This document shows positions 1 to 64,000 of a stretch of DNA of 64,000 nt, piece by piece (positions within the stretch are counted from its first letter, which is position 1; each line of letters opens with the position of its first letter). The notes under the pieces were generated by a model. The model searched no databases and was not told the origin of the DNA. It saw only the letters and a list, made by a program, of their open reading frames with translations. This stretch comes from Halogranum gelatinilyticum (lineage in GTDB: Archaea > Halobacteriota > Halobacteria > Halobacteriales > Haloferacaceae): the NCBI RefSeq assembly GCF_900103715.1, contig NZ_FNHL01000001.1, forward strand, positions 372,001 to 436,000. The letters run 5' to 3'. The translations under genes were made by a program, and so were the position numbers.

Positions 1-705
1 TTCCGGCGTCCCGACGACGCCCTCGTGGAAGCCGCGCTTGGCACGTTCTCTGAGGATGTCGACGATGTCCCGCTCGTCGTAGACCGGGAAGTAGACCTCC
101 TCGGGCCGGAAGACGCTCTGGACGCGCGTGTCGAGTTCCTCGATGACGTCGAGCGAGAGGTCCGAGGAGATGATGATGACGCCGATGCGCGCCCCGGAGT
201 GGGCCTCGTGGGCGCGGAGCAGCGAGTAGAGGGTGTCTGAGGCCTCGTTCTCGTAGAAGAGGTAGTTGACGTCGTCGAGTGCGACCACGAGCACCTCGTC
301 GTCCTCGACGAGACGGTCGGTGATCTGGCCGAAGAGCTTCTTGAACGAGATACCCGAGGAGGGGGGTTCGTAGTCGAAGATGGCCTCGAAGATACGCGAG
401 AAGACGGCGTAGCGTGTCGAATCCACTTGGCAGTTGACGCGGACGTTCCGCACGTCGGTCTCGGCACTGAGTTCCCCGAAGAGCTTCTGGACCGCCGTCG
501 TCTTGCCGGTGCCGGGCGGTCCGCTGACGATGGTGTTGAGGGGACGGGAACCGCGAACCGCCGGACGCAGAGCGTACTTCAGGCTCTGCATCTGGCTCTC
601 GCGGTGTTTGAACGACTCCGGAACGTAGTCGATCTCGAAGACGTGCTCGTCACGGAACACCGACTCGTCCCACGACAGCATCCCCTCCTCGGGGTCGTCT
701 GGCAT
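1..705 (-). CDS. Orc1/Cdc6-type replication initiator, N-terminal part (gene cut by window edge)
   Basis: Archaeal origin-recognition AAA+ ATPase. The gene starts at ATG 705 and runs off the left edge, so 235 residues are present and the C-terminal winged-helix DNA-binding part is missing. Residues 62-69 read GPPGTGKT (Walker A). VVALDDVN at about 140-147 fits Walker B, although the second acid is Asp rather than the more usual Glu. ISSDL near residue 180 sits where sensor 1 is expected. A TATA-like box (minus strand ggttaag, plus coordinates 731-737) lies about 26-32 bases upstream, fitting a leaderless message. Haloarchaea carry several orc paralogues and I cannot say which one this is. I see no ORB-like repeat array in 706-833, so an adjacent origin is not supported. 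Confidence 0.85.
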   Translation of the reverse strand, partial: MPDDPEEGMLSWDESVFRDEHVFEIDYVPESFKHRESQMQSLKYALRPAVRGSRPLNTIVSGPPGTGKTTAVQKLFGELSAETDVRNVRVNCQVDSTRYAVFSRIFEAIFDYEPPSSGISFKKLFGQITDRLVEDDEVLVVALDDVNYLFYENEASDTLYSLLRAHEAHSGARIGVIIISSDLSLDVIEELDTRVQSVFRPEEVYFPVYDERDIVDILRERAKRGFHEGVVGTPE

Positions 706-706
706 C

Positions 707-761
707 ACTTTCACCACGCCTCGGTGACTACTTAACCGTTTGCCACACGCGGAGTGAAAGT
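707..761. promoter_or_regulatory. orc promoter region with an 8-bp inverted repeat
   Basis: The sequence actttcac (707-714) is repeated in inverted form as gtgaaagt (754-761). The two arms bracket the TATA-like box of the orc gene at 731-737. This placement could suit a repressor or autoregulation, but 8-bp arms 39 bases apart can arise by chance. No protein is known to bind here. Confidence 0.25.
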
Positions 762-833
762 GAAACTCTCTACGACGTTATCTGGAAAAAGCCGGGGTTC
801 GACTGCGGTTCGGACGTGACGGTGTGCGTCCGG

Positions 834-992
834 TCAGGCGTTCGCCATCCCCTTGCGGACGTCCTTGTCGCTCATGGACATCCCGTGTTTGTCCTGGGCG
901 TGTTCGCGGACGATGTGGATGACCTCACCCTCCTCGTTCGCCCGAATCATGAAGTCGCAGTCTTCCATCGTACACTCGAACTGTTTTGCCAT
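834..992 (-). CDS. DUF1059 small protein (52 aa)
   Basis: Starts MAKQFECTMEDCDF and ends KDVRKGMANA. The early C-x4-C pair followed by FMIRANEEGEV and IVREHAQDKHGM matches my memory of the DUF1059 family, small proteins of unknown function that are common in haloarchaea. The two Cys and the two His (HIVREHA) could form a metal site, but this is inference. ATG at 992 is the only sensible start. The gene stands alone between the divergent-looking orc region and the element beyond 1084. Confidence 0.75.
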   Translation of the reverse strand: MAKQFECTMEDCDFMIRANEEGEVIHIVREHAQDKHGMSMSDKDVRKGMANA

Positions 993-1083
993 GTTAGTTC
1001 ACCGCATGAGAGAACGACGCCAAAGAACATAATTCTCGCCCTGAAACCCCGAAATTCGAGAGTTTCAGGGAATACAGACAGAA

Positions 1084-1140
1084 CTCAGGCCAGCGGCGTC
1101 CGCTCGACGACCGTTCCGTTGACTGTCGGATACTGTTCGG
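1084..1140 (-). repeat. Second copy of the radical SAM gene's 3' end
   Basis: Fifty-two of the 56 bases at 1084-1139 match 1261-1316, which is the end of the radical SAM gene, at an offset of 177 bases. In the frame of that gene the copy still reads EQYPTVNGTVVERTPLA and stop. The four mismatches (1097, 1112, 1124, 1136) all fall at third codon positions and are silent. It is a gene fragment with no start codon, so not a gene by itself. Confidence 0.9.
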
Positions 1141-1260
1141 ACGCGACCTTTTACGCTGCGCTCGCTCCCGCTCGCTCGGTAAAAGCTCGGCCAAAAGCCC
1201 GCGTCGACCCCTCTGGGGTCTCCTTGGCCCGCTCGCTCCCGTCGGTCGCTCGCGGTCCGA
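1141..1260. other. Haloarchaeal-type GC-rich spacer element between the two 3'-end copies
   Basis: About 120 bases rich in cgctcgctc-type runs. Tracts cctttta (1147-1153) and ggtaaaagc flank a run of gctcgctc repeats, and a second tract reads ggccaaaagcc. Similar sequences sit between genes in many haloarchaeal chromosomes as I remember them, but I could not search for this one. No convincing ORF or RNA gene is visible. Its position exactly between two copies of a gene end suggests the two arrived together. Confidence 0.45.
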
Positions 1261-1261
1261 C

Positions 1262-2257
1262 TCAGGCCAGCGGTGTCCGCTCGACGACTGTTCCGTTGAC
1301 CGTCGGATACTGCTCGACAATCTCACCCTTCTCGACGTCGCCCTCGGTGACCATCTCTTCGAGGAGCCACCACGCGAGTTCGACGTGTTCGGACTTGACG
1401 GTGTAGAAGTCTTCCGGCACGCCGAGGTCCTGAAGCCGCTGTTCGGTCACCCAGGTCTTGCCGTAGACGATAGTGCCGTCGTCGGTGATGTCGTCGAACT
1501 CCCGACGGATGTTCTTCGCCATGCGCTTCAGGCGGTTACGGTGCTGGGCGGCGTCCTTGAAGACGCTCGTACAGAAGTAGACGCGTTCGTGGTCGCCCAT
1601 CTCGTCGAGGATGGCTTCTTTCGAGCCGTCGACGGCACTCATGTGGCCCTCCTGCAGTTCGTAGCCCTCCTCCTGCATTCTCCTGTAATTCCCGTCGGAC
1701 ATCTCGAACTCGTTGATGTTACAGAACTCCGCGGCACCCTCGTCGAGGAAGTCGAGGAACTCCTGTTCGGCGCGGATGCCCGGAATCTCGAAGGCGGGCG
1801 TCAGCCCCTCCTCGCGAGCGATGTGGAGAATCTCCTCCCACTCCGTGCCGTGCATATCGCCCCAGAGCTCGTACGGCGGGTGGAAGCGGATCTCGTCGAG
1901 ACCGGCCTCCGAGAGGCGGCGCATATTCTCGCGGCCGCCCGTGATGCCCGTGTAGAGATGCGTATGGTGGTCCTCGCCGAACTCGTCTTTGAGCAGCGAG
2001 AGGTAGCGACAGGTCTTGTCCATCGCTTCCTGCGGTTCGCCACCCGTGATAGACGTCCCGAGGGCGTCCATCCGCTTGGCCTCGGCGATGACGTCCTCGT
2101 CGGACTCGACCTTCCGCTCGTTGGCGTAGACGTCGGTGACGTTCTTGCGGTTCTCGCCGAGGGGGCAGTAGAAACAGTCCCGTTGGTCGCAGTAGCCGTA
2201 GACGAACAGGACCATCTTCCCACCCATGGCGCACTGTTCACAGCCCTTCGAAATCAT
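1262..2257 (-). CDS. Radical SAM protein with a C-x4-C-x2-C cluster motif
   Basis: A 331-residue protein. Near the N-terminus it has VYGYCDQRDCFYCPLGENR, giving Cys23, Cys28 and Cys31 spaced C-x4-C-x2-C. The classic radical SAM motif is C-x3-C-x2-C, so the first gap is one residue longer. TSITGGEP at about 88-95 matches the GGEP motif that binds SAM. A further C-x2-C pair (Cys6, Cys9) precedes the cluster. The fold assignment is firm from these motifs, but the substrate is unknown. The start is ATG 2257, with a TATA-like gaatacta upstream on the minus strand. The 3' end of the gene is duplicated downstream at 1084-1140. Confidence 0.85.
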   Translation of the reverse strand: MISKGCEQCAMGGKMVLFVYGYCDQRDCFYCPLGENRKNVTDVYANERKVESDEDVIAEAKRMDALGTSITGGEPQEAMDKTCRYLSLLKDEFGEDHHTHLYTGITGGRENMRRLSEAGLDEIRFHPPYELWGDMHGTEWEEILHIAREEGLTPAFEIPGIRAEQEFLDFLDEGAAEFCNINEFEMSDGNYRRMQEEGYELQEGHMSAVDGSKEAILDEMGDHERVYFCTSVFKDAAQHRNRLKRMAKNIRREFDDITDDGTIVYGKTWVTEQRLQDLGVPEDFYTVKSEHVELAWWLLEEMVTEGDVEKGEIVEQYPTVNGTVVERTPLA

Positions 2258-2360
2258 TCGTTGTCACACTAGTATTCGGCCGAAACCCAAAAGCAGTGCG
2301 ACTTGCGGATCCGGCGTGTGACGTCGTGTCGTCCCACGGACGCGGGTCGTCGTGGCGGCC

Positions 2361-2480
2361 CACGTGACGTCGGCTCGGTGGTTCGGCCGTCGACGCGGTG
2401 GCCCAGTCGTCGACCCGCTGGCTCGGCCGTCGCCGCGATGATTCGACCGCCGACACGGTGGTTCGGCCGCTGTCGACACA
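2361..2480. repeat. Degenerate 20-bp tandem repeat, about 4 to 6 units
   Basis: Units fall on an exact 20-base period: 2381-2400 gttcggccgtcgacgcggtg, then variants at 2401-2420, 2421-2440, 2441-2460, with partial units at 2361-2380 and 2461-2480. The core ttcggccgtcgacgcggtg recurs with 3-7 differences per unit. The array lies between the divergent radical SAM and DUF373 genes, upstream of the DUF373 TATA box (aaatata, 2524-2530). There are no spacers, so it is not a CRISPR. It may be a decaying minisatellite or a stack of protein-binding sites. Confidence 0.75.
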
Positions 2481-2553
2481 CCGTCCGCTCGGAACCGCCA
2501 GCCGCGGCCGCTTCCCCGAACACAAATATAGCCCCGTGACATACGTTCGCCCG

Positions 2554-3699
2554 ATGCTATTGGTCCTCTGTGTCGACCTCGACGACGACCTCGGCCGCAA
2601 GACGGGGATGCGCACGCCCGTCCTCGGCCGAGACGACGTCGAAGAGGCTGCGGTCGCGCTGGCGACCGCCGACCCCGAGGACTCGGACGTGAACGTCCTC
2701 TTCCAGGGGATTCACGTCTACGAGGAGGTGGCCGCCGAGCAGAGCGAGGAGGTCGAGGTGGCCGCCGTCACCGGGGTCAACGGCAGCGACGTCAAGGCGA
2801 ACCGGGTCGTCGGCGAGGAGGTCGACACCGTCCTCGCCAGCCTCCAGACCGGCGAGAACGTCCGCGCCATCGTCATCACCGACGGCGCGCAGGACGAGTC
2901 CGTCCTCCCGGTCATCCGCTCTCGGGTGCCCATCGACGGCGTCCGCCGCGTCGTCGTCCGGCAGGCCCAGGACTTGGAGTCGATGTACTACACGATGAAG
3001 CAGGTGCTCGCCGACCCCGAGACCCGCGGGACCATCCTCGTCCCGCTCGGTATCTTGCTTCTCATCTACCCCTTCGTCGTCGTCGCGAGCCTGTTCAACG
3101 TCCCCGGAACGACCGTCTTGGGACTTATCTCGGCACTCTTGGGTCTCTACACGCTCTTTCGCGGACTCGGCTTGGAGTCCGTCGTCGACGATACCGCCGA
3201 GCGCGCCCGGAACCTCCTCTACGCCGGTCGCGCGACGCTCATCACCTACGTCGTCGCCGCGGCGTTGCTGGCGGTCGGCGGCTTGCAGGGCCTGGAGACG
3301 CTCCGGGCCGTCGAAGACTCCTTCGGCCCGAGTCTGGCACCCGCCGTCGTCCTCGCCTCGCTCGTCCACGGCGCGGTCCAGTGGTTCGCCGTCGCCGGGA
3401 TCACCAGCAGCCTCGGCCAGGTGACCGACGAGTATCTCGCGGGGCGGTTCAAGTGGCGCTATCTCAACGCGCCGTTCTACGTCGTCGCCATCGCACTCGT
3501 GCTCTACGCCGTCTCGGGCTTTTTCCTCTCGGACGTCGTCGGCATCGGCTCGGCGGCGGTCGGCGAGGTGACGGTCCGGACGGTCGGCCTGACGGGACTG
3601 GCCGTCGCGTTGACGGTCGGGACGCTGTTGGGCGTCTTCAGCACGGTGGCCTTTGCGATTGCGGAGTCGCGGTATCCGACGGGCGCAGAAGCGGCTTGA
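2554..3699 (+). CDS. DUF373 family membrane protein
   Basis: A 381-residue protein of the archaeal DUF373 family. The first ~150 residues are soluble and hold LCVDLDDDLGRKTG at the start and AIVITDGAQDE near residue 108. Several hydrophobic segments follow, including TILVPLGILLLIYPFVVV, LITYVVAAALLAVGG and FYVVAIALVLYAV, so the C-terminal half is a polytopic membrane domain. The function is unknown. I chose ATG 2554 rather than upstream in-frame codons because the family starts at LLVLCVDLDDDLGRK and because aaatata at 2524-2530 would give a transcript starting at the ATG. The upstream in-frame stretch lies in the tandem repeat. Confidence 0.85.
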   Translation: MLLVLCVDLDDDLGRKTGMRTPVLGRDDVEEAAVALATADPEDSDVNVLFQGIHVYEEVAAEQSEEVEVAAVTGVNGSDVKANRVVGEEVDTVLASLQTGENVRAIVITDGAQDESVLPVIRSRVPIDGVRRVVVRQAQDLESMYYTMKQVLADPETRGTILVPLGILLLIYPFVVVASLFNVPGTTVLGLISALLGLYTLFRGLGLESVVDDTAERARNLLYAGRATLITYVVAAALLAVGGLQGLETLRAVEDSFGPSLAPAVVLASLVHGAVQWFAVAGITSSLGQVTDEYLAGRFKWRYLNAPFYVVAIALVLYAVSGFFLSDVVGIGSAAVGEVTVRTVGLTGLAVALTVGTLLGVFSTVAFAIAESRYPTGAEAA

Positions 3700-4052
3700 T
3701 GTGTGACGTTCCGTTGTTTCTCTCGGAGACGTCGGCGCGGGGTCTCCAGTCGACACTGACTGTTTGACCGTCTCGAAAGCCCACGCGTTGTCGACTCGCG
3801 CGAATCGCTGCGCCCTTCGCTCACTCCGTTCGCTCCAGTGCTTGCTTCTTCGTGCTTCGCCGACAACGCGTCCCCTTTCAGTCCCGCCCGACGAAACCAC
3901 ACCCTCCCCAACCGATTCGTTCGCTCCCGCTGGTCGCTCACTCATCCCTCGCACGAGCGGCCTCCGGCGATAAAACGCCGGAAGGCCGCGCGCCACCGCA
4001 GGAGTGTCGTCACTCGTCGGTCCGAAGTCTCGAAAACAGTCGCTTTGACCTT
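3700..4052. other. Intergenic stretch with haloarchaeal repeat-like sequence
   Basis: The 353 bases between the convergent DUF373 and prenyl synthase genes hold no convincing gene. From about 3780 the sequence is built of short runs such as ttcgctcactccgttcgctc and ctcactcatccctcgcacg, which I remember as widespread in haloarchaeal spacers. It ends in a strong GC hairpin (3957-3989). I see no tRNA or promoter that serves a gene here. Confidence 0.5.
3957..3989. repeat. GC hairpin with ataaaa loop
   Basis: Left arm gcggcctccggcg (3957-3969), loop ataaaa (3970-3975), right arm cgccggaaggccgc (3976-3989). The arms pair fully apart from a one-base bulge. It lies downstream of both convergent genes and could stop or stabilise either transcript. 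A smaller hairpin with the related loop atgaaa occurs at about 36199-36216. Confidence 0.6.
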
Positions 4053-4895
4053 CTACCGCTCGCGGACGATGACGAACTCCGCGAGGTCGCGCAGATACTC
4101 TTGGGCCTCCGATTCCTCGACTGAGGCCGCGTCGAGTGCCGCGAGTGCCTTGTCGGCCTGCGTCCGTGCGCGTTCGTTGGCCTCTTCGGGCGTGAGATCC
4201 GTCACCTGCACGAGCGAGGGGCGGCCCATCTCCTCGTCTTGCCCCGTCGGCTTGCCCAGCGACTCGGCGTCGGACGTCGCGTCGAGCACGTCGTCGCGGA
4301 TCTGGAAGGCGACGCCGACGCGCTCGGCGTACTCGCCGAAGGACTCGACGGTGAAGGCGTCTGCTCCGGCGGCGATAGCTCCGAGTTCGGCCGCAGCCCG
4401 AAAGAGAGCGCCCGTCTTCCGGCGCGCGAGTTCCATATACTCCTCTTCGTTCGAGGGTTTGGCGACGAGTTCGGTGGCCTCGCCTTCGCCGAGTTCGACC
4501 ATCGACTCGGCAACGACCTGCATCGCCTGTTCGTTCGACGAGAAGAGCGCGAACGCTTCGCCGAGCAGGCCGTCGCTGGCGACGATGGCCGGGCCGTAGC
4601 CGTACTCGGCCCAGGCACTCTCGGAGCCGCGGCGGATGTCCGAGCGGTCGATGATGTCGTCGATGACCAGCGAGGCGTTGTGGACGAGTTCGATCCCGAC
4701 CGCGAAGTCGACGGCGTCCTCCGGCGTCCCGCCCGCGGCTTCGCAGGCGAGAATCGTCACTGCGGGGCGGACGCGCTTGCCACCCGCGAGCGCGACGTGT
4801 GCGAGTTCGTCCGAGAGCTCGTCGGGTTCGACTGCCTCGATGACGTCCGTGAGGCGGCCGTTCACGAGGGTGACACGGCGCTCCAGATACTCCAT
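4053..4895 (-). CDS. Polyprenyl (geranylgeranyl/farnesylgeranyl-type) diphosphate synthase
   Basis: A trans-prenyltransferase that condenses isopentenyl diphosphate with an allylic diphosphate to supply the C20 (or C25) chains of archaeal ether lipids and quinones. GGKRVRP at 38-44 is the conserved diphosphate-binding start. DDIID at 79-83 is the first Asp-rich motif and DDVLD at 201-205 the second. At 280 residues it is somewhat short for the family, which usually runs to about 300-350, and the first Asp motif has the short DDxxD spacing. Product length cannot be read with confidence from the sequence. The start at ATG 4895 is preceded by no strong Shine-Dalgarno site. The etfBA pair lies directly upstream on the same strand. 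Confidence 0.85.
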   Translation of the reverse strand: MEYLERRVTLVNGRLTDVIEAVEPDELSDELAHVALAGGKRVRPAVTILACEAAGGTPEDAVDFAVGIELVHNASLVIDDIIDRSDIRRGSESAWAEYGYGPAIVASDGLLGEAFALFSSNEQAMQVVAESMVELGEGEATELVAKPSNEEEYMELARRKTGALFRAAAELGAIAAGADAFTVESFGEYAERVGVAFQIRDDVLDATSDAESLGKPTGQDEEMGRPSLVQVTDLTPEEANERARTQADKALAALDAASVEESEAQEYLRDLAEFVIVRER

Positions 4896-5009
4896 TGTCG
4901 GTGTCGTAGGGTTGGGTAGGGAAGTACGTACCGGATTAGTGGGAAAAGCGGCCGACCGGCCGCTGGCGCGTGAGTCGATTCGGGCGAAAAAGACCGTCGA
5001 CCGGTCGCG

Positions 5010-5999
5010 CTACTGGAACTCTTCGATGAGCGCGGGCACCACGTCGAACAGGTCGCCGACGACCCCGTAGTCGGCGATGTCGAAGATGGGCGCGTTCGGG
5101 TCGGTGTTGATGGCGATGATGGTGTCGCTTCCCTTCATCCCGGCGACGTGCTGGACCGCGCCGGAGATCCCGATTGCGAGATAGACCTTCGGCGTGACGA
5201 CCTTGCCGGACTGCCCGACCTGGCGGTTCTTCGGCAGCCAGCCGGCGTCGACGATGGGTCGCGAGGAGGAGAGCGTCGCACCGAGCGCGTCGGCGAGCCG
5301 CTCGACGAGTTCGATGTTCTCCTCGTCCTCGATACCGCGACCGACGGAGACGAGCACGTCTGCCTCGGAGATGTCGACGTCGCCCGCACCGACCTCCTCG
5401 AAGCCAGTGACGCGCGAGCCGATAGCGTCCTCGTCGATACCGGCGTCGAAGGCGGCCACGTCGGCGTCGCCCGTGCCCTCGGCGGCGGGCCACTCGCCAC
5501 CGCGGATGGTGACGGCGACGCGCTCGGCGTCGACTTCGAGGGTCGTCTCGACCTTCGAGCCGTACATCTCTCTCGTCGCCGTGAGCGCGCCGTCCCACTC
5601 GAAGGCGACAGCGTCGGAGACGAGCGGCAGGCCCAGCCTGTTGGCGACGGCGGGCGCGTAGTCCAGCCCGTTGACGCTGTTCGGCATCAGGACGACTGCG
5701 GGCGACAGCTCGTCGGAGAGTGCCTCGACGGCCTGCGTGTAGACGTCGTGGTTGAACTCCTCGCCGTAGGCGACGGTGTGGATGTGGTCGACGCCCTCGC
5801 GGTTGAGCTGGTCGGCGAAGCTGTCGACGTCGCCGGCGACGACGGCGAGATGGAGGTCGCCGCCGGTCTCGTCGGCCAGTTCGCGGCCCGCGCTGATGAT
5901 CTCGAAGCTGACGTCGCGGAGGTCGCCGCGGCGGTGTTCGGCGACGGCGAGCACATCACTCACCTCGCCGCCGTCCGTCACCGGCTCGTAGTCGCTCAT
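5010..5999 (-). CDS. etfA: Electron transfer flavoprotein alpha subunit (EtfA/FixB)
   Basis: FAD-binding subunit of the heterodimeric ETF, which takes electrons from acyl-CoA or other dehydrogenases and passes them towards the quinone pool. The C-terminal FAD domain is typical: SRP at 246-248, QVGQSG at 260-265, AIGISGAVQH at 275-284, NTDPNAPIF at 298-306. The length of 329 residues is normal. Its ATG overlaps the etfB stop by four bases (ATGA), so the two are translationally coupled. No fixC or fixX gene follows, so the quinone oxidoreductase must be encoded elsewhere. Confidence 0.93.
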   Translation of the reverse strand: MSDYEPVTDGGEVSDVLAVAEHRRGDLRDVSFEIISAGRELADETGGDLHLAVVAGDVDSFADQLNREGVDHIHTVAYGEEFNHDVYTQAVEALSDELSPAVVLMPNSVNGLDYAPAVANRLGLPLVSDAVAFEWDGALTATREMYGSKVETTLEVDAERVAVTIRGGEWPAAEGTGDADVAAFDAGIDEDAIGSRVTGFEEVGAGDVDISEADVLVSVGRGIEDEENIELVERLADALGATLSSSRPIVDAGWLPKNRQVGQSGKVVTPKVYLAIGISGAVQHVAGMKGSDTIIAINTDPNAPIFDIADYGVVGDLFDVVPALIEEFQ

Positions 6000-6796
6000 T
6001 CTGCCCCCACCCCCTTCTCACGGAGGACCGTCGCAAGTTGCCCGGCGGCCTCCTCGGCACTGCCGTCGAAGATGGTCGCTTCTGACTCGCTTTCGGGTTC
6101 GTACATCTCGGTCAGGACGAGGTCGGACTCGACGTCGGCGACACCGAGACCGAGGTCGTCGAGCGTCTGGGGGGCGATTTCCTTGGACTGCGCCTGCCGG
6201 ATGCCGCGGAGGCTGGCGTAGCGCGGTTCGTTGATCCCGGTCTGGATGGTGAGGACGGCCGGGAGGTCGACCTCGGTCAGCTCCTCGACGCCGCCTTCGA
6301 GTTCGCGGCGGACGTTCGCGACGTTCTCGGCGTGGAGGGCGTCGATGTCCAGCGCGTTGACGACGGCGGCCCAGTCGGAGCCGATTGCGTCGGCCAGCGA
6401 GACGCCGGTCGCGCCGAAGCTGTCGTCGCTCGCCTGGACGCCGGTCAGGACGAGGTCCGGCTCTTCGGCTTCGACGACGGCGCGGAGGATACGGGTCTTG
6501 GCGGCGACGTCGAGCAGCTCCGCGTCTTCGAGGGCGTCGTCCCAGACGCGAATCGCGCGGTCGACACCCTTCGCGAGCGCCATCCGGATCGTCTCCTCGC
6601 TCCGTTCGGGACCGATGGTCACGCTGACGACTTCCACGTCGTCACCGGCTTCCTGAATCTGGACGGCTTCCTCGACGGCGTAGTCGTCCCACTCGTTGAG
6701 GTCGTACTCGAGGAACTGCTCGCCGATCTGCGTTCCTTCGATCTCGAAGTCGTCCTCGACTTCGGCCACCTCCTTGACGGTCACGAGAACCTTCAT
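5996..6796 (-). CDS. etfB: Electron transfer flavoprotein beta subunit (EtfB/FixA)
   Basis: AMP-binding partner of EtfA. The 266-residue protein opens MKVLVTVKEVAEVEDDF and has LNEWDDYAVEEAVQI and VTIGPERSEETIRMALAKG, all standard for EtfB. VLTGVQASDDSFGATGVSLA near the middle is the conserved nucleotide-binding region. It is the promoter-proximal gene of the pair. A TATA-like gcgtttacc on the minus strand (plus 6821-6829) lies about 25-33 bases upstream of ATG 6796, fitting a leaderless or near-leaderless transcript. Confidence 0.93.
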   Translation of the reverse strand: MKVLVTVKEVAEVEDDFEIEGTQIGEQFLEYDLNEWDDYAVEEAVQIQEAGDDVEVVSVTIGPERSEETIRMALAKGVDRAIRVWDDALEDAELLDVAAKTRILRAVVEAEEPDLVLTGVQASDDSFGATGVSLADAIGSDWAAVVNALDIDALHAENVANVRRELEGGVEELTEVDLPAVLTIQTGINEPRYASLRGIRQAQSKEIAPQTLDDLGLGVADVESDLVLTEMYEPESESEATIFDGSAEEAAGQLATVLREKGVGAE

Positions 6797-6895
6797 GATT
6801 GACCACTATCTCCAGTAGGTGGTAAACGCTTTCGGAACTTCCCGGTGGGAACCGTGACGACCGGACGAAACCGCGCCTACCGTCGACGTTGCGGC

Positions 6896-8050
6896 CTACG
6901 CCTCGTCGGTCGGCCGCGGGTCCTCGTCCGGTAGCGAGATGAGGTTCTCGCGGCCGATGCGGAGCTTGTTCACTCGGTCCTCGTCGGCCATCGACGAGAG
7001 CAACTGCGACACCTTCGCGTCGGACCAGCCGGTCTTCTTGACGATGTCGGCCTGCCGCATCCGGCCACCGTTGCGGTCGAGCAGATGTTCGACCCGCTCC
7101 TCGTCCGAGAGCAACGAGAGGTCCTGCTCCGGCTCGTCGGTCTCGTCCGACTCGGAGTCGGCCACCGCTGTCGCCGCCCCTCCTGCCGGACCGTCGCGTG
7201 GCTCGCCCCCGTCGGCACCACCGGCGTCGGGTATCTCGTCGTCCTGTTGCCGGAGATACCACACGCCAGCGACGACGAGCAGGACGGCGATGCCGACGCC
7301 CGCGAGGAACTCGGGCGAGAGGGCACCGAACGGCCCGTCGCCGCCGTTCAGGCCACCCGCCCCGCCGGTCGGGCCGTAGACGACGTAGACGGGGTTACTC
7401 CGGAAGTCCCGCGGCCCGTCGGTGACGAGCGAGCCTTCCTCGTTTCGCGCCTGGAAGCTACTTTGGACTTCGTAGCCGTCCGGCGTCTCGATTCTGAGCG
7501 TCTGGTCCGCGCCGAGCCACGGGAACCACGTGCCGCCGTCCGGCGTCGTGAACACGTCACGGACCTCCAGACGGTCGCCGTCGGTCCGTTCGGCGAAGTC
7601 GGTCCAGGTGAACCGCATCGTCAGGACGCCGGTCGAGTTGTCGTCGGTGATCCGGCCGTCGTACTGCACGTCGCGGATGACCATCTCACGTCCCGTCGAC
7701 TCCGACGCCAGGTCGGCGTAGTTTCGGAAGGTCCCTTCGTCGAGGCTGCTGTTCGCCCCTCCCGACTGGAGTTCCGCGACGAGTCGGTCGAACGCGCGGA
7801 CGTCGGCCTCCGAGTCGAGGGGGTGGCGAGTGACGATCTCCCACGTCGCGTTCGTGTCCGCGGCGACCCTGATGACGATATCCGTCCCCACCGAGGCGTT
7901 CTCGCTTTGGCTCTGCTGGAGCGCGAGGGGCGTCGACCCCGGTGACGTCCGGGCTGTCGGGTCGTCCGGAGCCGCACCGGCTGCCACGACGGGGGCACCG
8001 ACACCGGCGACGAGGACGAGGAGGGCGAAGGCGAGGGCGGCGTGCCGCAT
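6896..8050 (-). CDS. Membrane-anchored winged-helix protein with secreted N-terminal domain (DUF7345/DUF7343-like)
   Basis: A 384-residue one-pass membrane protein. Residues 1-24 form a signal peptide (AALAFALLVLVAGVGAP). An extracellular domain follows to about 230, and FLAGVGIAVLLVVAGVWYL near 250 is a transmembrane helix. A disordered acidic linker comes next, then a C-terminal winged helix from about 318 (LSLLSDEERVEHLLDRN, MRQADIVKKTGWSDAKVSQL). The wHTH would sit in the cytoplasm, so the protein may pass an outside signal to DNA. This is inference from topology. It is divergent from the secreted-protein gene at 8192, with which it shares a 141-base promoter region. DUF labels are from memory. 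Confidence 0.75.
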   Translation of the reverse strand: MRHAALAFALLVLVAGVGAPVVAAGAAPDDPTARTSPGSTPLALQQSQSENASVGTDIVIRVAADTNATWEIVTRHPLDSEADVRAFDRLVAELQSGGANSSLDEGTFRNYADLASESTGREMVIRDVQYDGRITDDNSTGVLTMRFTWTDFAERTDGDRLEVRDVFTTPDGGTWFPWLGADQTLRIETPDGYEVQSSFQARNEEGSLVTDGPRDFRSNPVYVVYGPTGGAGGLNGGDGPFGALSPEFLAGVGIAVLLVVAGVWYLRQQDDEIPDAGGADGGEPRDGPAGGAATAVADSESDETDEPEQDLSLLSDEERVEHLLDRNGGRMRQADIVKKTGWSDAKVSQLLSSMADEDRVNKLRIGRENLISLPDEDPRPTDEA

Positions 8051-8191
8051 ATGCTGGCAGGGTCACTTCGCGGACTGAAAACGCTTTCCATCGGGTGATA
8101 TTTCCCCGTCGAGAGACGGTCGAGACGGCCGAATTCGCCATGAGGGCACGTCCCGACCACTTTTAGTACGTGCGCGGACAACGGCCGTCTG

Positions 8192-9505
8192 ATGAGACCA
8201 CTCCCCGTGCTGTTCGCAGTGCTCCTCCTCACCTCCTCGGTGGCAGCTACCGCAGGTGTTCCCGGTCTCGCCCCCGCGTCGATCCAGTCCGGCGACGTGT
8301 CGTCGTCCGTCGACGCCGCACAGAACCGGACACTGGCAAACGTCCTGACACTCGCCCCGAGCGACACCGAACGGACGAACTTCAGCCAGTCGGGGGCGAA
8401 CGCGAGCGCGGCCCTCTCGCTTCGGGATGTCCGCCTCTCACGACAGCTGAACGCCCAGCGGACGGAGACGCGGCTCGCCGACGTAGAGAGCGATACCGAG
8501 AAACAGGCCTACATCCGCCGTGCACTCACCGAAGTCGAGATCCGGATGAACGAACTCCGGCAGACCGAACGCGAGGCGTTCAGACGCCACAGTACCGGCG
8601 AGTTCAGCACGACCGAGCTGGTCACCGAGCTCGCCCGCGTCGACACGGTCTCTCGTCAGCTCGCACAGAACGCGACACGGCTCGCGGACGCTGGCGAGGA
8701 CATCGAGGGGTTCAGCGTTCAGACGCGCGTCGACGCGATCCGCCTCGAACTGCGGACGCTACAGGGACCCGTCCGGGCACACGCGGCGGCAGTCATCCGC
8801 GGTGACTCCTCGCCGACTCGCGTCTACGTGCACACCACCCCCGAAGGCGTCGTCCTGTCGACCATCCAGGAGCGGACGTTCGTCAGGGAAGTGTACGACG
8901 GCTCCCGTCGACTGACCGGAACGAACGCCGTCACCGGCGAAGAGATCGAGCCGCTGATGAGTGAACGCTATCCGTCGCTCACCCAGCGTGGCCGTATCTC
9001 CGCCCAGACTGCACGTGAAGGAGACATCTGGGTCGCAGTCGTTCCTCACCGGCGAGGAGGTCTGACCGCCTACATCGACAAGACCGACCCCGGTAGTATC
9101 TTCAAAGAGGAGCGGTCGCTGGTGCTCAACCAGACGCCGCCGTCGGAGCCGGTCAACGAGACTCGCGTCGGTCTCCGGCTCACGGTCCATCCCTCGTATC
9201 CCGGCGGCCCGATGCTCGTCTCCGTCGAGGACGCACAGACCGGCGACCCCGTCCGCGCGGACGTGAGCCTCATCACCGCGCCGCAGAGCAACAGCCAGCC
9301 GGTCGAACTGGGGACGACGAACGAGACCGGCCATCTCTGGACGGTCTCGCCGGGCGAGGAGTTCACCATCCAGGCGATCAAGACCGGCACGCAGTCCGTC
9401 GTCGACATCCGCGTCGAACCGGTCGCGCCCAACGCGGTCTACGACGATGACGGCGGGACCGACAACCAGACGGGGCTCGCGGCACCGCCCGAACGGCTCG
9501 GCTGA
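8192..9505 (+). CDS. Secreted haloarchaeal protein (DUF7096-like)
   Basis: A 437-residue protein. Residues 1-22 (LPVLFAVLLLTSSVAATAG) form a Sec signal peptide. The N-terminal half after it is rich in helix-forming repeats (LADVESDTEKQAYIRRALTE) and could be coiled coil. The C-terminal part from about 320 resembles a beta-sandwich (VGLRLTVHPSYPGGPMLVS, then TGDPVRADVSL). I see no transmembrane segment or sorting signal at the C-terminus. The domain name is from memory and the function is unknown. A TATA-like cttttagt at about 8159-8166 sits about 25-33 bases before ATG 8192. The pilin gene follows 46 bases later under its own TATA box. Confidence 0.65.
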   Translation: MRPLPVLFAVLLLTSSVAATAGVPGLAPASIQSGDVSSSVDAAQNRTLANVLTLAPSDTERTNFSQSGANASAALSLRDVRLSRQLNAQRTETRLADVESDTEKQAYIRRALTEVEIRMNELRQTEREAFRRHSTGEFSTTELVTELARVDTVSRQLAQNATRLADAGEDIEGFSVQTRVDAIRLELRTLQGPVRAHAAAVIRGDSSPTRVYVHTTPEGVVLSTIQERTFVREVYDGSRRLTGTNAVTGEEIEPLMSERYPSLTQRGRISAQTAREGDIWVAVVPHRRGGLTAYIDKTDPGSIFKEERSLVLNQTPPSEPVNETRVGLRLTVHPSYPGGPMLVSVEDAQTGDPVRADVSLITAPQSNSQPVELGTTNETGHLWTVSPGEEFTIQAIKTGTQSVVDIRVEPVAPNAVYDDDGGTDNQTGLAAPPERLG

Positions 9506-9551
9506 CACGCGACGCTGACCTTTTTATCCGAACCCGCGGCCATCCCCAGCC

Positions 9552-10034
9552 GTGCCTTCGCCATCTGCGACTGAGCGCGCCGTCTCACCGGTCGTCGGCG
9601 TCGCGCTCGTCCTCGTCGTGACGGTCTGTCTCGCGGCCGTCGTCGGCGCGGGCGTTCTCGCGACCACGACGCAGCTCCCCGAGGAGCGGTCGGCGACGCC
9701 CGTCGCACTCTCGCTGTCCGTCTCGGGGGACCGACTCACGCTCGCACACCGTGGTGGCCGCGCGCTCGACGTCAGCGAGTTGGGAGTCACTGTCGCCGTC
9801 GACGGAACCGAGTTACGCCACCAGCCGCCGGTCCCGTTCTTCTCCGCGCGCGGCTTCCGTGCGGGACCGACCGGGCCGTTCAACGTCGCGAGCGACGGCT
9901 CGTGGTCGGTCGGCGAGACGGCGAGCGTCGAACTCGCGTCGACGAACAGCCCGCAGTTGACGTCGGGGGCGACCGTCACGGTCCGCATCGTCGCCGACGG
10001 CAGGCCGGTCGCGCGGCTGTCGGCGACGGTGTGA
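9552..10034 (+). CDS. Archaeal type IV pilin-like protein
   Basis: A 160-residue protein starting at GTG 9552. The N-terminus SPSATERAVSPVVGVALVLV is a class III signal peptide: a short charged leader, probable prepilin-peptidase cleavage just before AVSPVVGV, then a hydrophobic helix to about residue 38. The rest (LSLSVSGDRLTLAHRGGR and on) is a beta-rich head typical of haloarchaeal pilins and DUF1628-like proteins. It probably ends up in an adhesion pilus or pseudopilus. A TATA-like ctttttatc at 9520-9528 lies 24-32 bases upstream of the GTG, which supports this start and leaderless transcription. Confidence 0.8.
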   Translation: MPSPSATERAVSPVVGVALVLVVTVCLAAVVGAGVLATTTQLPEERSATPVALSLSVSGDRLTLAHRGGRALDVSELGVTVAVDGTELRHQPPVPFFSARGFRAGPTGPFNVASDGSWSVGETASVELASTNSPQLTSGATVTVRIVADGRPVARLSATV

Positions 10035-10067
10035 GAGACCGCAGTGTCGCAACAGGAGAAAGAAACG

Positions 10068-10691
10068 TTACTTCTCGGGCGCCCGCGCGACGGTCGTGAT
10101 GGCGCGGGGACTGCCCGGTTTGCGCTGTTGGATGTGGTGTTCGATGTCGACGAAGCCGGCCTCCTCGAACATCCGCTGGGCCTCCTCCTCGTCGTAGAAC
10201 AGCATGATGGCGTCGGCCATCTTCTGGAAGACGGTCGACTTCGGATAGTCGGGGCCGACGACGAGCACCTTGTGGCCCGGCTTGACGACGCGGCGGAACT
10301 CTTCGAGCGCGTCGACGGGGTTCGGCCAGTATTCGATGGAGCCCGAGGACCAGATGGCGTCGAAGGAGCCGTCTTTGAACGGCAGCCGTTCGGCGTCGCC
10401 GCGGTGGAACTTCACCTGGTCGTTCTTGCCGAACTTCTTCCACGCCTTCTGCATCTGGTGGATGCTCTGGTCGAGACCGTAGACGTGTTCTGTGTGCTGC
10501 AAGAGCCCCTCCGTGGCGAACCCCGTCCCACAGCCGACGTCGAGGACGTGGTCGTCGGCCTGGAGGTCGAGCAGCCCCAGGGCCTCGTCGCGCATCTCCT
10601 CGTTCCAGATGAACGGGTTGACCTGGTCGTAGACCTTCGAGAGGTACTTGTAGAACAGGCGGGCCCGTGCTTTGTTCTCGAGGACTCCCAT
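10068..10691 (-). CDS. SAM-dependent methyltransferase, UbiE/MenG-like
   Basis: A 207-residue class I methyltransferase. VLDVGCGTGFATEG at about 49-62 is the SAM-binding motif I. GDAERLPFKDGSFDAIW further on is typical of the UbiE/COQ5 quinone methyltransferases. Haloarchaeal homologues are often assigned to menaquinone-type (phytyl-naphthoquinone) methylation, which I consider the most likely role, though the substrate is not proven by sequence. I start it at ATG 10691 (MGVLENKARARLFYKYLSK). The reading frame continues upstream to 10823, but that stretch is Arg/Pro-rich and unlike the family. Confidence 0.75.
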   Translation of the reverse strand: MGVLENKARARLFYKYLSKVYDQVNPFIWNEEMRDEALGLLDLQADDHVLDVGCGTGFATEGLLQHTEHVYGLDQSIHQMQKAWKKFGKNDQVKFHRGDAERLPFKDGSFDAIWSSGSIEYWPNPVDALEEFRRVVKPGHKVLVVGPDYPKSTVFQKMADAIMLFYDEEEAQRMFEEAGFVDIEHHIQQRKPGSPRAITTVARAPEK

Positions 10692-10803
10692 TGAATCGCG
10701 CTTAGGAGTGGGGAGGCATAACGGTGCGGATTCCGCGACGGGCCCCGGAGTGCCAGACGCGGGAGCCATCTCCGGCCATCGTGCGAGAGCGTTCCGCAAA
10801 CAC

Positions 10804-10810
10804 CTTATAC
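10804..10810 (+). promoter_or_regulatory. TATA box of the ATP synthase cluster
   Basis: cttatac at 10804-10810. Transcription would begin near 10830-10836, leaving about ten bases before ATG 10844. This is the only clear promoter upstream of atpH. The UbiE-like gene reads away on the other strand. Confidence 0.55.
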
Positions 10811-10843
10811 GCCGCTCGCACAACTTCCCAGTGATTAGTGAGT

Positions 10844-11176
10844 ATGCCGAGACCAGAGGTTCTCGAACGGATTAAGACGGCCGAGGAAGAGGCCGACGAC
10901 ATAGTCGAATCCGCCGAAGCGACACGCGAAGAGCGTATCGCCGAGGCGCGCAACGAAGCGGACGAGATCCGCGAGAAGGCGCGTCGTGAGGCCGACGAGT
11001 TAGAGGAAAGCCGCCTCGCGGAGGCGCGTGAAGAGATCGAAGCCCGCCGCGAGGAACTCCTCGAAGAGGGTGTCGAAGCCCGCGAGGAACTGGTCGAAGA
11101 GGCCGAGTCGAACGTCGACGAGGCAGTCGAATACGCCATCGAACAGTTCGAGGAGGCGGTGAATGCTCAGACCTGA
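10844..11176 (+). CDS. atpH: A-type ATP synthase subunit H (peripheral stalk)
   Basis: Subunit H pairs with subunit E to form the peripheral stalks of the A1Ao ATP synthase. The 110-residue protein is almost entirely charged heptad sequence (IKTAEEEADDIVESAEATRE onward), as expected for a long coiled coil. I use ATG 10844 (MPRPEVLERIKTAEEEAD). GTG codons at 10838 and 10831 are in-frame or near alternatives, but the predicted transcript start is too close to favour them. Its end overlaps the start of atpI by 14 bases. Confidence 0.85.
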   Translation: MPRPEVLERIKTAEEEADDIVESAEATREERIAEARNEADEIREKARREADELEESRLAEAREEIEARREELLEEGVEAREELVEEAESNVDEAVEYAIEQFEEAVNAQT

Positions 11177-13394
11177 ACAGATGAGCAAGGTCTCGGTGAC
11201 GGGATCAAAGCGGTTCATGGACGACGTCATCGAGACGGTCCACGACCTCAACCTCCTGCACGTCACCGAGTACGACGGCTCGTGGGAGTCGTTCGGACAG
11301 GGCGACCCGCTCGACGGTGCCGAGGGTGCCTCGGACAAACTCGTCACTGTTCGCTCGCTGGAGAGCATCCTCGACGTCGACGCCGAGGACGCGGGACCGA
11401 CCCGCATCGTCGACGACGACGAACTCGAGGCCGAACTCGAAGAGGTTCGCGCGCGCGTCAACGAACTCGACGACCGTCGTGACGAGCTCCGCACGGAGAT
11501 CCGCGACATCGACGAACAGATCGGCGCGATGGCGCCGTTCGCGAAGCTCGGTATCGACCTCGACCTCCTGTCGGGCTACGACAGCATCCAGGTCGCCGTC
11601 GGCCAGGGCAAACCCGACACCGTCGAGGACGCGCTCGCTCACGCGAACGAACTCCAGGTCTACGACGTCTTCTCGGAGGGCAACGTCGTCGCCGCCTTCG
11701 CCCGTCCCGAGGACAGTACGAACGATAGTGCCCTCACCGACGCACTCGTCGGTGCGGACTTCGCCGCACTCAGCGTCCCCGAGGCGGACGCGTCCCCCGA
11801 AGCGTACGTCGAAGAACTCGAACAGCAGAAGCGAGAGCTCCGCTCCGAGCTGAACACCGTCGAAGACGAGCTCGAATCGGTGAAGCTGGAGGCGGCCGGC
11901 TTCCTGCTCGCCGCCGAGGAGAAGCTCTCCATCGACGTCCAGAAGACGGAGGCACCGCTCTCCTTTGCGACGACGGAGAACGCCTTCGTCGCCGAAGGCT
12001 GGATTCCGACGACGAAGTTCGGCGACTTCGTCAGCGGTCTCAACTCGGCCGTCGGCAACCACGTCGAAGTCGAGGAGCTCGAACGTGCGAGCTTCGACAG
12101 CAGCGGTCACGAGTCCGTCCGCGAACCCGTGGGCGACCAGGGGTCCGGCGTCGCCGCTGACGGCGGGCAGGACGTCGTGATGCAGAAGGACGACCCGCCG
12201 GTCGTCCAGGACAACCCCGGCGCGGTCAAACCGTTCGAGATTCTGGTCAACGCAGTCAGTAAGCCGAACTACAGGGAGTTCGACCCCTCCGTGTTCGTCT
12301 TCCTGACGTTCCCGGTCTTCTTCGGCCTGATGATCGGTGACCTCGGCTACGGGATGCTCTACTCCGCGATCGGCTACTTCCTCTACACGAACTTCGAGGA
12401 CCGTCCGGCGTTCAAGAGCATGGGTGGTATCACCCTCTTCGCCGGTGTGTTCACGATGCTGTTCGGTATCCTGTACGGCGAGATCTTCGGCTTACACCTG
12501 ATCGCGACGTACTTCTGGGAAGGCGTCGTCGGTCTCTCGCACGCCCCCATCGAGAAGGGGCTCTCACCCGCCGGTATCAGCTGGGCGATTACCTGGCTCG
12601 TGGTGAGCGTCTTCATCGGGATTCTCCACCTCAACATCGGGTGGATTCTCGACTTCATCGAGACGACCGAACTCCACGACGTCAAGCACGCCATCTACGA
12701 GAGCGGCTCGTGGCTCATCATGATGAACTCGCTGTGGTACTGGATCTTCAGCCAGCACTACGGTGACTCGAAGCCGGCGTTCCTGTTCACGCTGTTCGAC
12801 GGGACCGGTGCCGCACCGGAGTCCCAACAGCAGTATTTCGAGGCCGTCTTCAACCTCGGATTCAACGGGTTCCCGGCGATGGAGCTGTTCACCATCCCCG
12901 GTCTCGGCATCTCGCTGTCGGTACCGCTCGTGGTGTTCTTCATCGGGCTCGCGCTCCTGATCGTCGGTGAGCCCGCGGAGGCCGTCGAGTTCCTCAACGT
13001 GCTCGTCAACGTGCTGTCGTACGCACGGATCGGTGCCGTGCTGCTCGCGAAGGCCGGGATGGCGCTCGCCGTCAACCTGCTCGTCTTCGGTGCGTACCAG
13101 CACGACGGCGAGATCCACTTCATGCTCGAACACGGGCCACAGTGGGTCATCAACGAGTACGGAGCCGAGGCGATCATGTTCGAGGGGCTGTTCAACGGGG
13201 GCGCGGCGCTGTTCCTCGTGGGCATCCTCGTGCTGCTGCTCGGCCACGCGCTGGTGCTCATCCTCGGTGTGACGAGTGCCGGCCTGCAGGCCGTCCGTCT
13301 CGAGTACGTCGAGTTCTTCGGCAAGTTCTACGAGGGCGGCGGCAGCGACTACGAACCGTTCGGCTACGACCGGCAGTACACGACGAAAGACTGA
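11163..13394 (+). CDS. atpI: A-type ATP synthase subunit I (a-subunit homologue)
   Basis: Membrane stator subunit that forms the two proton half-channels next to the K ring. The 743-residue protein has an N-terminal cytoplasmic half with coiled-coil stretches (about 85-125 and 215-245). The C-terminal membrane half begins near residue 372 (FVFLTFPVFFGLMIGDLGYG). The Arg in YARIGAVLLAKAG (Arg622) corresponds to the essential stator arginine. The start overlaps atpH. The end is followed by a 15-base palindrome and a 368-base gap before atpK. Confidence 0.93.
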   Translation: MLRPEQMSKVSVTGSKRFMDDVIETVHDLNLLHVTEYDGSWESFGQGDPLDGAEGASDKLVTVRSLESILDVDAEDAGPTRIVDDDELEAELEEVRARVNELDDRRDELRTEIRDIDEQIGAMAPFAKLGIDLDLLSGYDSIQVAVGQGKPDTVEDALAHANELQVYDVFSEGNVVAAFARPEDSTNDSALTDALVGADFAALSVPEADASPEAYVEELEQQKRELRSELNTVEDELESVKLEAAGFLLAAEEKLSIDVQKTEAPLSFATTENAFVAEGWIPTTKFGDFVSGLNSAVGNHVEVEELERASFDSSGHESVREPVGDQGSGVAADGGQDVVMQKDDPPVVQDNPGAVKPFEILVNAVSKPNYREFDPSVFVFLTFPVFFGLMIGDLGYGMLYSAIGYFLYTNFEDRPAFKSMGGITLFAGVFTMLFGILYGEIFGLHLIATYFWEGVVGLSHAPIEKGLSPAGISWAITWLVVSVFIGILHLNIGWILDFIETTELHDVKHAIYESGSWLIMMNSLWYWIFSQHYGDSKPAFLFTLFDGTGAAPESQQQYFEAVFNLGFNGFPAMELFTIPGLGISLSVPLVVFFIGLALLIVGEPAEAVEFLNVLVNVLSYARIGAVLLAKAGMALAVNLLVFGAYQHDGEIHFMLEHGPQWVINEYGAEAIMFEGLFNGGAALFLVGILVLLLGHALVLILGVTSAGLQAVRLEYVEFFGKFYEGGGSDYEPFGYDRQYTTKD

Positions 13395-13762
13395 CCGTCG
13401 GTCTCTGGTCACCCACCGTGGGTGGCTCCACGGACTCTTCTTCCTGCGCGGTCACGCGCTTCCCGCTTCCGACCGGACCACGCGCTCACCGTTTCCACCG
13501 GTCGGTCTCGCAACGCTGGCTGCACCGCGACGTCCAGCTGTCCGTTTCGGGTGACGCTCGGCGACAGGTAGCGAGGCCGTCCGGGACGGTCCGTCAGCAC
13601 TCCCCGTTGGCGCGACCCCCGTTGGGAGTACGGACCGCCCGTACGGATGTTTCACCCCTGTTTTGCTGGAACCTCGTCAAACACTTTGGGAAGCTTTATG
13701 ACTGCCGTGTGGACACATACGAACGTTCGGAGACGACCGACACAACTACAGAGGACCTACCA
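13395..13762 (+). promoter_or_regulatory. Structured gap with an internal promoter for atpK
   Basis: No gene fits in these 368 bases. Right after the atpI stop is cacccac-c-gtgggtg (13410-13424), a perfect 7-bp inverted repeat. Farther on, gtacgg and ccgtac pair across a 5-base loop (about 13639-13655), and actccc pairs with gggagt just before it. ctttatg at 13694-13700 is a good TATA box, predicting a start near 13722. gagga at 13751-13755 is a Shine-Dalgarno-like site seven bases before the atpK ATG. The layout suggests termination or attenuation after atpI and a fresh start for atpK. Confidence 0.55.
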
Positions 13763-14014
13763 ATGCTCGACATCGCCAACATCGTGATGCAGGAAAGTGC
13801 AGCAAACGGCCCGGCTATCTCCGGCCCCGCCGCCGCGGCTCTCGCCGTGGGTCTCGCCGCCGCCGGTGCAGGCTACGCAGAGCGTGGCATCGGTGCCGCA
13901 GCAGTCGGCGCCATCGCCGAGGACGACAGTCTCTTCACGCAGGGCCTGATTCTGACAGTCCTGCCGGAGACGCTCGTCATTCTCGCGCTCGTCGTCGTGT
14001 TCATCGTCGGTTAA
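13763..14014 (+). CDS. atpK: A-type ATP synthase subunit K (proteolipid, rotor ring)
   Basis: Two-helix proteolipid whose copies form the ion-carrying rotor ring. In 83 residues it has helix 1 (ISGPAAAALAVGLAAAGAGY), a polar loop (AERGIGAAAVGAIAEDD) and helix 2 with LPETLVILALVVVFIVG. Glu69 in LPET is the ion-binding carboxylate, and the surrounding residues look proton-type rather than Na+-type, which I hold loosely. Start ATG 13763 is set by the family N-terminus and by gagga seven bases upstream. The reading frame is open for 290 codons upstream but that part is not proteolipid. Confidence 0.93.
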   Translation: MLDIANIVMQESAANGPAISGPAAAALAVGLAAAGAGYAERGIGAAAVGAIAEDDSLFTQGLILTVLPETLVILALVVVFIVG

Positions 14015-14035
14015 ACGCCTCCTCTCCCTTTCACA

Positions 14036-14617
14036 ATGAGTTTGGATACTGTCGTTGAGGACATTCGAGAGGAAGCCCGCGCGCGCGCGGATGAGATCCG
14101 CAGCGACGGCGAAGCCCGCGCTGAGGAGATCATCGCGGACGCCGAGGCCGACGCAGAGCGGATCATCGAGGAACGCGAGGAGGCCGTGGAGAAGCAGATC
14201 GCCCAAGAGCGTGAGCAGACCCTCTCCTCCGCGAAGCTCGAGGCCAAACAGCAGCGCCTCGAAGCCCGTCGTGACGTACTCCAGCAGGTACGTGGCGAGG
14301 TCGAAGACGAACTCGCCGCACTCGGCGGCGAGAAGCGCGAAGAGCTGACCCGAGCACTGCTCGACGCCGCCGCCGAGGAGTTCGACGGCGACGACGAGGT
14401 TCGGGTCCACGGCCGCGCCGACGACGAGGAGCTTCTGACCGAGATCCTCGCCGACTACGACGGCTACAGCTTCGCCGGTGACTACGACTGCCTCGGTGGC
14501 GTCGTCGTCGAGAGCGAGACCTCGCGGGTCCGTGTGAACAACACCTTCGACTCTGTCCTCGAAGACGTCTGGGAGGACAACTTGAAGGAACTGAGCACCC
14601 GTCTGTTCGACCAATGA
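14036..14617 (+). CDS. atpE: A-type ATP synthase subunit E (peripheral stalk)
   Basis: Partner of subunit H in the peripheral stalk. Residues 1 to about 100 are a charged coiled coil (LDTVVEDIREEARARADEIR). The C-terminal globular head (VHGRADDEELLTEILADYDG, GGVVVESETSRVRVNNTFDS) contacts the A/B headpiece. At 193 residues it has the usual length. It starts 21 bases after atpK, and its end overlaps the atpC start by four bases (ATGA). Confidence 0.92.
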   Translation: MSLDTVVEDIREEARARADEIRSDGEARAEEIIADAEADAERIIEEREEAVEKQIAQEREQTLSSAKLEAKQQRLEARRDVLQQVRGEVEDELAALGGEKREELTRALLDAAAEEFDGDDEVRVHGRADDEELLTEILADYDGYSFAGDYDCLGGVVVESETSRVRVNNTFDSVLEDVWEDNLKELSTRLFDQ

Positions 14618-15660
14618 GTACTACCGGAAGTTCGAATCCGGAGTATGTCAACGCCCGCGTCCGTGCACGACGTGGTGCCCTGTTTAGTGACGAGGAGTAC
14701 CGTAAGCTGACCCGCATGGGTCCGGCCGAGATCGCCCGCTTCATGGAGGAGTCGGAGTACGAAACCGAGATCAACGCGCTCGGGAGTCGCTACTCCGGCG
14801 TCGACCTCATCGAGTACGCGCTGAACCGCAACCTCGCGAAGCAGTTCAACGACATCCTCGAGTGGGCCGACGGCCGACTGTACGGGCTCATCGCCCGCTA
14901 TCTCCGGAAGTTCGACGCGTGGAACGTCAAGACGGTCATCCGTGGCGTCTACGCCGACATCGACCGCGAGTCAATCGACGCAGACCTCATCCGCGCCGGT
15001 GAGTTCGACGACCGCTTCCTCGACCGCCTGCTCGACGCGAGCAGCATCGAGGACGTCGTCACGGCGCTCGACGGAACCATCTTCGCCGACGGGCTCGAGG
15101 AGGCCTACGAGGATTACGAGGAGACGAACGTCCTCGTTCCCCTCGAGAACGCCATCGACCGCGCGTTCTACGAGAACCTGCTCGGCGGACTGCGCGGCGG
15201 CGAGGCCGTCGACCTGTACCGTGAGTTCCTCGAAGCGGAGATCGACTTCCGAAACGCCCGGAACGCACTGCGACTCGCTCGCAGTGGGGCGGACATCGAC
15301 CCCTCGGCGTACTACATCGAGGGCGGGAACCTGTTCAAAGAGAGTGAACTGTCTCAGCTCGCGGCCAACCCCGACGAGCTGGTGACTCGCATCCGCGAGA
15401 GCACGTACGGTGACGAGCTCTCCGTCGCACTCGACGAGCTGGAGGACGCAGACAGCCTCATCAGCTTCGAGCGCGCCCTCGAGGCCGCGCTCCTCGAGTA
15501 CTCCGACGGACTCGGCTCCGTCTTCCCGCTCTCTATCGGGCCTATCATCTCGTACATCCTCGCCAAGGAGCGCGAGGTCGACAACATCCGGGCGATCGCC
15601 CGGGGCCGCGAGGCCGGGCTCGACGAGGACGAGATCGAAGCGGAACTGGTGATACTATGA
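14614..15660 (+). CDS. atpC: A-type ATP synthase subunit C (central stalk base, d-type)
   Basis: Socket subunit that joins the central stalk to the K ring. The 348 residues are almost all helical, as expected: NPEYVNARVRARRGALFSD at the start, then repeated LLDASSIEDVVTALDGTIFA-type segments, and FPLSIGPIISYILAKEREVD near the end, a conserved family stretch. It overlaps atpE by four bases upstream and atpF by four bases downstream, so the three are coupled. Confidence 0.92.
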   Translation: MSTTGSSNPEYVNARVRARRGALFSDEEYRKLTRMGPAEIARFMEESEYETEINALGSRYSGVDLIEYALNRNLAKQFNDILEWADGRLYGLIARYLRKFDAWNVKTVIRGVYADIDRESIDADLIRAGEFDDRFLDRLLDASSIEDVVTALDGTIFADGLEEAYEDYEETNVLVPLENAIDRAFYENLLGGLRGGEAVDLYREFLEAEIDFRNARNALRLARSGADIDPSAYYIEGGNLFKESELSQLAANPDELVTRIRESTYGDELSVALDELEDADSLISFERALEAALLEYSDGLGSVFPLSIGPIISYILAKEREVDNIRAIARGREAGLDEDEIEAELVIL

Positions 15661-15977
15661 GTCAGGAGATCGCCGTCGTCGGCAGCCCCGACTTCACCAC
15701 CGGTTTCCGACTCGCTGGCGTTCGGAAGTGCGAGAACGTCGCCGAGGAGGAGAAAGACGAACAGCTCGACGACGCCGTCGAGCGGACACTGGCAGACGAC
15801 GGGGTCGGCATCGTCGTGATGCACGCAGACGACCTCGACCATCTGTCACGGAACGTCCGCAAGTCGGTGGAGACGAGCATCGAACCGACACTCGTCACGC
15901 TGGGCGGTGAGGCTGGCAGCGGTGGCCTCCGCGAACAGATCAAGCGAGCTATCGGTATCGACCTAATGGACGAATAA
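15657..15977 (+). CDS. atpF: A-type ATP synthase subunit F (central stalk)
   Basis: A 106-residue subunit of the rotating shaft. [18 protein letters not shown] is the conserved N-terminal beta-alpha start, and [20 protein letters not shown] follows in the middle. [20 protein letters not shown] precedes the C-terminal helix. ATG 15657 overlaps the atpC stop. Only two bases separate its stop from the atpA ATG. Confidence 0.92.
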
Positions 15978-15979
15978 CA

Positions 15980-17743
15980 ATGAGTCAGGCAACACAGCAA
16001 GAGACCGTTCGTGAGGACGGTATCATTCAGAGTGTGAGTGGTCCGGTCGTGACCGCCCGAGACCTTGACGCCCGGATGAACGACGTCGTGTACGTCGGTG
16101 ACGAAGGGCTGATGGGTGAGGTCATCGAGATCGAGGGCGACTTCACGACCATTCAGGTGTACGAGGAGACTTCCGGCGTCGGCCCGGGCGAACCCGTCGA
16201 GAACACGGGCGAGCCGCTGACGGTCGACCTCGGTCCCGGCCTGCTGGACACCATCTACGACGGTGTCCAGCGGCCGCTGGACGTGCTGGAAGAGAAGATG
16301 AACAGTCCGTATCTCGACCGCGGTGTCGACGCACCCGGCATCGAGATGGACAAGAAGTGGGAGTTCGTGCCCACCGTCGAGGAGGGCGACGAGGTCGCCT
16401 CCGGTGACGTCCTCGGGACGGTCCCCGAGACGGTCACCATCGAGCACAAGGTGCTCGTCCCGCCGACGTCCGAGGGCGGCGAGGTCGTCTCCATCGAGGA
16501 AGGCGAGTTCACCGTCGAGGAAGTCATCGCGGAACTCGACACCGGCGAAGAGATCACGATGCACCAGGAGTGGCCGGTGCGTGAGGCGCGTCCGTCCGAG
16601 ACGAAGATGACGCCCCGCGAACCGCTCATCTCCGGGCAGCGTATCCTCGACGGCCTGTTCCCCATCGCGAAGGGTGGGACGGCCGCGATTCCCGGTCCGT
16701 TCGGGTCGGGTAAGACCGTCACGCAGCACCAGCTCGCGAAGTACGCCGACGCGGACATCATCGTCTACGTCGGCTGTGGTGAGCGTGGCAACGAGATGAC
16801 GGAAGTCATCGAGGACTTCCCGGAACTCGAAGACCCGACGACCGGCAACCCGCTGATGGCCCGGACGTCGCTCATCGCCAACACCTCGAACATGCCCGTC
16901 GCAGCCCGTGAGTCCTGTATCTACACGGGAATCACCATCGCGGAGTACTACCGTGACATGGGCTACGACGTCGCACTGATGGCCGACTCCACCTCGCGGT
17001 GGGCAGAGGCCATGCGCGAGATCTCCTCGCGTCTCGAAGAGATGCCCGGTGAGGAGGGCTACCCCGCCTACCTCTCGGCGCGTCTCTCCGAGTTCTACGA
17101 GCGTGCCGGCTACTTCGAGAACATCAACGGGACCGAGGGTTCGGTCTCCGCAATCGGTGCAGTCTCGCCGCCCGGCGGTGACTTCTCCGAGCCGGTCACC
17201 CAGAACACGCTGCGTATCGTCAAGACCTTCTGGGCACTCGACGCCGACCTCGCAGAGCGTCGTCACTTCCCGGCAATCAACTGGAACGAGTCCTACTCGC
17301 TCTACCGGAACCAGCTCGACCCGTGGTTCGTCGAGAACGTCCGCGACGACTGGCCCGAGGAGCGGCAGTGGGCGGTCGACGTGCTCGACGAAGAGGGCGA
17401 GCTGCAGGAGATCGTTCAGCTCGTCGGTAAGGACGCCCTGCCGGAGGACCAGCAGCTCACCCTCGAGGTGGCTCGCTACCTCCGTGAGGCGTACCTCCAG
17501 CAGAACGCGTTCCACCCGACGGACACCTTCTGTCCGCCGGAGAAGACGTATCTCATGCTGACGGCCATCCACACGTTCAACGACGAGGCCGCGAAGGCCC
17601 TCGACGCCGGTGTCCCTGTCGAAGAGATCATCGCCATCGAGGCCGCCCCGCGCCTGAACCGTATCGGCGTGCAGGAGGACTACGAGGAGTACGTCGCGGA
17701 ACTCAAAGACGAGATCACCGAACAGCTCCGGGAGCTCTACTAA
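15980..17743 (+). CDS. atpA: A-type ATP synthase catalytic subunit A
   Basis: Catalytic ATP-binding subunit, 587 residues. GPFGSGKT at 239-246 is the P-loop. The non-homologous region that marks A subunits lies before it (about 115-195, including [19 protein letters not shown]). [16 protein letters not shown] and [17 protein letters not shown] are diagnostic family signatures. It has no intein. Its stop overlaps the atpB ATG by one base (TAATG). Confidence 0.96.
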
Positions 17744-19155
17744 TGAAAGAGTACCAGACTATCACCGAGATCAGCGGTCCGCTGGTGTTCGCCGAGGTCG
17801 ACGAGCCCATTGGGTACGACGAAATCGTCGAGATCGAGACGCCGCAGGGCGAGACCAAGCGCGGCCAGGTGCTCGAATCCTCGGACGGCCTCGTGGCCAT
17901 CCAGGTCTTCGAGGGCACCACCGGTATCGACAGAAACGCGTCCGTCAAGTTCCTTGGCGAGACGCTGAAGATGCCCGTCACCGAGGACCTCCTCGGCCGG
18001 GTCATGGACGGGTCCGGCCAGCCGATCGACGGCGGCCCGGAGATCGTCCCCGAAGAGCGTCACGACATCGTCGGTGCCGCTATCAACCCGTACTCCCGTG
18101 AGTATCCCGAGGAGTTCATCCAGACGGGTGTCTCGGCCATCGACGGCATGAACACGCTCGTCCGTGGACAGAAGCTGCCGATCTTCTCGGCGTCCGGCCT
18201 GCCCCACAACGACCTCGCACTCCAGATCGCCCGTCAGGCGACGGTGCCGGAGGACAACCAGGGCGACGACGGCGAAGAGAGCGAGTTCGCAGTCATCTTC
18301 GGCGCGATGGGTATCACGGCCGAAGAGGCAAACGAGTTCATGGAGGACTTCGAGCGCACCGGTGCACTGGAGCGTTCGGTCGTCTTCATGAACCTCGCGG
18401 ACGACCCCGCAGTCGAGCGGACGGTCACGCCGCGACTCGCGCTCACCACGGCCGAGTATCTCGCCTTCGAGAAGGACTACCACGTGCTCGTCATCCTGAC
18501 GGACATGACCAACTACTGTGAGGCACTCCGCGAGATCGGTGCCGCACGTGAGGAGGTCCCGGGTCGACGTGGCTACCCCGGTTACATGTACACCGACCTG
18601 GCACAGCTCTACGAGCGTGCCGGTCGTATCGAGGGTCGTGAGGGGTCTGTCACGCAGATTCCGATCCTCACCATGCCCGGTGACGACGACACGCACCCGA
18701 TTCCCGACCTGACGGGATACATCACCGAGGGCCAGATCTACATCGACCGTGCCCTCAACAGCCAGGGTATCCAGCCGCCGATCAACCCGCTGCCGTCGCT
18801 GTCTCGGCTGATGGACGACGGTATCGGCGAGGGGCTGACCCGCGAGGACCACGCCGACGTCTCCGACCAGATGTACGCCGCGTACGCCGAGGGTGAGGAC
18901 CTTCGCGACCTCGTGAACATCGTCGGTCGCGAGGCACTGTCGGAGCGTGACAACATCTACCTCGACTTCGCCGAGCGGTTCGAGGAGGAGTTCGTCGACC
19001 AGGGCTTCGACACCGACCGTACCATCGACGAGACCCTCGACATCGGCTGGGAGCTGCTCTCGATGTTCCCGAAGTCGGAACTCAACCGTGTCGACGAGGA
19101 ACTCATCGAGAAGTACTACCACGAAGACAAAGAGACGGTCGAAGCCGAAGCGTAA
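17743..19155 (+). CDS. atpB: A-type ATP synthase regulatory subunit B
   Basis: Non-catalytic nucleotide-binding partner of subunit A in the headpiece, 470 residues. The P-loop position reads [16 protein letters not shown] with no GKT, as in all B subunits. [19 protein letters not shown] and [20 protein letters not shown] are the family signatures. The TAATG overlap with atpA couples the two at a one-to-one ratio. A 165-base gap with a small hairpin follows before atpD. Confidence 0.95.
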
Positions 19156-19185
19156 TCGGCTGACACCAGCGACTTCTTTCGGGGC

Positions 19186-19204
19186 CACCGCGTAGCTCGC
19201 GGTG
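19186..19204. terminator. Small hairpin after atpB
   Basis: caccgcg (19186-19192), loop tagct, cgcggtg (19198-19204): a perfect 7-bp stem 31 bases after the atpB stop. Archaeal termination depends more on T-runs than stems, and only short T-runs (ctttc) are near, so it may instead slow or protect the upstream message. A TATA-like taaaaggtta lies at about 19280-19290 before atpD. Confidence 0.35.
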
Positions 19205-19320
19205 TTGCCTGACTCTCTCGTTTCCGTCGCCGAGAGCGGCAGCACCGTCCGAGAGTCGAGACGCTCTCCGGCGAGACAGTAAAAGGTTAACACCCTCGAC
19301 GCACAACCCCCCGACAACGA

Positions 19321-20019
19321 ATGGCCGAAGACGTCAAACCCACCCGGAAGAACCTCATGGAGATCGAGGACCGGATCGAACTCTCCGAACGGGGTCACGA
19401 CACGCTCGAACAGAAGCGTGACGGGCTCATCATGGAGTTCATGGACATCCTCGACCAGGCACAGGACGTCCGCGCCGGTCTCTCCCAGGACTACGAGACC
19501 GCCCAGCGCAAGCTCAACATGGCCCGCGCCATGGAGGGCGACGTCGCGGTTCGCGGAGCCGCGGCCGCGCTCAAGGAGCATCCCGAGATCACGACGCAGT
19601 CGAAGAACATCATGGGCGTCGTCGTCCCGCAGATCGAATCCTCGAAGGTCAAGAAGTCTCTCGACGAGCGTGGCTACGGCCTGCTCGGCTCCTCGGCGCG
19701 CATCGACGAGGCCGCCGACGCCTACGAGCAGCTGCTCGAATCCATCATCCTCGCCGCCGAGGTCGAGACGGCGATGAAGAAGATGCTCGAAGAGATCGAG
19801 ACGACGAAACGCCGCGTCAACGCACTGGAGTTCAAGCTGCTGCCCGACCTCTACGAGAACCAGGAGTATATCGAGCAGAAGCTCGAAGAACAGGAGCGTG
19901 AGGAGATCTTCCGGCTGAAGAAGATCAAGGCCAAGAAGGAAGAAGAGGAGAAGGCCGAGAAGGAAGCCGAAGCCGCCGAGGCGGCCGAACCGGTCGAGAC
20001 CGTCACCGCGGACGACTAG
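19321..20019 (+). CDS. atpD: A-type ATP synthase subunit D (central stalk)
   Basis: Subunit D is the main coiled-coil shaft of the rotor. In 232 residues the N- and C-terminal parts are long helices ([20 protein letters not shown] and [20 protein letters not shown]), with a short central domain. The C-terminal ~30 residues are Lys/Glu/Ala-rich. It is separated from atpB by 165 bases, unlike the overlapping genes before it, and may have its own promoter. Confidence 0.92.
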
Positions 20020-20034
20020 GCTCCGCTGTTTTCC

Positions 20035-20424
20035 ATGGTCTGTCCACAGTGTGACGTCGAGACGGCCGTCTTCGCCGTGCCGCCCTCGCTCCGTGACTAC
20101 GTGCCGTCGGCGTCAGCGTCGGCCTCGTTCTGTCCACAGTGTCTGCGCGTGCGTAGCGTCGACAGCGAGCCGCCGGACGACGCCGACTTCGGTGTCGTCG
20201 GTCCGTTCTTCCCCGACGGCGAGGGCGGTGTCGCGACAGCACTCCTCGTCGGGAACCTCGATTCGCTCGCACTCAACCGCAGTGCCATCGAGGTGCTCGC
20301 AGCACACGCCGAGCGGGAGGGCGTCGATCTCTTCTTGGTGCTCTCACGGCTCGCAACGGTGGCTCCCGAGGCCCACGTCGACCTCGACAGGCGACTCGTG
20401 CAACTCGAACAGCTGCTCGATTGA
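20035..20424 (+). CDS. DUF6276-like small zinc-ribbon protein
   Basis: A 129-residue protein starting MVCPQCDVETAVFAVP. A second CPQC follows at about residue 34 (FCPQCLRVRSV). The paired C-x2-C knuckles suggest one bound zinc. The C-terminal half (LNRSAIEVLAAHAEREGVDL) is helical. I recall this family as DUF6276, often found next to atpD in haloarchaea; no function is known. It starts 15 bases after atpD and is likely co-transcribed with it. Confidence 0.65.
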   Translation: MVCPQCDVETAVFAVPPSLRDYVPSASASASFCPQCLRVRSVDSEPPDDADFGVVGPFFPDGEGGVATALLVGNLDSLALNRSAIEVLAAHAEREGVDLFLVLSRLATVAPEAHVDLDRRLVQLEQLLD

Positions 20425-20430
20425 TCGGTC

Positions 20431-20439
20431 GTATATTTT
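20431..20439 (+). promoter_or_regulatory. TATA box for the upstream ORF and DUF7344 gene
   Basis: gtatatttt at 20431-20439, only seven bases after the DUF6276 stop. At the usual 25-28-base spacing transcription would start at about 20457-20462, right at the ATG of the 14-codon ORF at 20459. Confidence 0.55.
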
Positions 20440-20458
20440 CACTATCAGAAAGATTGAT

Positions 20459-20503
20459 ATGTCTGTGTTCGCCGTTCGCAGTGTTACGCAGGGGGTGATG
20501 TAA
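20459..20503 (+). CDS. Leaderless 14-codon upstream ORF coupled to DUF7344 gene
   Basis: Codes MSVFAVRSVTQGVM and a TAA stop. The stop shares its last A with the next ATG (TAATG at 20501-20505). Its own ATG lies where the TATA box at 20431-20439 predicts the transcript 5' end, so it would be the leaderless first cistron. The Shine-Dalgarno-like run gggggtgat (20491-20499) for the DUF7344 gene lies inside this ORF. A ribosome reading the short ORF would reach the end exactly at the next start. The coupling is seen in sequence; translation is unproven. Confidence 0.45.
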   Translation: MSVFAVRSVTQGVM

Positions 20504-21081
20504 TGTCAACTGAACACAGATTCGTTGGTGGCCCTATGTCGACATCTTCAGCCTCGCTCGCCGGGACGCTCGACCGAACCGACATCCACGACATCTTACG
20601 GAACGACCGTCGGCGTCACGTGCTGACATCGTTGCGGGGAGACGACGGCTCGATGTCGCTGCGCGACCTCTCGGAGGTCATCGCGACGGAGGAGACGGGC
20701 GAGGACCCCGCGCCGCGGAACGTCCGCCAGAGCGTCTACGTCTCGCTACACCAGACGCATCTCCCGAAGCTGGACGACCACGGGGTCGTCGAGTACGACA
20801 CGGACGCCAAGACCGTCACGCTCGCCGAGGGGATCGACGACGTCCGCGTCTACATGGAGGTCGTCCCGGGCGACGACATCTCGTGGGCCGAGTATTATCT
20901 CGGACTCACGGCACTCGCGCTCGCACTCGTCGCCGCCCACGCGGCCGATGTCCCCACGGTGAGTGCCGTCGACCCCCACGCCCTGTTCACGATCCTGTTC
21001 CTCGCGTTCGGCGTCTCTGCGAGCTACCACTTCCTCCGACAACAGCAGCTGCTGCCCGACTGGTTCGACCGGTCGCACTGA
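20503..21081 (+). CDS. DUF7344-like winged-helix membrane protein (copy 1)
   Basis: A 192-residue protein. The N-terminal domain (about 20-110) looks like a winged helix: DIHDILRNDRRRHVLTSLRG then SVYVSLHQTHLPKLDDHGVV. Two transmembrane helices follow (about 130-150 and 160-180). The same layout and key phrase (QTHLP) occur in the gene at 61037-61654. I recall the domain as DUF7344. Start ATG 20503 is supported by a strong gggggtgat site. An in-frame ATG at 20536 is an alternative. A membrane-tethered transcription regulator is a plausible role. Confidence 0.7.
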   Translation: MSTEHRFVGGPMSTSSASLAGTLDRTDIHDILRNDRRRHVLTSLRGDDGSMSLRDLSEVIATEETGEDPAPRNVRQSVYVSLHQTHLPKLDDHGVVEYDTDAKTVTLAEGIDDVRVYMEVVPGDDISWAEYYLGLTALALALVAAHAADVPTVSAVDPHALFTILFLAFGVSASYHFLRQQQLLPDWFDRSH

Positions 21082-21152
21082 GCGGCTGCCCGCCTCCTTT
21101 CGGGTCCGTATCGCAACTGACGAAGAGAAGAGTAGTTCCGAGCCGTCGTTGC

Positions 21153-22403
21153 TTAGACGCCGGTGGAGTAGCGGAGGATACCGGCGACGCCGCCGAAGGC
21201 GTCCATGAGCTGTTCGCCCTTCTCGAAGTCCGTGCTGATGAACTTCGTCTCGGTGCCGCGCTGTTCGGCGATGGCCATCAGATGCTCGATGACGTCCTCG
21301 CGTTCGCGCACTTCGGCTTCCTCTTTGCACTCCGAGCAGACGTGGTCGGGCGTCTTGTGGCGGCTGTCGACGACCTCGAACTCCTCGTGGCCGTTCGGAC
21401 AGTCGTAGACGACGACGTCGCTACGGAGGTCCTCGGAGAGGAGGAGCCGGTCGACCGAACCCATGACGAGGTTCTTCCGGGTCGGTTCGAAGCCGTAGGT
21501 GGCCTCGTTGCCCCGGTGGAGCTTCTCGAAGAACTCCTCCATCTGGGACTTGTCCTTCATGACCTCCTGGTCGGCCAGCACGTCCTGGGCGGCGTCGACG
21601 AGGTCGCCGAGACCCGACTCGTCGGTGTAGGAGACGTCGAACTTGCCGACGACCTTGTCCTGCAGTTCGTGGTGGAGATAGCCGCCGTCGAGGAACTCGT
21701 CTTTCGTCGGCGAGGGACCGCCCACGAGGATGCCGTCGAGTTCGTGGCGTTTCGGGACCATCAGGTCGTCGGCCATCCCGGCGACCTCCTGATAGAAGTT
21801 GTCGATGGCTTCGAGCCGTAGGCGGGCGAAACGCTGGGCGGACTGACCACCTTTGCGCTGCTTGCCGGGGACGAGCGACGAGGCGGACTTGACGGGTTCG
21901 ATGCGCTTGCCCTTCAGCCAGCCGACGTTGGCCTCGCGGCGGTCGAGGACGATGAGGCCGAACAGGCCCTTGTCGGCCAGCATCTCCTCCAGCGGCTCGG
22001 TCAGGAACGCCGAATCACAGTGGTAGCGGAAGGACTCGACGGGCTGCGGCGGGCTGTCGAGGACGCGGGTGACCATCTCGGTCTGGCCGCCGCCGCTGTC
22101 GACCGCGCCGGAGAAGAGGACGATGCCGTTCTCCGGCGGGAAGGTGTCGTAGTAGCGGAGTCGGTCTTTGATACTCGTCAGTGCGTCCTGGACGTTCGTC
22201 CGCGTCTGCTTGGACTTGATGTTCGCCGCCTCGCTGTGCTCTTGGACGACGTGGGCGACGACGTCGGAGATCTGCTTGTCTTCGGGGATGTAGATGGTGA
22301 CGAGCTGGGTGCCGGAGCCTTCGTACTCCTGTAGCTCCTCGATGACCTTCCGGAACTCGTACTTCCGTCGGTCTTCGCTCGCCCCCTCGGCGTTACTACT
22401 CAT
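21153..22403 (-). CDS. prf1: Peptide chain release factor aRF1
   Basis: Class 1 release factor that reads all three stop codons and frees the finished peptide. In 416 residues, NIKS at 61-64 is the stop-codon recognition loop, and GGQ at 185-187 (KGGQSAQRFARLR) is the catalytic loop in the ribosome's peptidyl transferase centre. The C-terminal domain holds CPNGHEEFEVVD and CSECKEEAEV, two C-x-type pairs forming a zinc-like mini-domain. Its neighbours are unrelated in function, so it is probably monocistronic. Confidence 0.95.
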   Translation of the reverse strand: MSSNAEGASEDRRKYEFRKVIEELQEYEGSGTQLVTIYIPEDKQISDVVAHVVQEHSEAANIKSKQTRTNVQDALTSIKDRLRYYDTFPPENGIVLFSGAVDSGGGQTEMVTRVLDSPPQPVESFRYHCDSAFLTEPLEEMLADKGLFGLIVLDRREANVGWLKGKRIEPVKSASSLVPGKQRKGGQSAQRFARLRLEAIDNFYQEVAGMADDLMVPKRHELDGILVGGPSPTKDEFLDGGYLHHELQDKVVGKFDVSYTDESGLGDLVDAAQDVLADQEVMKDKSQMEEFFEKLHRGNEATYGFEPTRKNLVMGSVDRLLLSEDLRSDVVVYDCPNGHEEFEVVDSRHKTPDHVCSECKEEAEVREREDVIEHLMAIAEQRGTETKFISTDFEKGEQLMDAFGGVAGILRYSTGV

Positions 22404-22533
22404 TGTCGGTACTAGCCCGGCCAGTGGCTAAGTAACCTTTGACTGTCCGTCCCGGCTGTCATCACGGCTCACCCTCGCCTCCTGTTCGCTTCACCGGACA
22501 GTCGCCGAACCTGTCATTTCGGATGAAACTACC

Positions 22534-22541
22534 TTTATATA
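22534..22541 (+). promoter_or_regulatory. TATA box of the minD-like gene
   Basis: tttatata at 22534-22541, a near-perfect archaeal TATA box in the prf1/minD divergent spacer. It predicts transcription from about 22562, close to ATG 22572. Confidence 0.65.
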
Positions 22542-22571
22542 CGTAACGCGGGACTCACACATAACTCAACC

Positions 22572-23987
22572 ATGGCTCGGGTAATCGCGGTCGCCAGCGC
22601 GAAAGGTGGCGTCGGCAAGACGACGACGACGGCAACGCTCGGGACAACACTCGCGGCGGCAGGCGCACGCGTCGTCGCCATCGACGCGGACCTCGGGATG
22701 GCCAATCTCGGGGACGCCCTCGGGATCGACGCCGACGATGCGACGCTCCACGACGTCCTCGCCGGGCGAGCCGACGTCGAGGCGGCGACCTACGAGGGAC
22801 CGGCGGGACTCGCGGTCGTCCCCGGCGACACGGATCTGGCGGCGTTCCCCGACGCCGACCCGGCGAACCTCCGGGACGTCCTCGGCGAGTTCATCGACTA
22901 CGACTACGTCTTGCTCGACACGGGCGCGGGACTGAGCCACGACAGTGTCCTCCCGCTGGGTCTTGCCGACGACGTCCTGCTCGTCACCACGCCCGACCCG
23001 AACGCCGTCGGCGACACGGCGAAGACCCGAGAGGTGGCCGAACGCCTCGGCAGCTCCGTCGCGGGCGCGGTGGTCACCTGCGTCGACCTCGACCAGCTCG
23101 CCGACGAGGACTTCGCCTCGGCACTCGACGTCCCACTGCTCGCGACCGTTCCGTCCAGTCCGCTCGTCGCGACTGCGACAGCCGGTGACCCGGTTTCGCT
23201 GTCCGACCCGACGAGCGACGTCGCCGCCGCCTACCGTGGTCTCGCCCGCGAACTGACGGGTGAGACCATCGACGAACCCGACGTCGAGACGGACGAAGAC
23301 GACGAAGACACGGCGACTGTCGAGAACGACGAAGCAGGCGAAGGCGACGAAGCGAGCGAGAGCGAGGACGAGTCCGACGCAGACGACGACTCGGAGGCAG
23401 AGACCGAGGTCGTCGCGGACGAAGACGAGGCAACGGAAGAAGAAGAGGAAGACCCCGACGCGGTCGTCGCGGACGACGCAGACGACCCCGAAGAAGCTGA
23501 AGAAGCCGAAGCAGTCGACGAAATCGAAGACACGGGTGAGACAGACGACGAGACCGACCCCGAGACAGAGACCGTCGGTTCGGACAGCGAAGACACCGAA
23601 GACGTCGAAGACGACGTTGCGGATGCGGCGTCCGACGCCGAGGAGCCGGACGACTCCGACGAGGCCGAGGCGGAGACCGGAGCCGTCGACGCCGACGACT
23701 CCGACGAGGCCGACACGGAGACCGAAGCCGTCGACGCCGACGATACTACCGAGACTGACGAGACCGACGAGGACGACGTGCTCGTCCCCGACGCCGAGAG
23801 TGGTGACGCGGCGGAGGCTGCGGAAACGTCTGAATCGGCGGACGACGGCGGCGTCTACGAGACCTCGCTCGTCGAGGAGGCCGAGGCGAGCGGCACGTCG
23901 GACGCCGACGGCGAGACCGACGGTGACTCCGGCGACGACGATGACGACGGGGGGAGTTCGGGCTTCCTCGGCCGACTCCTGGGCTGA
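22572..23987 (+). CDS. minD4: MinD-family ATPase with long acidic tail (MinD4-like)
   Basis: A deviant-Walker-A ParA/MinD ATPase of 471 residues. KGGVGKTT lies at about 11-18, DADLGMANLG at about 38-47 and DTGAGLS in the middle. The ATPase core ends near residue 232. A very acidic tail of over 200 residues follows (repeats such as DDSDEAEAETGAVDADDSDE), and the last ten residues SSGFLGRLLG form a short hydrophobic, basic end that could touch the membrane. In Haloferax volcanii a MinD4 with a long C-terminal extension positions the motility and chemosensory machinery (established, from memory). The symbol rests on that resemblance and on the neighbourhood, not on alignment. Confidence 0.7.
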   Translation: MARVIAVASAKGGVGKTTTTATLGTTLAAAGARVVAIDADLGMANLGDALGIDADDATLHDVLAGRADVEAATYEGPAGLAVVPGDTDLAAFPDADPANLRDVLGEFIDYDYVLLDTGAGLSHDSVLPLGLADDVLLVTTPDPNAVGDTAKTREVAERLGSSVAGAVVTCVDLDQLADEDFASALDVPLLATVPSSPLVATATAGDPVSLSDPTSDVAAAYRGLARELTGETIDEPDVETDEDDEDTATVENDEAGEGDEASESEDESDADDDSEAETEVVADEDEATEEEEEDPDAVVADDADDPEEAEEAEAVDEIEDTGETDDETDPETETVGSDSEDTEDVEDDVADAASDAEEPDDSDEAEAETGAVDADDSDEADTETEAVDADDTTETDETDEDDVLVPDAESGDAAEAAETSESADDGGVYETSLVEEAEASGTSDADGETDGDSGDDDDDGGSSGFLGRLLG

Positions 23988-24027
23988 AAACGGGAAGTTC
24001 TTTTAGCCTCGTCCTCGGAGTGCCGAT

Positions 24028-24138
24028 ATGGCTGACAACGAATCCGTCTCGTTCTGGTGGGTCGCACTGTTCTTGCTGCTCGCGCTCGGACTGGGTGCTG
24101 CCGCTGTCTTCGCCGTCGGCGGGACGCTCATCGCGTAA
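24028..24138 (+). CDS. Tiny single-pass membrane protein after minD (36 aa)
   Basis: Codes MADNESVSFWWVALFLLLAL and ends AAVFAVGGTLIA. It has an acidic, short N-terminus, a Trp pair at the interface and one hydrophobic helix to the C-terminus. Starts at ATG 24028, 40 bases after the minD stop on the same strand. A TATA-like tcttttagc at about 23999-24007 lies 21-29 bases before the ATG, so it may be transcribed alone as well. I do not recognise a family. A membrane partner for the MinD-like ATPase is one possibility. Confidence 0.55.
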   Translation: MADNESVSFWWVALFLLLALGLGAAAVFAVGGTLIA

Positions 24139-24193
24139 CCACCGTTTTACTCGTTTCTTCGAAAAAGAGCACTTCTAGAGCCGCTTCTCACCT

Positions 24194-25954
24194 CTACATC
24201 GAGTCCGGTGCCTCCACGCCGAGCACGCCCAGCGCGTTGGCGACGGTGTGGCGGGAGGCGTCGACGAGCGCGAGGCGAGCGCGCTTCGTCGCCTCGTCGT
24301 CGGCGTTGAGCACCGAACACTCGCGGTAGAAGCCGTTGAAGGCCTCTGCGAACTCGCGGGTGTAGGTCGCGACCGTGTGGGGTTCGAGGTCCTCGGCGGC
24401 GGTTTCGATAACGGCCGGGAACCGGGCGATGGTCCGGAGGAGATGCTCTTCGGCCTCCGTGGAGAGGACCGCGGGGTCGACGTCGGTCGGTTCAATTCCT
24501 GCGTCCTTGGCCTCGTCGAGGATACCACAACAGCGCGCGTGGACGTACTGGACGTAGGGTGCGGACTGCGCCTCGAAGTCGAGCGCGCGGTCCCACTCGA
24601 AGGTGATGGCCTTCGTCGGCTGCTTGGAGACGATGTCGTAGCGAACCGCACCGATGCCGACCTGGTGGGCGATACGTTCGATGTCCGCTTCGTCCAACTC
24701 GTCGTCGCGGATGCGGGAGTCGAGCCGCGACTCCACCTCGTCGCGGGCGCGGGAGACGGCCTCGTCGAGCAGGTCGTCGAGGTCGACACCGGTGCCGGCG
24801 CGGGTCGACATCTTCCCCTCGGGGAGGTTGACGTAGGAGTAGATGGCGTTCTGGAGCTTGTCGGTGTCGTTACCGAGAATCTCCAGGGTGGCGTTGAGCT
24901 GGTCGGCCTGCAGTTTGTGGTCCTCGCCGAGCACCGTGACGGCGCGGTCGAAGTTGTCGAACTTCCACTCGTGGTGCGCGAGGTCGCGGGTCGTGTACAG
25001 CGAGGTCCCGTCCGAGCGCAGGAAGACGAGCTTCTTCTCGATGTCCCAGTCTTCGAGGTCGAGCTGCCACGCCTCTTCTTCGAGGACGGCGTACTCGGTG
25101 TCTTTCAGGCGGCTTGCGATCTCCTTCGTCGAGCCGTCGAACATGAACCGCGTCTCCTTGACGAACTCGTCGAACTCGGCGGGCAGGCGGCCGAGACACT
25201 CCTTCATCCCCGAGAGGACCTGGTCGACGACCTCCTCGACGCGGGCGTAGGTCTCCTCGTCGCCCTCCTCGATACCCTGGAGGATCTCCGAAATCTCTTC
25301 CTCGGCGGCCTCGACTTCGGCGGGGTCGCCCTCTTCGAGGACCTGGTTGCCCTTGCGGTAGTAGCGCACGAGGTCGTACTCGATGCGGTCGCGTTCGGGC
25401 TCCTCGTCGAGGTCGTCCTCGTCGAAGGTCTCGTAGGCCCAGGTGAAGACGGCCATCTGGCGGCCGGCGTCGTTGACGTAGTAGTGGCGTTCGACGTCGT
25501 AGCCGGCGAAGTCGATGACGTTGGCGATGGCGTCGCCGAGGATGGGGTTGCGAGCGCGGCCGACGTGGACCGGGCCTGTCGGGTTCGCGCTGGTGTGTTC
25601 GACGACGACGGACTCTCCTTGATCCTCCAGACGGCCGTACGCCTCGTCGCCCGCAGCGTCGAGGGTATCGGCGAGGTATCTCTCAGTCGTGTGGAAGTTG
25701 ACGTACGGGCCGCCGGTGTCGACGTGGTCGATGTAGTCGTAGCCGTCGAGCTCGATGTGGTCGGCGATGTCGACGGCGATCTTCGGCGGCGGCGCGCCGA
25801 CCTCGCTCGCGAGGCGGAACGCCACGCTGGAGGCGAGTGTCGCGGATACGTCTTCGGGTGGCTCCTCCACGCCGAGGTCGTCGGTCGGCAGGTCCATCGC
25901 CGCGAGTGCGTCGGCGAGGGCCGCCTCGACCTCGTTACGGAACGCTCTGAACAT
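24194..25954 (-). CDS. argS: Arginyl-tRNA synthetase
   Basis: Class I synthetase charging tRNA-Arg, 586 residues. [18 protein letters not shown] carries the HIGH-type motif (HVGR), and GKMSTRAG is the KMSKS-type loop. The C-terminal helical anticodon-binding domain ends [21 protein letters not shown] start it at ATG 25954 ([20 protein letters not shown]). The frame is open to 26149, but that extension is Ser/Arg-rich and would overlap the next promoter. A TATA-like catttacc on the minus strand lies about 30 bases upstream. Confidence 0.94.
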
Positions 25955-26066
25955 GGAGTGTCGTTTACGAGCGTCGGGTAAATGGGTTTCTAAGCTCAGA
26001 GGTCTTGTGTCACGCCGTGACGAGCGAGCCGAACGGCTTTGCGTGGCCCGGTCGTAGCCGTCGAGG

Positions 26067-26702
26067 ATGCCTGCAGACGACAGTCCTCCAGCGGCCGACC
26101 GAACTTCCGATGCCGTCGACTTCGCCGAGATTCGCGACGTCCTCGACACCGCCGCCCGCGACGCCGGTCACGACGACGTCGCGTCGTTCGTGACCGACCT
26201 GTTCACCGACGTCGTCGAGAACCCGCCCGAACCCGCACCCGAACCGCCCAACGAGGTCCGCTACGGCTTCCACGAGGAGGCCTTCGACGGCGACTACGAC
26301 GAGGCAGCCGCCCGAGTGACGAAGGCCGTCGCCGCCGTGACGCCGCGGGAACTCGGGACGCTCGACTTCTGGGGACTCGACGTCAGTCGGCCGTCCGCCA
26401 GCGACGCGCTCGCCGTCCTGGCCGCACGCTCCGGCGTCGAACACACCGACACCGAACTCGTGGGCGAGATACCGGCGACGGTCGAGGCCGTCGCGGCCGT
26501 CGCGGATCTCTACGCGACGCCGGTCGTCGAGGTTCTCGTCACCGACGTCGAGGGATCCAAAGTCATCGAGCGTCGCGACGGCCACTATCTGTGGGTCTGG
26601 CTCCCCGAGGACCGTCTCGAGCGCGTGATGGCCCGTCTTCCGAAGTCCGTCGGCGACGCGGTCGAGCGCGCCGACCGGCCCGGAAGCGACGAGGCGCGCT
26701 GA
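26067..26702 (+). CDS. Unrecognised haloarchaeal protein (211 aa)
   Basis: I do not recognise this family. It starts at ATG 26067 (gagg four bases upstream) and codes an acidic soluble protein with no membrane segments. The first 50 residues are Asp/Ala-rich. The middle contains [20 protein letters not shown] and [20 protein letters not shown], and the C-terminus [20 protein letters not shown] then [20 protein letters not shown]. The last 60 residues look like a small alpha-beta fold. It is divergent from argS and lies upstream of ribK. Confidence 0.6.
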
Positions 26703-26742
26703 ACCGCCGCAACCGACGGACTTAGATGCGAACCGTCCATAG

Positions 26743-26756
26743 AGTGGATATCCACT
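26743..26756. promoter_or_regulatory. 14-bp perfect palindrome upstream of ribK
   Basis: agtggatatccact is its own reverse complement. It lies 40 bases after the preceding gene's stop and 125 bases before the ribK ATG. A 14-base perfect palindrome in a 178-base spacer is a good candidate for a dimeric regulator's site, but it is far from the ribK TATA box. Confidence 0.4.
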
Positions 26757-26814
26757 GGTGTGACGGAAGCGTCGCACCCTCCGCCCGCTCGGCGTCGGTA
26801 CTCCGCCGACACGC

Positions 26815-26857
26815 CATCTCACTTCTGCTACGCATCTCACTTCCGGTATGCTTATCA
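26815..26857 (+). promoter_or_regulatory. ribK promoter with a direct-repeat candidate operator
   Basis: The 11-mer catctcacttc occurs at 26815-26825 and again at 26833-26843, 18 bases apart. gcttatca at 26850-26857 is the TATA-like box, 24-31 bases before ATG 26881, giving a leaderless message. The second repeat abuts the BRE position. RibK of many archaea also acts as a DNA-binding regulator of riboflavin genes (RbkR), so self-regulation here is a reasonable guess. Confidence 0.45.
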
Positions 26858-26880
26858 GCGATGGCTCCTACGTTTAGAGT

Positions 26881-27591
26881 ATGGTAGAAACGGTCGCAGC
26901 GACCGCCGTCGGCCACGACGAACTCGCTGCACTGAAACTCGTCGCCCTCGACGGTGGGCTCGCCGGACCCGTCAAAGTCTCGTGTTCGAGCCTCGCAGAC
27001 CGCCTCGACGCCTCCAGTCAGACCGCTTCACGTCGCCTCCAGCGGCTGGACGAGGCGGGCTACGTCGAGCGCGACATCGTCAGCGACGGCCAGTGGGTCG
27101 ACATCACCGACGCTGGCGAGGCCGCCCTCCGCAAGGAGTACGCCGACTACCGGCGGGTCTTCGAGGAGGAGGCCTCCGTCACCCTGACCGGGACCGTCAC
27201 CGGCGGCATGGGCGAGGGTCGCCACTACATCTCGCTGCCGGGCTACATGGCGCAGTTCGAAGAGCGTCTCGGCTACGAACCGTTCGCGGGCACGCTCAAC
27301 GTCGATCTGACCGAGGAGAGCGTCCGCGCCCGTGCCGGGATGTCCTCGCTCGACGCCGTCCCCATCGACGGCTGGGAGGACGAGGAGCGCACCTTCGGTC
27401 CCGCCTCCTGCTACGAGGCGACCGTCGAGTACGACGGTGAGTCCTACGACACGGCCCACATCATCGTCCCCGAACGGACCCACCACGACGAGACCCAACT
27501 AGAGATCATCGCCCCGGACCGCCTGCGCGACGCGCTCGGTCTCGACGATGGCGACACCGTCTCCGTCCGCGTCGTGGAGGTCTCACAATGA
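26881..27591 (+). CDS. ribK: HTH-fused CTP-dependent riboflavin kinase (RbkR type)
   Basis: Makes FMN from riboflavin using CTP, an archaeal enzyme. In 236 residues, about 1-85 are a winged helix ([20 protein letters not shown], then [12 protein letters not shown]). About 95-236 are the DUF120 kinase domain ([37 protein letters not shown]). The HTH fusion is the form called RbkR, which represses or activates riboflavin genes. Its ATG lies about 24-31 bases from the TATA box, and the stop overlaps the ribB ATG (ATGA), so kinase and ribB are coupled. Confidence 0.92.
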
Positions 27592-28289
27592 GCGGCCGTG
27601 CTGGCGACCTCGCCGACGACGCCGTCGCCGACGACGCCGTCGACCGTGCAATCCGGGCGTTCCGCGACGGCCAGCCCGTCCTCGTCCACGACTTCGACGA
27701 CCGCGAGGGCGAGACGGACATCGTCTACCCCGCAGGTGCCGTGACGGCCGACGCCGTCGCCCGCCTCCGCAACGACGCGGGCGGTCTCGTCTGCGCCGCG
27801 CTCTCGCACGACGCCGCGGTCGCGATGGATCTGCCGTTCCTCGACGACACCATCGACCACCCCAGCGCGGGCAGCCATGAGTTGGGATACGACGACCGCT
27901 CGTCGTTTTCGTTACCTGTTAACCACCGCGACACCTTCACCGGCATCCCCGACGCGGACCGCGCGCTGACCATCACCGAACTCGCCTCTGCGGCGGAGGC
28001 CGCCCTCGCGGGCGACTACGGTCCCGAGGAGTTCGCCGCCGACTTCCGCGCACCCGGCCACGTCAACGTCCTCCGGGCGGCCCCCGGCCTGCTCGCGGAC
28101 CGACAGGGCCACACGGAACTCGGCCTCGCGCTGGCGGCCGAAGCCGGACTCCCGCCTGCCGTCGTCGTCTGCGAGATGCTCGACGACGAGACCGGCCACG
28201 CGCTGCCGAAGGCCGCCGCCCGCGACTACGCCACCCGCCACGGCTTCGTCTACGTCGACGGCGACCAGCTCGTCGAGCGGCTGCGTTAG
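27588..28289 (+). CDS. ribB: 3,4-dihydroxy-2-butanone 4-phosphate synthase
   Basis: Turns ribulose 5-phosphate into the four-carbon unit for the riboflavin ring, releasing formate. [15 protein letters not shown] near residue 35 is the metal and substrate loop, and [18 protein letters not shown] near 110 is the second active-site motif. [15 protein letters not shown] carries the conserved HV loop. The protein has 233 residues, near the usual single-domain length, with no GTP cyclohydrolase II fusion. It overlaps ribK by four bases and its stop overlaps the stop of the convergent epimerase gene. Confidence 0.92.
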
Positions 28290-29182
28290 TCGCGCCAGCT
28301 CTTTTCGGGCGTCCAGCCGAGCAGTTCTCCCGCTTTCGTCGTGTCGACCAGACTCCCGTACTCGTCGAACCCCTCCGGTTCCACTCGAACGTCGGCCTCG
28401 GGATACTCTTCGGCGACCAACTCGTTCGTCGGGAGGTCCACGGTCGTGTCCGCCGCCGCCGCCCAGACCGTCTCGTGGCCGTCGAAGTCGGCCTCGACAC
28501 ACAGCCGAAAGAGCCGCGCGAGGTCGTCGAGATGGACGTACGCGAACAGCGTGTTGTGCGCCGAGTGGTGGAACGGTGCCTCTCGAATCGCGTCCAGCGA
28601 GCGGTCGCCGTCGACGAGGACCTCTTCGATCTGCTCGTCGTCCATCGCCATCGGGAACCGGACCGTCGCCACCGTCGTCGGCCCGTCGTTTCTCCTGCCC
28701 ACGCCGTCGGCGGTGACTTCCAGCACGCGCTTCCCGAGGGCGTAGGGGTCCCGCGGGTCGACGGGGTGGGTCTCGTCGACGGGGAGATAGTCGAGGCGCA
28801 CCTGGTCGGGGTCGAAGCCCGCACCGAGCGCGCTCATGCTGGAGGCGATGGCGACGCTGTCGATATCGAGATTCTCGCAGGCTTCGAGGACGTGGTAGGT
28901 GGTCATGACGTTGCTCTCGAAGGTGACGTGGCCCGGCGCGTCGTCAGGGCGGGGCCGCATCCCGAGATGGACGACGGCGTCGGCGGCACAGGCTGCGAGC
29001 GCGCCGTAGACCTCGCCCGCGTCGAGGAGGTCCGCCTGTTGGTAGGCGTCGGCGACGGCTTCGCTGCGGCGGCCGCGTGAGACGTTGACCGTGCGGTAGC
29101 CGTGTGCGTTCAGCTCGCGGATGACGCCGCGGCCGACCTGGCCGTTGCCGCCGGTGACGGCGACGGTGGCTGTTTGAGACAT
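28286..29182 (-). CDS. NAD-dependent epimerase/dehydratase (extended SDR)
   Basis: An extended short-chain dehydrogenase of 298 residues. VAVTGGNGQVGRGVIRE at about 7-23 is the GxxGxxG NAD-binding motif. YALGKRVLE (the YxxxK catalytic pair) is near the middle, preceded by SSMSALG. The substrate is not readable; homologues act on UDP-sugars or related compounds. I start at ATG 29182. The reading frame extends to 30259 but passes through the promoter region and the antisense of ilvE. It is divergent from ilvE, with 90 bases between the starts. Confidence 0.8.
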   Translation of the reverse strand: MSQTATVAVTGGNGQVGRGVIRELNAHGYRTVNVSRGRRSEAVADAYQQADLLDAGEVYGALAACAADAVVHLGMRPRPDDAPGHVTFESNVMTTYHVLEACENLDIDSVAIASSMSALGAGFDPDQVRLDYLPVDETHPVDPRDPYALGKRVLEVTADGVGRRNDGPTTVATVRFPMAMDDEQIEEVLVDGDRSLDAIREAPFHHSAHNTLFAYVHLDDLARLFRLCVEADFDGHETVWAAAADTTVDLPTNELVAEEYPEADVRVEPEGFDEYGSLVDTTKAGELLGWTPEKSWRD

Positions 29183-29240
29183 ACGTCCAGTCTTCTCCTG
29201 TCGTCTCAAAAAGGCGACCCTCGCCGCGCGATTCCTCATG

Positions 29241-29248
29241 AATTTATA
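29241..29248 (+). promoter_or_regulatory. ilvE TATA box
   Basis: aatttata at 29241-29248 lies 25-32 bases before ATG 29273. A leaderless ilvE transcript is predicted, which supports this ATG over upstream in-frame codons. Confidence 0.6.
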
Positions 29249-29272
29249 GCAGTGCCCGCCAATGGCCCGAAC

Positions 29273-30196
29273 ATGGGATTTGACGACATGGACGTCGACA
29301 CCATCTGGATGGACGGTGAGTTCGTGGACTGGGACGACGCGCAGATTCACGTCCTCACGCACGGCCTCCACTACGGGACCGGCGTCTTCGAGGGTGTCCG
29401 CTGTTACGACACCGAGAACGGCCCCGCCGTCTTCCGCTGGGAAGAACACCTCGAACGGCTCTACGACTCCACGCAGCCCTACGAGATGGAGATTCCCTTC
29501 TCCCGCGAGGAACTCACCGAGGCGACGATGGAACTCATCCGCCGACAGGATCTCGAATCCTGTTACATCCGCCCCATCGCCTTCTACGGCTACGACACGC
29601 TCGGCGTGAGTCCCGGCGACTGCCCGACGCAGGTCGCCATCGCCGCCTGGCCCTGGGGCACCTACCTCGGCGAGGACGCCCTGGAGAACGGCATCAAGGT
29701 CATGGTCTCCTCGTGGCGCAAGCACTCCTCCAGCCAGATTCCGACCAACGCCAAGACGACCGGTCTCTACGTGAACTCCATGCTCGCAGGCGAGGAAGCC
29801 CGCCGCAACGGCTACCGCGAGGCCATCGTCCTCAACAAGGAGGGCAACGTCGCCGAAGGTCCCGGCGAGAACATCTTCCTCGTCCGCGACGGCGAGATCT
29901 TCACGCCCGGATTGAGCGAAAGCATCCTCGACGGCATCACGCGCAACACGGTCATCGAACTGGCCGAAGAGCGCGGCTACGAGGTCCACGACAACGTCTC
30001 CATCAGCCGCGGCGAACTCAACACCGCCGACGAGCTGTTCTTCACCGGCAGCGCGGCGGAGGTCACGCCCATCCGGCAGGTCGACAACGTCGAAATCGGC
30101 GAACGCGGTCCCGTGACCGAGGAACTCCAGCAGGCGTTCTTCGACCTCGTCGAGCGCCGGACGGACGACCACGACGAGTGGTTCACGTACGTCTGA
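29273..30196 (+). CDS. ilvE: Branched-chain amino acid aminotransferase
   Basis: PLP enzyme that makes Val, Ile and Leu from their keto acids with glutamate as donor. The protein has 307 residues. GLHYGTGVFEGVRCYDT and EGPGENIFLVRDGEIFTPG are class IV aminotransferase signatures. Lys161 in NAKTTGLYVNSM is the Schiff-base lysine. The last residues DDHDEWFTYV are typical of haloarchaeal IlvE. Start ATG 29273 agrees with the TATA box. The gene stands alone. Confidence 0.9.
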   Translation: MGFDDMDVDTIWMDGEFVDWDDAQIHVLTHGLHYGTGVFEGVRCYDTENGPAVFRWEEHLERLYDSTQPYEMEIPFSREELTEATMELIRRQDLESCYIRPIAFYGYDTLGVSPGDCPTQVAIAAWPWGTYLGEDALENGIKVMVSSWRKHSSSQIPTNAKTTGLYVNSMLAGEEARRNGYREAIVLNKEGNVAEGPGENIFLVRDGEIFTPGLSESILDGITRNTVIELAEERGYEVHDNVSISRGELNTADELFFTGSAAEVTPIRQVDNVEIGERGPVTEELQQAFFDLVERRTDDHDEWFTYV

Positions 30197-30349
30197 GCGG
30201 CTGAAATCCTCGAATTGCGATTTTCGAGTTTCGATTCTTCGACTTTCTTGACTTCCCACCTTCTCGACTCGGCGAGCGTTGCGAACGCCCCGCTCACCGG
30301 TCGGCGGCGACGTGAAAACAGTCGGTAGACGGTCGCGCGGTCAGGTTGG

Positions 30350-30985
30350 TCAGTTCATCCGGCCGAGGTCTTCGATGCCCGTCTCCTCGGTGACGTCGAT
30401 GCTGACGCCCTCGTCGGTCTCGGCGAATCCGGCCGAGAGGATGCGGGTGAGTGCTTCCTCGACCTTCTCGTTGGTCTCCTCGATGCGGTGGGGTTCGACC
30501 TCCATCACGAAGCCGGTCGTGATGTTGGGGGCAGTGGGCATGAAGAGGACCTCACGGCCGTCCGAGGTCTTCTTCCCCGTCTTGAACGCGGTCATCCGGA
30601 TGCCGTTCCAGACTTCGAGCCGGACGGGCTTCTGGAGGTCTTCGGTGCCGCTGAGTGCCGTCTCGACGGCGAGTTTCGAGGCGTTGTAGACGACGCGGAC
30701 GACCGGGACGCGGTTGATGACGCCGTCGATGACACCCTCTCCGAGGCGGCCGATGGTCGTCCGCATCAGGTAGCCCACGCCCAGCGTCAGCATCGCGAAG
30801 ACGACGAGGACGACGAGGACCCGAAACGGGTTGGCGTATCCCGCGGGAATCGCAGGCGGAACGCCGAAGTCCATGCCGGGGAGGTCCAGTATCCGCTGGT
30901 AGAGCCAACTGACGACGGCCGCGAGGACGATGAGGGGGACGAGAACCACGAGACCGCTCGCGACGTCGCGTTTCCACGTAGACAT
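30350..30985 (-). CDS. DUF502 family membrane protein
   Basis: A 211-residue protein with two N-terminal transmembrane helices (GLVVLVPLIVLAAVVSWLY and LVVLVVFAMLTLGVGYLM). A soluble domain follows, with NRVPVVRVVYNASKLAVETA and LFMPTAPNITTGFVMEVEPH, both conserved in DUF502. The family occurs in bacteria and archaea. No function is established. It has its own start at ATG 30985 and is not in an obvious operon. Confidence 0.85.
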   Translation of the reverse strand: MSTWKRDVASGLVVLVPLIVLAAVVSWLYQRILDLPGMDFGVPPAIPAGYANPFRVLVVLVVFAMLTLGVGYLMRTTIGRLGEGVIDGVINRVPVVRVVYNASKLAVETALSGTEDLQKPVRLEVWNGIRMTAFKTGKKTSDGREVLFMPTAPNITTGFVMEVEPHRIEETNEKVEEALTRILSAGFAETDEGVSIDVTEETGIEDLGRMN

Positions 30986-31102
30986 TCGTTGTCGGGTATC
31001 TAGAGGCCGTCCTTATCAGCGCTTCTAACTCGGGACCGTTTGTGAGGGCGTACTGTCTCTCGAATAAAACAGACTGCCTCGGCGACGTGTCGGCCGCCCG
31101 CG

Positions 31103-31942
31103 TTAGACGCCGACGACCGCGCGGAGCGCGAACAGCGCGTTCTCCTTGCGTTCGCGGACGCGACGGTAGAAGTACGAGAACCACTTGCCGCCGTAGGGGG
31201 CGTACTGCCACACTTCGTAGCCCTGTTCGACTAACTCCCGTTGGGCGTCCTCGCGGACGCCCATCAGCATCTGAACCTCGAAGTCCGTCCCGTACTCCTC
31301 GTGGAGGTCGGTAGCGTATTCGATCATCTTCGGGTCGTGGCTGCCGACCGCGATGCCGCCCTCGAAGTTCGCGAACATGAACTCCAGATACTCGCGGTAG
31401 GCCTCGTTGACCTTCGACTTCTGCTTGTAGGCGACCTCCTTCGGCTCGTCGTACGCGCCCTTGACCAGCCGTATCTTCCCCGGGACGTCGGCGAGTCGTT
31501 CGAGGTCCGCCTTCGTCCGTTTGAGGTTCGCCTGCACGCAGAGACCGACGCCGCCCTCGAACTCCCGAGCCAACTCCTCGAAGGCGTCGAGCGTCACGTC
31601 CGTGGTCGTGTAGTCCTCCATGTCACACCAGACGAAGACCCCGTGGCGGTCGCCCGCCTCGACGATGGCGCGGAAGTTCTCCTCGAACACGCGGTCGCCA
31701 GCGTCGAGACCGATCTGGGAGGGCTTGACCGAGATGCAGGCGTCGAGGTCCGTGCTCCCGATGTCGCGGACGAGATCGACGTAGGCCGCCGTGTCGCCGT
31801 CGGCCTCGGCGCGGTTGTCGTAGTGCTCGCCGAGCAGGTTGAGGATGACCTTCACGCCCGACTCGTTCGTCTCGCGGACGTGCTCGAACGCCGAGGCTGG
31901 CGTCTCGCCCGCGACGAATCGGCTGGCGATTGGGGGAATCAT
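31103..31942 (-). CDS. Proline dehydrogenase (monofunctional)
   Basis: FAD enzyme oxidising proline to pyrroline-5-carboxylate. The 279-residue protein is a single TIM-barrel domain without the PutA aldehyde dehydrogenase half. [54 protein letters not shown] and [20 protein letters not shown] are the conserved strands and FAD/substrate residues, the last being the family's C-terminal signature. The partner P5C dehydrogenase is not in the window. A TATA box (minus strand tttaaata, plus 31964-31971) lies 22-29 bases before ATG 31942, giving a leaderless transcript. Confidence 0.9.
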
Positions 31943-32049
31943 GTGGCAATCCTTGCGGTCGTTTATTTAAATCCGTTCCCGTTCGTCGTCCGGCGTCGCC
32001 GTCGGCCGAAACGCCGAGGCTTATAACCTCCGCCCGACACGTCTCGCGT

Positions 32050-32592
32050 ATGTTGCGCTCACTCGTCCTCAAGGCGTTCTGGACGATGCTCCCGGCCTAC
32101 GTCCCGAACAACGTCGCGGTGCTCGCTGGCGGCGGCGAACCCATCGACGGCGGCCGTACGTGGAACGGCCGACGGCTCCTCGGCGACGGCAAGACCTGGC
32201 GCGGGACCGCCGTGGGGACGCTCGCTGGCGTCCTCCTAGCACTCGTCCTCGACCTGCTCCGCGGCCCGCTGGAGAAACGACTCGGCGTGTCGCTCCCCGC
32301 GTTCTCGCTCAAGTCCGCGTTCGCCCTGTCGTTCGGCGCGATGCTCGGCGACATCGGTGCCTCGTTCCTCAAACGTCGCAGCGGCCGCGAGCGCGGGGCG
32401 GCGTTCCCCGGTCTCGACCAACTGGACTTCGTCGCCGGCTCGCTCGGCCTGACGGCCGCGCTCGCCCCGGCGTGGTTCCGCGCGGCGTTCAAACTGCCCG
32501 TGCTCGTGGTCGTCGTCGTGATGACGCCCGTGTTGCACGTCGTGACGAACGTCATCGCGTACGTGCTCGGATTGAAGGACGAACCCTGGTAG
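32050..32592 (+). CDS. carS: CDP-archaeol synthase
   Basis: Membrane enzyme that activates digeranylgeranylglyceryl phosphate with CTP during archaeal phospholipid synthesis. The 180-residue protein has about five hydrophobic segments. [29 protein letters not shown] and [20 protein letters not shown], followed by LDQLDFV, are CarS signatures. I use ATG 32050 because cttataac (32020-32027) lies 23-30 bases upstream and the family begins here. An in-frame codon at 31930 would place the start inside the divergent proline dehydrogenase promoter. Confidence 0.9.
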
Positions 32593-32720
32593 AGCCGTCC
32601 TCGCAGTCCATTTCTACGGGTCCACACCGTTCTCCGTGGCGACGGCGTCTCGCTGGCGTGTGACTTCGGTTCGGTGTCCCGCTAGAAGGCTTATCACTCC
32701 TCGGTCGGAACCGCCCGGAC

Positions 32721-32981
32721 GTGTCCTCCGATACTCACTACCGCCCTCTCCGGTATCCTCTCGGAGTCGTCGGACTCGTCGCCGTCGGCTTCCTCCTACG
32801 AGCGGCACTGCGGCCGATATTCGAGCGCGTGACCGCCGGGTCGGCCACGTGGCTACCGATGTTCGGGACGGTCGCACAGACCGTCGTGGTCTATAGTCGG
32901 GTCGTCACCCTGTTTGCGGCCGTCCTCGTCCCCGTCGCGGCGTTCTGGCTCGGGATGCAGTACGGACAGCACTCCGGGTGA
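32721..32981 (+). CDS. Small two-helix membrane protein (86 aa)
   Basis: Starts at GTG 32721, 25-31 bases after a TATA-like cttatca (32690-32696), which supports both the start and a leaderless transcript. The two helices are LGVVGLVAVGFLLRAAL and VVTLFAAVLVPVAAFWLGM. I do not recognise a family. It lies between carS and pyrE on the same strand, and its own promoter suggests it is not part of a carS operon. Confidence 0.5.
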   Translation: MSSDTHYRPLRYPLGVVGLVAVGFLLRAALRPIFERVTAGSATWLPMFGTVAQTVVVYSRVVTLFAAVLVPVAAFWLGMQYGQHSG

Positions 32982-33098
32982 CTCCGGCCGTCGTCCGGGT
33001 CCCACGGCGACGCGAGAGCGGCTTGAAGTCGCACGTCGACGGCGGCCGCGAATCGCCAATCGCCCCGTTTATCACCCTCGCCCGTCCCACCACCAGTA

Positions 33099-33620
33099 AT
33101 GGCGAACCAGGAACTCATTCGGGCACTGCGCGACGCCGACGCCGTCCAGTTCGGCGAGTTCGAACTGTCCCACGGCGGTACGAGCGAATACTACGTCGAC
33201 AAGTATCTCTTCGAGACCGACCCCCACTGTCTCGAACTCATCGCGGAGGCCTTCGCCGAGCGCGTCGGCGACACCAAACTCGCGGGCGTCGCCCTCGGTG
33301 CGGTCCCGATCGTGGCCGTCACGTCGGTCGAGACGGGCAATCCCTACGTCATCGCCCGGAAGAAGGCAAAGGAGTACGGCACGGCCAAACGCATCGAAGG
33401 CCGACTCGACGAGGGTGAGGAGGTCGTCATCCTCGAAGACATCGCGACGACCGGCCAGAGTGCCGTCGACGCCGCCGAAGCCCTGCGCGAGGCGGGTGCG
33501 GAGGTCAACCGCGTCATCGTCGTCGTCGACCGCCAGGAGGGTGCCGCCGAGCATCTCGCCGACCACGACCTGGAACTCGACTCGCTGCTCACGGCCTCGG
33601 ACCTGCTCGCGGACCAGTAG
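33099..33620 (+). CDS. pyrE: Orotate phosphoribosyltransferase
   Basis: Adds the ribose-phosphate of PRPP to orotate in UMP synthesis. The 173-residue protein has [20 protein letters not shown], the OPRTase N-terminal loop. [19 protein letters not shown] is the flexible catalytic loop, and [14 protein letters not shown] is the PRPP-binding motif. A TATA-like cgtttatca at 33066-33074 lies 25-33 bases before ATG 33099. It is followed by another PRTase-fold gene, but the gap of 175 bases makes a shared operon unlikely. Confidence 0.88.
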
Positions 33621-33723
33621 CCTCTCTCCGTCCCTGTTTTCGCCACTTCAGAGGGCTGACTCTCGGCTCTGCCGACGGTCCGAGCCGTTCGTTTCGGCCC
33701 CCGAACCGTGCCTTCCGGTGTCA

Positions 33724-33733
33724 CACAACTGTG
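33724..33733. promoter_or_regulatory. Candidate operator CACAACTGTG upstream of PRTase regulator
   Basis: cacaactgtg at 33724-33733 lies 63 bases from its end to ATG 33796. The related palindrome cacatatgtg lies a similar distance before the permease gene (34637-34646). The pattern CACA-2-TGTG may be a shared site for the regulator encoded here. This is inference from two hits. Confidence 0.35.
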
Positions 33734-33795
33734 CGTATCTCTTCGACCTCTGGATATCGAAGTGTTCATACTTGTGCAAACGCGATGTCCACGGT

Positions 33796-34509
33796 ATGAA
33801 CAGAGCAGAGAAGGCCGCCCTCCAGTTGCAGGCGGTCGCCGTCTTGCGGATGCTCAAAGAGACCCGGACCTACGACGAGCTCTCGGAGGTGACGGGCCTG
33901 CCTGCGGGCGACCTCAACCGCTACGTCAACGGCCACGTCCTCCCCGGTACCGACCGCGCCCGCGAGGTCGTGGAGGGGATCGGCCGCGACGCGCTCTCGA
34001 CGGAGCTCGAAGCCCGTGTCGAGTTCGACGACGAGGGCTACGTCGACAACTCCGGCGTCGTCTTCGACCAGTCCTTCCTCGACCTCGTCGCGCCTATCGC
34101 AGCCAACGCCTTCGGCTTCGAACGGCCCGACGTGGTGCTGACGGCCGCGACCGACGGCATCACGCTCGGCGCGGCGATGGCGAGCTACTTCGACGCCCGC
34201 CTCGCCTACGCCAAGAAGTCCAAGGAGACCGCCGTCGAGGAGTTCATCGAGTCCCGCCAGCGGCTGGCCTCCGGCATCGAGTTGACCTACTATCTCCCCG
34301 CGAGCGCGCTTTCGTCGGGCCAGCGCGTCCTCGTCGTCGACGACCTCATCCGGTCGGGCGAGACCCAGGAACTCCTGCTCGACATCGCCTTGCAGGCCGA
34401 CACCGAGGTCGCTGGCGTCTTCGCGCTCATCGCTGTCGGCGACGAAGGCACGGGTCGCGCCAAGGAGATCACCGACGCGCCGGTCGGCGCGCTGACGACG
34501 TTCGAGTAA
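33796..34509 (+). CDS. HTH-fused phosphoribosyltransferase-like regulator (probable purine control)
   Basis: A 237-residue protein. The first 60 residues hold a helix-turn-helix (LKETRTYDELSEVTGLPAGD then LNRYVNGHVLP). The rest is a type I PRTase fold with AYAKKSKETAVEEF and the PRPP motif VLVVDDLIRSGETQ at 178-191. Such fusions resemble the PurR and GfcR types of regulator in which the PRTase domain senses PRPP or a base. The neighbour is an NCS2 permease of the purine type, so purine uptake control or salvage is the best guess. It is not the GfcR sugar regulator by its N-terminus. ATG 33796 is chosen because the upstream frame is Ser/Arg-rich. Confidence 0.7.
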   Translation: MNRAEKAALQLQAVAVLRMLKETRTYDELSEVTGLPAGDLNRYVNGHVLPGTDRAREVVEGIGRDALSTELEARVEFDDEGYVDNSGVVFDQSFLDLVAPIAANAFGFERPDVVLTAATDGITLGAAMASYFDARLAYAKKSKETAVEEFIESRQRLASGIELTYYLPASALSSGQRVLVVDDLIRSGETQELLLDIALQADTEVAGVFALIAVGDEGTGRAKEITDAPVGALTTFE

Positions 34510-34583
34510 CTCGGTCCGGCGTCGTCGACCGGCGCGCCAGCGTCCATGACCCGTTTCTTTCTCCCGATTGTCGACGATTATAC

Positions 34584-34646
34584 ACACGCTCGTGTAGCAA
34601 TTAGTTTGTAGAGCGCGTTATCTCGGAGTAATTATCCACATATGTG
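34584..34646 (+). promoter_or_regulatory. Permease upstream region with two palindromes
   Basis: acacg-ct-cgtgt (34584-34595) and cacatatgtg (34637-34646) are both inverted repeats of the ACA-TGT type, and tgtgcgta follows at 34651-34658. The same tgtgcgta occurs at 33730-33737, overlapping the upstream element of the regulator gene. An AT-rich stretch with ttcttaag (34672-34679) is the likely TATA region for the permease. Confidence 0.4.
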
Positions 34647-34703
34647 TATATGTGCGTACTGGAGATGGCAATTCTTAAGTCGATAATCACAGGTATGCCC
34701 ATC

Positions 34704-36098
34704 ATGGGCCTTACAGAGTATTTCGACCTCGACGCGCACAACACGACCGTGCGGACCGAGGTACTCGCAGGTATCACCACGTTCCTGACGATGAGTTACA
34801 TCGTCGTCGTCAACCCGTCTATCCTGGCGGGCATTCCGGACGCGAAACCGGGGATCATCATCGACGGCTACTCACCGGCACAGGTCCGGTCGATGCTCGC
34901 CGTCGTCACCATCCTCGCCGCCGCGGTGGCGACGACCATCATGGCATTCTACGCCAACCGGCCGTTCGCGCAAGCACCCGGTCTCGGCCTGAACGCCTTC
35001 TTCGCGTTCACCGTCGTCGGCGCGCTCGGCATCCCGTGGCAGACGGCACTCGCCGCCGTCGTCGTGGAGGGAATCATCTTCATCGCGCTCACCGCCGTCG
35101 GGGCGCGTGAGTATATCATCAAGCTGTTCCCGAAACCCGTCAAGTTCGCCGTCGGGACCGGTATCGGCCTGTTCTTGACGATCATCGGGCTGCAGGCGAT
35201 GGGCATCGTCGTCGACGACGGTGCGACGCTCGTCACGATGGGCCAGGTCGCCTCGAACCCCGTCGCCATCCTCTCGGTCTTCGGTCTCTTCCTCACCTTC
35301 GCGCTCTACGCCCGCGGTGTCAAAGGCTCGATCATCCTCGGCATCGCGCTCACGACGGTCATCGGCTGGGCCGTCACGCAGTTCGGTCTCGTCTCCCCCG
35401 ACGCCGGTCTCGTCGCCGGTGGGCCGGGCGCGACCTACGACATCTCGCCGCTCGCGGGCGCGTTCCTCTCCGGGCTCGGCAACATCGAGGGCTTCGCCTT
35501 CGCGCTCGTCGTCTTCACGTTCTTCTTCGTCGACTTCTTCGACACCGCGGGCACGCTCGTCGGTGTCGGCCAGGCCGGTAACTTCCTCGACGAGGACGGC
35601 AACCTGCCGGACGTCGACAAGCCGCTGATGGCCGACGCCGTCGGCACCACGGTCGGCGGAATGCTCGGCACCTCGACGGTCACGACCTACATCGAGTCGG
35701 CGACGGGTGTCGAAGAGGGCGGCCGGACGGGCCTGACGGCGCTCGTCGTCGCCGTGCTCTTCCTCGCCTCGCTCGCGCTCGTCCCGCTCGCGGCGGCGAT
35801 TCCGCTCTACGCGTCGCACATCGCGCTGGTCGTCATCGGCGTCGTCATGCTCAGCAACGTCGTCGACATCGACTGGAACGACATCACCCACACCGTCCCG
35901 GCCGGGATGACCATCCTCGTCATGCCGTTCACCTACTCCATCGCCTACGGTATCGCCGCGGGTATCATCTCCTACCCGCTCGTGAAGATCGCCGCTGGCG
36001 AGTTCGACGACGTCCGCCCGGGCCACCTCGTCCTCGCCGGTGCCTTCGTCGTCTACTTCTTCGTCCGGACGAGCGGCGTCCTCTCCAGCGCGGTCTGA
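34704..36098 (+). CDS. NCS2 permease, AzgA type (adenine/guanine/hypoxanthine)
   Basis: A polytopic purine-base:proton symporter of 464 residues with about 12-13 hydrophobic segments. QAPGLGLNAFFAFTVV, FVDFFDTAGTLVGVGQAGNF and GTSTVTTYIESATGVEEGGR are the AzgA-type signatures; the last contains the substrate-binding helix residues. I start at ATG 34704 (MGLTEYFDLDAHNTTVRTEV). ATG 34695 is in frame three codons upstream and close to where the TATA box predicts the transcript start, so the true start may be there. It sits next to the PRTase-like regulator, with which it shares upstream motifs. Confidence 0.85.
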   Translation: MGLTEYFDLDAHNTTVRTEVLAGITTFLTMSYIVVVNPSILAGIPDAKPGIIIDGYSPAQVRSMLAVVTILAAAVATTIMAFYANRPFAQAPGLGLNAFFAFTVVGALGIPWQTALAAVVVEGIIFIALTAVGAREYIIKLFPKPVKFAVGTGIGLFLTIIGLQAMGIVVDDGATLVTMGQVASNPVAILSVFGLFLTFALYARGVKGSIILGIALTTVIGWAVTQFGLVSPDAGLVAGGPGATYDISPLAGAFLSGLGNIEGFAFALVVFTFFFVDFFDTAGTLVGVGQAGNFLDEDGNLPDVDKPLMADAVGTTVGGMLGTSTVTTYIESATGVEEGGRTGLTALVVAVLFLASLALVPLAAAIPLYASHIALVVIGVVMLSNVVDIDWNDITHTVPAGMTILVMPFTYSIAYGIAAGIISYPLVKIAAGEFDDVRPGHLVLAGAFVVYFFVRTSGVLSSAV

Positions 36099-36158
36099 GA
36101 CGACGCGGTCGCTGTTTCTTTGCCATCGCTGGCATTCGTTTCCACCTCGGCTTCGCGC

Positions 36159-36240
36159 GTGGCGTGGCAGGCACAACACTCCCACGCCTGACGCGGTTCG
36201 CGCGATGAAACGCGCGACGGTCGTGTGGCGTGGCAGGCAC
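36159..36240. repeat. 16-bp direct repeats flanking a 50-bp hairpin element
   Basis: gtggcgtggcaggcac occurs at 36159-36174 and at 36225-36240, exactly 66 bases apart. Between them is a 50-base piece containing the hairpin cgcgcg-atgaaa-cgcgcg (about 36199-36216). A short element bracketed by direct repeats looks like a small mobile or dispersed repeat, or a local duplication. The loop atgaaa resembles the ataaaa loop of the hairpin at 3957-3989. Confidence 0.6.
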
Positions 36241-36285
36241 ACACCACCACCGCGTTCTTAAGTCACGACTCCCAACGGGAGAGTG

Positions 36286-36540
36286 ATGGCAACCCTCGAA
36301 CTCTACGAACTGGAAGGCTGTCCGTACTGCGCGAAGGTCAAGAACAAACTCGCAGAGCTGGGTCTCGAATACGAATCCCACATGGTACCGCGTTCGCACT
36401 CCGAGCGGACCGAAGTCGAGAAGGTCAGCGGCCAGACGGGCGTCCCCGTCCTCGTCGACGAGGAACACGGGATCGAGGGGATGGCCGAGAGCGACGATAT
36501 CGTCGAGTATCTCGAAGAGACCTACGGCTCGGCCAGCTAA
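36286..36540 (+). CDS. Glutaredoxin-like thiol oxidoreductase
   Basis: An 84-residue thioredoxin-fold protein with the active site CPYC (LEGCPYCAKVKNKLAELGL) near the N-terminus and TGVPVLVDEEHG with the conserved cis-Pro. It reduces disulfides or ligates Fe-S clusters; haloarchaea use gamma-glutamylcysteine rather than glutathione, so the partner thiol may differ (established for the group). ATG 36286 is preferred over GTG 36283, given ttcttaag at 36255-36262 about 24-31 bases upstream. Confidence 0.85.
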   Translation: MATLELYELEGCPYCAKVKNKLAELGLEYESHMVPRSHSERTEVEKVSGQTGVPVLVDEEHGIEGMAESDDIVEYLEETYGSAS

Positions 36541-36564
36541 CTGCGGACTTCGTTTTTCGGACGT

Positions 36565-36897
36565 TTAGACGCTTCGCGCCGCCTCGTACCCCTGTCTGAC
36601 CGCCGGGAGCAGCGAGTCGACCGTCTCCGGCGTCACCGACACCGTCGTCCACGAGGCGACCGCTCGGCCGTCGGCGACGAACGGGCGGAGCTGGTGGGTC
36701 GCCGCCAACGACCGCCGTTCGTCGTCCGGCAGGCACGTGAGTGAGACGCCCTGGTCGCTCAAGACGGCGAAACGCGCGTCTGCGACGCGGTAGGACGGAC
36801 AGCCGAACGTCGTCTGGACGGAGACGTCCGGCCACGAGAGGACTTCACGCTCGAACGCCTCACGAAGTCCGGCCGACGCGTCGGTAAAATACTGCAC
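36565..36897 (-). CDS. Small protein resembling MmcQ/YjbR or DUF5519 families
   Basis: A 110-residue protein. FEREVLSWPDVSVQTTFGCP followed by SYRVADARFAVLSDQGVSL and CLPDDERRSLAAT resembles small CyaY-like or MmcQ/YjbR folds, and also the luciferase-like DUF5519 group. No catalytic motif is visible. I hold the family name loosely. It converges on the glutaredoxin gene with 24 bases between the stops. Confidence 0.4.
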   Translation of the reverse strand: MQYFTDASAGLREAFEREVLSWPDVSVQTTFGCPSYRVADARFAVLSDQGVSLTCLPDDERRSLAATHQLRPFVADGRAVASWTTVSVTPETVDSLLPAVRQGYEAARSV

Positions 36898-36960
36898 AGG
36901 CTCACTAGGCTGGCAACCAGGATAACCACGCCGCCAAACTCTTTGGGTGTGTCGGCTGGC

Positions 36961-37929
36961 CTACCCTTCGACGGGGTCGCTCGCCCGCTCGCGGATCAGG
37001 TCGCGAATGACGTCAGGGTCGTCGATACCCGCGAGTTCCTCACAGCTGACGATGGCGGTCCCCTCGACCGATTCACGTTTGGACTGCTCCTCGGTGAAGT
37101 AGACCGACCGCGTCCGCGTGACCTCGCCGAGCGAGGACATGATGCGGGCGCGCTTCTCGGCACTGCGGGTGAACGCCGAGTGGCCGGTGAGCACGTTGCC
37201 CTCGCGGTTGCTGTCCTCACTGACGGCCTTGAACGGCGCGCGTGCCGTCGGATGGACGGTGAAGCCCGCGCGAGTCAGTACCGACAGGACGTGCTCGTCG
37301 TCGGGGTCGACCTGTGGGTCCGCGGGCGTCGGCTCGGCGTCCCGAACCTCCTCCGCACCCTCCATCACGTTGACGGGGCTACTGAAGGGCCGCCCGAACA
37401 GCTCTTCGAGCTGGATGGCGACTTCGACGCTCGCGTTCATGCCGTCTTCGTACTTCGAGACGGTCCGCCGCGAGACGCCGAGTTCGGTGGCGAGTCGACC
37501 GAGACTCCAGCCGCGCTCCTCGCGCTCGTCGGCGATGATGCTGCCGTCGATGTTGACGTAGAGACCGCCGGGTGCGGCGTAGATGAGCGGCGGGACCTCT
37601 TCGACGAACATGTCCATCGCGGTGTCGGGGTTCAGAACGGGAACACCGTGACGGAAGTAGACCACGCCGGGCTTGAGATCCTCGTCGCGGGTCCGCAGAC
37701 CGATAACCATCGGCGTCGCGTCCAGGTAGGTGCCGAGTCGGCGCATCTCCGCGCCGGTCGCACCGTCGAACGCGTCGATGTTCCCCAGAATCTTGACGAG
37801 GATGAGGTCGTCGTCTCTGCGGGCGGCGAGGTCGAAACTCTTCGGCCGAATCGCACAGCGGTCGCTCACGGCGAACCCCGCGTCGTGCAACATCGCACTG
37901 AGATTGTCGACCAGTGCTGCCCGAGACAT
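36961..37929 (-). CDS. Archaeal XRE-type HTH regulator (MJ1545-like)
   Basis: A 322-residue transcription factor. The first ~125 residues form an alpha-beta domain resembling a nuclease-like fold ([20 protein letters not shown]). An XRE-type helix-turn-helix follows at about 130-185 ([20 protein letters not shown] then [20 protein letters not shown]). The C-terminal domain from about 225 repeats an alpha-beta pattern. It matches my memory of the archaeal family written as putative HTH-type regulatory protein. Targets are unknown. It is divergent from tiaS, so it may control tiaS or itself. Confidence 0.8.
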
Positions 37930-38076
37930 AGGGGGTAATAGGCGATTCCCGACATATAACCGTTGTGCCCCACACCCACGCCACGTCTCCCGATTTTCTC
38001 CGCATTTCGGCGACAGAATTATATAGTCTCTCCGAACGCGAAAGCGGCTTTACGCACCGTAGAGTAGGCCTCCGCG

Positions 38077-39429
38077 ATGACCGTCATCGGCCTCGACGAC
38101 ACCGACTCCCGCGAGCAGGGGATGTGTACGACCTATCTCGCGACGCTCGTCGCCGAGGCCGTCGAGGCCGCGGGTGGCACCGTCTCCGACCGGCTGCTCG
38201 TCCGGCTCAACCCCGCCGTCGAACACAAGACCCGCGGGAACGCCGCGCTCGCCCTCCACACCGACCTCGCCGTCGACGAGGCGTTCTCTCTCGCACGCGA
38301 CCGACTGACCGACCTCGCGGTCACCGACGACCCCCGAACCAGCCCCGGTCTCGTCGTCGGCCCCGGCGACCCAGCTGACGTCCCCGACCGCGTCGCCGAC
38401 TTCGCCCGCGACGCGCTCCGTGCCCACCACAGCATCGCCGACGCCGTCGCCCTCGCCGATGAGGCAGGCTACCGCCACGCGGGCTGGGGGGTCGGTCGCG
38501 GCCGCATCGGCGCGCTCGCGGCCATCGGAGCCGACGCCGCCTTCGACGACTGGACCTACGAACACGTCTCCTACCGCGCGTTCGACCGCTGTGGGACGCC
38601 CCGCGACGTCGACTACGACTCGGTCTTCGCCGCCGCCGACGCGGGCTATCCCGCGGTCTGGGATACCGTCGACCACGTTGAAGGGCAGGCGGTCTGCGTC
38701 CCGCACGCGCCCGGTCCAATCCTCTACGGCATCCGCGGCGACGACCCCGAGAGCGTCGCTGCGGTCGCCGCCGCCATCGACGGCGAGCGCGTCGACCGCA
38801 CGAGCCTGTTCCGGACGAACCAGGGCACCGACGCCCATCTGCAGGACGTGGCGGCGACTCGGCCCGCCGACCTCGCCGACGGCGCGGCCTACCGACTCTC
38901 GGGAACGGTCGTGTCCGCCCCCGAGACGCGGGAAGGTGGCCACGTCTTCCTCGACGTTTCCCTCGCGGACGCTGTCGGCGACGGCGGAGCCGACGAGTCA
39001 CCTGTCGGCGTAAGCGAGCGGAGCGACGGCAGCGACAGCAGCGACGCCGACCTCACCTGCGTCGCCTTCGAGCCGACGAAACGCTTCCGCGACCGAGTGC
39101 GGGCACTCCGCCCCGGCGACCGTCTCACCCTCTGCGGCGAGGTGAGCGAGCGAACGCTCAAACTGGAGAAGTTCGCCGTCCGCGAGTTGAACCGCGTCGC
39201 ACTGGCGACGCCGACCTGTCCCGAGTGCGGTCGGTCGATGGAGAGCGCGGGGCGGAACCAGGGTTACCGGTGTCGCGACTGCAAGACGAGTCGGCCGGGC
39301 AAGGTCGAGGTGTCGGTCGACCGCGACCTCGAACCCGGCTGGTACGAGGTCCCACCGTGTGCGCGGCGACACGTCGCGAAGCCGCTCGTCCGCGGCGGCT
39401 TCGACGCACCGACACATCCCGAGCGGTGA
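38077..39429 (+). CDS. tiaS: tRNA(Ile2) 2-agmatinylcytidine synthetase
   Basis: Puts agmatine on C34 of the CAU anticodon of tRNA-Ile2 so that it reads AUA, an archaea-only modification. The 450-residue protein opens VIGLDDTDSREQGMCTTYLA, the kinase-like N-terminal motif. CGTPRDVDYDSVFAAADAGY and YGIRGDDPE are in the middle, and an OB-fold and a zinc ribbon (CPECGRSMESAGRNQGYRCR) close the C-terminus. All domains expected for TiaS are present. Divergent from the HTH regulator at 36961. Confidence 0.93.
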   Translation: MTVIGLDDTDSREQGMCTTYLATLVAEAVEAAGGTVSDRLLVRLNPAVEHKTRGNAALALHTDLAVDEAFSLARDRLTDLAVTDDPRTSPGLVVGPGDPADVPDRVADFARDALRAHHSIADAVALADEAGYRHAGWGVGRGRIGALAAIGADAAFDDWTYEHVSYRAFDRCGTPRDVDYDSVFAAADAGYPAVWDTVDHVEGQAVCVPHAPGPILYGIRGDDPESVAAVAAAIDGERVDRTSLFRTNQGTDAHLQDVAATRPADLADGAAYRLSGTVVSAPETREGGHVFLDVSLADAVGDGGADESPVGVSERSDGSDSSDADLTCVAFEPTKRFRDRVRALRPGDRLTLCGEVSERTLKLEKFAVRELNRVALATPTCPECGRSMESAGRNQGYRCRDCKTSRPGKVEVSVDRDLEPGWYEVPPCARRHVAKPLVRGGFDAPTHPER

Positions 39430-39636
39430 GCCGCTGCCGGGCGTGACGAATCACTCGAACGGAGCCGGTTCTCTCGTCGTTACGACCATCCTAACGCCGA
39501 TTCCGCTGAGAAACGTCGCCATACCGCGGCGACCGACAGGGCGTTCGTCCGTTTACCGTCCCCATACCCAAGGCCCCGCTTGACGTCTCTCCGAGCGACG
39601 GCGCGGCCGTCCCGACCGCGTCGCCAGGAGCCACCA

Positions 39637-39855
39637 ATGACCCGTCCCGACCCCGACCCCGAGCCGTCGACCGACTTGCCCACCCCAGCCACCGACCTCG
39701 ATTCGTGGCCCGTCTTCGAGATGGACTACGCCATCGATTCGACAGACGACGGCGACCAGTGTACGCTCTATCCGCGTGACCTCGGCGAGGAACTCCGCGG
39801 GCAGTGGATCGCCGCGAGCGTCGGCTCGTTCGTTGCCGTCGAGTCGCTCCGGTGA
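39637..39855 (+). CDS. Small haloarchaeal protein (DUF7511-like, 72 aa)
   Basis: A 72-residue acidic protein with no Cys or membrane segment. DFEMD-like VFEMDYAIDSTDDGDQCTLY and QWIAASVGSFVAVESLR match my memory of the family DUF7511. ATG 39637 is preceded by caggagcc, a Shine-Dalgarno-like site. The frame is open to 39580 but that part is Arg-rich. Its function is unknown. It converges on the PLP enzyme gene. Confidence 0.5.
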   Translation: MTRPDPDPEPSTDLPTPATDLDSWPVFEMDYAIDSTDDGDQCTLYPRDLGEELRGQWIAASVGSFVAVESLR

Positions 39856-39862
39856 GCGCGAC

Positions 39863-40939
39863 CTAGTTCTTCAGCCCGCTGCCCGTCAGCGGCACGACCA
39901 CGTCCGCGTCCGCTTCGAGGACGCCCCGCTCGCGATAGGCGCGGAGCGCGGCCGGGGCGGTCGCACACGTCGGCTCGGTGTAGAATCCCGCAGCGTGCAG
40001 CCGTTCCAGTTCCGTTTCGACGGCCGCCTCGCCGAGCGCGATGGCGTCGCCGTCGGTCTCGGCGATGGCTCCCAGAATCTCCCCGCGGCGGACGGGGTCG
40101 CGGATCTGTATCCCGTCGGCGACGTCGTTGACGCCCTCGCTTTCGCCGTGAATCTCGTCGGCGATGGGCGCGTAGCCCGCGGCCTGCGCGCCGAGTAGCC
40201 GCGGCATTCGGTCGGTCCAGCCCGCTTCGAGCAGCGCGCGGAAGCCCCGGTACGCGCCGAGAAAGAGCGTCCCGTGACCCAGGGGGAGGACGACGGCGTC
40301 CGGCACGTCCCAGTCGCGCTGGAGGGCGATCTCGTAGGCGACCGTGGCTGTTCCGGCGAAGAACGCGGGGTTCCACGCGTGGCTGGCGTACCAGCCTTCG
40401 CCCGACGCGACTGCCTCCAGACAGGCGTCGGTGACGGCCTCGCGACTCCCTTCGACACGGACCGGCGTCGCCCCCGCCCGCTCGATGGCGCGGAGCTTCG
40501 AGGCCTTGACCGACGCCGGAACGTAGATGTCGGCGTCGATGCCGGCGCGGGCGGCGTAGGTCGCGATGGCCGCACCCGCGTTACCCGAGGAGTCATCGAC
40601 GACCTTCTCGACACCCAACGCGGCCGCCCGCGACAGCGTCGTCGTCGCGCCGCGGTCCTTGAAACTCCCCGTCGGGAAGACGTACTCCAGTTTGAACTCG
40701 GCGTTCCATTCCGGGGCGTCGACGAGCGGCGTGGTCCCCTCGCCGAGCGTCACCTCCCGGCTCACGGGCAGGAACTCGTCGAACGACCAGAGGCCGCGGC
40801 GCGTGTCGAACGCCCCTGCGTCGGGTGCCGGTCCCTCGGGGAGGGGCGTCTCGGCGAAGTCGAGCGGCTGGCCGCACTCGCACCGCCAACGGTCGGCGTA
40901 GGTCGCGTCGCAGGCGGGGCAGTGAAGAGAGGTCGGCAT
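39863..40939 (-). CDS. Threonine-synthase-like PLP enzyme
   Basis: A fold-type II PLP enzyme of 358 residues. An N-terminal zinc ribbon holds CPAC (7-10) and Cys20/Cys22. Lys94 in FPTGSFKDRGATT is the Schiff-base lysine, and DDSSGNAGAAIATYAARAG is the phosphate-loop motif. GQPLDF and GTTPLVDAPEW are standard for the threonine synthase group. Haloarchaea have more than one homologue, so a true threonine synthase or a related sulfur or amino acid enzyme are both possible. I would not give the symbol thrC without phylogeny. Confidence 0.75.
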   Translation of the reverse strand: MPTSLHCPACDATYADRWRCECGQPLDFAETPLPEGPAPDAGAFDTRRGLWSFDEFLPVSREVTLGEGTTPLVDAPEWNAEFKLEYVFPTGSFKDRGATTTLSRAAALGVEKVVDDSSGNAGAAIATYAARAGIDADIYVPASVKASKLRAIERAGATPVRVEGSREAVTDACLEAVASGEGWYASHAWNPAFFAGTATVAYEIALQRDWDVPDAVVLPLGHGTLFLGAYRGFRALLEAGWTDRMPRLLGAQAAGYAPIADEIHGESEGVNDVADGIQIRDPVRRGEILGAIAETDGDAIALGEAAVETELERLHAAGFYTEPTCATAPAALRAYRERGVLEADADVVVPLTGSGLKN

Positions 40940-41055
40940 GGCCGGAGAGACGTGGAGAGGCGACCAGTAGGTGACGGTTCCGTCTCTCGCCCCGGCGACT
41001 GTTCGCCGACGTGGCGGACACGTTTATCAGTCAACGGGACACTTGGTCCGCAACG

Positions 41056-41748
41056 GTGCCCGACGAGACGACGTTCACGGTCGACGAGGAGTTTCGGCTC
41101 ATCGGCCGGACGTTCGAGGAGTATCGTGCGATGTTCGGTCTCGACGCGACCGAACTCGTCGACACGCGAGTCCTCGACTGTCCGGGCGGCCCGGGTGCGT
41201 TCACCGCCGTCGCCTCGGCCGTCGGTGCCGACGTGACCGCCGTCGATCCTGCGTACGGCCCACCGGCAAGCGACCTCGGCCCGGTCTGCGACCAGGCGGT
41301 CACCGAGACAGTGACACAGCTCCACGAGAAGCGCGACCTGTTCGTCTGGGACTTCTACGGCGACGTGGAGACGCGTGGGCGGTATCTCCGGGCGGCCTAC
41401 GAGCGTTTCCTGACCGACTACGAGCGTCACCCGAACCGCTACGTCGAGGCCGCACTTCCCGACCTGCCCTTCCCCGACGATTCGTTCGACCTGACGCTCT
41501 CCGCGAATCTCCTCTTTCTCTACGACGACCGCCTCTCCAGCGAGTTCCACCACGCGGCCGTCGACGAACTGCTCCGCGTCACGCGCGGCGAGGTGCGGCT
41601 GTTCCCGCTGGCGTCGCTGGACCGCGAACGGTCGGTATTCGTCGACAGGGTGGTCGGCCGGTTACGCGAGCAGGATATCGAGACCGAGTTCCGGCCGGTC
41701 GACTACGAGTTCCAGCCGGGAGCGACCGAGATGCTTGTACTGTCGTAG
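41056..41748 (+). CDS. SAM-dependent methyltransferase of unknown substrate
   Basis: A 230-residue class I methyltransferase. VLDCPGGPGAFTAVASAVG is motif I in a Pro/Gly-rich variant, and AALPDLPFPDDSFDLTLSAN fits motif IV. The substrate is unknown. I start at GTG 41056 because gtttatca at 41022-41029 lies 27-34 bases upstream. The longer frame from GTG 41011 would put the start upstream of that TATA box. The gene converges on the DNA methyltransferase-like gene after it. Confidence 0.65.
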   Translation: MPDETTFTVDEEFRLIGRTFEEYRAMFGLDATELVDTRVLDCPGGPGAFTAVASAVGADVTAVDPAYGPPASDLGPVCDQAVTETVTQLHEKRDLFVWDFYGDVETRGRYLRAAYERFLTDYERHPNRYVEAALPDLPFPDDSFDLTLSANLLFLYDDRLSSEFHHAAVDELLRVTRGEVRLFPLASLDRERSVFVDRVVGRLREQDIETEFRPVDYEFQPGATEMLVLS

Positions 41749-41761
41749 CGGGACGCGTTCC

Positions 41762-42463
41762 TCACCGTGCACCTCCTTCGACATCGTAGACGAGACAGTA
41801 GCTGTGGTCGTAGCCGTAGCCGTAGGCTCCGTTGCTGTCGTCGCCCCCACGTCCGTCACTTTCCCTGCCGTCCCACGTGACGACGATCTCGCCACGAAAG
41901 TCGAACGCGTCCGTCTCGGCGAGGCACTTCCCGACGTCCCACGCGAGGGTGACCACCCCGTCCTCGGTCTTCAGATTCGCGATGTCGACCACGAGCGTCG
42001 CGTCGGCAGCCATCCATCCGGCGACGTGCTCGAACGCCCGAACGATGTCGTTGAGGTAGTCCTCGTACGTCGTCTCGCTGTCGGGGTCGTAGTTGCGGAA
42101 GGGATCGACACCCTCGGCCCACCCGATGTACGGCGGCGAGGTGAGACAGCAGTCGGCGGGTGGGAAGGCGGCGTCGAGGTCGAAGACGTCGCCGTGGACG
42201 AGGTTCTCGGGGTCGGCGATGCGCTCGCGGACGAACGTCGCACGGTCGGCGTCGACCTCGACGCCGTAGGCAACGCGACCCAGTCTCTCGGCGACGGTGA
42301 GCGTCGTGCCGAAGCCGGCGAAGGGGTCCAACACGGTCTCACCCGGGTCGGTGAACGCCTCGACGAGCTGCTCGACGAGCACCGCTGGGGTCCGGACGTC
42401 GTTATCGACGTGGTCCGGGAGGGCGTCGGACCGCCTGGTGGGCAGCGAGAGATGGGTTTTCAC
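41762..42463 (-). CDS. TSPPY-type DNA (N4-cytosine or N6-adenine) methyltransferase-like protein
   Basis: A 233-residue protein of the alpha-beta group of amino-methyltransferases. TSPPY at 108-112 is motif IV, and VLDPFAGFGTTL (45-56) is motif I, in the permuted order found in small orphan DNA methyltransferases and in some TRM11-type RNA enzymes. There is no target recognition domain of the usual size and no restriction gene nearby. I favour an orphan DNA methyltransferase but cannot rule out an RNA substrate. Confidence 0.65.
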   Translation of the reverse strand: MKTHLSLPTRRSDALPDHVDNDVRTPAVLVEQLVEAFTDPGETVLDPFAGFGTTLTVAERLGRVAYGVEVDADRATFVRERIADPENLVHGDVFDLDAAFPPADCCLTSPPYIGWAEGVDPFRNYDPDSETTYEDYLNDIVRAFEHVAGWMAADATLVVDIANLKTEDGVVTLAWDVGKCLAETDAFDFRGEIVVTWDGRESDGRGGDDSNGAYGYGYDHSYCLVYDVEGGAR

Positions 42464-42500
42464 TCCGTAGTGATTGGGACAGCGGAGGAAAAAGGGTGGC

Positions 42501-43457
42501 TCAGTACGTGTCGACGTTCTTGCCGACCGAGCAGACGTACTCGCCGCTTGCGACCTGCGGGAGCCGACGCGACCGCCAGAAGATGCCCTCGTTGTCGGCG
42601 GTGACGCGGGCTTTGAGCGTCCCGAAGACGTCTGTCACCTCGAACAGCGTGTCACCCGACGAGACCGACTCGCCGAGTTCCTTCTGGAAGTCGACGAGTC
42701 CCCCGGCGGGCGAGCCGTACTGGTCGAAGCTCTTCGCACGGGTCTGTTCTTCCGGCTGGACGTCCCCGTCGAGGAAGCCGTAGTAGGTGAGGACGTTGAA
42801 CACGCCCTGGACGCCGAGACGGATGCTCTCGTCGTCCCAGCCGACAGAGCCGCCGAGTTCGGGGTCGATGGTCGGGATGCCCTCGCTCGGGGCGACACGG
42901 GCGAGTTGGCCGTCGGGTCCCTTCTGGTCGATGACGTGGCCGCAGCCGAAGACCTTCGCGAGCTGGAGACATTCGCGGTGCATCCGGTGGCGACGGCCGC
43001 AACGGACGCGGACCTCGTTTATCATCCGGCTCGTCGACCCCTGGTGGAGGTCGAGGACGAGGTCGGCTCGCCGGGCCGCCTCGAAGGTGGCGGCGGCGAT
43101 GCGCTCGCTGGAGGTGCCGTTCTTGTCGCCGGGATACGCCCGGTTCATCTTCGTGTCGTCGATGGGGTTGCGGTGTTCGGCGACCTGGAACGCGTGGTAG
43201 TTGACGATGCCGACGACGAGCACCGTCCCGGCGAGTTCGGTCGGGTCGAGCTGCGGGACGACTTCGCGGACGACACCGACACCGTTGAGTTCGTCGCCGT
43301 CGCTGGCTGCCTGGATATAGAGCGTCTTCCCGTCCCGTGCACCGTTGATTACGGCGACGGGCAGGCCGATGGGGCTGCCGTCGCGGCTCTCGCCGACGTC
43401 GAGCCGTCCGGTGTCGATCTCACCGGGGGCCGCGCTCGCGGTTCCGAGCGTAGTCAT
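42501..43457 (-). CDS. AstE/AspA family (succinylglutamate desuccinylase/aspartoacylase-like) enzyme
   Basis: A 318-residue protein with the zinc carboxypeptidase-like fold. VLDLHQGS (about 134-141) and MNRAYPG (104-110) match the metal and substrate motifs. The usual first ligand motif HGDE reads ASDGDELNG (51-59), with Asp in place of His. The C-terminal barrel-like domain closes YVCSVGKNVDTY. I use ATG 43457 (MTTLGTASAAPGE). The frame runs upstream but only as Arg-rich sequence in the neighbour's promoter. The real substrate is uncertain given the changed ligand. Confidence 0.75.
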   Translation of the reverse strand: MTTLGTASAAPGEIDTGRLDVGESRDGSPIGLPVAVINGARDGKTLYIQAASDGDELNGVGVVREVVPQLDPTELAGTVLVVGIVNYHAFQVAEHRNPIDDTKMNRAYPGDKNGTSSERIAAATFEAARRADLVLDLHQGSTSRMINEVRVRCGRRHRMHRECLQLAKVFGCGHVIDQKGPDGQLARVAPSEGIPTIDPELGGSVGWDDESIRLGVQGVFNVLTYYGFLDGDVQPEEQTRAKSFDQYGSPAGGLVDFQKELGESVSSGDTLFEVTDVFGTLKARVTADNEGIFWRSRRLPQVASGEYVCSVGKNVDTY

Positions 43458-43561
43458 TGTGAACGAGATGGACGCACCCGACTTTAGGTGTTCGGTCCAC
43501 CGAAGCGGGCCGACGCCGTCTCCGTGCCGTCCCGACTTCGGACCCGTGCCAGCCGCGAAAC

Positions 43562-43568
43562 ATTTAAC
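43562..43568 (+). promoter_or_regulatory. TATA box of the DUF7504-CHAT operon
   Basis: atttaac at 43562-43568 lies 27-33 bases before ATG 43595. The transcript would be leaderless and would cover the CHAT gene too, since only ten bases separate the two coding regions. Confidence 0.55.
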
Positions 43569-43594
43569 CCCACCTGCCGGGTACGAAAAGTCCA

Positions 43595-44269
43595 ATGCGA
43601 ACAAGAGACGTGTGTCGTGGTGACGAAGCACGCACCCTCGACGACGTGCTCTCACGGCTGAAACGCCGCGGCTGCGCGCTCTTGGTGACCGGCTGTGTGG
43701 GCGACGACGTGTCCGCACGGCTGACCCGACGGCTCCTCGGCAGCCCGGCCGAACAGCGCCGCCGACTGCTCGTTCTCTCGGGTGCCGACGCCGACCGCGT
43801 CGCGACCAGACTCCCACCGGGCGTCGCCGCCTCCGACCCCGACGTCCGCGTCGTCGACGTGACGGCGACGGACCGCTCGACCGCCGTCGACACCCCCCGA
43901 GGCGCGCCGTCCGACGCGTCCGGCCCGTCCGCCATCGAGGTGTTGCAGGTGTTCACCGACGCGGTCGACGCGCTCGACGACGGCGACCTCGACCCGTCGG
44001 AACTCCGTGTCGCCTTCGACCCGCTGTGTCCCCTGCTCGGACGGGACGACGAGGCGAGTGCCCGGTTTCTGCGTGTCGCGACGGCACTCGTCCGCGACGC
44101 GACCGGCATGGGCCACTTTCATCTCCCCGTCGCCGACGACAGTCCGCGCATCGACGCGCTGGGCCACTGGTTCGACGCACGCATCGAACTGCGCCACCGC
44201 GACGGTCTCGCCCCCGAACAGCGGTGGCATCTCCCGGAGTACGGTACGACCCCGTGGGTGAGATTATGA
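43595..44269 (+). CDS. DUF7504-like protein, degraded NTPase fold (first gene of CHAT operon)
   Basis: A 224-residue protein. It resembles the haloarchaeal family I recall as DUF7504. ALLVTGCVGDDVSARLTRRL sits where a P-loop would be, but the GK[ST] of Walker A is missing, and VRVVDVTATD follows like a Walker B strand. LRVAFDPLCPLLGRDDEASA and GHFHLPVADDSPRIDALGHW are further beta-alpha units, as in RecA/KaiC-like folds. Therefore a nucleotide-binding fold that has lost catalysis is the likely reading. It is co-transcribed with the CHAT gene. ATG 43595 follows the TATA box by 27 bases. Confidence 0.55.
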   Translation: MRTRDVCRGDEARTLDDVLSRLKRRGCALLVTGCVGDDVSARLTRRLLGSPAEQRRRLLVLSGADADRVATRLPPGVAASDPDVRVVDVTATDRSTAVDTPRGAPSDASGPSAIEVLQVFTDAVDALDDGDLDPSELRVAFDPLCPLLGRDDEASARFLRVATALVRDATGMGHFHLPVADDSPRIDALGHWFDARIELRHRDGLAPEQRWHLPEYGTTPWVRL

Positions 44270-44279
44270 GGTGGTCGGC
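44268..44279 (+). promoter_or_regulatory. Shine-Dalgarno site that sets the CHAT gene start
   Basis: gaggtgg at 44268-44274 overlaps the DUF7504 stop and ends five bases before GTG 44280. GTG 44271 lies inside the site itself, so 44280 is the likely start codon. Confidence 0.6.
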
Positions 44280-46400
44280 GTGACGGTCCGGTTCGAGCAG
44301 GTGAGTGCCACCCGTCTCCGCGTCGTCGACGACATCGAACACACCTCGTTCGAGGTCGGGACGTTCGAGGAGACCCGGCCGGAGACGACGGCCGGAGAGC
44401 GGTTCCGACTGCCGGTCGACGCGGCCGTCGGGGTCGAAACCTCCGGGCTCCAACTCCCGAAGCTGATGGGCGTCGTCGTCCGCAACGGCGACGGGGAGAC
44501 GGTCGCCCAGTCGTCGAACCGAGAACCGGTGGTCCTCCCCCGTGGACGCTACACGCTCGAAGTCAACACCGCACCGATGAAGCTCTACATCGCCGTCGAC
44601 GCACCGCTCAGAGTCACCTACGGGACCGGCTCTACGGACATCAGGTTCGACAGATCTGCTGCGGTCGCACTCGGCGCGCGGTCGTTCCACGAACAGCCCG
44701 CCGGGACGGTGACGACGACGATGGAGCCGGAGACGTTGATGCGGGCGGTCGCGACGCTGGGGTCGTCGCTGCAGACCATCTCGCCCGAACGGTCGTTTCC
44801 GACGCTTCGGGGCCATCCGCCGTTGCTCCGGGTCGGCGACGAGTTCGACGTCCCCGACGGTATCGAGCGCCCCGACACGGAGCTGACGCTCGTCCTCCCG
44901 CGCGACCCGGCGGCCGTCTTCGCGGCGACGCCGGTGGCGTACTATCTCGGTGCCGACGTGGTGCCGGGCGAGACGCCACGGCTCGACGGGCCCGGCTGGT
45001 CACATCAGCTGACGGCCGACACCGACCTCGAAACCGGCCTCGCGCGGACGCTCAGACAGACCTTCTTCCTCGACTGCCTCACCCGGACCGAGGGCTACTA
45101 TCCGGTCGACCTCCACGAACGGGAGGCGGTCGAGGCGACGCTCCCGCTCGACTTCGGCGACCTCTACGGCCGACCGATGGCCGACCAGGTCGGCGCGTAT
45201 CTCGACGTCCCGTTCGCCGACGTCGAGCCGTTGCTCCCCGAGTGGAACCTCACGACGGACGTCTGGCCCACGGCCGACAACGTCGAGATGCTGCCGTTCC
45301 TCGCGAAAGACCTCTCGCTCGTCCGGTGTCCGAGCGAGCGGTCGAGCGACTCGCTTCGCGCCGAGCCGAAGGCGGTGAGCGACTTCTTCCGGGCGGCCGT
45401 GCCGGAGGACGGGCTGGCCCGCGGTGGCACGTCGAGCGACGACTCCTCGGAGGCGTCCCGAGGAACCGAGCGGCCCCCCGTCGACATCGTCACGCCCGAG
45501 CCGACGGAGACGGTCGAACACGCGTGGGTCGGCGACGGATACCCGCTCGGCGCGAGCAAGTCGACGCCCGAGAGCTACCGTCGGCGTCTCGACCGCGAGG
45601 CGACCGACCGCACGAGCATCGAGATCACCGTCGTCTGCAACGACCCGCAGATGCGCGACGAGGACGTCGTCGCCGACCTCTACGGCTGCCGTGAGCTGCT
45701 GGATTTCGAGGTCGAAGTCCACTACGACCTGACGCGAGACCAGCTGGTACAGGTCTTGGAGACGCCGACGAACTTCCTCCACTACATCGGCCACGTCGAC
45801 GAGCGCGGACTGCAGTGCGCCGACGGCTATCTCGACGTGACGACCCTGGAGTGCGACGTTGCAGTCGACTCCTTTCTCCTGAACGCCTGCCAGTCACACG
45901 AGCAAGGCGAGGCACTCCTGGACCGCGGGAGCTACGCGGGCGTCGTGACGCTCTCGGATGTGGCGAACGCCTCGGCGACGGCCTTCGGCCAGACCATCGC
46001 CCGGCTGTTGAACTGCGGGTTCACCTTCCGGTCGGCGTTGTCGGTGGCGCAGGAGGCGCACGTCGTCGGCTACCGGTACACCGTGTTGGGTGACGGCGGG
46101 ATGTCGTTGTGTCAGGCGGAGAGCGGTGTGCTAGTCGTGCCAACGGTTGAGCCGTGTAGTGAAGACGGCTATCTCTCTGTACAATTTGACTTCTTCCCAT
46201 CGAGGCAGCACGAAGTTGGCTCACTCGTCATTCCGTATCTACCGAATCAATCGAAATACTACCTCGCTACTGGTAAGAGCGAACGCAAGTGTTTGCGTCT
46301 CTCCGACTTCCGTGAGTTTCTGGAACTGGAGACGACTCCCGTCTGGACCTCGTCGGGTCTCCGTTGGAGTTCCGAACTGGAACTCTCTGAACTCGACTAA
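44280..46400 (+). CDS. CHAT-domain (caspase-fold) protease-like protein
   Basis: A 706-residue protein. The first ~130 residues are beta-rich (VSATRLRVVDDIEHTSFEVG). A mixed middle part follows to about 350, then a disordered linker with SSDDSSEASRGTERPP. The CHAT domain spans about 445-610: IEITVVCNDPQMRDEDVVAD, then FLHYIGHVDERG with the catalytic His505, and FLLNACQSHEQG with Cys537. Both catalytic residues are present. About 616-706 are distinct, and the DNA there (46125-46300) drops to roughly 47-53% GC against over 70% in the core. I start at GTG 44280 because of the gaggtgg site. Substrate and trigger are unknown. Confidence 0.75.
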   Translation: MTVRFEQVSATRLRVVDDIEHTSFEVGTFEETRPETTAGERFRLPVDAAVGVETSGLQLPKLMGVVVRNGDGETVAQSSNREPVVLPRGRYTLEVNTAPMKLYIAVDAPLRVTYGTGSTDIRFDRSAAVALGARSFHEQPAGTVTTTMEPETLMRAVATLGSSLQTISPERSFPTLRGHPPLLRVGDEFDVPDGIERPDTELTLVLPRDPAAVFAATPVAYYLGADVVPGETPRLDGPGWSHQLTADTDLETGLARTLRQTFFLDCLTRTEGYYPVDLHEREAVEATLPLDFGDLYGRPMADQVGAYLDVPFADVEPLLPEWNLTTDVWPTADNVEMLPFLAKDLSLVRCPSERSSDSLRAEPKAVSDFFRAAVPEDGLARGGTSSDDSSEASRGTERPPVDIVTPEPTETVEHAWVGDGYPLGASKSTPESYRRRLDREATDRTSIEITVVCNDPQMRDEDVVADLYGCRELLDFEVEVHYDLTRDQLVQVLETPTNFLHYIGHVDERGLQCADGYLDVTTLECDVAVDSFLLNACQSHEQGEALLDRGSYAGVVTLSDVANASATAFGQTIARLLNCGFTFRSALSVAQEAHVVGYRYTVLGDGGMSLCQAESGVLVVPTVEPCSEDGYLSVQFDFFPSRQHEVGSLVIPYLPNQSKYYLATGKSERKCLRLSDFREFLELETTPVWTSSGLRWSSELELSELD

Positions 46401-46528
46401 GGACCGCGGATACTGCCTGCATTGTTCGCCACGACACTGCCTGCCTGCGATAACAGGAGGAGCGTCGTGAACAGGACGCCGGTCAGTCGTGGGTTCTGCT
46501 TCAGGTAGGTTGCCATTTCTTGCTTCAT
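46397..46528 (-). CDS. DUF7503-like 43-residue hydrophobic peptide
   Basis: Codes MKQEMATYLKQNPRLTGVLF, then TTLLLLSQAGSVVANNAGSI and RGP. A basic start, one hydrophobic stretch (LTGVLFTTLLLLSQAGSVVA) and VVA before Asn-Asn fit either a membrane peptide or a signal peptide with a tiny mature part. I recall such peptides as DUF7503, found beside DUF7504 and CHAT proteins in haloarchaea. ATG 46516 is an in-frame alternative. Its stop (46397-46399) overlaps the CHAT stop from the opposite strand. Its own promoter would lie in the AT-rich stretch 46540-46580. Confidence 0.6.
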   Translation of the reverse strand: MKQEMATYLKQNPRLTGVLFTTLLLLSQAGSVVANNAGSIRGP

Positions 46529-46699
46529 CGCACTTCTTTGTATCACGTTGTTTGAATTGAAATTATCTAAAGAAATATGTCACGTAAACTATGAACCAAA
46601 ATCCAATTCACTGCTATGTACCGCACGAGAGCCCTCCCCATCCCTCCGGAGACCGCCTCGCTCCAGTGTCGTTTTGTCGGTGCCCGCAGAGACGGAGAT

Positions 46700-48019
46700 A
46701 TGGACAACGAGGACGTGAATCCGCTGGACACGTTCCGGCAGTTCTTCGCGTTGCAGGGCGACGTGCTCGTCCTCTCGGTCGCCATGTTCGCCTTCAGCCT
46801 CGGCTTCCAGATGACCGGCCGGTATATGCCGCGGTACATGAGCGTCCTCGGCGCGGGGAGCGTCGCCATCGGTCTCTACGGGAGCTTCGGCAACCTCATC
46901 AGTGCCGTCTACCCCTACCCCGGCGGCGCGCTCTCGGACCGCATCGGCTCTCGGGTCGCGCTGACGCTGTTCGGGCTGGCCTCGACGCTCGGCTTCGGCG
47001 TCTGGCTGTTCGCGCCCGCCTTCGGCTTTCTCACGCTCCCGCCGCTCGATCTCGGCGCGCTCTCCGTCGAGGCCGTCACCCTCCCCGTCGGTATCTTCCT
47101 CGGACTCGTGCTCTCGCAGGCCTGGAAGTCCTTCGGTCTCGGCGCGACGTTCGCCATCGTCAAGCAGAGCGTCCCGCCGGACCGCCTCGCGAGCGGCTTC
47201 GCGAGCACCGAGACCTTCCGCCGGACGGCCTTCCTGCTCGGCCCGCTGCTCGCCGCTGGCCTGCTCGCGACGGCAACCTTCGAGGTGGGGTTCCGGTACG
47301 TCCTCCTCGTGGCTGCTGGCTTCGGTCTCGTCGCCACCGCCCTCCAACACTGGCTCTACGATGCGGCCGAGGATTCGCTGGGGAAGTCCTTCGCGGGATT
47401 CTCGGCCGTCGTCGACGACGTGCGGGCGATGCCCGACCCGCTGCGACCCCTCCTGGTCGCCGACACGCTCGTCCGGTTCGCCAACGGGATGGTCTACACC
47501 TTCTTCGTCATCGTCGTCGTCGAGTTTCTGGCGGTCGGCGCGACGCTCCCGGTGGTTGGCGGGCTGAACCCCGACGCCTACTTCGGCGTCCTACTCGCCA
47601 TCGAGATGGCCGTCGCGCTGCTCGTGATGGCTCCCGTCGCGGTGCTCGCGCGTCGCGTGGGACTCAAGCCCGTCGTCGCACTCGGCTTCGCCGTCTACGC
47701 GGTCTTCCCCGCCCTGCTCGTCTCCGCGCCGCCGAACGCACTCGTCCTCGCGCTGCTCTTCGCCTTCTCTGGGCTGCGGTTCGCAGGGCTGCCCGCGCAC
47801 AAGGCACTCATCGTCGGTCCCGCCGAGGAGAATGCCGGCGGTCGGGTCGTCGGGACCTACTACCTCCTGCGGAACGTCGTGGTCATCCCGAGCGCGGCAC
47901 TCGGCGGCTGGCTCTACTCGCAGTCGCCGGAGGTCGCCTTCGGCGTCGCGACCGTCGTCGGGGTGGTCGGCACCGGCTACTTCCTCGTCTTCGGCGAGGA
48001 GTTCGAGGCGTACGCGTAG
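46700..48019 (+). CDS. MFS transporter
   Basis: A 439-residue major facilitator with 12 predicted helices, starting FFALQGDVLVLSVAMFAFSL. GALSDRIGSRVALTLFGLAS carries the loop 2-3 signature G-x-x-D-R-x-G-x-R, which marks MFS proteins. The substrate is not readable; the domain VVFALL-type loops are not of the sugar or multidrug type with confidence. I use ATG 46700 (MDNEDVNPLDTFRQFFALQG). An in-frame ATG at 46616 adds 28 Arg-rich residues and lies near where attatcta (46562-46569) would start transcription, so it cannot be excluded. Confidence 0.75.
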   Translation: MDNEDVNPLDTFRQFFALQGDVLVLSVAMFAFSLGFQMTGRYMPRYMSVLGAGSVAIGLYGSFGNLISAVYPYPGGALSDRIGSRVALTLFGLASTLGFGVWLFAPAFGFLTLPPLDLGALSVEAVTLPVGIFLGLVLSQAWKSFGLGATFAIVKQSVPPDRLASGFASTETFRRTAFLLGPLLAAGLLATATFEVGFRYVLLVAAGFGLVATALQHWLYDAAEDSLGKSFAGFSAVVDDVRAMPDPLRPLLVADTLVRFANGMVYTFFVIVVVEFLAVGATLPVVGGLNPDAYFGVLLAIEMAVALLVMAPVAVLARRVGLKPVVALGFAVYAVFPALLVSAPPNALVLALLFAFSGLRFAGLPAHKALIVGPAEENAGGRVVGTYYLLRNVVVIPSAALGGWLYSQSPEVAFGVATVVGVVGTGYFLVFGEEFEAYA

Positions 48020-48111
48020 GCGGCCCGAACGGAGCACCAACGACTCGTCTCCGACCGGACCCCCGCCGACCAGGCCGGAACGACTTTGCGACAGCCGGTC
48101 GTGCGCCAGCC

Positions 48112-48783
48112 ATGGACAGACGATTCCCCGCAGTGCTCGCGCTCGCCCTCCTCGTCGCTCTCTCGGGCTGTGCGACGGTGACCGTCGACTCCGACGTCGC
48201 CGCCGACGGTAGCATCGACCGCTACGAACTCGACTTGACCACCTCGACGACCGTCTACGGCCTGCTCAACGACGCCGCCGTCGACGACGGTTTCGACTCC
48301 CTCGGCCAGCAGCTCCGCGCGAACGTCAACGTCTCGAACGCCGCCAACGTGTCCGTCGACGAGTCGCTCGACGGCGAGAACGCCTCCGTCACGCTCGTCG
48401 TCACCGAGTGGAACCCCGTCGACAACGACCGGCTGAACGTCACCCGGACGGACGGGAGCGTCGTCTACACCGACACGACGTTCTTCAACGCCTCCGTCGC
48501 CGACAGCGCGGCGGGCGGCGTCAGCCTCGCGGACTTCCGGCTGCGCTACACGGTGAATATGCCCGGCGACATCCAACGCGCCGAGGGCGCAGATTCGGTG
48601 AACGGCTCGACGGCGACCTACGAGTCCAGCGGACAGAACGCCTACTCGAACACGCGCGTCGAGGTCGAGAGCGACGCGCCGACGGGCGTCCTGAGTCCGG
48701 GCTTCGGCGTCGCCCCCGCGGTCGTCGCGGCGGTACTGCTGTCGCTTGCGGGTGCGGTCCTCGCGCGGCGTCGGTCGGAGTGA
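48112..48783 (+). CDS. Lipoprotein with PGF-CTERM-like C-terminal anchor
   Basis: A 223-residue secreted protein. MDRRFPAVLALALLVALSGC is a lipoprotein signal with lipobox LSGC (Cys20), and Arg-Arg near the start may route it through Tat. The beta-rich body is rich in NVSNAANVSV-like Asn-x-Ser/Thr sites that could be glycosylated. The last 28 residues start PGFG (196-199), followed by a hydrophobic helix and RRRSE, which fits the PGF-CTERM sorting signal of archaeosortase A. Two membrane-anchor signals on one protein are unusual. Its function is unknown. Confidence 0.65.
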   Translation: MDRRFPAVLALALLVALSGCATVTVDSDVAADGSIDRYELDLTTSTTVYGLLNDAAVDDGFDSLGQQLRANVNVSNAANVSVDESLDGENASVTLVVTEWNPVDNDRLNVTRTDGSVVYTDTTFFNASVADSAAGGVSLADFRLRYTVNMPGDIQRAEGADSVNGSTATYESSGQNAYSNTRVEVESDAPTGVLSPGFGVAPAVVAAVLLSLAGAVLARRRSE

Positions 48784-48814
48784 GTGCCGGAGCCATATCC
48801 CGCGAACCCACAGT

Positions 48815-48822
48815 GTTTTAGC
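48815..48822 (+). promoter_or_regulatory. mutS operon TATA box
   Basis: gttttagc at 48815-48822 lies 24-31 bases before ATG 48846. It would serve the whole mutS-NUDIX-NUDIX-mutL set as a leaderless transcript. Confidence 0.5.
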
Positions 48823-48845
48823 CGCCGTCTCCCGCAGAACCGTGT

Positions 48846-51566
48846 ATGACTGCAACGGGAATCGTCGGGGAGTTCCTCGCCCTCAAGGAGGAGACGGACG
48901 CCGATATTCTGGCGATGCAGTGCGGCGACTTCTACGAGTTCTTCGCCGACGACGCCGAGTTGGTCGCGAAGGAACTCGATCTCAAGGTGTCTCAGAAGTC
49001 CTCGCACGGCTCCTCCTACCCGATGGCGGGAGTCCCCCTCAACGACCTCACGCCCTACCTCAAGGCACTCGTCGAACGCGGCTACCGCGTCGCCGTCGCC
49101 GACCAGTACGAGACCGAGTCGGGCCACGCCCGCGAGATCACTCGCGTCGTCACGCCCGGCACGCTCTTGGAGACGACGGACGCCGACGCCCAGTATCTCG
49201 CCGCCGTCGTGAAGGATGCGGACGGCTTCGGTCTCGCCTTCGCCGACATCACGACGGGCCGTTTCCTCGTCACGGAGGTCGACGACGCGGCCGACGCCCA
49301 CGCCGAACTGTACCGCTTCGCCCCCGCCGAAATCCTTCCTGGACCCACTCTCCGCGGCGACGACGACTTCCTCTCGGCCATCCGCGACGGCACCGACGCC
49401 TCCCTGTCGCTGCACGAGGCCGAGGCGTTCGCGCCCGGCCGCGCCCGTCACCGCGTCGGCCAGCAGTTCGGCGACGAGGCACTCGCCAGCGTCGGGCTGG
49501 ACTCCGAACGCGCCGTCCGGGCTGCGGGAGCCGTCCTCGCCTACGTCGACGAGACGGGTGCCGGCGTGCTGCAGTCGATGACGCGGCTGCAGGCCTACCA
49601 CGCCCGGGACCATCTCGAACTCGACGCGACGACCCAGCGCAACCTCGAACTCACGGAGACGATGCAGGGCAAGCGCGACGGCTCTCTCTTGGATACGCTC
49701 GACCACACCGTCACGAGTCCGGGCGGCCGGATGTTGCGGGAGTGGCTGACCCGCCCGCGACGCGACCCGGACGAACTGGAGCGCCGACAGGCCGCTGTCG
49801 AGGCACTCGCCTCGGAGGCGCTGGCCCGCGAGCGCGTCCGCGACACGCTCGACGGCGCGTACGACCTCGAACGGCTCGCCAGCCGGTCGGCCAGCGGAAG
49901 TGCCGGCGCGCGCGAACTGCTCTCCGTCCGTGACACGCTGGAAATCCTCCCCGCGCTCGCCGACGCCATCGCGGGCAGTCGGCTGGCCGACTCACCGCTG
50001 TCCGAGGTCGTCGACCGGCCGGACCGCGAGGCGGCGAAGGCCCTGCACGACGAACTCGACGACGCGCTCGCCGAGGAGCCGCCGAAGACGGTTACGCAGG
50101 GCGAACTGTTCCAGCGCGGCTACGACGACGAACTGGACGACCTCATCGAGCGGCACGAAGCTGCCAAAAACTGGCTCGACGACCTCGGTCCCCGCGAGAA
50201 GCGCGAACACGGCATCCAGCATCTCCAGGTCGACCGGAACAAAACTGATGGATATTACATCCAGGTCGGCAAGTCGAACACCGACAAGGTCCCCGAACAT
50301 TACCGCGAAATCAAGACGCTCAAGAACTCGAAGCGGTACGTCACCGACGAACTGGAGGAGAAAGAGCGCGACATCCTGCGGCTCGAAGAAGTCCGCGGCG
50401 ACCTCGAATACGAACTGTTCCAGGAGCTCCGCGAGCGGGTCGCGAGTGAGGCCGAACTCTTGCAGGACGTCGGTCGGGCACTCGCCGAGGTCGACACGCT
50501 CGCCTCGCTGGCGACGCACGCCGCCGGCAACGACTGGGTCCGTCCCGAGTTGGACGAGGGCGACGCACTCGACATCGAAGCGGGCCGCCACCCGGTCGTC
50601 GAGCAGACGACCGACTTCGTGCCGAACGACCTCCGACTCGACCGCGAGCGCGGCTTCCTCATCGTCACCGGGCCGAATATGTCCGGCAAGTCGACCTATA
50701 TGCGACAGGCGGCGCTCATCACGCTCCTCGCACAGGTGGGGAGTTTCGTCCCGGCCCGCAGTGCCACGGTCGGCGTCGTCGACGGCATCTACACCCGTGT
50801 CGGCGCGCTCGACGAGTTGGCACAGGGTCGCTCGACGTTCATGGTCGAGATGCAAGAGTTGAGCAATATTCTGCACTCGGCGACCGAGGACTCGCTCGTC
50901 ATCCTCGACGAGGTGGGGAGAGGGACCGCCACGTACGACGGTATCTCCATCGCGTGGGCCGCGACGGAGTATCTGCACAACGAGGTGCGGGCGAAGACGC
51001 TCTTCGCGACGCACTACCACGAGCTGACCGGTCTCGCCGACCATCTCCCGCGGGTTCAGAACGTCCACGTCGCGGCGGACGAGCGCGACGGCGACGTCAC
51101 CTTCCTCCGAACCGTCGTCGACGGCCCGACCGACCGCTCTTACGGGATTCACGTCGCCGACCTCGCGGGCGTGCCGAAGCCCGTGGTCGACCGCGCGACC
51201 GACGTGCTCGACCGTCTGCGCAACGAGAAAGCCATCGAGGCGAAGGGTGGCGGGAGCGGCAAACCCGTCCAGGCCGTCTTCGACCTCGGCTCGGGGGAGT
51301 TCGCGGCCGGAAACAGCGCGAACGCGAGCGAAGCCGCTGGGGACGACGAGGAAGCGACGCAGGCTGCAGTCGCGGCGACGAACGGCCACGCCGCTGCCGA
51401 GACAACCGACTCGGCCGAGTCGACAACGGAGACCGGCCCCGCGCTCGACCCCGAAACCGAAGCGATTCTCGACGAGTTGCGCGGGACCGACGTCGAGGCG
51501 ACCTCGCCACTCGAGTTGATGGCAAAGGTTCAACAGTGGCAGGACCGATTGGGAGACGAACGATGA
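48846..51566 (+). CDS. mutS: DNA mismatch repair protein MutS
   Basis: Mismatch-binding ATPase, 906 residues. GDFYEFF at 27-33 holds the Phe-x-Glu pair (Phe29, Glu31) that contacts the mismatch. The connector and lever domains follow. GPNMSGKS at 609-616 is Walker A, with DEVGRGTATYDG (Walker B) and THYHELTGLAD further on. An Ala/Glu-rich linker of about 60 residues ends in a short C-terminal helix. Haloarchaea carry bacterial-type MutS and MutL, acquired in part by transfer from bacteria (established). It is the first gene of a four-gene operon. Confidence 0.94.
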   Translation: MTATGIVGEFLALKEETDADILAMQCGDFYEFFADDAELVAKELDLKVSQKSSHGSSYPMAGVPLNDLTPYLKALVERGYRVAVADQYETESGHAREITRVVTPGTLLETTDADAQYLAAVVKDADGFGLAFADITTGRFLVTEVDDAADAHAELYRFAPAEILPGPTLRGDDDFLSAIRDGTDASLSLHEAEAFAPGRARHRVGQQFGDEALASVGLDSERAVRAAGAVLAYVDETGAGVLQSMTRLQAYHARDHLELDATTQRNLELTETMQGKRDGSLLDTLDHTVTSPGGRMLREWLTRPRRDPDELERRQAAVEALASEALARERVRDTLDGAYDLERLASRSASGSAGARELLSVRDTLEILPALADAIAGSRLADSPLSEVVDRPDREAAKALHDELDDALAEEPPKTVTQGELFQRGYDDELDDLIERHEAAKNWLDDLGPREKREHGIQHLQVDRNKTDGYYIQVGKSNTDKVPEHYREIKTLKNSKRYVTDELEEKERDILRLEEVRGDLEYELFQELRERVASEAELLQDVGRALAEVDTLASLATHAAGNDWVRPELDEGDALDIEAGRHPVVEQTTDFVPNDLRLDRERGFLIVTGPNMSGKSTYMRQAALITLLAQVGSFVPARSATVGVVDGIYTRVGALDELAQGRSTFMVEMQELSNILHSATEDSLVILDEVGRGTATYDGISIAWAATEYLHNEVRAKTLFATHYHELTGLADHLPRVQNVHVAADERDGDVTFLRTVVDGPTDRSYGIHVADLAGVPKPVVDRATDVLDRLRNEKAIEAKGGGSGKPVQAVFDLGSGEFAAGNSANASEAAGDDEEATQAAVAATNGHAAAETTDSAESTTETGPALDPETEAILDELRGTDVEATSPLELMAKVQQWQDRLGDER

Positions 51567-51979
51567 GTGACGAACATCTGCAGGTGACGGTCAGCCAGAA
51601 GGCAGCGCTGTTCGGACCGAGCGGAGACCTCCTCCTCCTGCGCCGGGAGTCGAACGACGCGTGGGACATCCCCGGTGGCCGTCTCGGTGCGTCCGAGGAC
51701 GTCGTCTCGGGACTGCGTCGCGAGGTCCGCGAGGAGACGGGTCTCGACATCGACGTCGAAGGCCCGGTCTACACCGAGGCGTGGGAGACCGACGCGGGCG
51801 ACGGTCGCTACGCGGTCGTCTACCGCTGTGCGACCGACGAGCGGCGAGTCGAACTCGGCGAGGAACACCACGACTGGCAGTGGGCCGACCCCGAGGCAGC
51901 CGTCGAGACGGTCCCTGCGGCCTCGGACCTCCGCGTGGCACTCGAACGCGCAGTGACACGGCAGACGGTGCGGCGATGA
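51563..51979 (+). CDS. NUDIX hydrolase (first of tandem pair)
   Basis: A 138-residue NUDIX protein. GRLGASEDVVSGLRREVREE then TGLDID is a full NUDIX box (G-x5-E-x7-REUXEEXGU), so it should be active on a nucleoside diphosphate derivative. ATG 51563 overlaps the mutS stop (ATGA), and its stop overlaps the next NUDIX ATG the same way. MutT-type cleaning of the nucleotide pool would suit the mismatch-repair operon, but the substrate is inferred from the neighbourhood only. Confidence 0.88.
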   Translation: MSDEHLQVTVSQKAALFGPSGDLLLLRRESNDAWDIPGGRLGASEDVVSGLRREVREETGLDIDVEGPVYTEAWETDAGDGRYAVVYRCATDERRVELGEEHHDWQWADPEAAVETVPAASDLRVALERAVTRQTVRR

Positions 51980-52386
51980 CGGAGGAACCACTGAGAGCGA
52001 CGGTGAGCCAGCGGGCGGTACTGTTCGACGGCGAAGAAATGCTCGTCGTCCGCCGCGCGAGCGACGGCGGCTGGGAGCTCCCCGGCGGCCGCCTCGACGT
52101 CGGTGAGTCGACGGTCGACGGACTCCGCCGCGAGGTCCGCGAGGAGACGGGTCTCGACGTCGTCATTCGCCGCCCCATCTACACCATCTCGTGGCGCAAC
52201 GACCGCGGCGAGGGGCGGTACGGCGTCTACTATCTCTGTGTCGCCGAGACGACGGCCGTCACGCTCAGCCACGAGCACACCGCGTACGACTGGCTCGCGC
52301 CGTCGGCGGCGGCCGACCGTCTGAGCGACACGCAGGCGACCGCCGTCGAGCGGGCACAGCGACTCCGGGAGGGAGGACTCGAATGA
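51976..52386 (+). CDS. NUDIX hydrolase (second of tandem pair)
   Basis: A 136-residue NUDIX protein with the same layout as its neighbour: ATVSQRAVLFDGEEMLVVRR against VTVSQKAALFGPSGDLLLLR, and the box GRLDVGESTVDGLRREVREE then TGLDVV. The pair evidently arose by tandem duplication, although the parts outside the box (YTISWRNDRGEGRYGVYYLC against YTEAWETDAGDGRYAVVYRC) have drifted. It overlaps the first NUDIX gene and mutL by four bases each. Confidence 0.88.
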   Translation: MTEEPLRATVSQRAVLFDGEEMLVVRRASDGGWELPGGRLDVGESTVDGLRREVREETGLDVVIRRPIYTISWRNDRGEGRYGVYYLCVAETTAVTLSHEHTAYDWLAPSAAADRLSDTQATAVERAQRLREGGLE

Positions 52387-54686
52387 CCGACCGCGAGGAA
52401 GCCACGGACCGGCCGACCATCCGGGCACTCGACCAGACGACGATCCAGCGCATCGCCGCGGGCGAGGTGGTCGAACGCCCCGCCAGCGTCGTCAAGGAAC
52501 TCGTCGAGAACAGTCTCGACGCCGACGCCTCGCGCGTCTCGGTCGCCGTCCACAACGGCGGCAAGGACGGCGTCCGCGTCCGCGACGACGGCGTCGGCAT
52601 GACCGCCGAGGAACTCGAACTCGCCGTCCAAGAGCACACGACGAGCAAGATCTCCGACATCGACGACCTCGAAACCGGCGTCGGGACGCTCGGCTTCCGC
52701 GGCGAAGCACTTCACACCATCAGTGCCGTCTCGCGGACGACCATCCGCTCGAAACCCCGCGACGTCGCCAGCGCGGGTGCGGAAGTCACCGTCGAGGGCG
52801 GCGACGTCGGCGAGGTCCGACCGGCGGGCTGTCCGGCGGGGACGACCATCGAGGTCGAGGACCTGTTTTTCAATACGCCTGCTCGCAAGAAGTTCCTCAA
52901 GACGGACGCGACGGAGTTCGACCACGTCAACACCGTCGTCACGCAGTACGCACTGGCGAACCCGGACGTCGCCGTCTCGCTCGAACACAACGACCGCGAG
53001 GTCTTCGCCACCGAGGGCCAGGGCAGTCTCGAATCGACGGTCCTGTCGGTCTACGGCCGCGAGGTCGCCGAGGCGATGACGCCCGTCGACGCCGACCCCG
53101 ATAGCGACGCCGTCGCGGCCGTGTCGGGGCTCGTGAGCCACCCCGAGACGACGCGGTCGGGGCGAGAGTATCTCTCGACGTTCGTCAACGGCCGGTACGT
53201 CACCGCTGGCGTCCTCCGAGAGGCCGTCCTCGACGCCTACGGCGGCCAACTCGCCCCCGACCGCTACCCCTTCGCGGTGCTCTTCTTGGACGTTCCTCCC
53301 AATTCGGTCGACGTCAACGTTCACCCGCGAAAAATGGAGGTCCGTTTTGACGACGAATCCGGCGTGAAGGCGGCCGTCGAGTCGGCCGTCGAATCCGCGC
53401 TCTTGGAAGGCGGGCTGGTCCGGTCGTCGGCCCCGCGGGGGCGGTCTGCGCCCGACGAGACCGCGGTCGCGCCGGAGCGATCCGAAGAGTCGGAGCCGTC
53501 GCCAGCGACGGACACCGAGCGACCCGTCGGTGACGACGGTGTCGAATCGTCCGGTGATACGGCGGCGACGGGCGGTACTGACACCCACACCACTGATACT
53601 GCCGATACTACCGAGACTGCCAATACCGCCGACACTGCCGACACCGCGGCCACGGAGACCAGCACGGAGCCAGTCACCAGCGGGGAGCGTGAACCGGCCA
53701 CGTCGGGCGGTGCAGCGGTGCGGGACCACGCAGACGACGGCGACGGGGACGCGTGGGTCGTCGACAACGCCCGCTCGGCCGAGTCGTCGTCAGCAGCGAG
53801 CCAGACCGAGGGCGACACCGACGTGACACCGGACTTCGGTGCGGCCACCGACGAGTGGGAGTTCCCCGAGCAGCACGAACGCGAGGACGACCCGGACGGC
53901 ACGCGTCCCTCGCCCCGGTCGTGGCAGGCGTCCGAACAGCGTTCGCTCGGCGACGACGCTTCGGACGACGAAAGCGGTACGACGGACGCGACGCCCGAGT
54001 TCAGCGTCGCCGGGCCGACCAGCCAGCGCGCCCTCGACGGCGAGGAGGCCACTGTCGGCGGCGACTACGACAGTCTCCCCTCGCTGCGGGTGCTCGGCCA
54101 ACTGTTCGACACCTACCTCGTCGCCGAGACGAGCAGTGGGCTCGTCCTCATCGACCAGCACGCCGCCGACGAGCGGGTGAACTACGAACGCCTCCAACGG
54201 GAGTTCCGCGACGGCGCGTCGGCGCAGGGGCTGGCCGACCCGGTCTCGCTCGAACTCACGGCGCGGGAGGCCGCGCTCTTCGAGGAGTACGCCGAGGCAC
54301 TCGCCGAACTCGGCTTCGACGCCGAGCGGGTCGACGACCGGACGGTCGCGGTCCGCTCGGTGCCCGCGGTCTTCGACGCCACGCTGGACCCCGAACTCCT
54401 GCGGGACGCGCTGACGGCGTTCGTCACGGAGGAAGGCGGACAGAAGACCGTCGACGCCGTCGCCGACGACCTGCTCGCGGACCTCGCCTGTTACCCCTCC
54501 ATCACGGGCAACACGTCGCTGACGGAGGGGTCCGTCGTCGACCTCCTCGAAGCGCTCGACGCCTGCGAGAACCCCTACGCCTGCCCGCACGGCCGTCCCG
54601 TCATCATCGAGTTCGACCGCGGCGAGATCGAAGACCGCTTCGAGCGCGACTATCCGGGCCACGCCGGGCGGCGTCGCGAGGAGTAA
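52383..54686 (+). CDS. mutL: DNA mismatch repair protein MutL with endonuclease motif
   Basis: GHKL ATPase and nicking subunit, 767 residues. The N-terminal ATP site shows Glu42 and Asn43, DDGVGM at 68-73 and GFRGEAL at 104-110. An unusually long linker (about 340-560) is acidic and includes T-D-T-A-D-T-type repeats, encoded by 9-12-base repeated DNA at about 53594-53650. The C-terminal dimer domain has [12 protein letters not shown] at 591-602 (the DQHA-x2-E-x4-E endonuclease site) and CPHGRP at 734-739. Therefore MutL can nick without MutH. It overlaps the second NUDIX gene by four bases. Confidence 0.93.
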
Positions 54687-54714
54687 CCGCCGCGGCTCCG
54701 CCGAACGACTGGGA

Positions 54715-54721
54715 CTTATTA
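54715..54721 (+). promoter_or_regulatory. kdgK TATA box
   Basis: cttatta at 54715-54721 lies 24-30 bases before ATG 54745. It fits leaderless transcription of the KDG kinase gene. Confidence 0.55.
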
Positions 54722-54744
54722 GCTCCCCTCCCGACCCCCCGCGT

Positions 54745-55704
54745 ATGACAGATATCGTCACCTTCGGAGAGACGATGCTTCGCCTGTCGCCGCCCCGCGG
54801 CGACCGACTGGAGCGCGCCCGCGAGTTTGACGTGCAGGCCGGCGGCGCGGAGAGCAACGTCGCCGTCGCGGCCTCGAACCTCGGCTGTGAGACGACGTGG
54901 CTGTCGAAGCTGCCGGACTCGTCGCTCGGCCGTCGGGTCACATCGGAACTAGAGAGCTACGGCATCGACGCCGCCGTCGCGTGGGACGAACGCCCCGAGA
55001 GCCGCGTCGGCACCTACTATCTCGAATACGGTGGCTCGCCCCGGGGCACCAACGTCGTCTACGACCGCGCGGACGCCGCCATCACGACCGCGACGGCCGA
55101 GGAACTCCCGACCGACGCCATCGCCGACGCCGAGGTGTTCTACACGAGCGGCATCACGCCCGCGCTCTCCGAGACGGCCGCCGAGACGACGAAGACGCTG
55201 CTGCACCACGCCCAGGCGAACGGGACGGAGACGGCGTTCGACCTGAACTACCGGACGAAGCTCTGGTCGCCCGCCGAGGCCGCCGCGGGCTACCGCGAGC
55301 TGTTCCCCTACGTCGACGTGCTCGTCGCCCCCATCAGCGACGTCCGGACCTGCCTCGACCTCGACGGCGACGCCGTCGAAGTCGCCAACCATCTTGCCTC
55401 GACGTACGACTTCGATACGGTCGTCGTCACCCGCGGCGACAGCGGCTCGCTCGCGCTCCACGACGGCGAGGTCGCCGAACAGGGCGTCTTCGAGGCTGAC
55501 ACCTTCGACGCCATCGGCACCGGCGACGCCTTCGTCGGCGGCTTCCTCGCCCAGCGCGTCGCGGGCGCAGACCTCAAGGACTGTCTGGCCTACGGCGCGG
55601 CCACCGCGTCGCTCAAGCGGACCATCGGCGGCGACGTGGCACTCGTCACGCGCGAGGAAGTCGAGCGAGTCGTCACCGACGAGGGCGACGCCATCTCGCG
55701 GTAG
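54745..55704 (+). CDS. kdgK: 2-keto-3-deoxygluconate kinase (PfkB family)
   Basis: PfkB/ribokinase-family sugar kinase of 319 residues. [18 protein letters not shown] near the C-terminus holds the anion hole and catalytic Asp of the family (GTGDAF). [19 protein letters not shown] near the start is the sugar-binding G-G motif. The fit is best to KDG kinases of the semi-phosphorylative Entner-Doudoroff pathway used by haloarchaea. Fructokinase specificity is the main alternative. Neighbouring genes are not sugar-related. Confidence 0.78.
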
Positions 55705-55821
55705 TCGGCCCGACGCGACCACGGTCCCTCACCAAGAAACCCCGCAGCGTCTTCCGGTTTTCTGTGCCCTCGACGCCCACCCGACACAACACCTAATCCG
55801 CTCGGCTCCGAGGCTCCGACA

Positions 55822-57255
55822 ATGCACGTCGTCATCATCGGTGCCTACGGGAGCGCGGGCGTCGCCGTCGCCGAGTCGCTCACCGACCACGTCGGTCGCG
55901 AGATCGACCGGCTGACCCTCGTCGACAACGGCGAGCCCGGCGGCGGGCTCTGTATTCTCAAAGGCTGTATGCCCTCGAAAGAGGTCCTCTCGGCGGCGGC
56001 CCACCGGTATCAGGCCCGCCACGACCACCGGCTGGACGGCGAGCCACCCACGATCGACCTCGAAGCGACGGTGGCGACGAAAGACGACCACGTCCTCGGC
56101 TTCGCCGAACACCGCCGGGCGGCCGTCCACCGGATGGCGGAGACGGAGGGCGTCGAGTTCCTCCACGGAACGGCAACGTTCGTCGACGACCACACCGTCC
56201 GCGTGCGCGACATCGACGGCGAGGCGGGCGAGCGGGAACTCGACGCCGACTACGTCGTCGTCGCCACCGGCTCGTCCGTCCACGTCCCCGACTTGCCCGG
56301 CATCGACGACGTCGACTACATGACGAGCGCGGACGTGCTCGACGCGACCGAGTTGCCCGACTCGGGCGTCGTGATGGGCTTCGGCTACGTCGGCATGGAA
56401 CTCGTCCCCTACCTGAAAGAGGCGGGCGTGTCTGATCTCACTGTCATCGAACACGACGACCGGCCGCTGGACGAGGCCGACCCTGCCTTCGGTGACGAGG
56501 CACTCGCCATCTACCGCGAGGAGTTCGGCGTCGAGATTCTGACCAACGCCGCCGAGCAGTCGGTCGAGGAGATGGACGACGGCGGCGTCCGGCTCCGCGT
56601 CGAGAAAGACGGCGAGCGCGAGGTCGTCGAGGCCGAGCAGCTCTTTCTCTTCACCGGCCGCCGTCCCACCGTCGACGGACTCGGGCTGGAGAACACGCCG
56701 CTGTCGGTCGGAGCGGACTGGGTCGACGACACGATGCAGGCTAGAGATGCGGAGACCGTCTTCGTCGTCGGCGACGTCAACGGCAAGGAACCCATCCTGC
56801 ACGTCGCAAAGGAGCAGGGCTATCTCGCCGCCGACAACCTGCTGGCCCACGCTCGGGGCGACGCGTCCGAGATGGTCGACTACGAGAACGTCCACCACCA
56901 CGTCGTCTTCTCGGCGGCGTCGGTCTACCCCTACGCCCGCGTCGGCCACTCGCGGGCCTCCGCCGAGGCGGCGGGGCTGGACTTCGTCGCCGTCTCCCGC
57001 GACGCCAGCGACGATGGCGTGTTCAAGACGAAGGCGACGCCGCGGGGGCGGGCGACGCTCGTCGTCGACGCCGACGACGGTACGGTGTTGGGGTATCAGG
57101 GGCTGCACTACCACGCCGACGTGATGGCCAAGACGATGCAGGTCGCCGTGGAGCTGGGGCTGGACGTCCACGAGCTGCCCGACCGGGCGTACCATCCGAC
57201 GACACCGGAGATCCTGGATGGTTTGTTCCGGGCGGCGGCAGAACTCACCCGGTAG
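55822..57255 (+). CDS. FAD-dependent disulfide oxidoreductase, Lpd/MerA-like
   Basis: A class I pyridine nucleotide-disulfide oxidoreductase of 477 residues. GGLCILKGCMPSKEVL carries the redox pair C44-x4-C49. FGYVGMELVPYLKEAG holds the NAD-site GxGxxE-type motif. YHPTTPE near the end carries the His-Glu dyad. The N-terminal FAD motif reads VVIIGAYGSAGVAVAESL, GxxGxxG rather than the usual GxGxxG. Close relatives are haloarchaeal mercuric-reductase-like or Lpd paralogues. There is no lipoate or pyruvate dehydrogenase gene near, and the substrate is unknown. Confidence 0.75.
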   Translation: MHVVIIGAYGSAGVAVAESLTDHVGREIDRLTLVDNGEPGGGLCILKGCMPSKEVLSAAAHRYQARHDHRLDGEPPTIDLEATVATKDDHVLGFAEHRRAAVHRMAETEGVEFLHGTATFVDDHTVRVRDIDGEAGERELDADYVVVATGSSVHVPDLPGIDDVDYMTSADVLDATELPDSGVVMGFGYVGMELVPYLKEAGVSDLTVIEHDDRPLDEADPAFGDEALAIYREEFGVEILTNAAEQSVEEMDDGGVRLRVEKDGEREVVEAEQLFLFTGRRPTVDGLGLENTPLSVGADWVDDTMQARDAETVFVVGDVNGKEPILHVAKEQGYLAADNLLAHARGDASEMVDYENVHHHVVFSAASVYPYARVGHSRASAEAAGLDFVAVSRDASDDGVFKTKATPRGRATLVVDADDGTVLGYQGLHYHADVMAKTMQVAVELGLDVHELPDRAYHPTTPEILDGLFRAAAELTR

Positions 57256-57294
57256 GGGAAAACACCGTTGTCGACCGGGGGCGTAGAGGGGGCT

Positions 57295-57828
57295 ATGTTG
57301 GAGACGCTGCTCGGTGACGAGGTCCATCCCTCGGGTAAGTATATCGCCGAAGTCATCTACGGCGCGAACGACGGCATCGTGACGACCTTCGCGGTCGTCG
57401 CCGGTGTCGCGGGCGCGGCACTCGACCCCACCATCGTCCTCATCCTCGGGGCGGCAAACCTCTTTGCGGACGGCTTCTCGATGGGGATGAGCAACTTCCT
57501 CAGCCGACGGTCGGAGGCCGACTACGAGGCCGCACGTGGCAACGAGGTCGACCACGACGGCAAGACGCCGGGGCGGACCGCACTCGTCACCTTCCTCGCG
57601 TTCGTCGTCGCCGGGGCACTCCCGCTCGTCCCCTACGTCCTCGTCATCGAACCGCTGTTTCGCGTCTCGATCCTCTTTACCGGCATCGCCTTCTTCGTCG
57701 TCGGCGCGAGCCGGAGTTTCGTCACGCGGCGTAGCTGGGTCGTCAACGGCGGCGAGATGTTCGCCGTCGGGATGCTCGCGGCGACCGTCGCGTTCGTCGT
57801 CGGCACGTTGTTGAAGGGAATCGCGTGA
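57295..57828 (+). CDS. VIT1/CCC1-family transporter
   Basis: A 177-residue membrane protein with five predicted helices. [20 protein letters not shown] then [15 protein letters not shown], and [20 protein letters not shown] are the CCC1/VIT1 signatures, with Asp and Met that bind iron or manganese in plant and yeast vacuolar members. An iron or manganese exporter is the likely role. The Shine-Dalgarno-like run gaggggg ends two bases before ATG 57295. The gene follows the flavin enzyme by 39 bases and may be co-transcribed with it. Confidence 0.8.
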
Positions 57829-57896
57829 GCGACGCTCCCAGCCCATCGCCCGTCGTTCGGCGCAAACAGCATGATGGATGAGCGCGTAGTTCCCCC

Positions 57897-58778
57897 ATGA
57901 CCCGCTCTTTCGACACGCTCGTCCTCGCCACCGACGGTAGCGATGGCGCGACGCTCGCGGCCGACCACGCCGTCTCCCTCGCGGGGGCATTCGATGCGAC
58001 GCTCCACGTCCTCGGCGTCGTCCCGCCGTACGAAGGCCCGGATAACGGAGAGACGCGCGACCACGTCCACTCGTCGCGACGCCGCCGCGCCGAGGCGTTC
58101 GTCGAGACGGTCGCCAACCGCGCTCGCGGCCGCGGTGTCGACGTGGTGAGTGCCGTCGGCTCGGGCGTCGTCCACCGCACGGTTCTCGACTACGCGGAGA
58201 GCAACGATGCCGACCTCGTGCTCGTCGGCAGCCACGGTCGGAGCGGGCTGGCCGAGACGCTGTTCGGCAGTACGGCCGCCCGCGTCGTCACGGGCGCGAC
58301 CGCGCCGGTTCTCGTGGCCGGGGGTCCGCGGACGAAACAGCCCGACTACGAGACGATTCTGCTGCCGACCGACGGCAGTACGGGTGCGGACGCGGCCGTC
58401 CGCCACGCCGAGGCGTTGGCGACGGCGTTCGACGCGACGGTCCACGTCCTCTACGTCGTCGACGTGAGCGTGTTCGACCCCGACGTCGTGGTGGACCTCA
58501 TCGGCGGCTACGAACGGATGGGCGCGCGGGTCACGAGCGAGGTCGGCAGCCGCTTCGAGACCGCAGACATCGAGACGGTGACGGCGGTCCGCCGTGGCCG
58601 CCCCGCGCGGACGGTACTGGACTACGCGGCGGAAATCGACGCCGACCTCATCACGATGGGCACGCACGGTGCCAGCGGCCTGGAGTCGCTGCTGCTCGGC
58701 AGTACGACAGAGCGAGTCCTGCGGGCGGCCGAGCGGCCGGTCCTGACCGTCCACGCGCGCCCGGCGACCGTCGAGTGA
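57897..58778 (+). CDS. Tandem universal stress protein (two UspA domains)
   Basis: A 293-residue soluble protein with two UspA folds, about 1-145 and 150-293. The ATP-type motif G-x2-G-x9-G-S/T appears as GSHGRSGLAETLFGST in the first and GTHGASGLESLLLGST in the second, so both halves should bind ATP. Such proteins help survival under stress. It ends five bases before the convergent CNNM-like gene. The start is ATG 57897; two upstream ATGs are out of frame. Confidence 0.88.
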   Translation: MTRSFDTLVLATDGSDGATLAADHAVSLAGAFDATLHVLGVVPPYEGPDNGETRDHVHSSRRRRAEAFVETVANRARGRGVDVVSAVGSGVVHRTVLDYAESNDADLVLVGSHGRSGLAETLFGSTAARVVTGATAPVLVAGGPRTKQPDYETILLPTDGSTGADAAVRHAEALATAFDATVHVLYVVDVSVFDPDVVVDLIGGYERMGARVTSEVGSRFETADIETVTAVRRGRPARTVLDYAAEIDADLITMGTHGASGLESLLLGSTTERVLRAAERPVLTVHARPATVE

Positions 58779-58782
58779 GGAG

Positions 58783-60069
58783 TTACTCGCTGCCCGTGCC
58801 CGGCACGTCTTCTTCGGGCAGCCGCTTCACCCGGACGCGGCTGATACGGTTGCCCTCGGCGCCGTCGACCGTGAGCGAGACGCCCGCGACTTCGACGGTG
58901 TCGCCCACGTCGCCGATGCGGCCCAACTTGGTGTTGATGAGTCCCGCGACCGTCTCGAAGTCGCCCTCACGGGGCAGACCGACGTCGAGGAAGTCGTTGA
59001 TTTCGCCGACGGTCACCTCGCCCTTGACGAGCAGGCCGTCGGACGTCGGGCGGATGAGCCGTTCCTCGCCGACTTCGAATATCTCGCCGACGATCTCTTC
59101 GAGGATGTCCTCGATGGTGATGATGCCCTCCATCTCGCCGAACTCGTCGAGGACGATGACCATCGGGACGCGTTTCTCCTGCATCTCGGTGAGCAGGCTG
59201 TCGATCTCGCGGCTCTCGGGCACCTGGAGCGTCGGCAGGAGCACGTCGCGGAGGTCCAATCCCTCGCGGGCGGCGCGCTCGACGTCGCGGATGTCGGCGA
59301 TGCCGAGCATCCGGTCGAGAGCCTTCTCGTAGACCGGGAGGCGCGTCATGCGGTTGGCCGAGCAGATTTCGATGACCTCGTCGAGCGGGGTGTCGACGTC
59401 GACGCCGACGACGTTGACGCGGGGCACCATCACCTCGCGGGCGGTGGTCGAACTGAGGTCGAAGACGCCCTGGACCATGTCGCGCTCGGCCTCGTCGATG
59501 GCACCGACGCGCTCGCCCGTCGTCAGGAGCGACTCGATCTCCTCGCGGGTGACGTAGGGTCGCTCGATGTCCTGGCCGCCGCCGGTGACGCGGTTGATGC
59601 CACGGGAGACGATGTCGAAGAAGCCCACGATGGGATAGAGTGCTTTCTGGATAAGTTCGAGCGGGCGAGCGACTCGCAGTGCCAGGGACTCGCTGTTGGC
59701 GACCCCGTAGGACTTCGGCGAGATTTCGCCGAAGACGAGGACGAGTCCGCTCATCAAGACGGTGGAGACGACCGCGCCCGTCGTCGGGTTGAACAGTCGG
59801 GCGAGGACCGCGGTGGCGATAGAGGCCATCGCGATGTTGACGATGGTGTTACCGACGAGGATGGTCACGAGCAGCCGGTGGGGGTCCTCGCGGAGGCGAC
59901 GCAGCGGGGCGACGAGTTTCTCCGGGCCACGCTGGAACAGCGCGTTCAGCCGGTGGCGTTCCAGCGAGAAGATGGCGATCTCGCTCCCCGAGAAGAAGGC
60001 ACTGCACACGAGTAAGACGACGACAGCTCCCGCGCCGACGAGTGTCGACGCGTCAACGACCTGTACCAT
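58783..60069 (-). CDS. CNNM/CorC-type membrane protein (DUF21, CBS pair, CorC_HlyC)
   Basis: A 428-residue protein. The N-terminal DUF21 domain has four hydrophobic segments (VGAGAVVVLLVCSAFFSGSE and on). A CBS pair follows at about 205-335 (MVPRVNVVGVDVDTPLDEVI and LLPTLQVPESREIDSLLTEM), and a CorC_HlyC domain closes the protein (INDFLDVGLPREGDFETVAG). The layout matches CNNM/CorC proteins, which move Mg2+ in bacteria and animals (established). The start is ATG 60069; the frame is open to 60765 but that part is unlike the family. Convergent with the UspA gene. Confidence 0.85.
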   Translation of the reverse strand: MVQVVDASTLVGAGAVVVLLVCSAFFSGSEIAIFSLERHRLNALFQRGPEKLVAPLRRLREDPHRLLVTILVGNTIVNIAMASIATAVLARLFNPTTGAVVSTVLMSGLVLVFGEISPKSYGVANSESLALRVARPLELIQKALYPIVGFFDIVSRGINRVTGGGQDIERPYVTREEIESLLTTGERVGAIDEAERDMVQGVFDLSSTTAREVMVPRVNVVGVDVDTPLDEVIEICSANRMTRLPVYEKALDRMLGIADIRDVERAAREGLDLRDVLLPTLQVPESREIDSLLTEMQEKRVPMVIVLDEFGEMEGIITIEDILEEIVGEIFEVGEERLIRPTSDGLLVKGEVTVGEINDFLDVGLPREGDFETVAGLINTKLGRIGDVGDTVEVAGVSLTVDGAEGNRISRVRVKRLPEEDVPGTGSE

Positions 60070-60276
60070 GTTTCCCCATTCACCGACCGGGACATAGAAC
60101 CTTGGTACGCGGTGGGACAGTCCGCGTGGCAGGCGGGTGGCTGCGTCGTCGGCCCAGCCGGTCCCAGCGAGCGTATTGACTGGAGTGACTGCGCGAACGC
60201 TCGTGAGACCGACCGAGAAGTCGGGGCGACCCACGAGACCAACCGGCTTAAGAACGTTCCACCGCAACCCGAATCC

Positions 60277-60885
60277 ATGGAACTGACGACGAGCGGCCGG
60301 TTCCGCGTCCTCGACAGCCCTCGCGAGCGACCGGAACTCCTCCTCATCGACCTCGAGAGCCTCGACCCGACGTACGTCCGGACCGACGGCTACGACAGTG
60401 TTCTCGATGACATCGTCGCCGGACTGCGCCCCGGTTTCGTCGTCGAGGCGACCTTGGCGTGGACCGAGGAGGGAACCCCACGGTTCTCGTCGCTCTCGGT
60501 CGACGAGCGCACGCGAATCGAGTTCGTCGACGACGTGACGGGGCTGTTCGAGGCCGCCCGCGAGACGTGGCAGAACGCCGAGGCCGACAACGAGGGCATG
60601 AACTCCCGCGTGACGTACGACACCGACGGCGCGGCCAACGGCGTCCTCTACGTCTTCGCCGAACAGCCCGGCGCGCGCGACATCTTCGAGGAGTTCAAGA
60701 GCGGCGTCCTGCCGCTGGAGCCGCTCATCGACCGGGTAAACGAGAACAGAGACGACGACGACCAACGCGAGGTGTTCGTGATGCGCCCCGCCGACGACCC
60801 GTTCGTCGTGGTCTACATCGTCTTCGCCGCCGACGGGATGCTGGCGAACACCGTCCGCGACACGTACGACTGCCCGCGGGAGTGA
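60277..60885 (+). CDS. DUF6663-like haloarchaeal protein
   Basis: A 202-residue acidic protein without membrane segments. ELTTSGRFRVLDSPRERPEL and LLIDLESLDPTYVRTDGYDS form the N-terminal half, and VVYIVFAADGMLANTVRDTY ends it. I recall this as DUF6663. Function unknown. gcttaaga at 60246-60253 lies 24-31 bases before ATG 60277, so I prefer this start to the in-frame codon at 60112. It is divergent from the CNNM-like gene. Confidence 0.6.
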   Translation: MELTTSGRFRVLDSPRERPELLLIDLESLDPTYVRTDGYDSVLDDIVAGLRPGFVVEATLAWTEEGTPRFSSLSVDERTRIEFVDDVTGLFEAARETWQNAEADNEGMNSRVTYDTDGAANGVLYVFAEQPGARDIFEEFKSGVLPLEPLIDRVNENRDDDDQREVFVMRPADDPFVVVYIVFAADGMLANTVRDTYDCPRE

Positions 60886-61036
60886 GAGCGACCCGTTACA
60901 AAACCGGCGTCCGAGCCGTTTGCGGCCGACTTAGCCGTCGATAGCACCGAACCCAAACTGTTCAGGGCGAGGCTGTTTGGTGGCCGAGAACATCGTGTGT
61001 GTCATGCACAGCCACTGACTCACGCCTTCACAGCGT

Positions 61037-61654
61037 TCACTCCTCGACGCGCAGCTCCGGCGGCTTCCCGCTGCTTCCCAGTCGGCGCTTCCGGCTGACG
61101 TAGACGTGGACTGCCCCCGAGACGGTGAAGCTCACCGCCATGAACAGCGACCAGGTGACCTGGTCGAAGGTCGTGAAGGGAGCCACGGGCAGCAACTGCG
61201 TCGCGAGGAGCACCGACAGCCAGAACGCCCCGAGGATGAGGTAGTAGACGCTCCAGGGGATCTCGCGGCCGGGAACGATGTCGACGTAGATGTCGAAGTC
61301 GACCGCCCGCGAGGTCAACTCGACCGTCCCGCTCCGGTCGTCGAAGGAGATGATGCCCGACTTCGCCATCCGCGGGAGATGCGTCTGTTGCAGCGAGTTG
61401 TAGACGCTGCGGCGCATCTTGTGGGTGACGCCCTGTAGCTCCACGTCGTTCTCCCAGGCCGTCAGCTGTGCCGAAAGCTCCCGCAGCTCGACCGGTTCGT
61501 CGCGCTGAAAGAGGTAGTGCAGCACGTACCGCCGTCGCCGGTTACTCAGGATGTGAAACAGCTCGTCAGTCGAGAGCTCCTCGTCCCCCGAACCGTCACT
61601 CTCCGCATCCGCCGCCCCCTCCCCCGCCGCCCGTTGTTCTGTTTGGAGAGACAT
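61037..61654 (-). CDS. DUF7344-like winged-helix membrane protein (copy 2)
   Basis: A 205-residue paralogue of the gene at 20503. After a Glu/Asp-rich start, the winged helix shows LFHILSNRRRRYVLHYLFQR and SVYNSLQQTHLPRMAKSGII. PGREIPWSVYYLILG is followed by two transmembrane helices (about 135-155 and 165-185) and a basic tail. The phrase QTHLP and the PGxxIxWxxYYL run occur in both copies. A TATA-like gtttatg on the minus strand (plus 61684-61690) lies 30-36 bases upstream of ATG 61654. Regulator with a membrane anchor is the likely class. Confidence 0.7.
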   Translation of the reverse strand: MSLQTEQRAAGEGAADAESDGSGDEELSTDELFHILSNRRRRYVLHYLFQRDEPVELRELSAQLTAWENDVELQGVTHKMRRSVYNSLQQTHLPRMAKSGIISFDDRSGTVELTSRAVDFDIYVDIVPGREIPWSVYYLILGAFWLSVLLATQLLPVAPFTTFDQVTWSLFMAVSFTVSGAVHVYVSRKRRLGSSGKPPELRVEE

Positions 61655-62103
61655 TGACGTCTGAGATACAGTTCAGCAGTCAACATAAACCCGATACCAC
61701 CATTGTACGGTACTCGGTCTCGTCGAATCGTTTATCTCGTTCATCGACGGCTGGTGAAAACGGTAGTAAACCGTGTCACCTGGGCCTGAGAGCCGGTTTA
61801 ACGAGTGATTGTGCTCGTTCTGTGACCCATTACGTGAACGCATGGGGCGGATGAATACGTAGTCCGGGTTCGAGGAGGAGAACAGACACACCATCACGGT
61901 CGCTGTCTCCACAACTCTCGACTCAGAACTATGTATCTCCGACCCAGCCGCTCGACCGGACGACCGCCTTCGGACGCCGCCTCTGTCTCCCTCCCGGTTC
62001 CGATAGCCGTCTCACGATACGACGTCTCACGACGTGACTGCCGACCCGTAGGAGTGGCCATCCCGACCACGCCCTCGGGTCGAACCCGAGCCTGGAGCGA
62101 CCT
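61655..62103. other. Divergent spacer, 449 bases, mostly promoter-like sequence
   Basis: Holds the TATA box for the DUF7344 gene at 61684-61690 and several AT-rich plus-strand boxes (gtttatct near 61728, gtttaac near 61796). One small inverted repeat, aacgag/ctcgtt with an 8-base loop, lies at 61800-61819. A 58-codon frame (61931-62107) overlaps the next GTG as GTGA but codes an Arg/Pro-rich peptide of no known type. Nothing else is supported. Confidence 0.4.
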
Positions 62104-63792
62104 GTGACCGGCGACGTCCGTCGCCGCACGGAGGGGGGCGCGTTCGAGACCGTCGCCGCCGACGAACTCCGCTCGGGCGACGTCGTCTCGGTCGGTGTCG
62201 GCGAGCGACTTCCGGTCGATGGCATCGTCCACAGCGGCATCGCCGTCGTCAGCAGCGGTGACACCGAACGGGAGACCGACACGGGTGACCGCCTCCCGGC
62301 AGGAACCGTCGTCGTCGCGGGTGCCCTCTTGGTCGAAGTCCGCCCCCGTCGCGCGCTCGTCGCGTGGTTCTTCGGTGGCGTCGCGGCCCTCGCTGCCGCT
62401 CTCGCCGCGGCCGTCGTGCCGTTCGTGACCCGCCGGAACGTCCTCGTGGTGCTCGTCGCCGTCGTCGTCCTCGCGGGGACCGGAATCGGCTTCGTCGGCA
62501 CGCTGTTCGGCGACTCGAACGTGGCCGCGCCCTCGGACGGCCCGACCCAGCAGTCGGCTGGCGGCGGGCTGGACGTCGTGACGTCGCCGTCGTCGACGCC
62601 GGAGCCACCCGGGGGCACGACGTCCCAGTCGACGACCGACGGGAGCGACCCTCCGACCGACGACCCCACCGACCCCTCGGCCGACGACCCGACCGGGACG
62701 AACGCGAGGACGACCACGCCGATGCCCGACGACCCGGTGACGCTGACGGTCGACGCCGTCGTCGCCGACCCGGTCTCCGTCCAGTCCGCCATGGGTACCG
62801 TCGGTCGGGTCGACGGCAGCCTCGACGGCGACCTCCGCTGGACCGGGAGCGTCGACACCGTCACGGTCGAGGTGCATACGTGGAGCGAAGCCGACGGCTG
62901 GGCACTCGCCCGTGCGCGAACCGTCGCGGCCGACAGCTCCACGCTCACCCTCGCGGAGGCCTTCGGGACGACCGACCTCGTCTACCTCGACGCCACGCGG
63001 TCTGCGGTGTACGACAACTCCCTCGACGGGACCGAAGCGACGCACACCTCGTTCGTCTCGGTTCGAGCCGTCGCCTCCCGCGGCGACACCGCGGTCGCAC
63101 AGGCCCAACAGACCGTCTCGTACCGGCTCGTCGTCGAGAACACCCGGCGGTCGACGGGTGGCGGTGGGGACCCGACGCCGCCGACCCCCACGCCGTCCAC
63201 GTCGACGCCGACCACGACGCCATCAACGTCGACGCCATCGACGCCGACCGCGACTCCCACGGCCACCCCGTCCGAGCCGCCCGCGGTGCGTCTGACGCTG
63301 GTCTCCGGGGCACCGACCGACCTCTTCACCGGCGACGGTCTCGCGCCCGGCGCGCAGCGACGGTCGAGCATCGTCGTCCGAAACGACGGCAGCGACGCCG
63401 GGGTCCTCTCCCTGTCGAACCTGTCGGTCCGAAGCGACGAGAACGGACGGACGGACCCCGAGCGGGCGGTCGACATCACGGGCGACGACCCCGGCGTGGG
63501 CGAAGGTGAACTCGCCGACGCGGCCACGGTTCGGGTCTACGCCGTCCGCGACTCGGGCCAGCGGCTCTTCGCCGTCGGCGACGTGGCCACCTTCGTCCCC
63601 GCCTCGTCGCTTGACGGCGTGGCCGAACTCGACTTCGGGAGTGTCGGTGCCGGTGAGACCGTCGAGATCCGCGTCGAATACCGGATCGACACGAGCGTCG
63701 GCAACGAGATCCAGACGGACTCGGTCGAGGCCGACTTCGAGATACGGCTCAGACAGGCGACGCCGTCGCTGGCGGACGCGCTCTTCTCGTAA
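62104..63792 (+). CDS. Membrane protein with orphan P-type-ATPase actuator-like domain and secreted-type region
   Basis: A 562-residue protein starting at GTG 62104. About 1-82 resemble the actuator domain of P1B-type ATPases: ADELRSGDVVSVGVGERLPV then DGIVHSG, and GDRLPAGTVVVAGALLVEV. The catalytic TGES loop is replaced by SGDTERET. Two adjacent hydrophobic segments follow (about 84-108 and 112-136) with TRR between. A Ser/Thr/Pro/Asp linker, a beta-rich region, a second Thr/Pro repeat linker (PTPTPSTSTPTTTPSTSTPS) and a C-terminal beta domain come next. No phosphorylation (DKTG) or ATP domain exists. The GTG is the first possible start after an in-frame TGA at 62035. Its role is unknown. 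Confidence 0.55.
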   Translation: MTGDVRRRTEGGAFETVAADELRSGDVVSVGVGERLPVDGIVHSGIAVVSSGDTERETDTGDRLPAGTVVVAGALLVEVRPRRALVAWFFGGVAALAAALAAAVVPFVTRRNVLVVLVAVVVLAGTGIGFVGTLFGDSNVAAPSDGPTQQSAGGGLDVVTSPSSTPEPPGGTTSQSTTDGSDPPTDDPTDPSADDPTGTNARTTTPMPDDPVTLTVDAVVADPVSVQSAMGTVGRVDGSLDGDLRWTGSVDTVTVEVHTWSEADGWALARARTVAADSSTLTLAEAFGTTDLVYLDATRSAVYDNSLDGTEATHTSFVSVRAVASRGDTAVAQAQQTVSYRLVVENTRRSTGGGGDPTPPTPTPSTSTPTTTPSTSTPSTPTATPTATPSEPPAVRLTLVSGAPTDLFTGDGLAPGAQRRSSIVVRNDGSDAGVLSLSNLSVRSDENGRTDPERAVDITGDDPGVGEGELADAATVRVYAVRDSGQRLFAVGDVATFVPASSLDGVAELDFGSVGAGETVEIRVEYRIDTSVGNEIQTDSVEADFEIRLRQATPSLADALFS

Positions 63793-63842
63793 CCGACGTG
63801 TGACCCCGGCGAACCACACGAGTCGGCTGCTACCAATCCGCA

Positions 63843-63852
63843 CTATTTATCA
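63843..63852 (+). promoter_or_regulatory. TATA box of the AtoE-like gene
   Basis: ctatttatca at 63843-63852 lies 28-37 bases before ATG 63880 and is the likely promoter of the truncated transporter gene. Confidence 0.55.
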
Positions 63853-63879
63853 TACATAAACGGACAGTCCCGAATACAG

Positions 63880-64000
63880 ATGGCAAACATCGTCCGTCGG
63901 ATGGCAGAGGGGAGTTCGAAGCTCGTCGAACGCTACTTGCCGGAGGCCTTCCTATTCGCGGTGCTCTTGACGTTCGTCGCCTACGGACTGGCGTTCGCCT
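63880..64000 (+). CDS. Short-chain fatty acid transporter, AtoE-like (N-terminus only)
   Basis: The first 40 residues are present before the window ends: MANIVRRMAEGSSKLVERYL then PEAFLFAVLLTFVAYGLAFA. A basic amphipathic start followed by PEAFLFAVLLT fits the N-terminus of the AtoE/TIGR00366 transporters. The identity rests on a short stretch, so it is moderate. No neighbouring fatty acid genes are visible. Confidence 0.5.
   Translation, partial: MANIVRRMAEGSSKLVERYLPEAFLFAVLLTFVAYGLAFA

Follow-up and report, generated by a model that had tools for sequence, protein, structure and literature searches.

A hypervariable cassette spans parts of a predicted clan CD protease and a convergently encoded DUF7503 peptide in haloarchaea

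Gingipain R and separase cleave their substrates after Arg, and the CHAT proteases of CRISPR systems are switch-activated enzymes that cut or release an effector. Among peptide-based signaling systems, AgrB and ComQ are the processing enzymes of AgrD and ComX. To our knowledge, cell-to-cell recognition in archaea is almost unknown at the gene level. Here we describe a locus of Halogranum gelatinilyticum that lies within a window of 64,000 nucleotides (the whole stretch of DNA that was analyzed; contig NZ_FNHL01000001.1, positions 372,001 to 436,000). It has in common with Craspase TPR-CHAT/Csx29 and SAVED-CHAT a predicted clan CD fold with a His/Cys dyad, and presumably also a switch-activated protease. 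It differs from them in having a 43-aa peptide as partner and a variable C-terminal domain, and no TPR or SAVED domain was recognized in it (TPR models gave no match in a whole-protein search). Gingipain and separase have the closest folds, but the accessory domains are different here and a peptide is linked to the protease. The bacterial gasdermin-protease pair is also distinct, because a partner of 39-48 aa is too small for a gasdermin fold. The agr and comQXPA systems resemble the locus in that the leader of the peptide is conserved while its mature part is variable, co-varies with a segment of an adjacent protein and appears to be exchanged as a cassette. Unlike agr and comQXPA, the locus is archaeal, has no homologous gene, pairs the peptide with a predicted soluble caspase-fold protein and is not adjoined by a polymorphic histidine kinase.

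Two described activities of Haloferax deserve comparison. A caspase-like activity of Haloferax volcanii, not assigned to a gene, cleaves after Asp (PMC3615174). The S1 pocket inferred for the protease described here is acidic, which argues for a basic P1 residue, so a link to the Asp-cleaving activity stays tentative. The DdfA/CirA quorum signal of Haloferax is at most 3 kDa, can be extracted with ethyl acetate and is insensitive to proteinase K; CirA is a KaiC-like regulator of this quorum sensing and DdfA has a HalOD1 domain (PMC12240190, PMC10869688). The likeness to our locus is that of a haloarchaeal density signal of this size in which a KaiC-like protein is involved. DUF7503 and the protease were considered as the quorum-sensing factors of H. 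volcanii and rejected on the proteinase K resistance and ethyl acetate extraction of the signal and on the HalOD1 domain of DdfA. The DdfA/CirA pathway is probably a different system.

The first-pass annotation had listed three adjacent open reading frames, and all three are present where it placed them. The features of the locus are as follows.

43595..44269, plus strand: DUF7504 protein, 224 aa, directly upstream of the protease (Pfam PF24336, E 2e-47)
44280..46400, plus strand: predicted CHAT-like clan CD cysteine protease, 706 aa, GTG start
45555..46130, plus strand: conserved catalytic domain of the protease, residues 426-617, dyad invariant in 72/72 homologues
46131..46397, plus strand: hypervariable C-terminal domain of the protease, the proposed recognition domain, residues 618-706
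46397..46528, minus strand: DUF7503 peptide gene, 43 aa, convergent (Pfam PF24335, E 4e-21)
46427..46528, minus strand: conserved peptide leader, residues 1-34, from alignments of 160 distinct peptides
46400..46426, minus strand: hypervariable peptide tail NNAGSIRGP, residues 35-43, with a near-invariant Gly-Pro end
46131..46426, no strand assigned: whole variable cassette, protease C-terminal domain plus peptide tail

The stops of the peptide and protease genes overlap by 4 nt. An alternative GTG start at 44271 would give a protease of 709 aa. His505 and Cys537 of the invariant dyad are encoded at 45792-45794 and 45888-45890. Earlier annotation of this protein as a CHAT (caspase-fold) protease with these two residues holds for the dyad and the fold, but the Pfam CHAT model (PF12770) is matched below its gathering cut-off of 24 (14.0 bits, and 19.8 bits for the best paralogue). 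It is comparison of folds that settles the predicted protease as a clan CD (gingipain/separase/CHAT) cysteine peptidase. The predicted structure matches gingipain RgpB with a Z of 20.5, separase with 17.6 and SAVED-CHAT with 17.3, and the gingipain and separase matches span about 220-240 residues at about 15% identity. Only the fold comparison was informative, since the protease profile found no match among PDB sequences; an NCBIfam search also returned none. The N-terminal ~135 residues of the protease are predicted to be all-beta.

The protease family is found in 179 of 194 Halobacteria genomes and the DUF7503 peptide in 158 of 188. In a scan of the genome collection, an alignment query yielded 537 relatives where a single-protein query gave 0 matches. 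The 15 genomes of a genus identified as Haloferax have a single family match each. The convergent 43-residue peptide, noted previously for a membrane or signal-peptide-like core, is real: it scores 74.8 bits on DUF7503 (cut-off 27), all 33 DUF7503 loci over the cut-off adjoin a CHAT gene, and 73 of 80 independently fetched protease loci have the peptide, convergent in every case. Linkage of this extent places such a short open reading frame far beyond chance. The core unit is thus the protease and its convergent peptide. No peptide is detectable at about 7/80 protease loci, at any Haloplanus locus seen, or beside the non-haloarchaeal relatives, and a search for divergent peptides next to peptide-less proteases found only a long-tail class. 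No published description was found, in keeping with the earlier designation of the locus as a possible undescribed system.

DUF7504 is an optional partner of this core. The window protein matches PF24336 with 162.3 bits (cut-off 27), and the structure predicted for it (pLDDT 88) has KaiC and RecA as top PDB matches (E about 3e-7). It lacks the Walker A GK[ST], with VTGCVGDD at the P-loop position, and the aligned DUF7504 homologues that adjoin other CHAT genes lack it as well. The NTPase-like fold without GK[ST] that had been read from the sequence is therefore borne out as a predicted KaiC/RecA-like fold with a degenerate P-loop. DUF7504 adjoins the protease in 33/61 and 38/80 loci. Of the three-gene set proposed by the first-pass annotation, the protease-peptide pair co-occurs across haloarchaea but DUF7504 does not keep to it. 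DUF7504 is missing at about half of loci, those of Halorubrum included, and the sensor role it had been given is not supported. A HalX response regulator, which the earlier reading had missed, lies beside a subset of loci in some genera. No recurrent histidine kinase family was seen beside 61 loci, where the only recurring neighbors were DUF7504 and, at some, HalX.

A feature new to this analysis is a hypervariable cassette, made up of the last ~90 residues of the protease and the 9-residue tail of the peptide, with a conserved stretch on either side. Near protease residue 618 pS, pN and GC3 shift sharply. Across 14 Haloarcula genomes, synonymous divergence is 0.39 before this boundary and 0.76 after it, while GC3 drops from 0.77 to 0.43. 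The protease C-terminal domain has a pS of about 0.8 against 0.35-0.4 in the rest of the gene, and at the window locus its GC3 is 0.57 against 0.90. Past the tail, DNA identity in the peptide leader is back up to about 0.9. The C-terminal domain of peptide-paired Haloarcula proteases (pS 0.76, pN 0.337, GC3 0.43) contrasts with that of a paralogue which these genomes also carry and which has no peptide (pS 0.36, pN 0.049, GC3 0.83). Peptide-less paralogues of another genus (g23) were dropped as a control, since the peptide-paired proteases of that genus come from several deep lineages, and the same-genome Haloarcula control was used. Essentially no cassette alleles are common to different genera, and we therefore make no claim of recent transfer between genera; two apparent cases in large genera were same-genus loci, and those involving the window genus were weak. 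The first-pass annotation had overlooked the cassette.

The linked peptides are 39-48 aa long. The leader resembles a signal peptide, with an NPR motif, a hydrophobic core and a small-x-small site in alignments of the distinct peptides, and the basic residues that precede the core suggest an N-in, C-out orientation. Among 160 peptides there are 147 distinct 9-residue tails, and 151 of the peptides have the Gly-Pro end. In Halorubrum pN/pS is 0.20 for the leader and 0.06 for the last three residues, a value that indicates strong purifying selection on the Gly-Pro end. Sampling was one genome per species, so variation is seen between species only. At this level, the peptide tail tracks the C-terminal-domain allele of the adjacent protease (partial Mantel p 0.002, 0.0005 and 0.0005). 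Haloferax pairs with a C-domain DNA identity of at least 0.88 have identical tails; GNTGVIYGP is an example of a tail from this genus. In Halorubrum, pairs whose catalytic domains are nearly identical sort into two classes by their C-domains; tails are alike in one class and unlike in the other. The co-variation of tail and C-domain could reflect linkage alone, since the two are neighbors on the chromosome. Judged from sequence, co-occurrence and co-variation strongly support protease and peptide as a pair, and the way in which they vary suggests recognition specificity more than a conserved substrate. Joint variation amid conserved surroundings is the kind of signature that a lock-and-key recognition system would leave.

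We consider it rather probable that the two genes make up a recognition module, in which the protease C-terminal domain has the tail as its cognate ligand and gates the protease. A cytoplasmic caspase-fold protease would carry a C-terminal domain specific for the tail of the peptide encoded head-on to it. Since the genes are convergent, the variable pieces lie side by side between conserved stretches; they would be inherited and exchanged together, as a single cassette roughly 300 nt long, and the catalytic domain and peptide leader could be used as recombination arms. A cut at the small-x-small site would yield a peptide of 8-9 residues with Gly-Pro at its end. The protease would be turned on or off when the cognate tail binds, and the cell would respond to its own peptide allele as self-recognition or as a pheromone-like signal. 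This signal is plausibly relayed or restrained by the pseudo-KaiC DUF7504 and, in certain genera, by HalX. Physical binding, gating, export and processing, and the downstream role are what we infer; a tail that lies outside the cell could reach a cytoplasmic protease only through re-import, or through binding that precedes export. More tentatively, it is possible that this is pherotype-like archaeal self-recognition, in which a caspase-fold protease is both intracellular receptor and effector, its variable domain recognizes a secreted nonapeptide with a Gly-Pro end, and the alleles are exchanged as a single cassette.

Other explanations fit parts of this pattern. The protease may be the processing enzyme of the peptide, its C-domain docking the tail while the catalytic site cuts the precursor, with the true receptor elsewhere. 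The simplest cut would come after the nearly invariant Arg/Lys in the [HN]P[RK] motif, which is found in 158/160 distinct peptides; position 560, placed in the S1 pocket by analogy, is acidic in 62/72 homologues, and the closest folds, gingipain R and separase, cut after Arg. However, any signal peptide would be expected to have a basic residue ahead of its hydrophobic core, one peptide (L130) has Gln at the proposed cut site, and no polymorphic receptor gene adjoins, so we regard this explanation as unlikely. We give still less credence to the death or defense module that the first-pass annotation had proposed, in which some trigger would activate the protease to cut or release the hydrophobic peptide as a membrane effector and variability would reflect conflict with viruses or viral inhibitors. 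The CHAT proteases of CRISPR systems do work in this way, the SAVED-CHAT fold is matched here and conflict systems are typically hypervariable, but near-universality in haloarchaea is unusual for defense genes, PADLOC models match none of the three proteins, a scan of viral contigs confirmed no CHAT relative, and it is the soluble tail that varies while the hydrophobic part is conserved. Equally improbable is a cassette that arises incidentally, through local recombination or mutation where the genes of a housekeeping protease and a small membrane regulator converge at an AT-rich junction, with no need of contact between tail and C-domain: the variable pieces are contiguous and synonymous sites are affected as much as the protein, but scaffold residues stay invariant within the variable C-domain, the Gly-Pro end is under strong purifying selection, conservation is high in the leader beyond the tail and the peptide-less paralogue lacks the effect.

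The recognition module that we favor is present in most haloarchaea sampled, including the genetically tractable Haloferax, and it predicts an exact peptide and an exact recognition domain. If the tail gates the protease, caspase-fold proteases would be tied to polymorphic self-recognition in Archaea. If it does not, what is left is a hypervariable cassette that is under specific selection and has yet to be explained. The pherotype-like reading, if true, would mean caspase-based kin or mate recognition in archaea.

The locus consists of three open reading frames, confirmed on the window sequence where the first-pass annotation had placed them:

43595-44269, forward strand, DUF7504 protein
44280-46400, forward strand, protease of 706 residues
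46397-46528, reverse strand, DUF7503 peptide of 43 residues

Pfam profile searches identify the first as DUF7504 (E 2e-47) and the third as DUF7503 (E 4e-21). Pfam CHAT reaches only 14.0 bits against the middle frame, below the cut-off of 24, and the NCBIfam and PADLOC models gave no matches to the three proteins. A structure model of the protease was built from 72 aligned homologues (mean pLDDT 90.6). In fold comparison, its residues 321-650 resemble gingipain RgpB (Z 20.5), separase (17.6), SAVED-CHAT (17.3) and Craspase CHAT (about 14). All 72 of 72 homologues retain His505 and Cys537, and N454, M458, E461 and others are equally invariant. The fold matches and the invariant His505/Cys537 pair make it highly probable that this is a clan CD protease with catalytic activity, the activity being a prediction. 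Position 560, acidic in 62 of the 72, presumably lies in the S1 pocket, by analogy with CHAT and separase. The best PDB matches of the DUF7504 model (pLDDT 88) are KaiC and RecA, and its P-loop is degenerate in the window protein and in aligned neighbours, so the earlier description of an NTPase-like protein without GK[ST] holds. The window genome carries three proteases of this CHAT-like family, each with a convergent DUF7503 or DUF7503-like gene directly downstream, and ten DUF7504 genes above cut-off, which makes DUF7504 a broader family.

The protease is present in 179/194 Halobacteria genomes (58/65 genera) and DUF7503 above cut-off in 158/188; among the genomes listed, no protease-less Halobacteria genome had a DUF7503 match above cut-off. 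The three genes had been proposed as a set. Across haloarchaea the protease-peptide pair stands: the protease adjoins DUF7503 in 33/33 fetched DUF7503 loci above cut-off, and of 80 named loci retrieved by a search with only the protease, 73 have the peptide, convergent in 73/73, with a spacing of mostly 4-30 nt. DUF7504 is an optional partner: it lies near the protease in 33/61 and 38/80 loci, its place in the gene order varies, and none of the Halorubrum loci fetched was found to carry it. A response regulator cluster, which includes a few other receiver proteins and whose representative is HalX-type (PF08663, E 3e-25), adjoins 18/61 loci; HalX adjoins 11/80 named loci. In several genera (loci L082, L084, L091, L093, L317, L356, L365) HalX comes after the peptide gene and shares its strand; in other genera (L098, L100, L104, L137) DUF7504 and the regulator follow on the opposite strand. 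Tandem protease paralogues lie within a few kilobases at L117, L118, L120 and L123, with a single peptide match between or beside them. In plasmid records (e.g., NZ_CP119810-NZ_CP119812, NZ_CP085337), individual haloarchaeal strains carry protease copies on several of their large plasmids, so a single cell can hold more than one allele. Outside Halobacteria, a phylum-wide sample yielded a distant protease relative only in four genomes of one other family (L158-L161; genomes G201, G210, G219, G228), with no detectable peptide beside it.

Comparison of 160 distinct DUF7503 peptides revealed a leader with the motif [HN]P[RK] (158/160) and a common hydrophobic core like G[VA]LFT..LLLSQAG, a small-x-small site (160/160), and then a tail of about nine residues that ends in Gly-Pro in 151/160. 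There are 147 distinct 9-residue tails. The gene is protein-coding by its codon pattern across 30 Halorubrum species (pN/pS, the ratio of nonsynonymous to synonymous divergence, is 0.20 for the leader and 0.06 for the final three residues). A second class, encoded beside another protease paralogue, has a longer tail (roughly 15-25 residues) but still carries HPR, the hydrophobic core and a terminal GP; it is seen at L079/L003 (window genome, G000:C2:112576-114591), L170, L173 and L182. At G012:C1:486534-486796, two tandem DUF7503 genes of equal score beside one protease are a possible peptide duplication.

The protease C-terminal domain (C-domain, residues 618-706) and the adjacent peptide tail form a hypervariable cassette, here compared between species with one genome per species. 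Across 87 protease genes, GC at third codon positions (GC3) is about 0.80 before the last ~90 codons and about 0.61 within them; in the window protease the corresponding values are 0.90 and 0.57. Along the alignment, DNA identity declines abruptly around residue 612-618 and remains close to 0.5 to the end of the tail; the peptide leader is again about 0.9 identical, and past the peptide gene identity decreases once more. For Halorubrum, the protease has a pS of about 0.35 along its length but about 0.8 in the C-domain, with 0.78 in the tail and 0.23 in the leader; the C-terminal rise also occurs in Haloarcula and Haloferax. That leader pS lies below the protease core suggests RNA or DNA constraint, or use as a recombination arm. 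Scaffold residues remain fixed within the variable domain. Halorubrum C-domain identity does not track identity over the remaining sequence (Spearman 0.10), and in 54 of 71 pairs whose remainder is >90% identical the C-domain is <50% identical. Because synonymous divergence is raised, the alleles are older than their flanks, are replaced independently of them or have a higher mutation rate; positive selection acting on the protein would not by itself account for this, since it leaves pS unraised.

Fourteen Haloarcula genomes, each with a peptide-paired and a peptide-less protease, provide a same-genome control. The peptide-paired C-domain has pS 0.76, pN 0.337 and GC3 0.43, against 0.33-0.43, 0.04-0.08 and 0.76-0.79 in other regions of that protease. 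The same domain of the peptide-less paralogue has pS 0.36, pN 0.049 and GC3 0.83. Hypervariability is thus tied to the peptide partner, not to the fold or the genome. Tail and C-domain also vary together. Among Halorubrum pairs with catalytic-domain DNA at least 93% identical, C-domain DNA identity is 0.8-0.9 in 10 pairs, <0.6 in 24 and between in one. Tails of the listed pairs show 0-2 differences in the first class and, for the most part, 3-5 in the second, with one exception (C-domain 0.58, a single tail difference). In Haloferax, the two tails are the same in all four listed pairs whose C-domain identity is 0.88 or more, and in the remaining pairs they differ at 1-2 positions. With the remainder of the protein controlled for, partial Mantel tests associate tail with C-domain (p 0.002, 0.0005 and 0.0005). 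Since tail and C-domain adjoin, this coupling shows, at the level of sequence, that they are co-inherited; we infer that they may also be in contact.

Bacterial agr and comQXPA are the peptide-signalling cassettes nearest in anatomy to the protease-peptide pair, yet they have no recognised homology to it. DUF7503 was mentioned nowhere in a literature search that ran mostly outside subscription papers and preprints, and within that scope "CHAT domain" and "haloarchaea" never appeared together in one paper. Public plasmid records annotate the family proteins mostly as "hypothetical", with one "caspase family" and one "CHAT domain-containing". Strong caspase-like activity, with no gene assigned to it, is known in H. 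volcanii (PMC3615174), and the known quorum signal of that species appears distinct from the DUF7503/protease system (PMC12240190).

Recognition of the peptide tail by the C-domain is the simplest explanation. The main rival is that the protease is a processing enzyme of the peptide, cutting it after the conserved Arg/Lys. The first-pass model, in which DUF7504 senses, the CHAT protein cuts and the peptide is substrate or effector, is possible but less likely. If the C-domain does recognise the tail, the convergent orientation would make sense, as it sets both specificity pieces side by side with conserved arms flanking them. The peptide may be exported and re-imported, may stay in the membrane or may meet the protease before export, and binding of its tail would activate or inhibit the protease.
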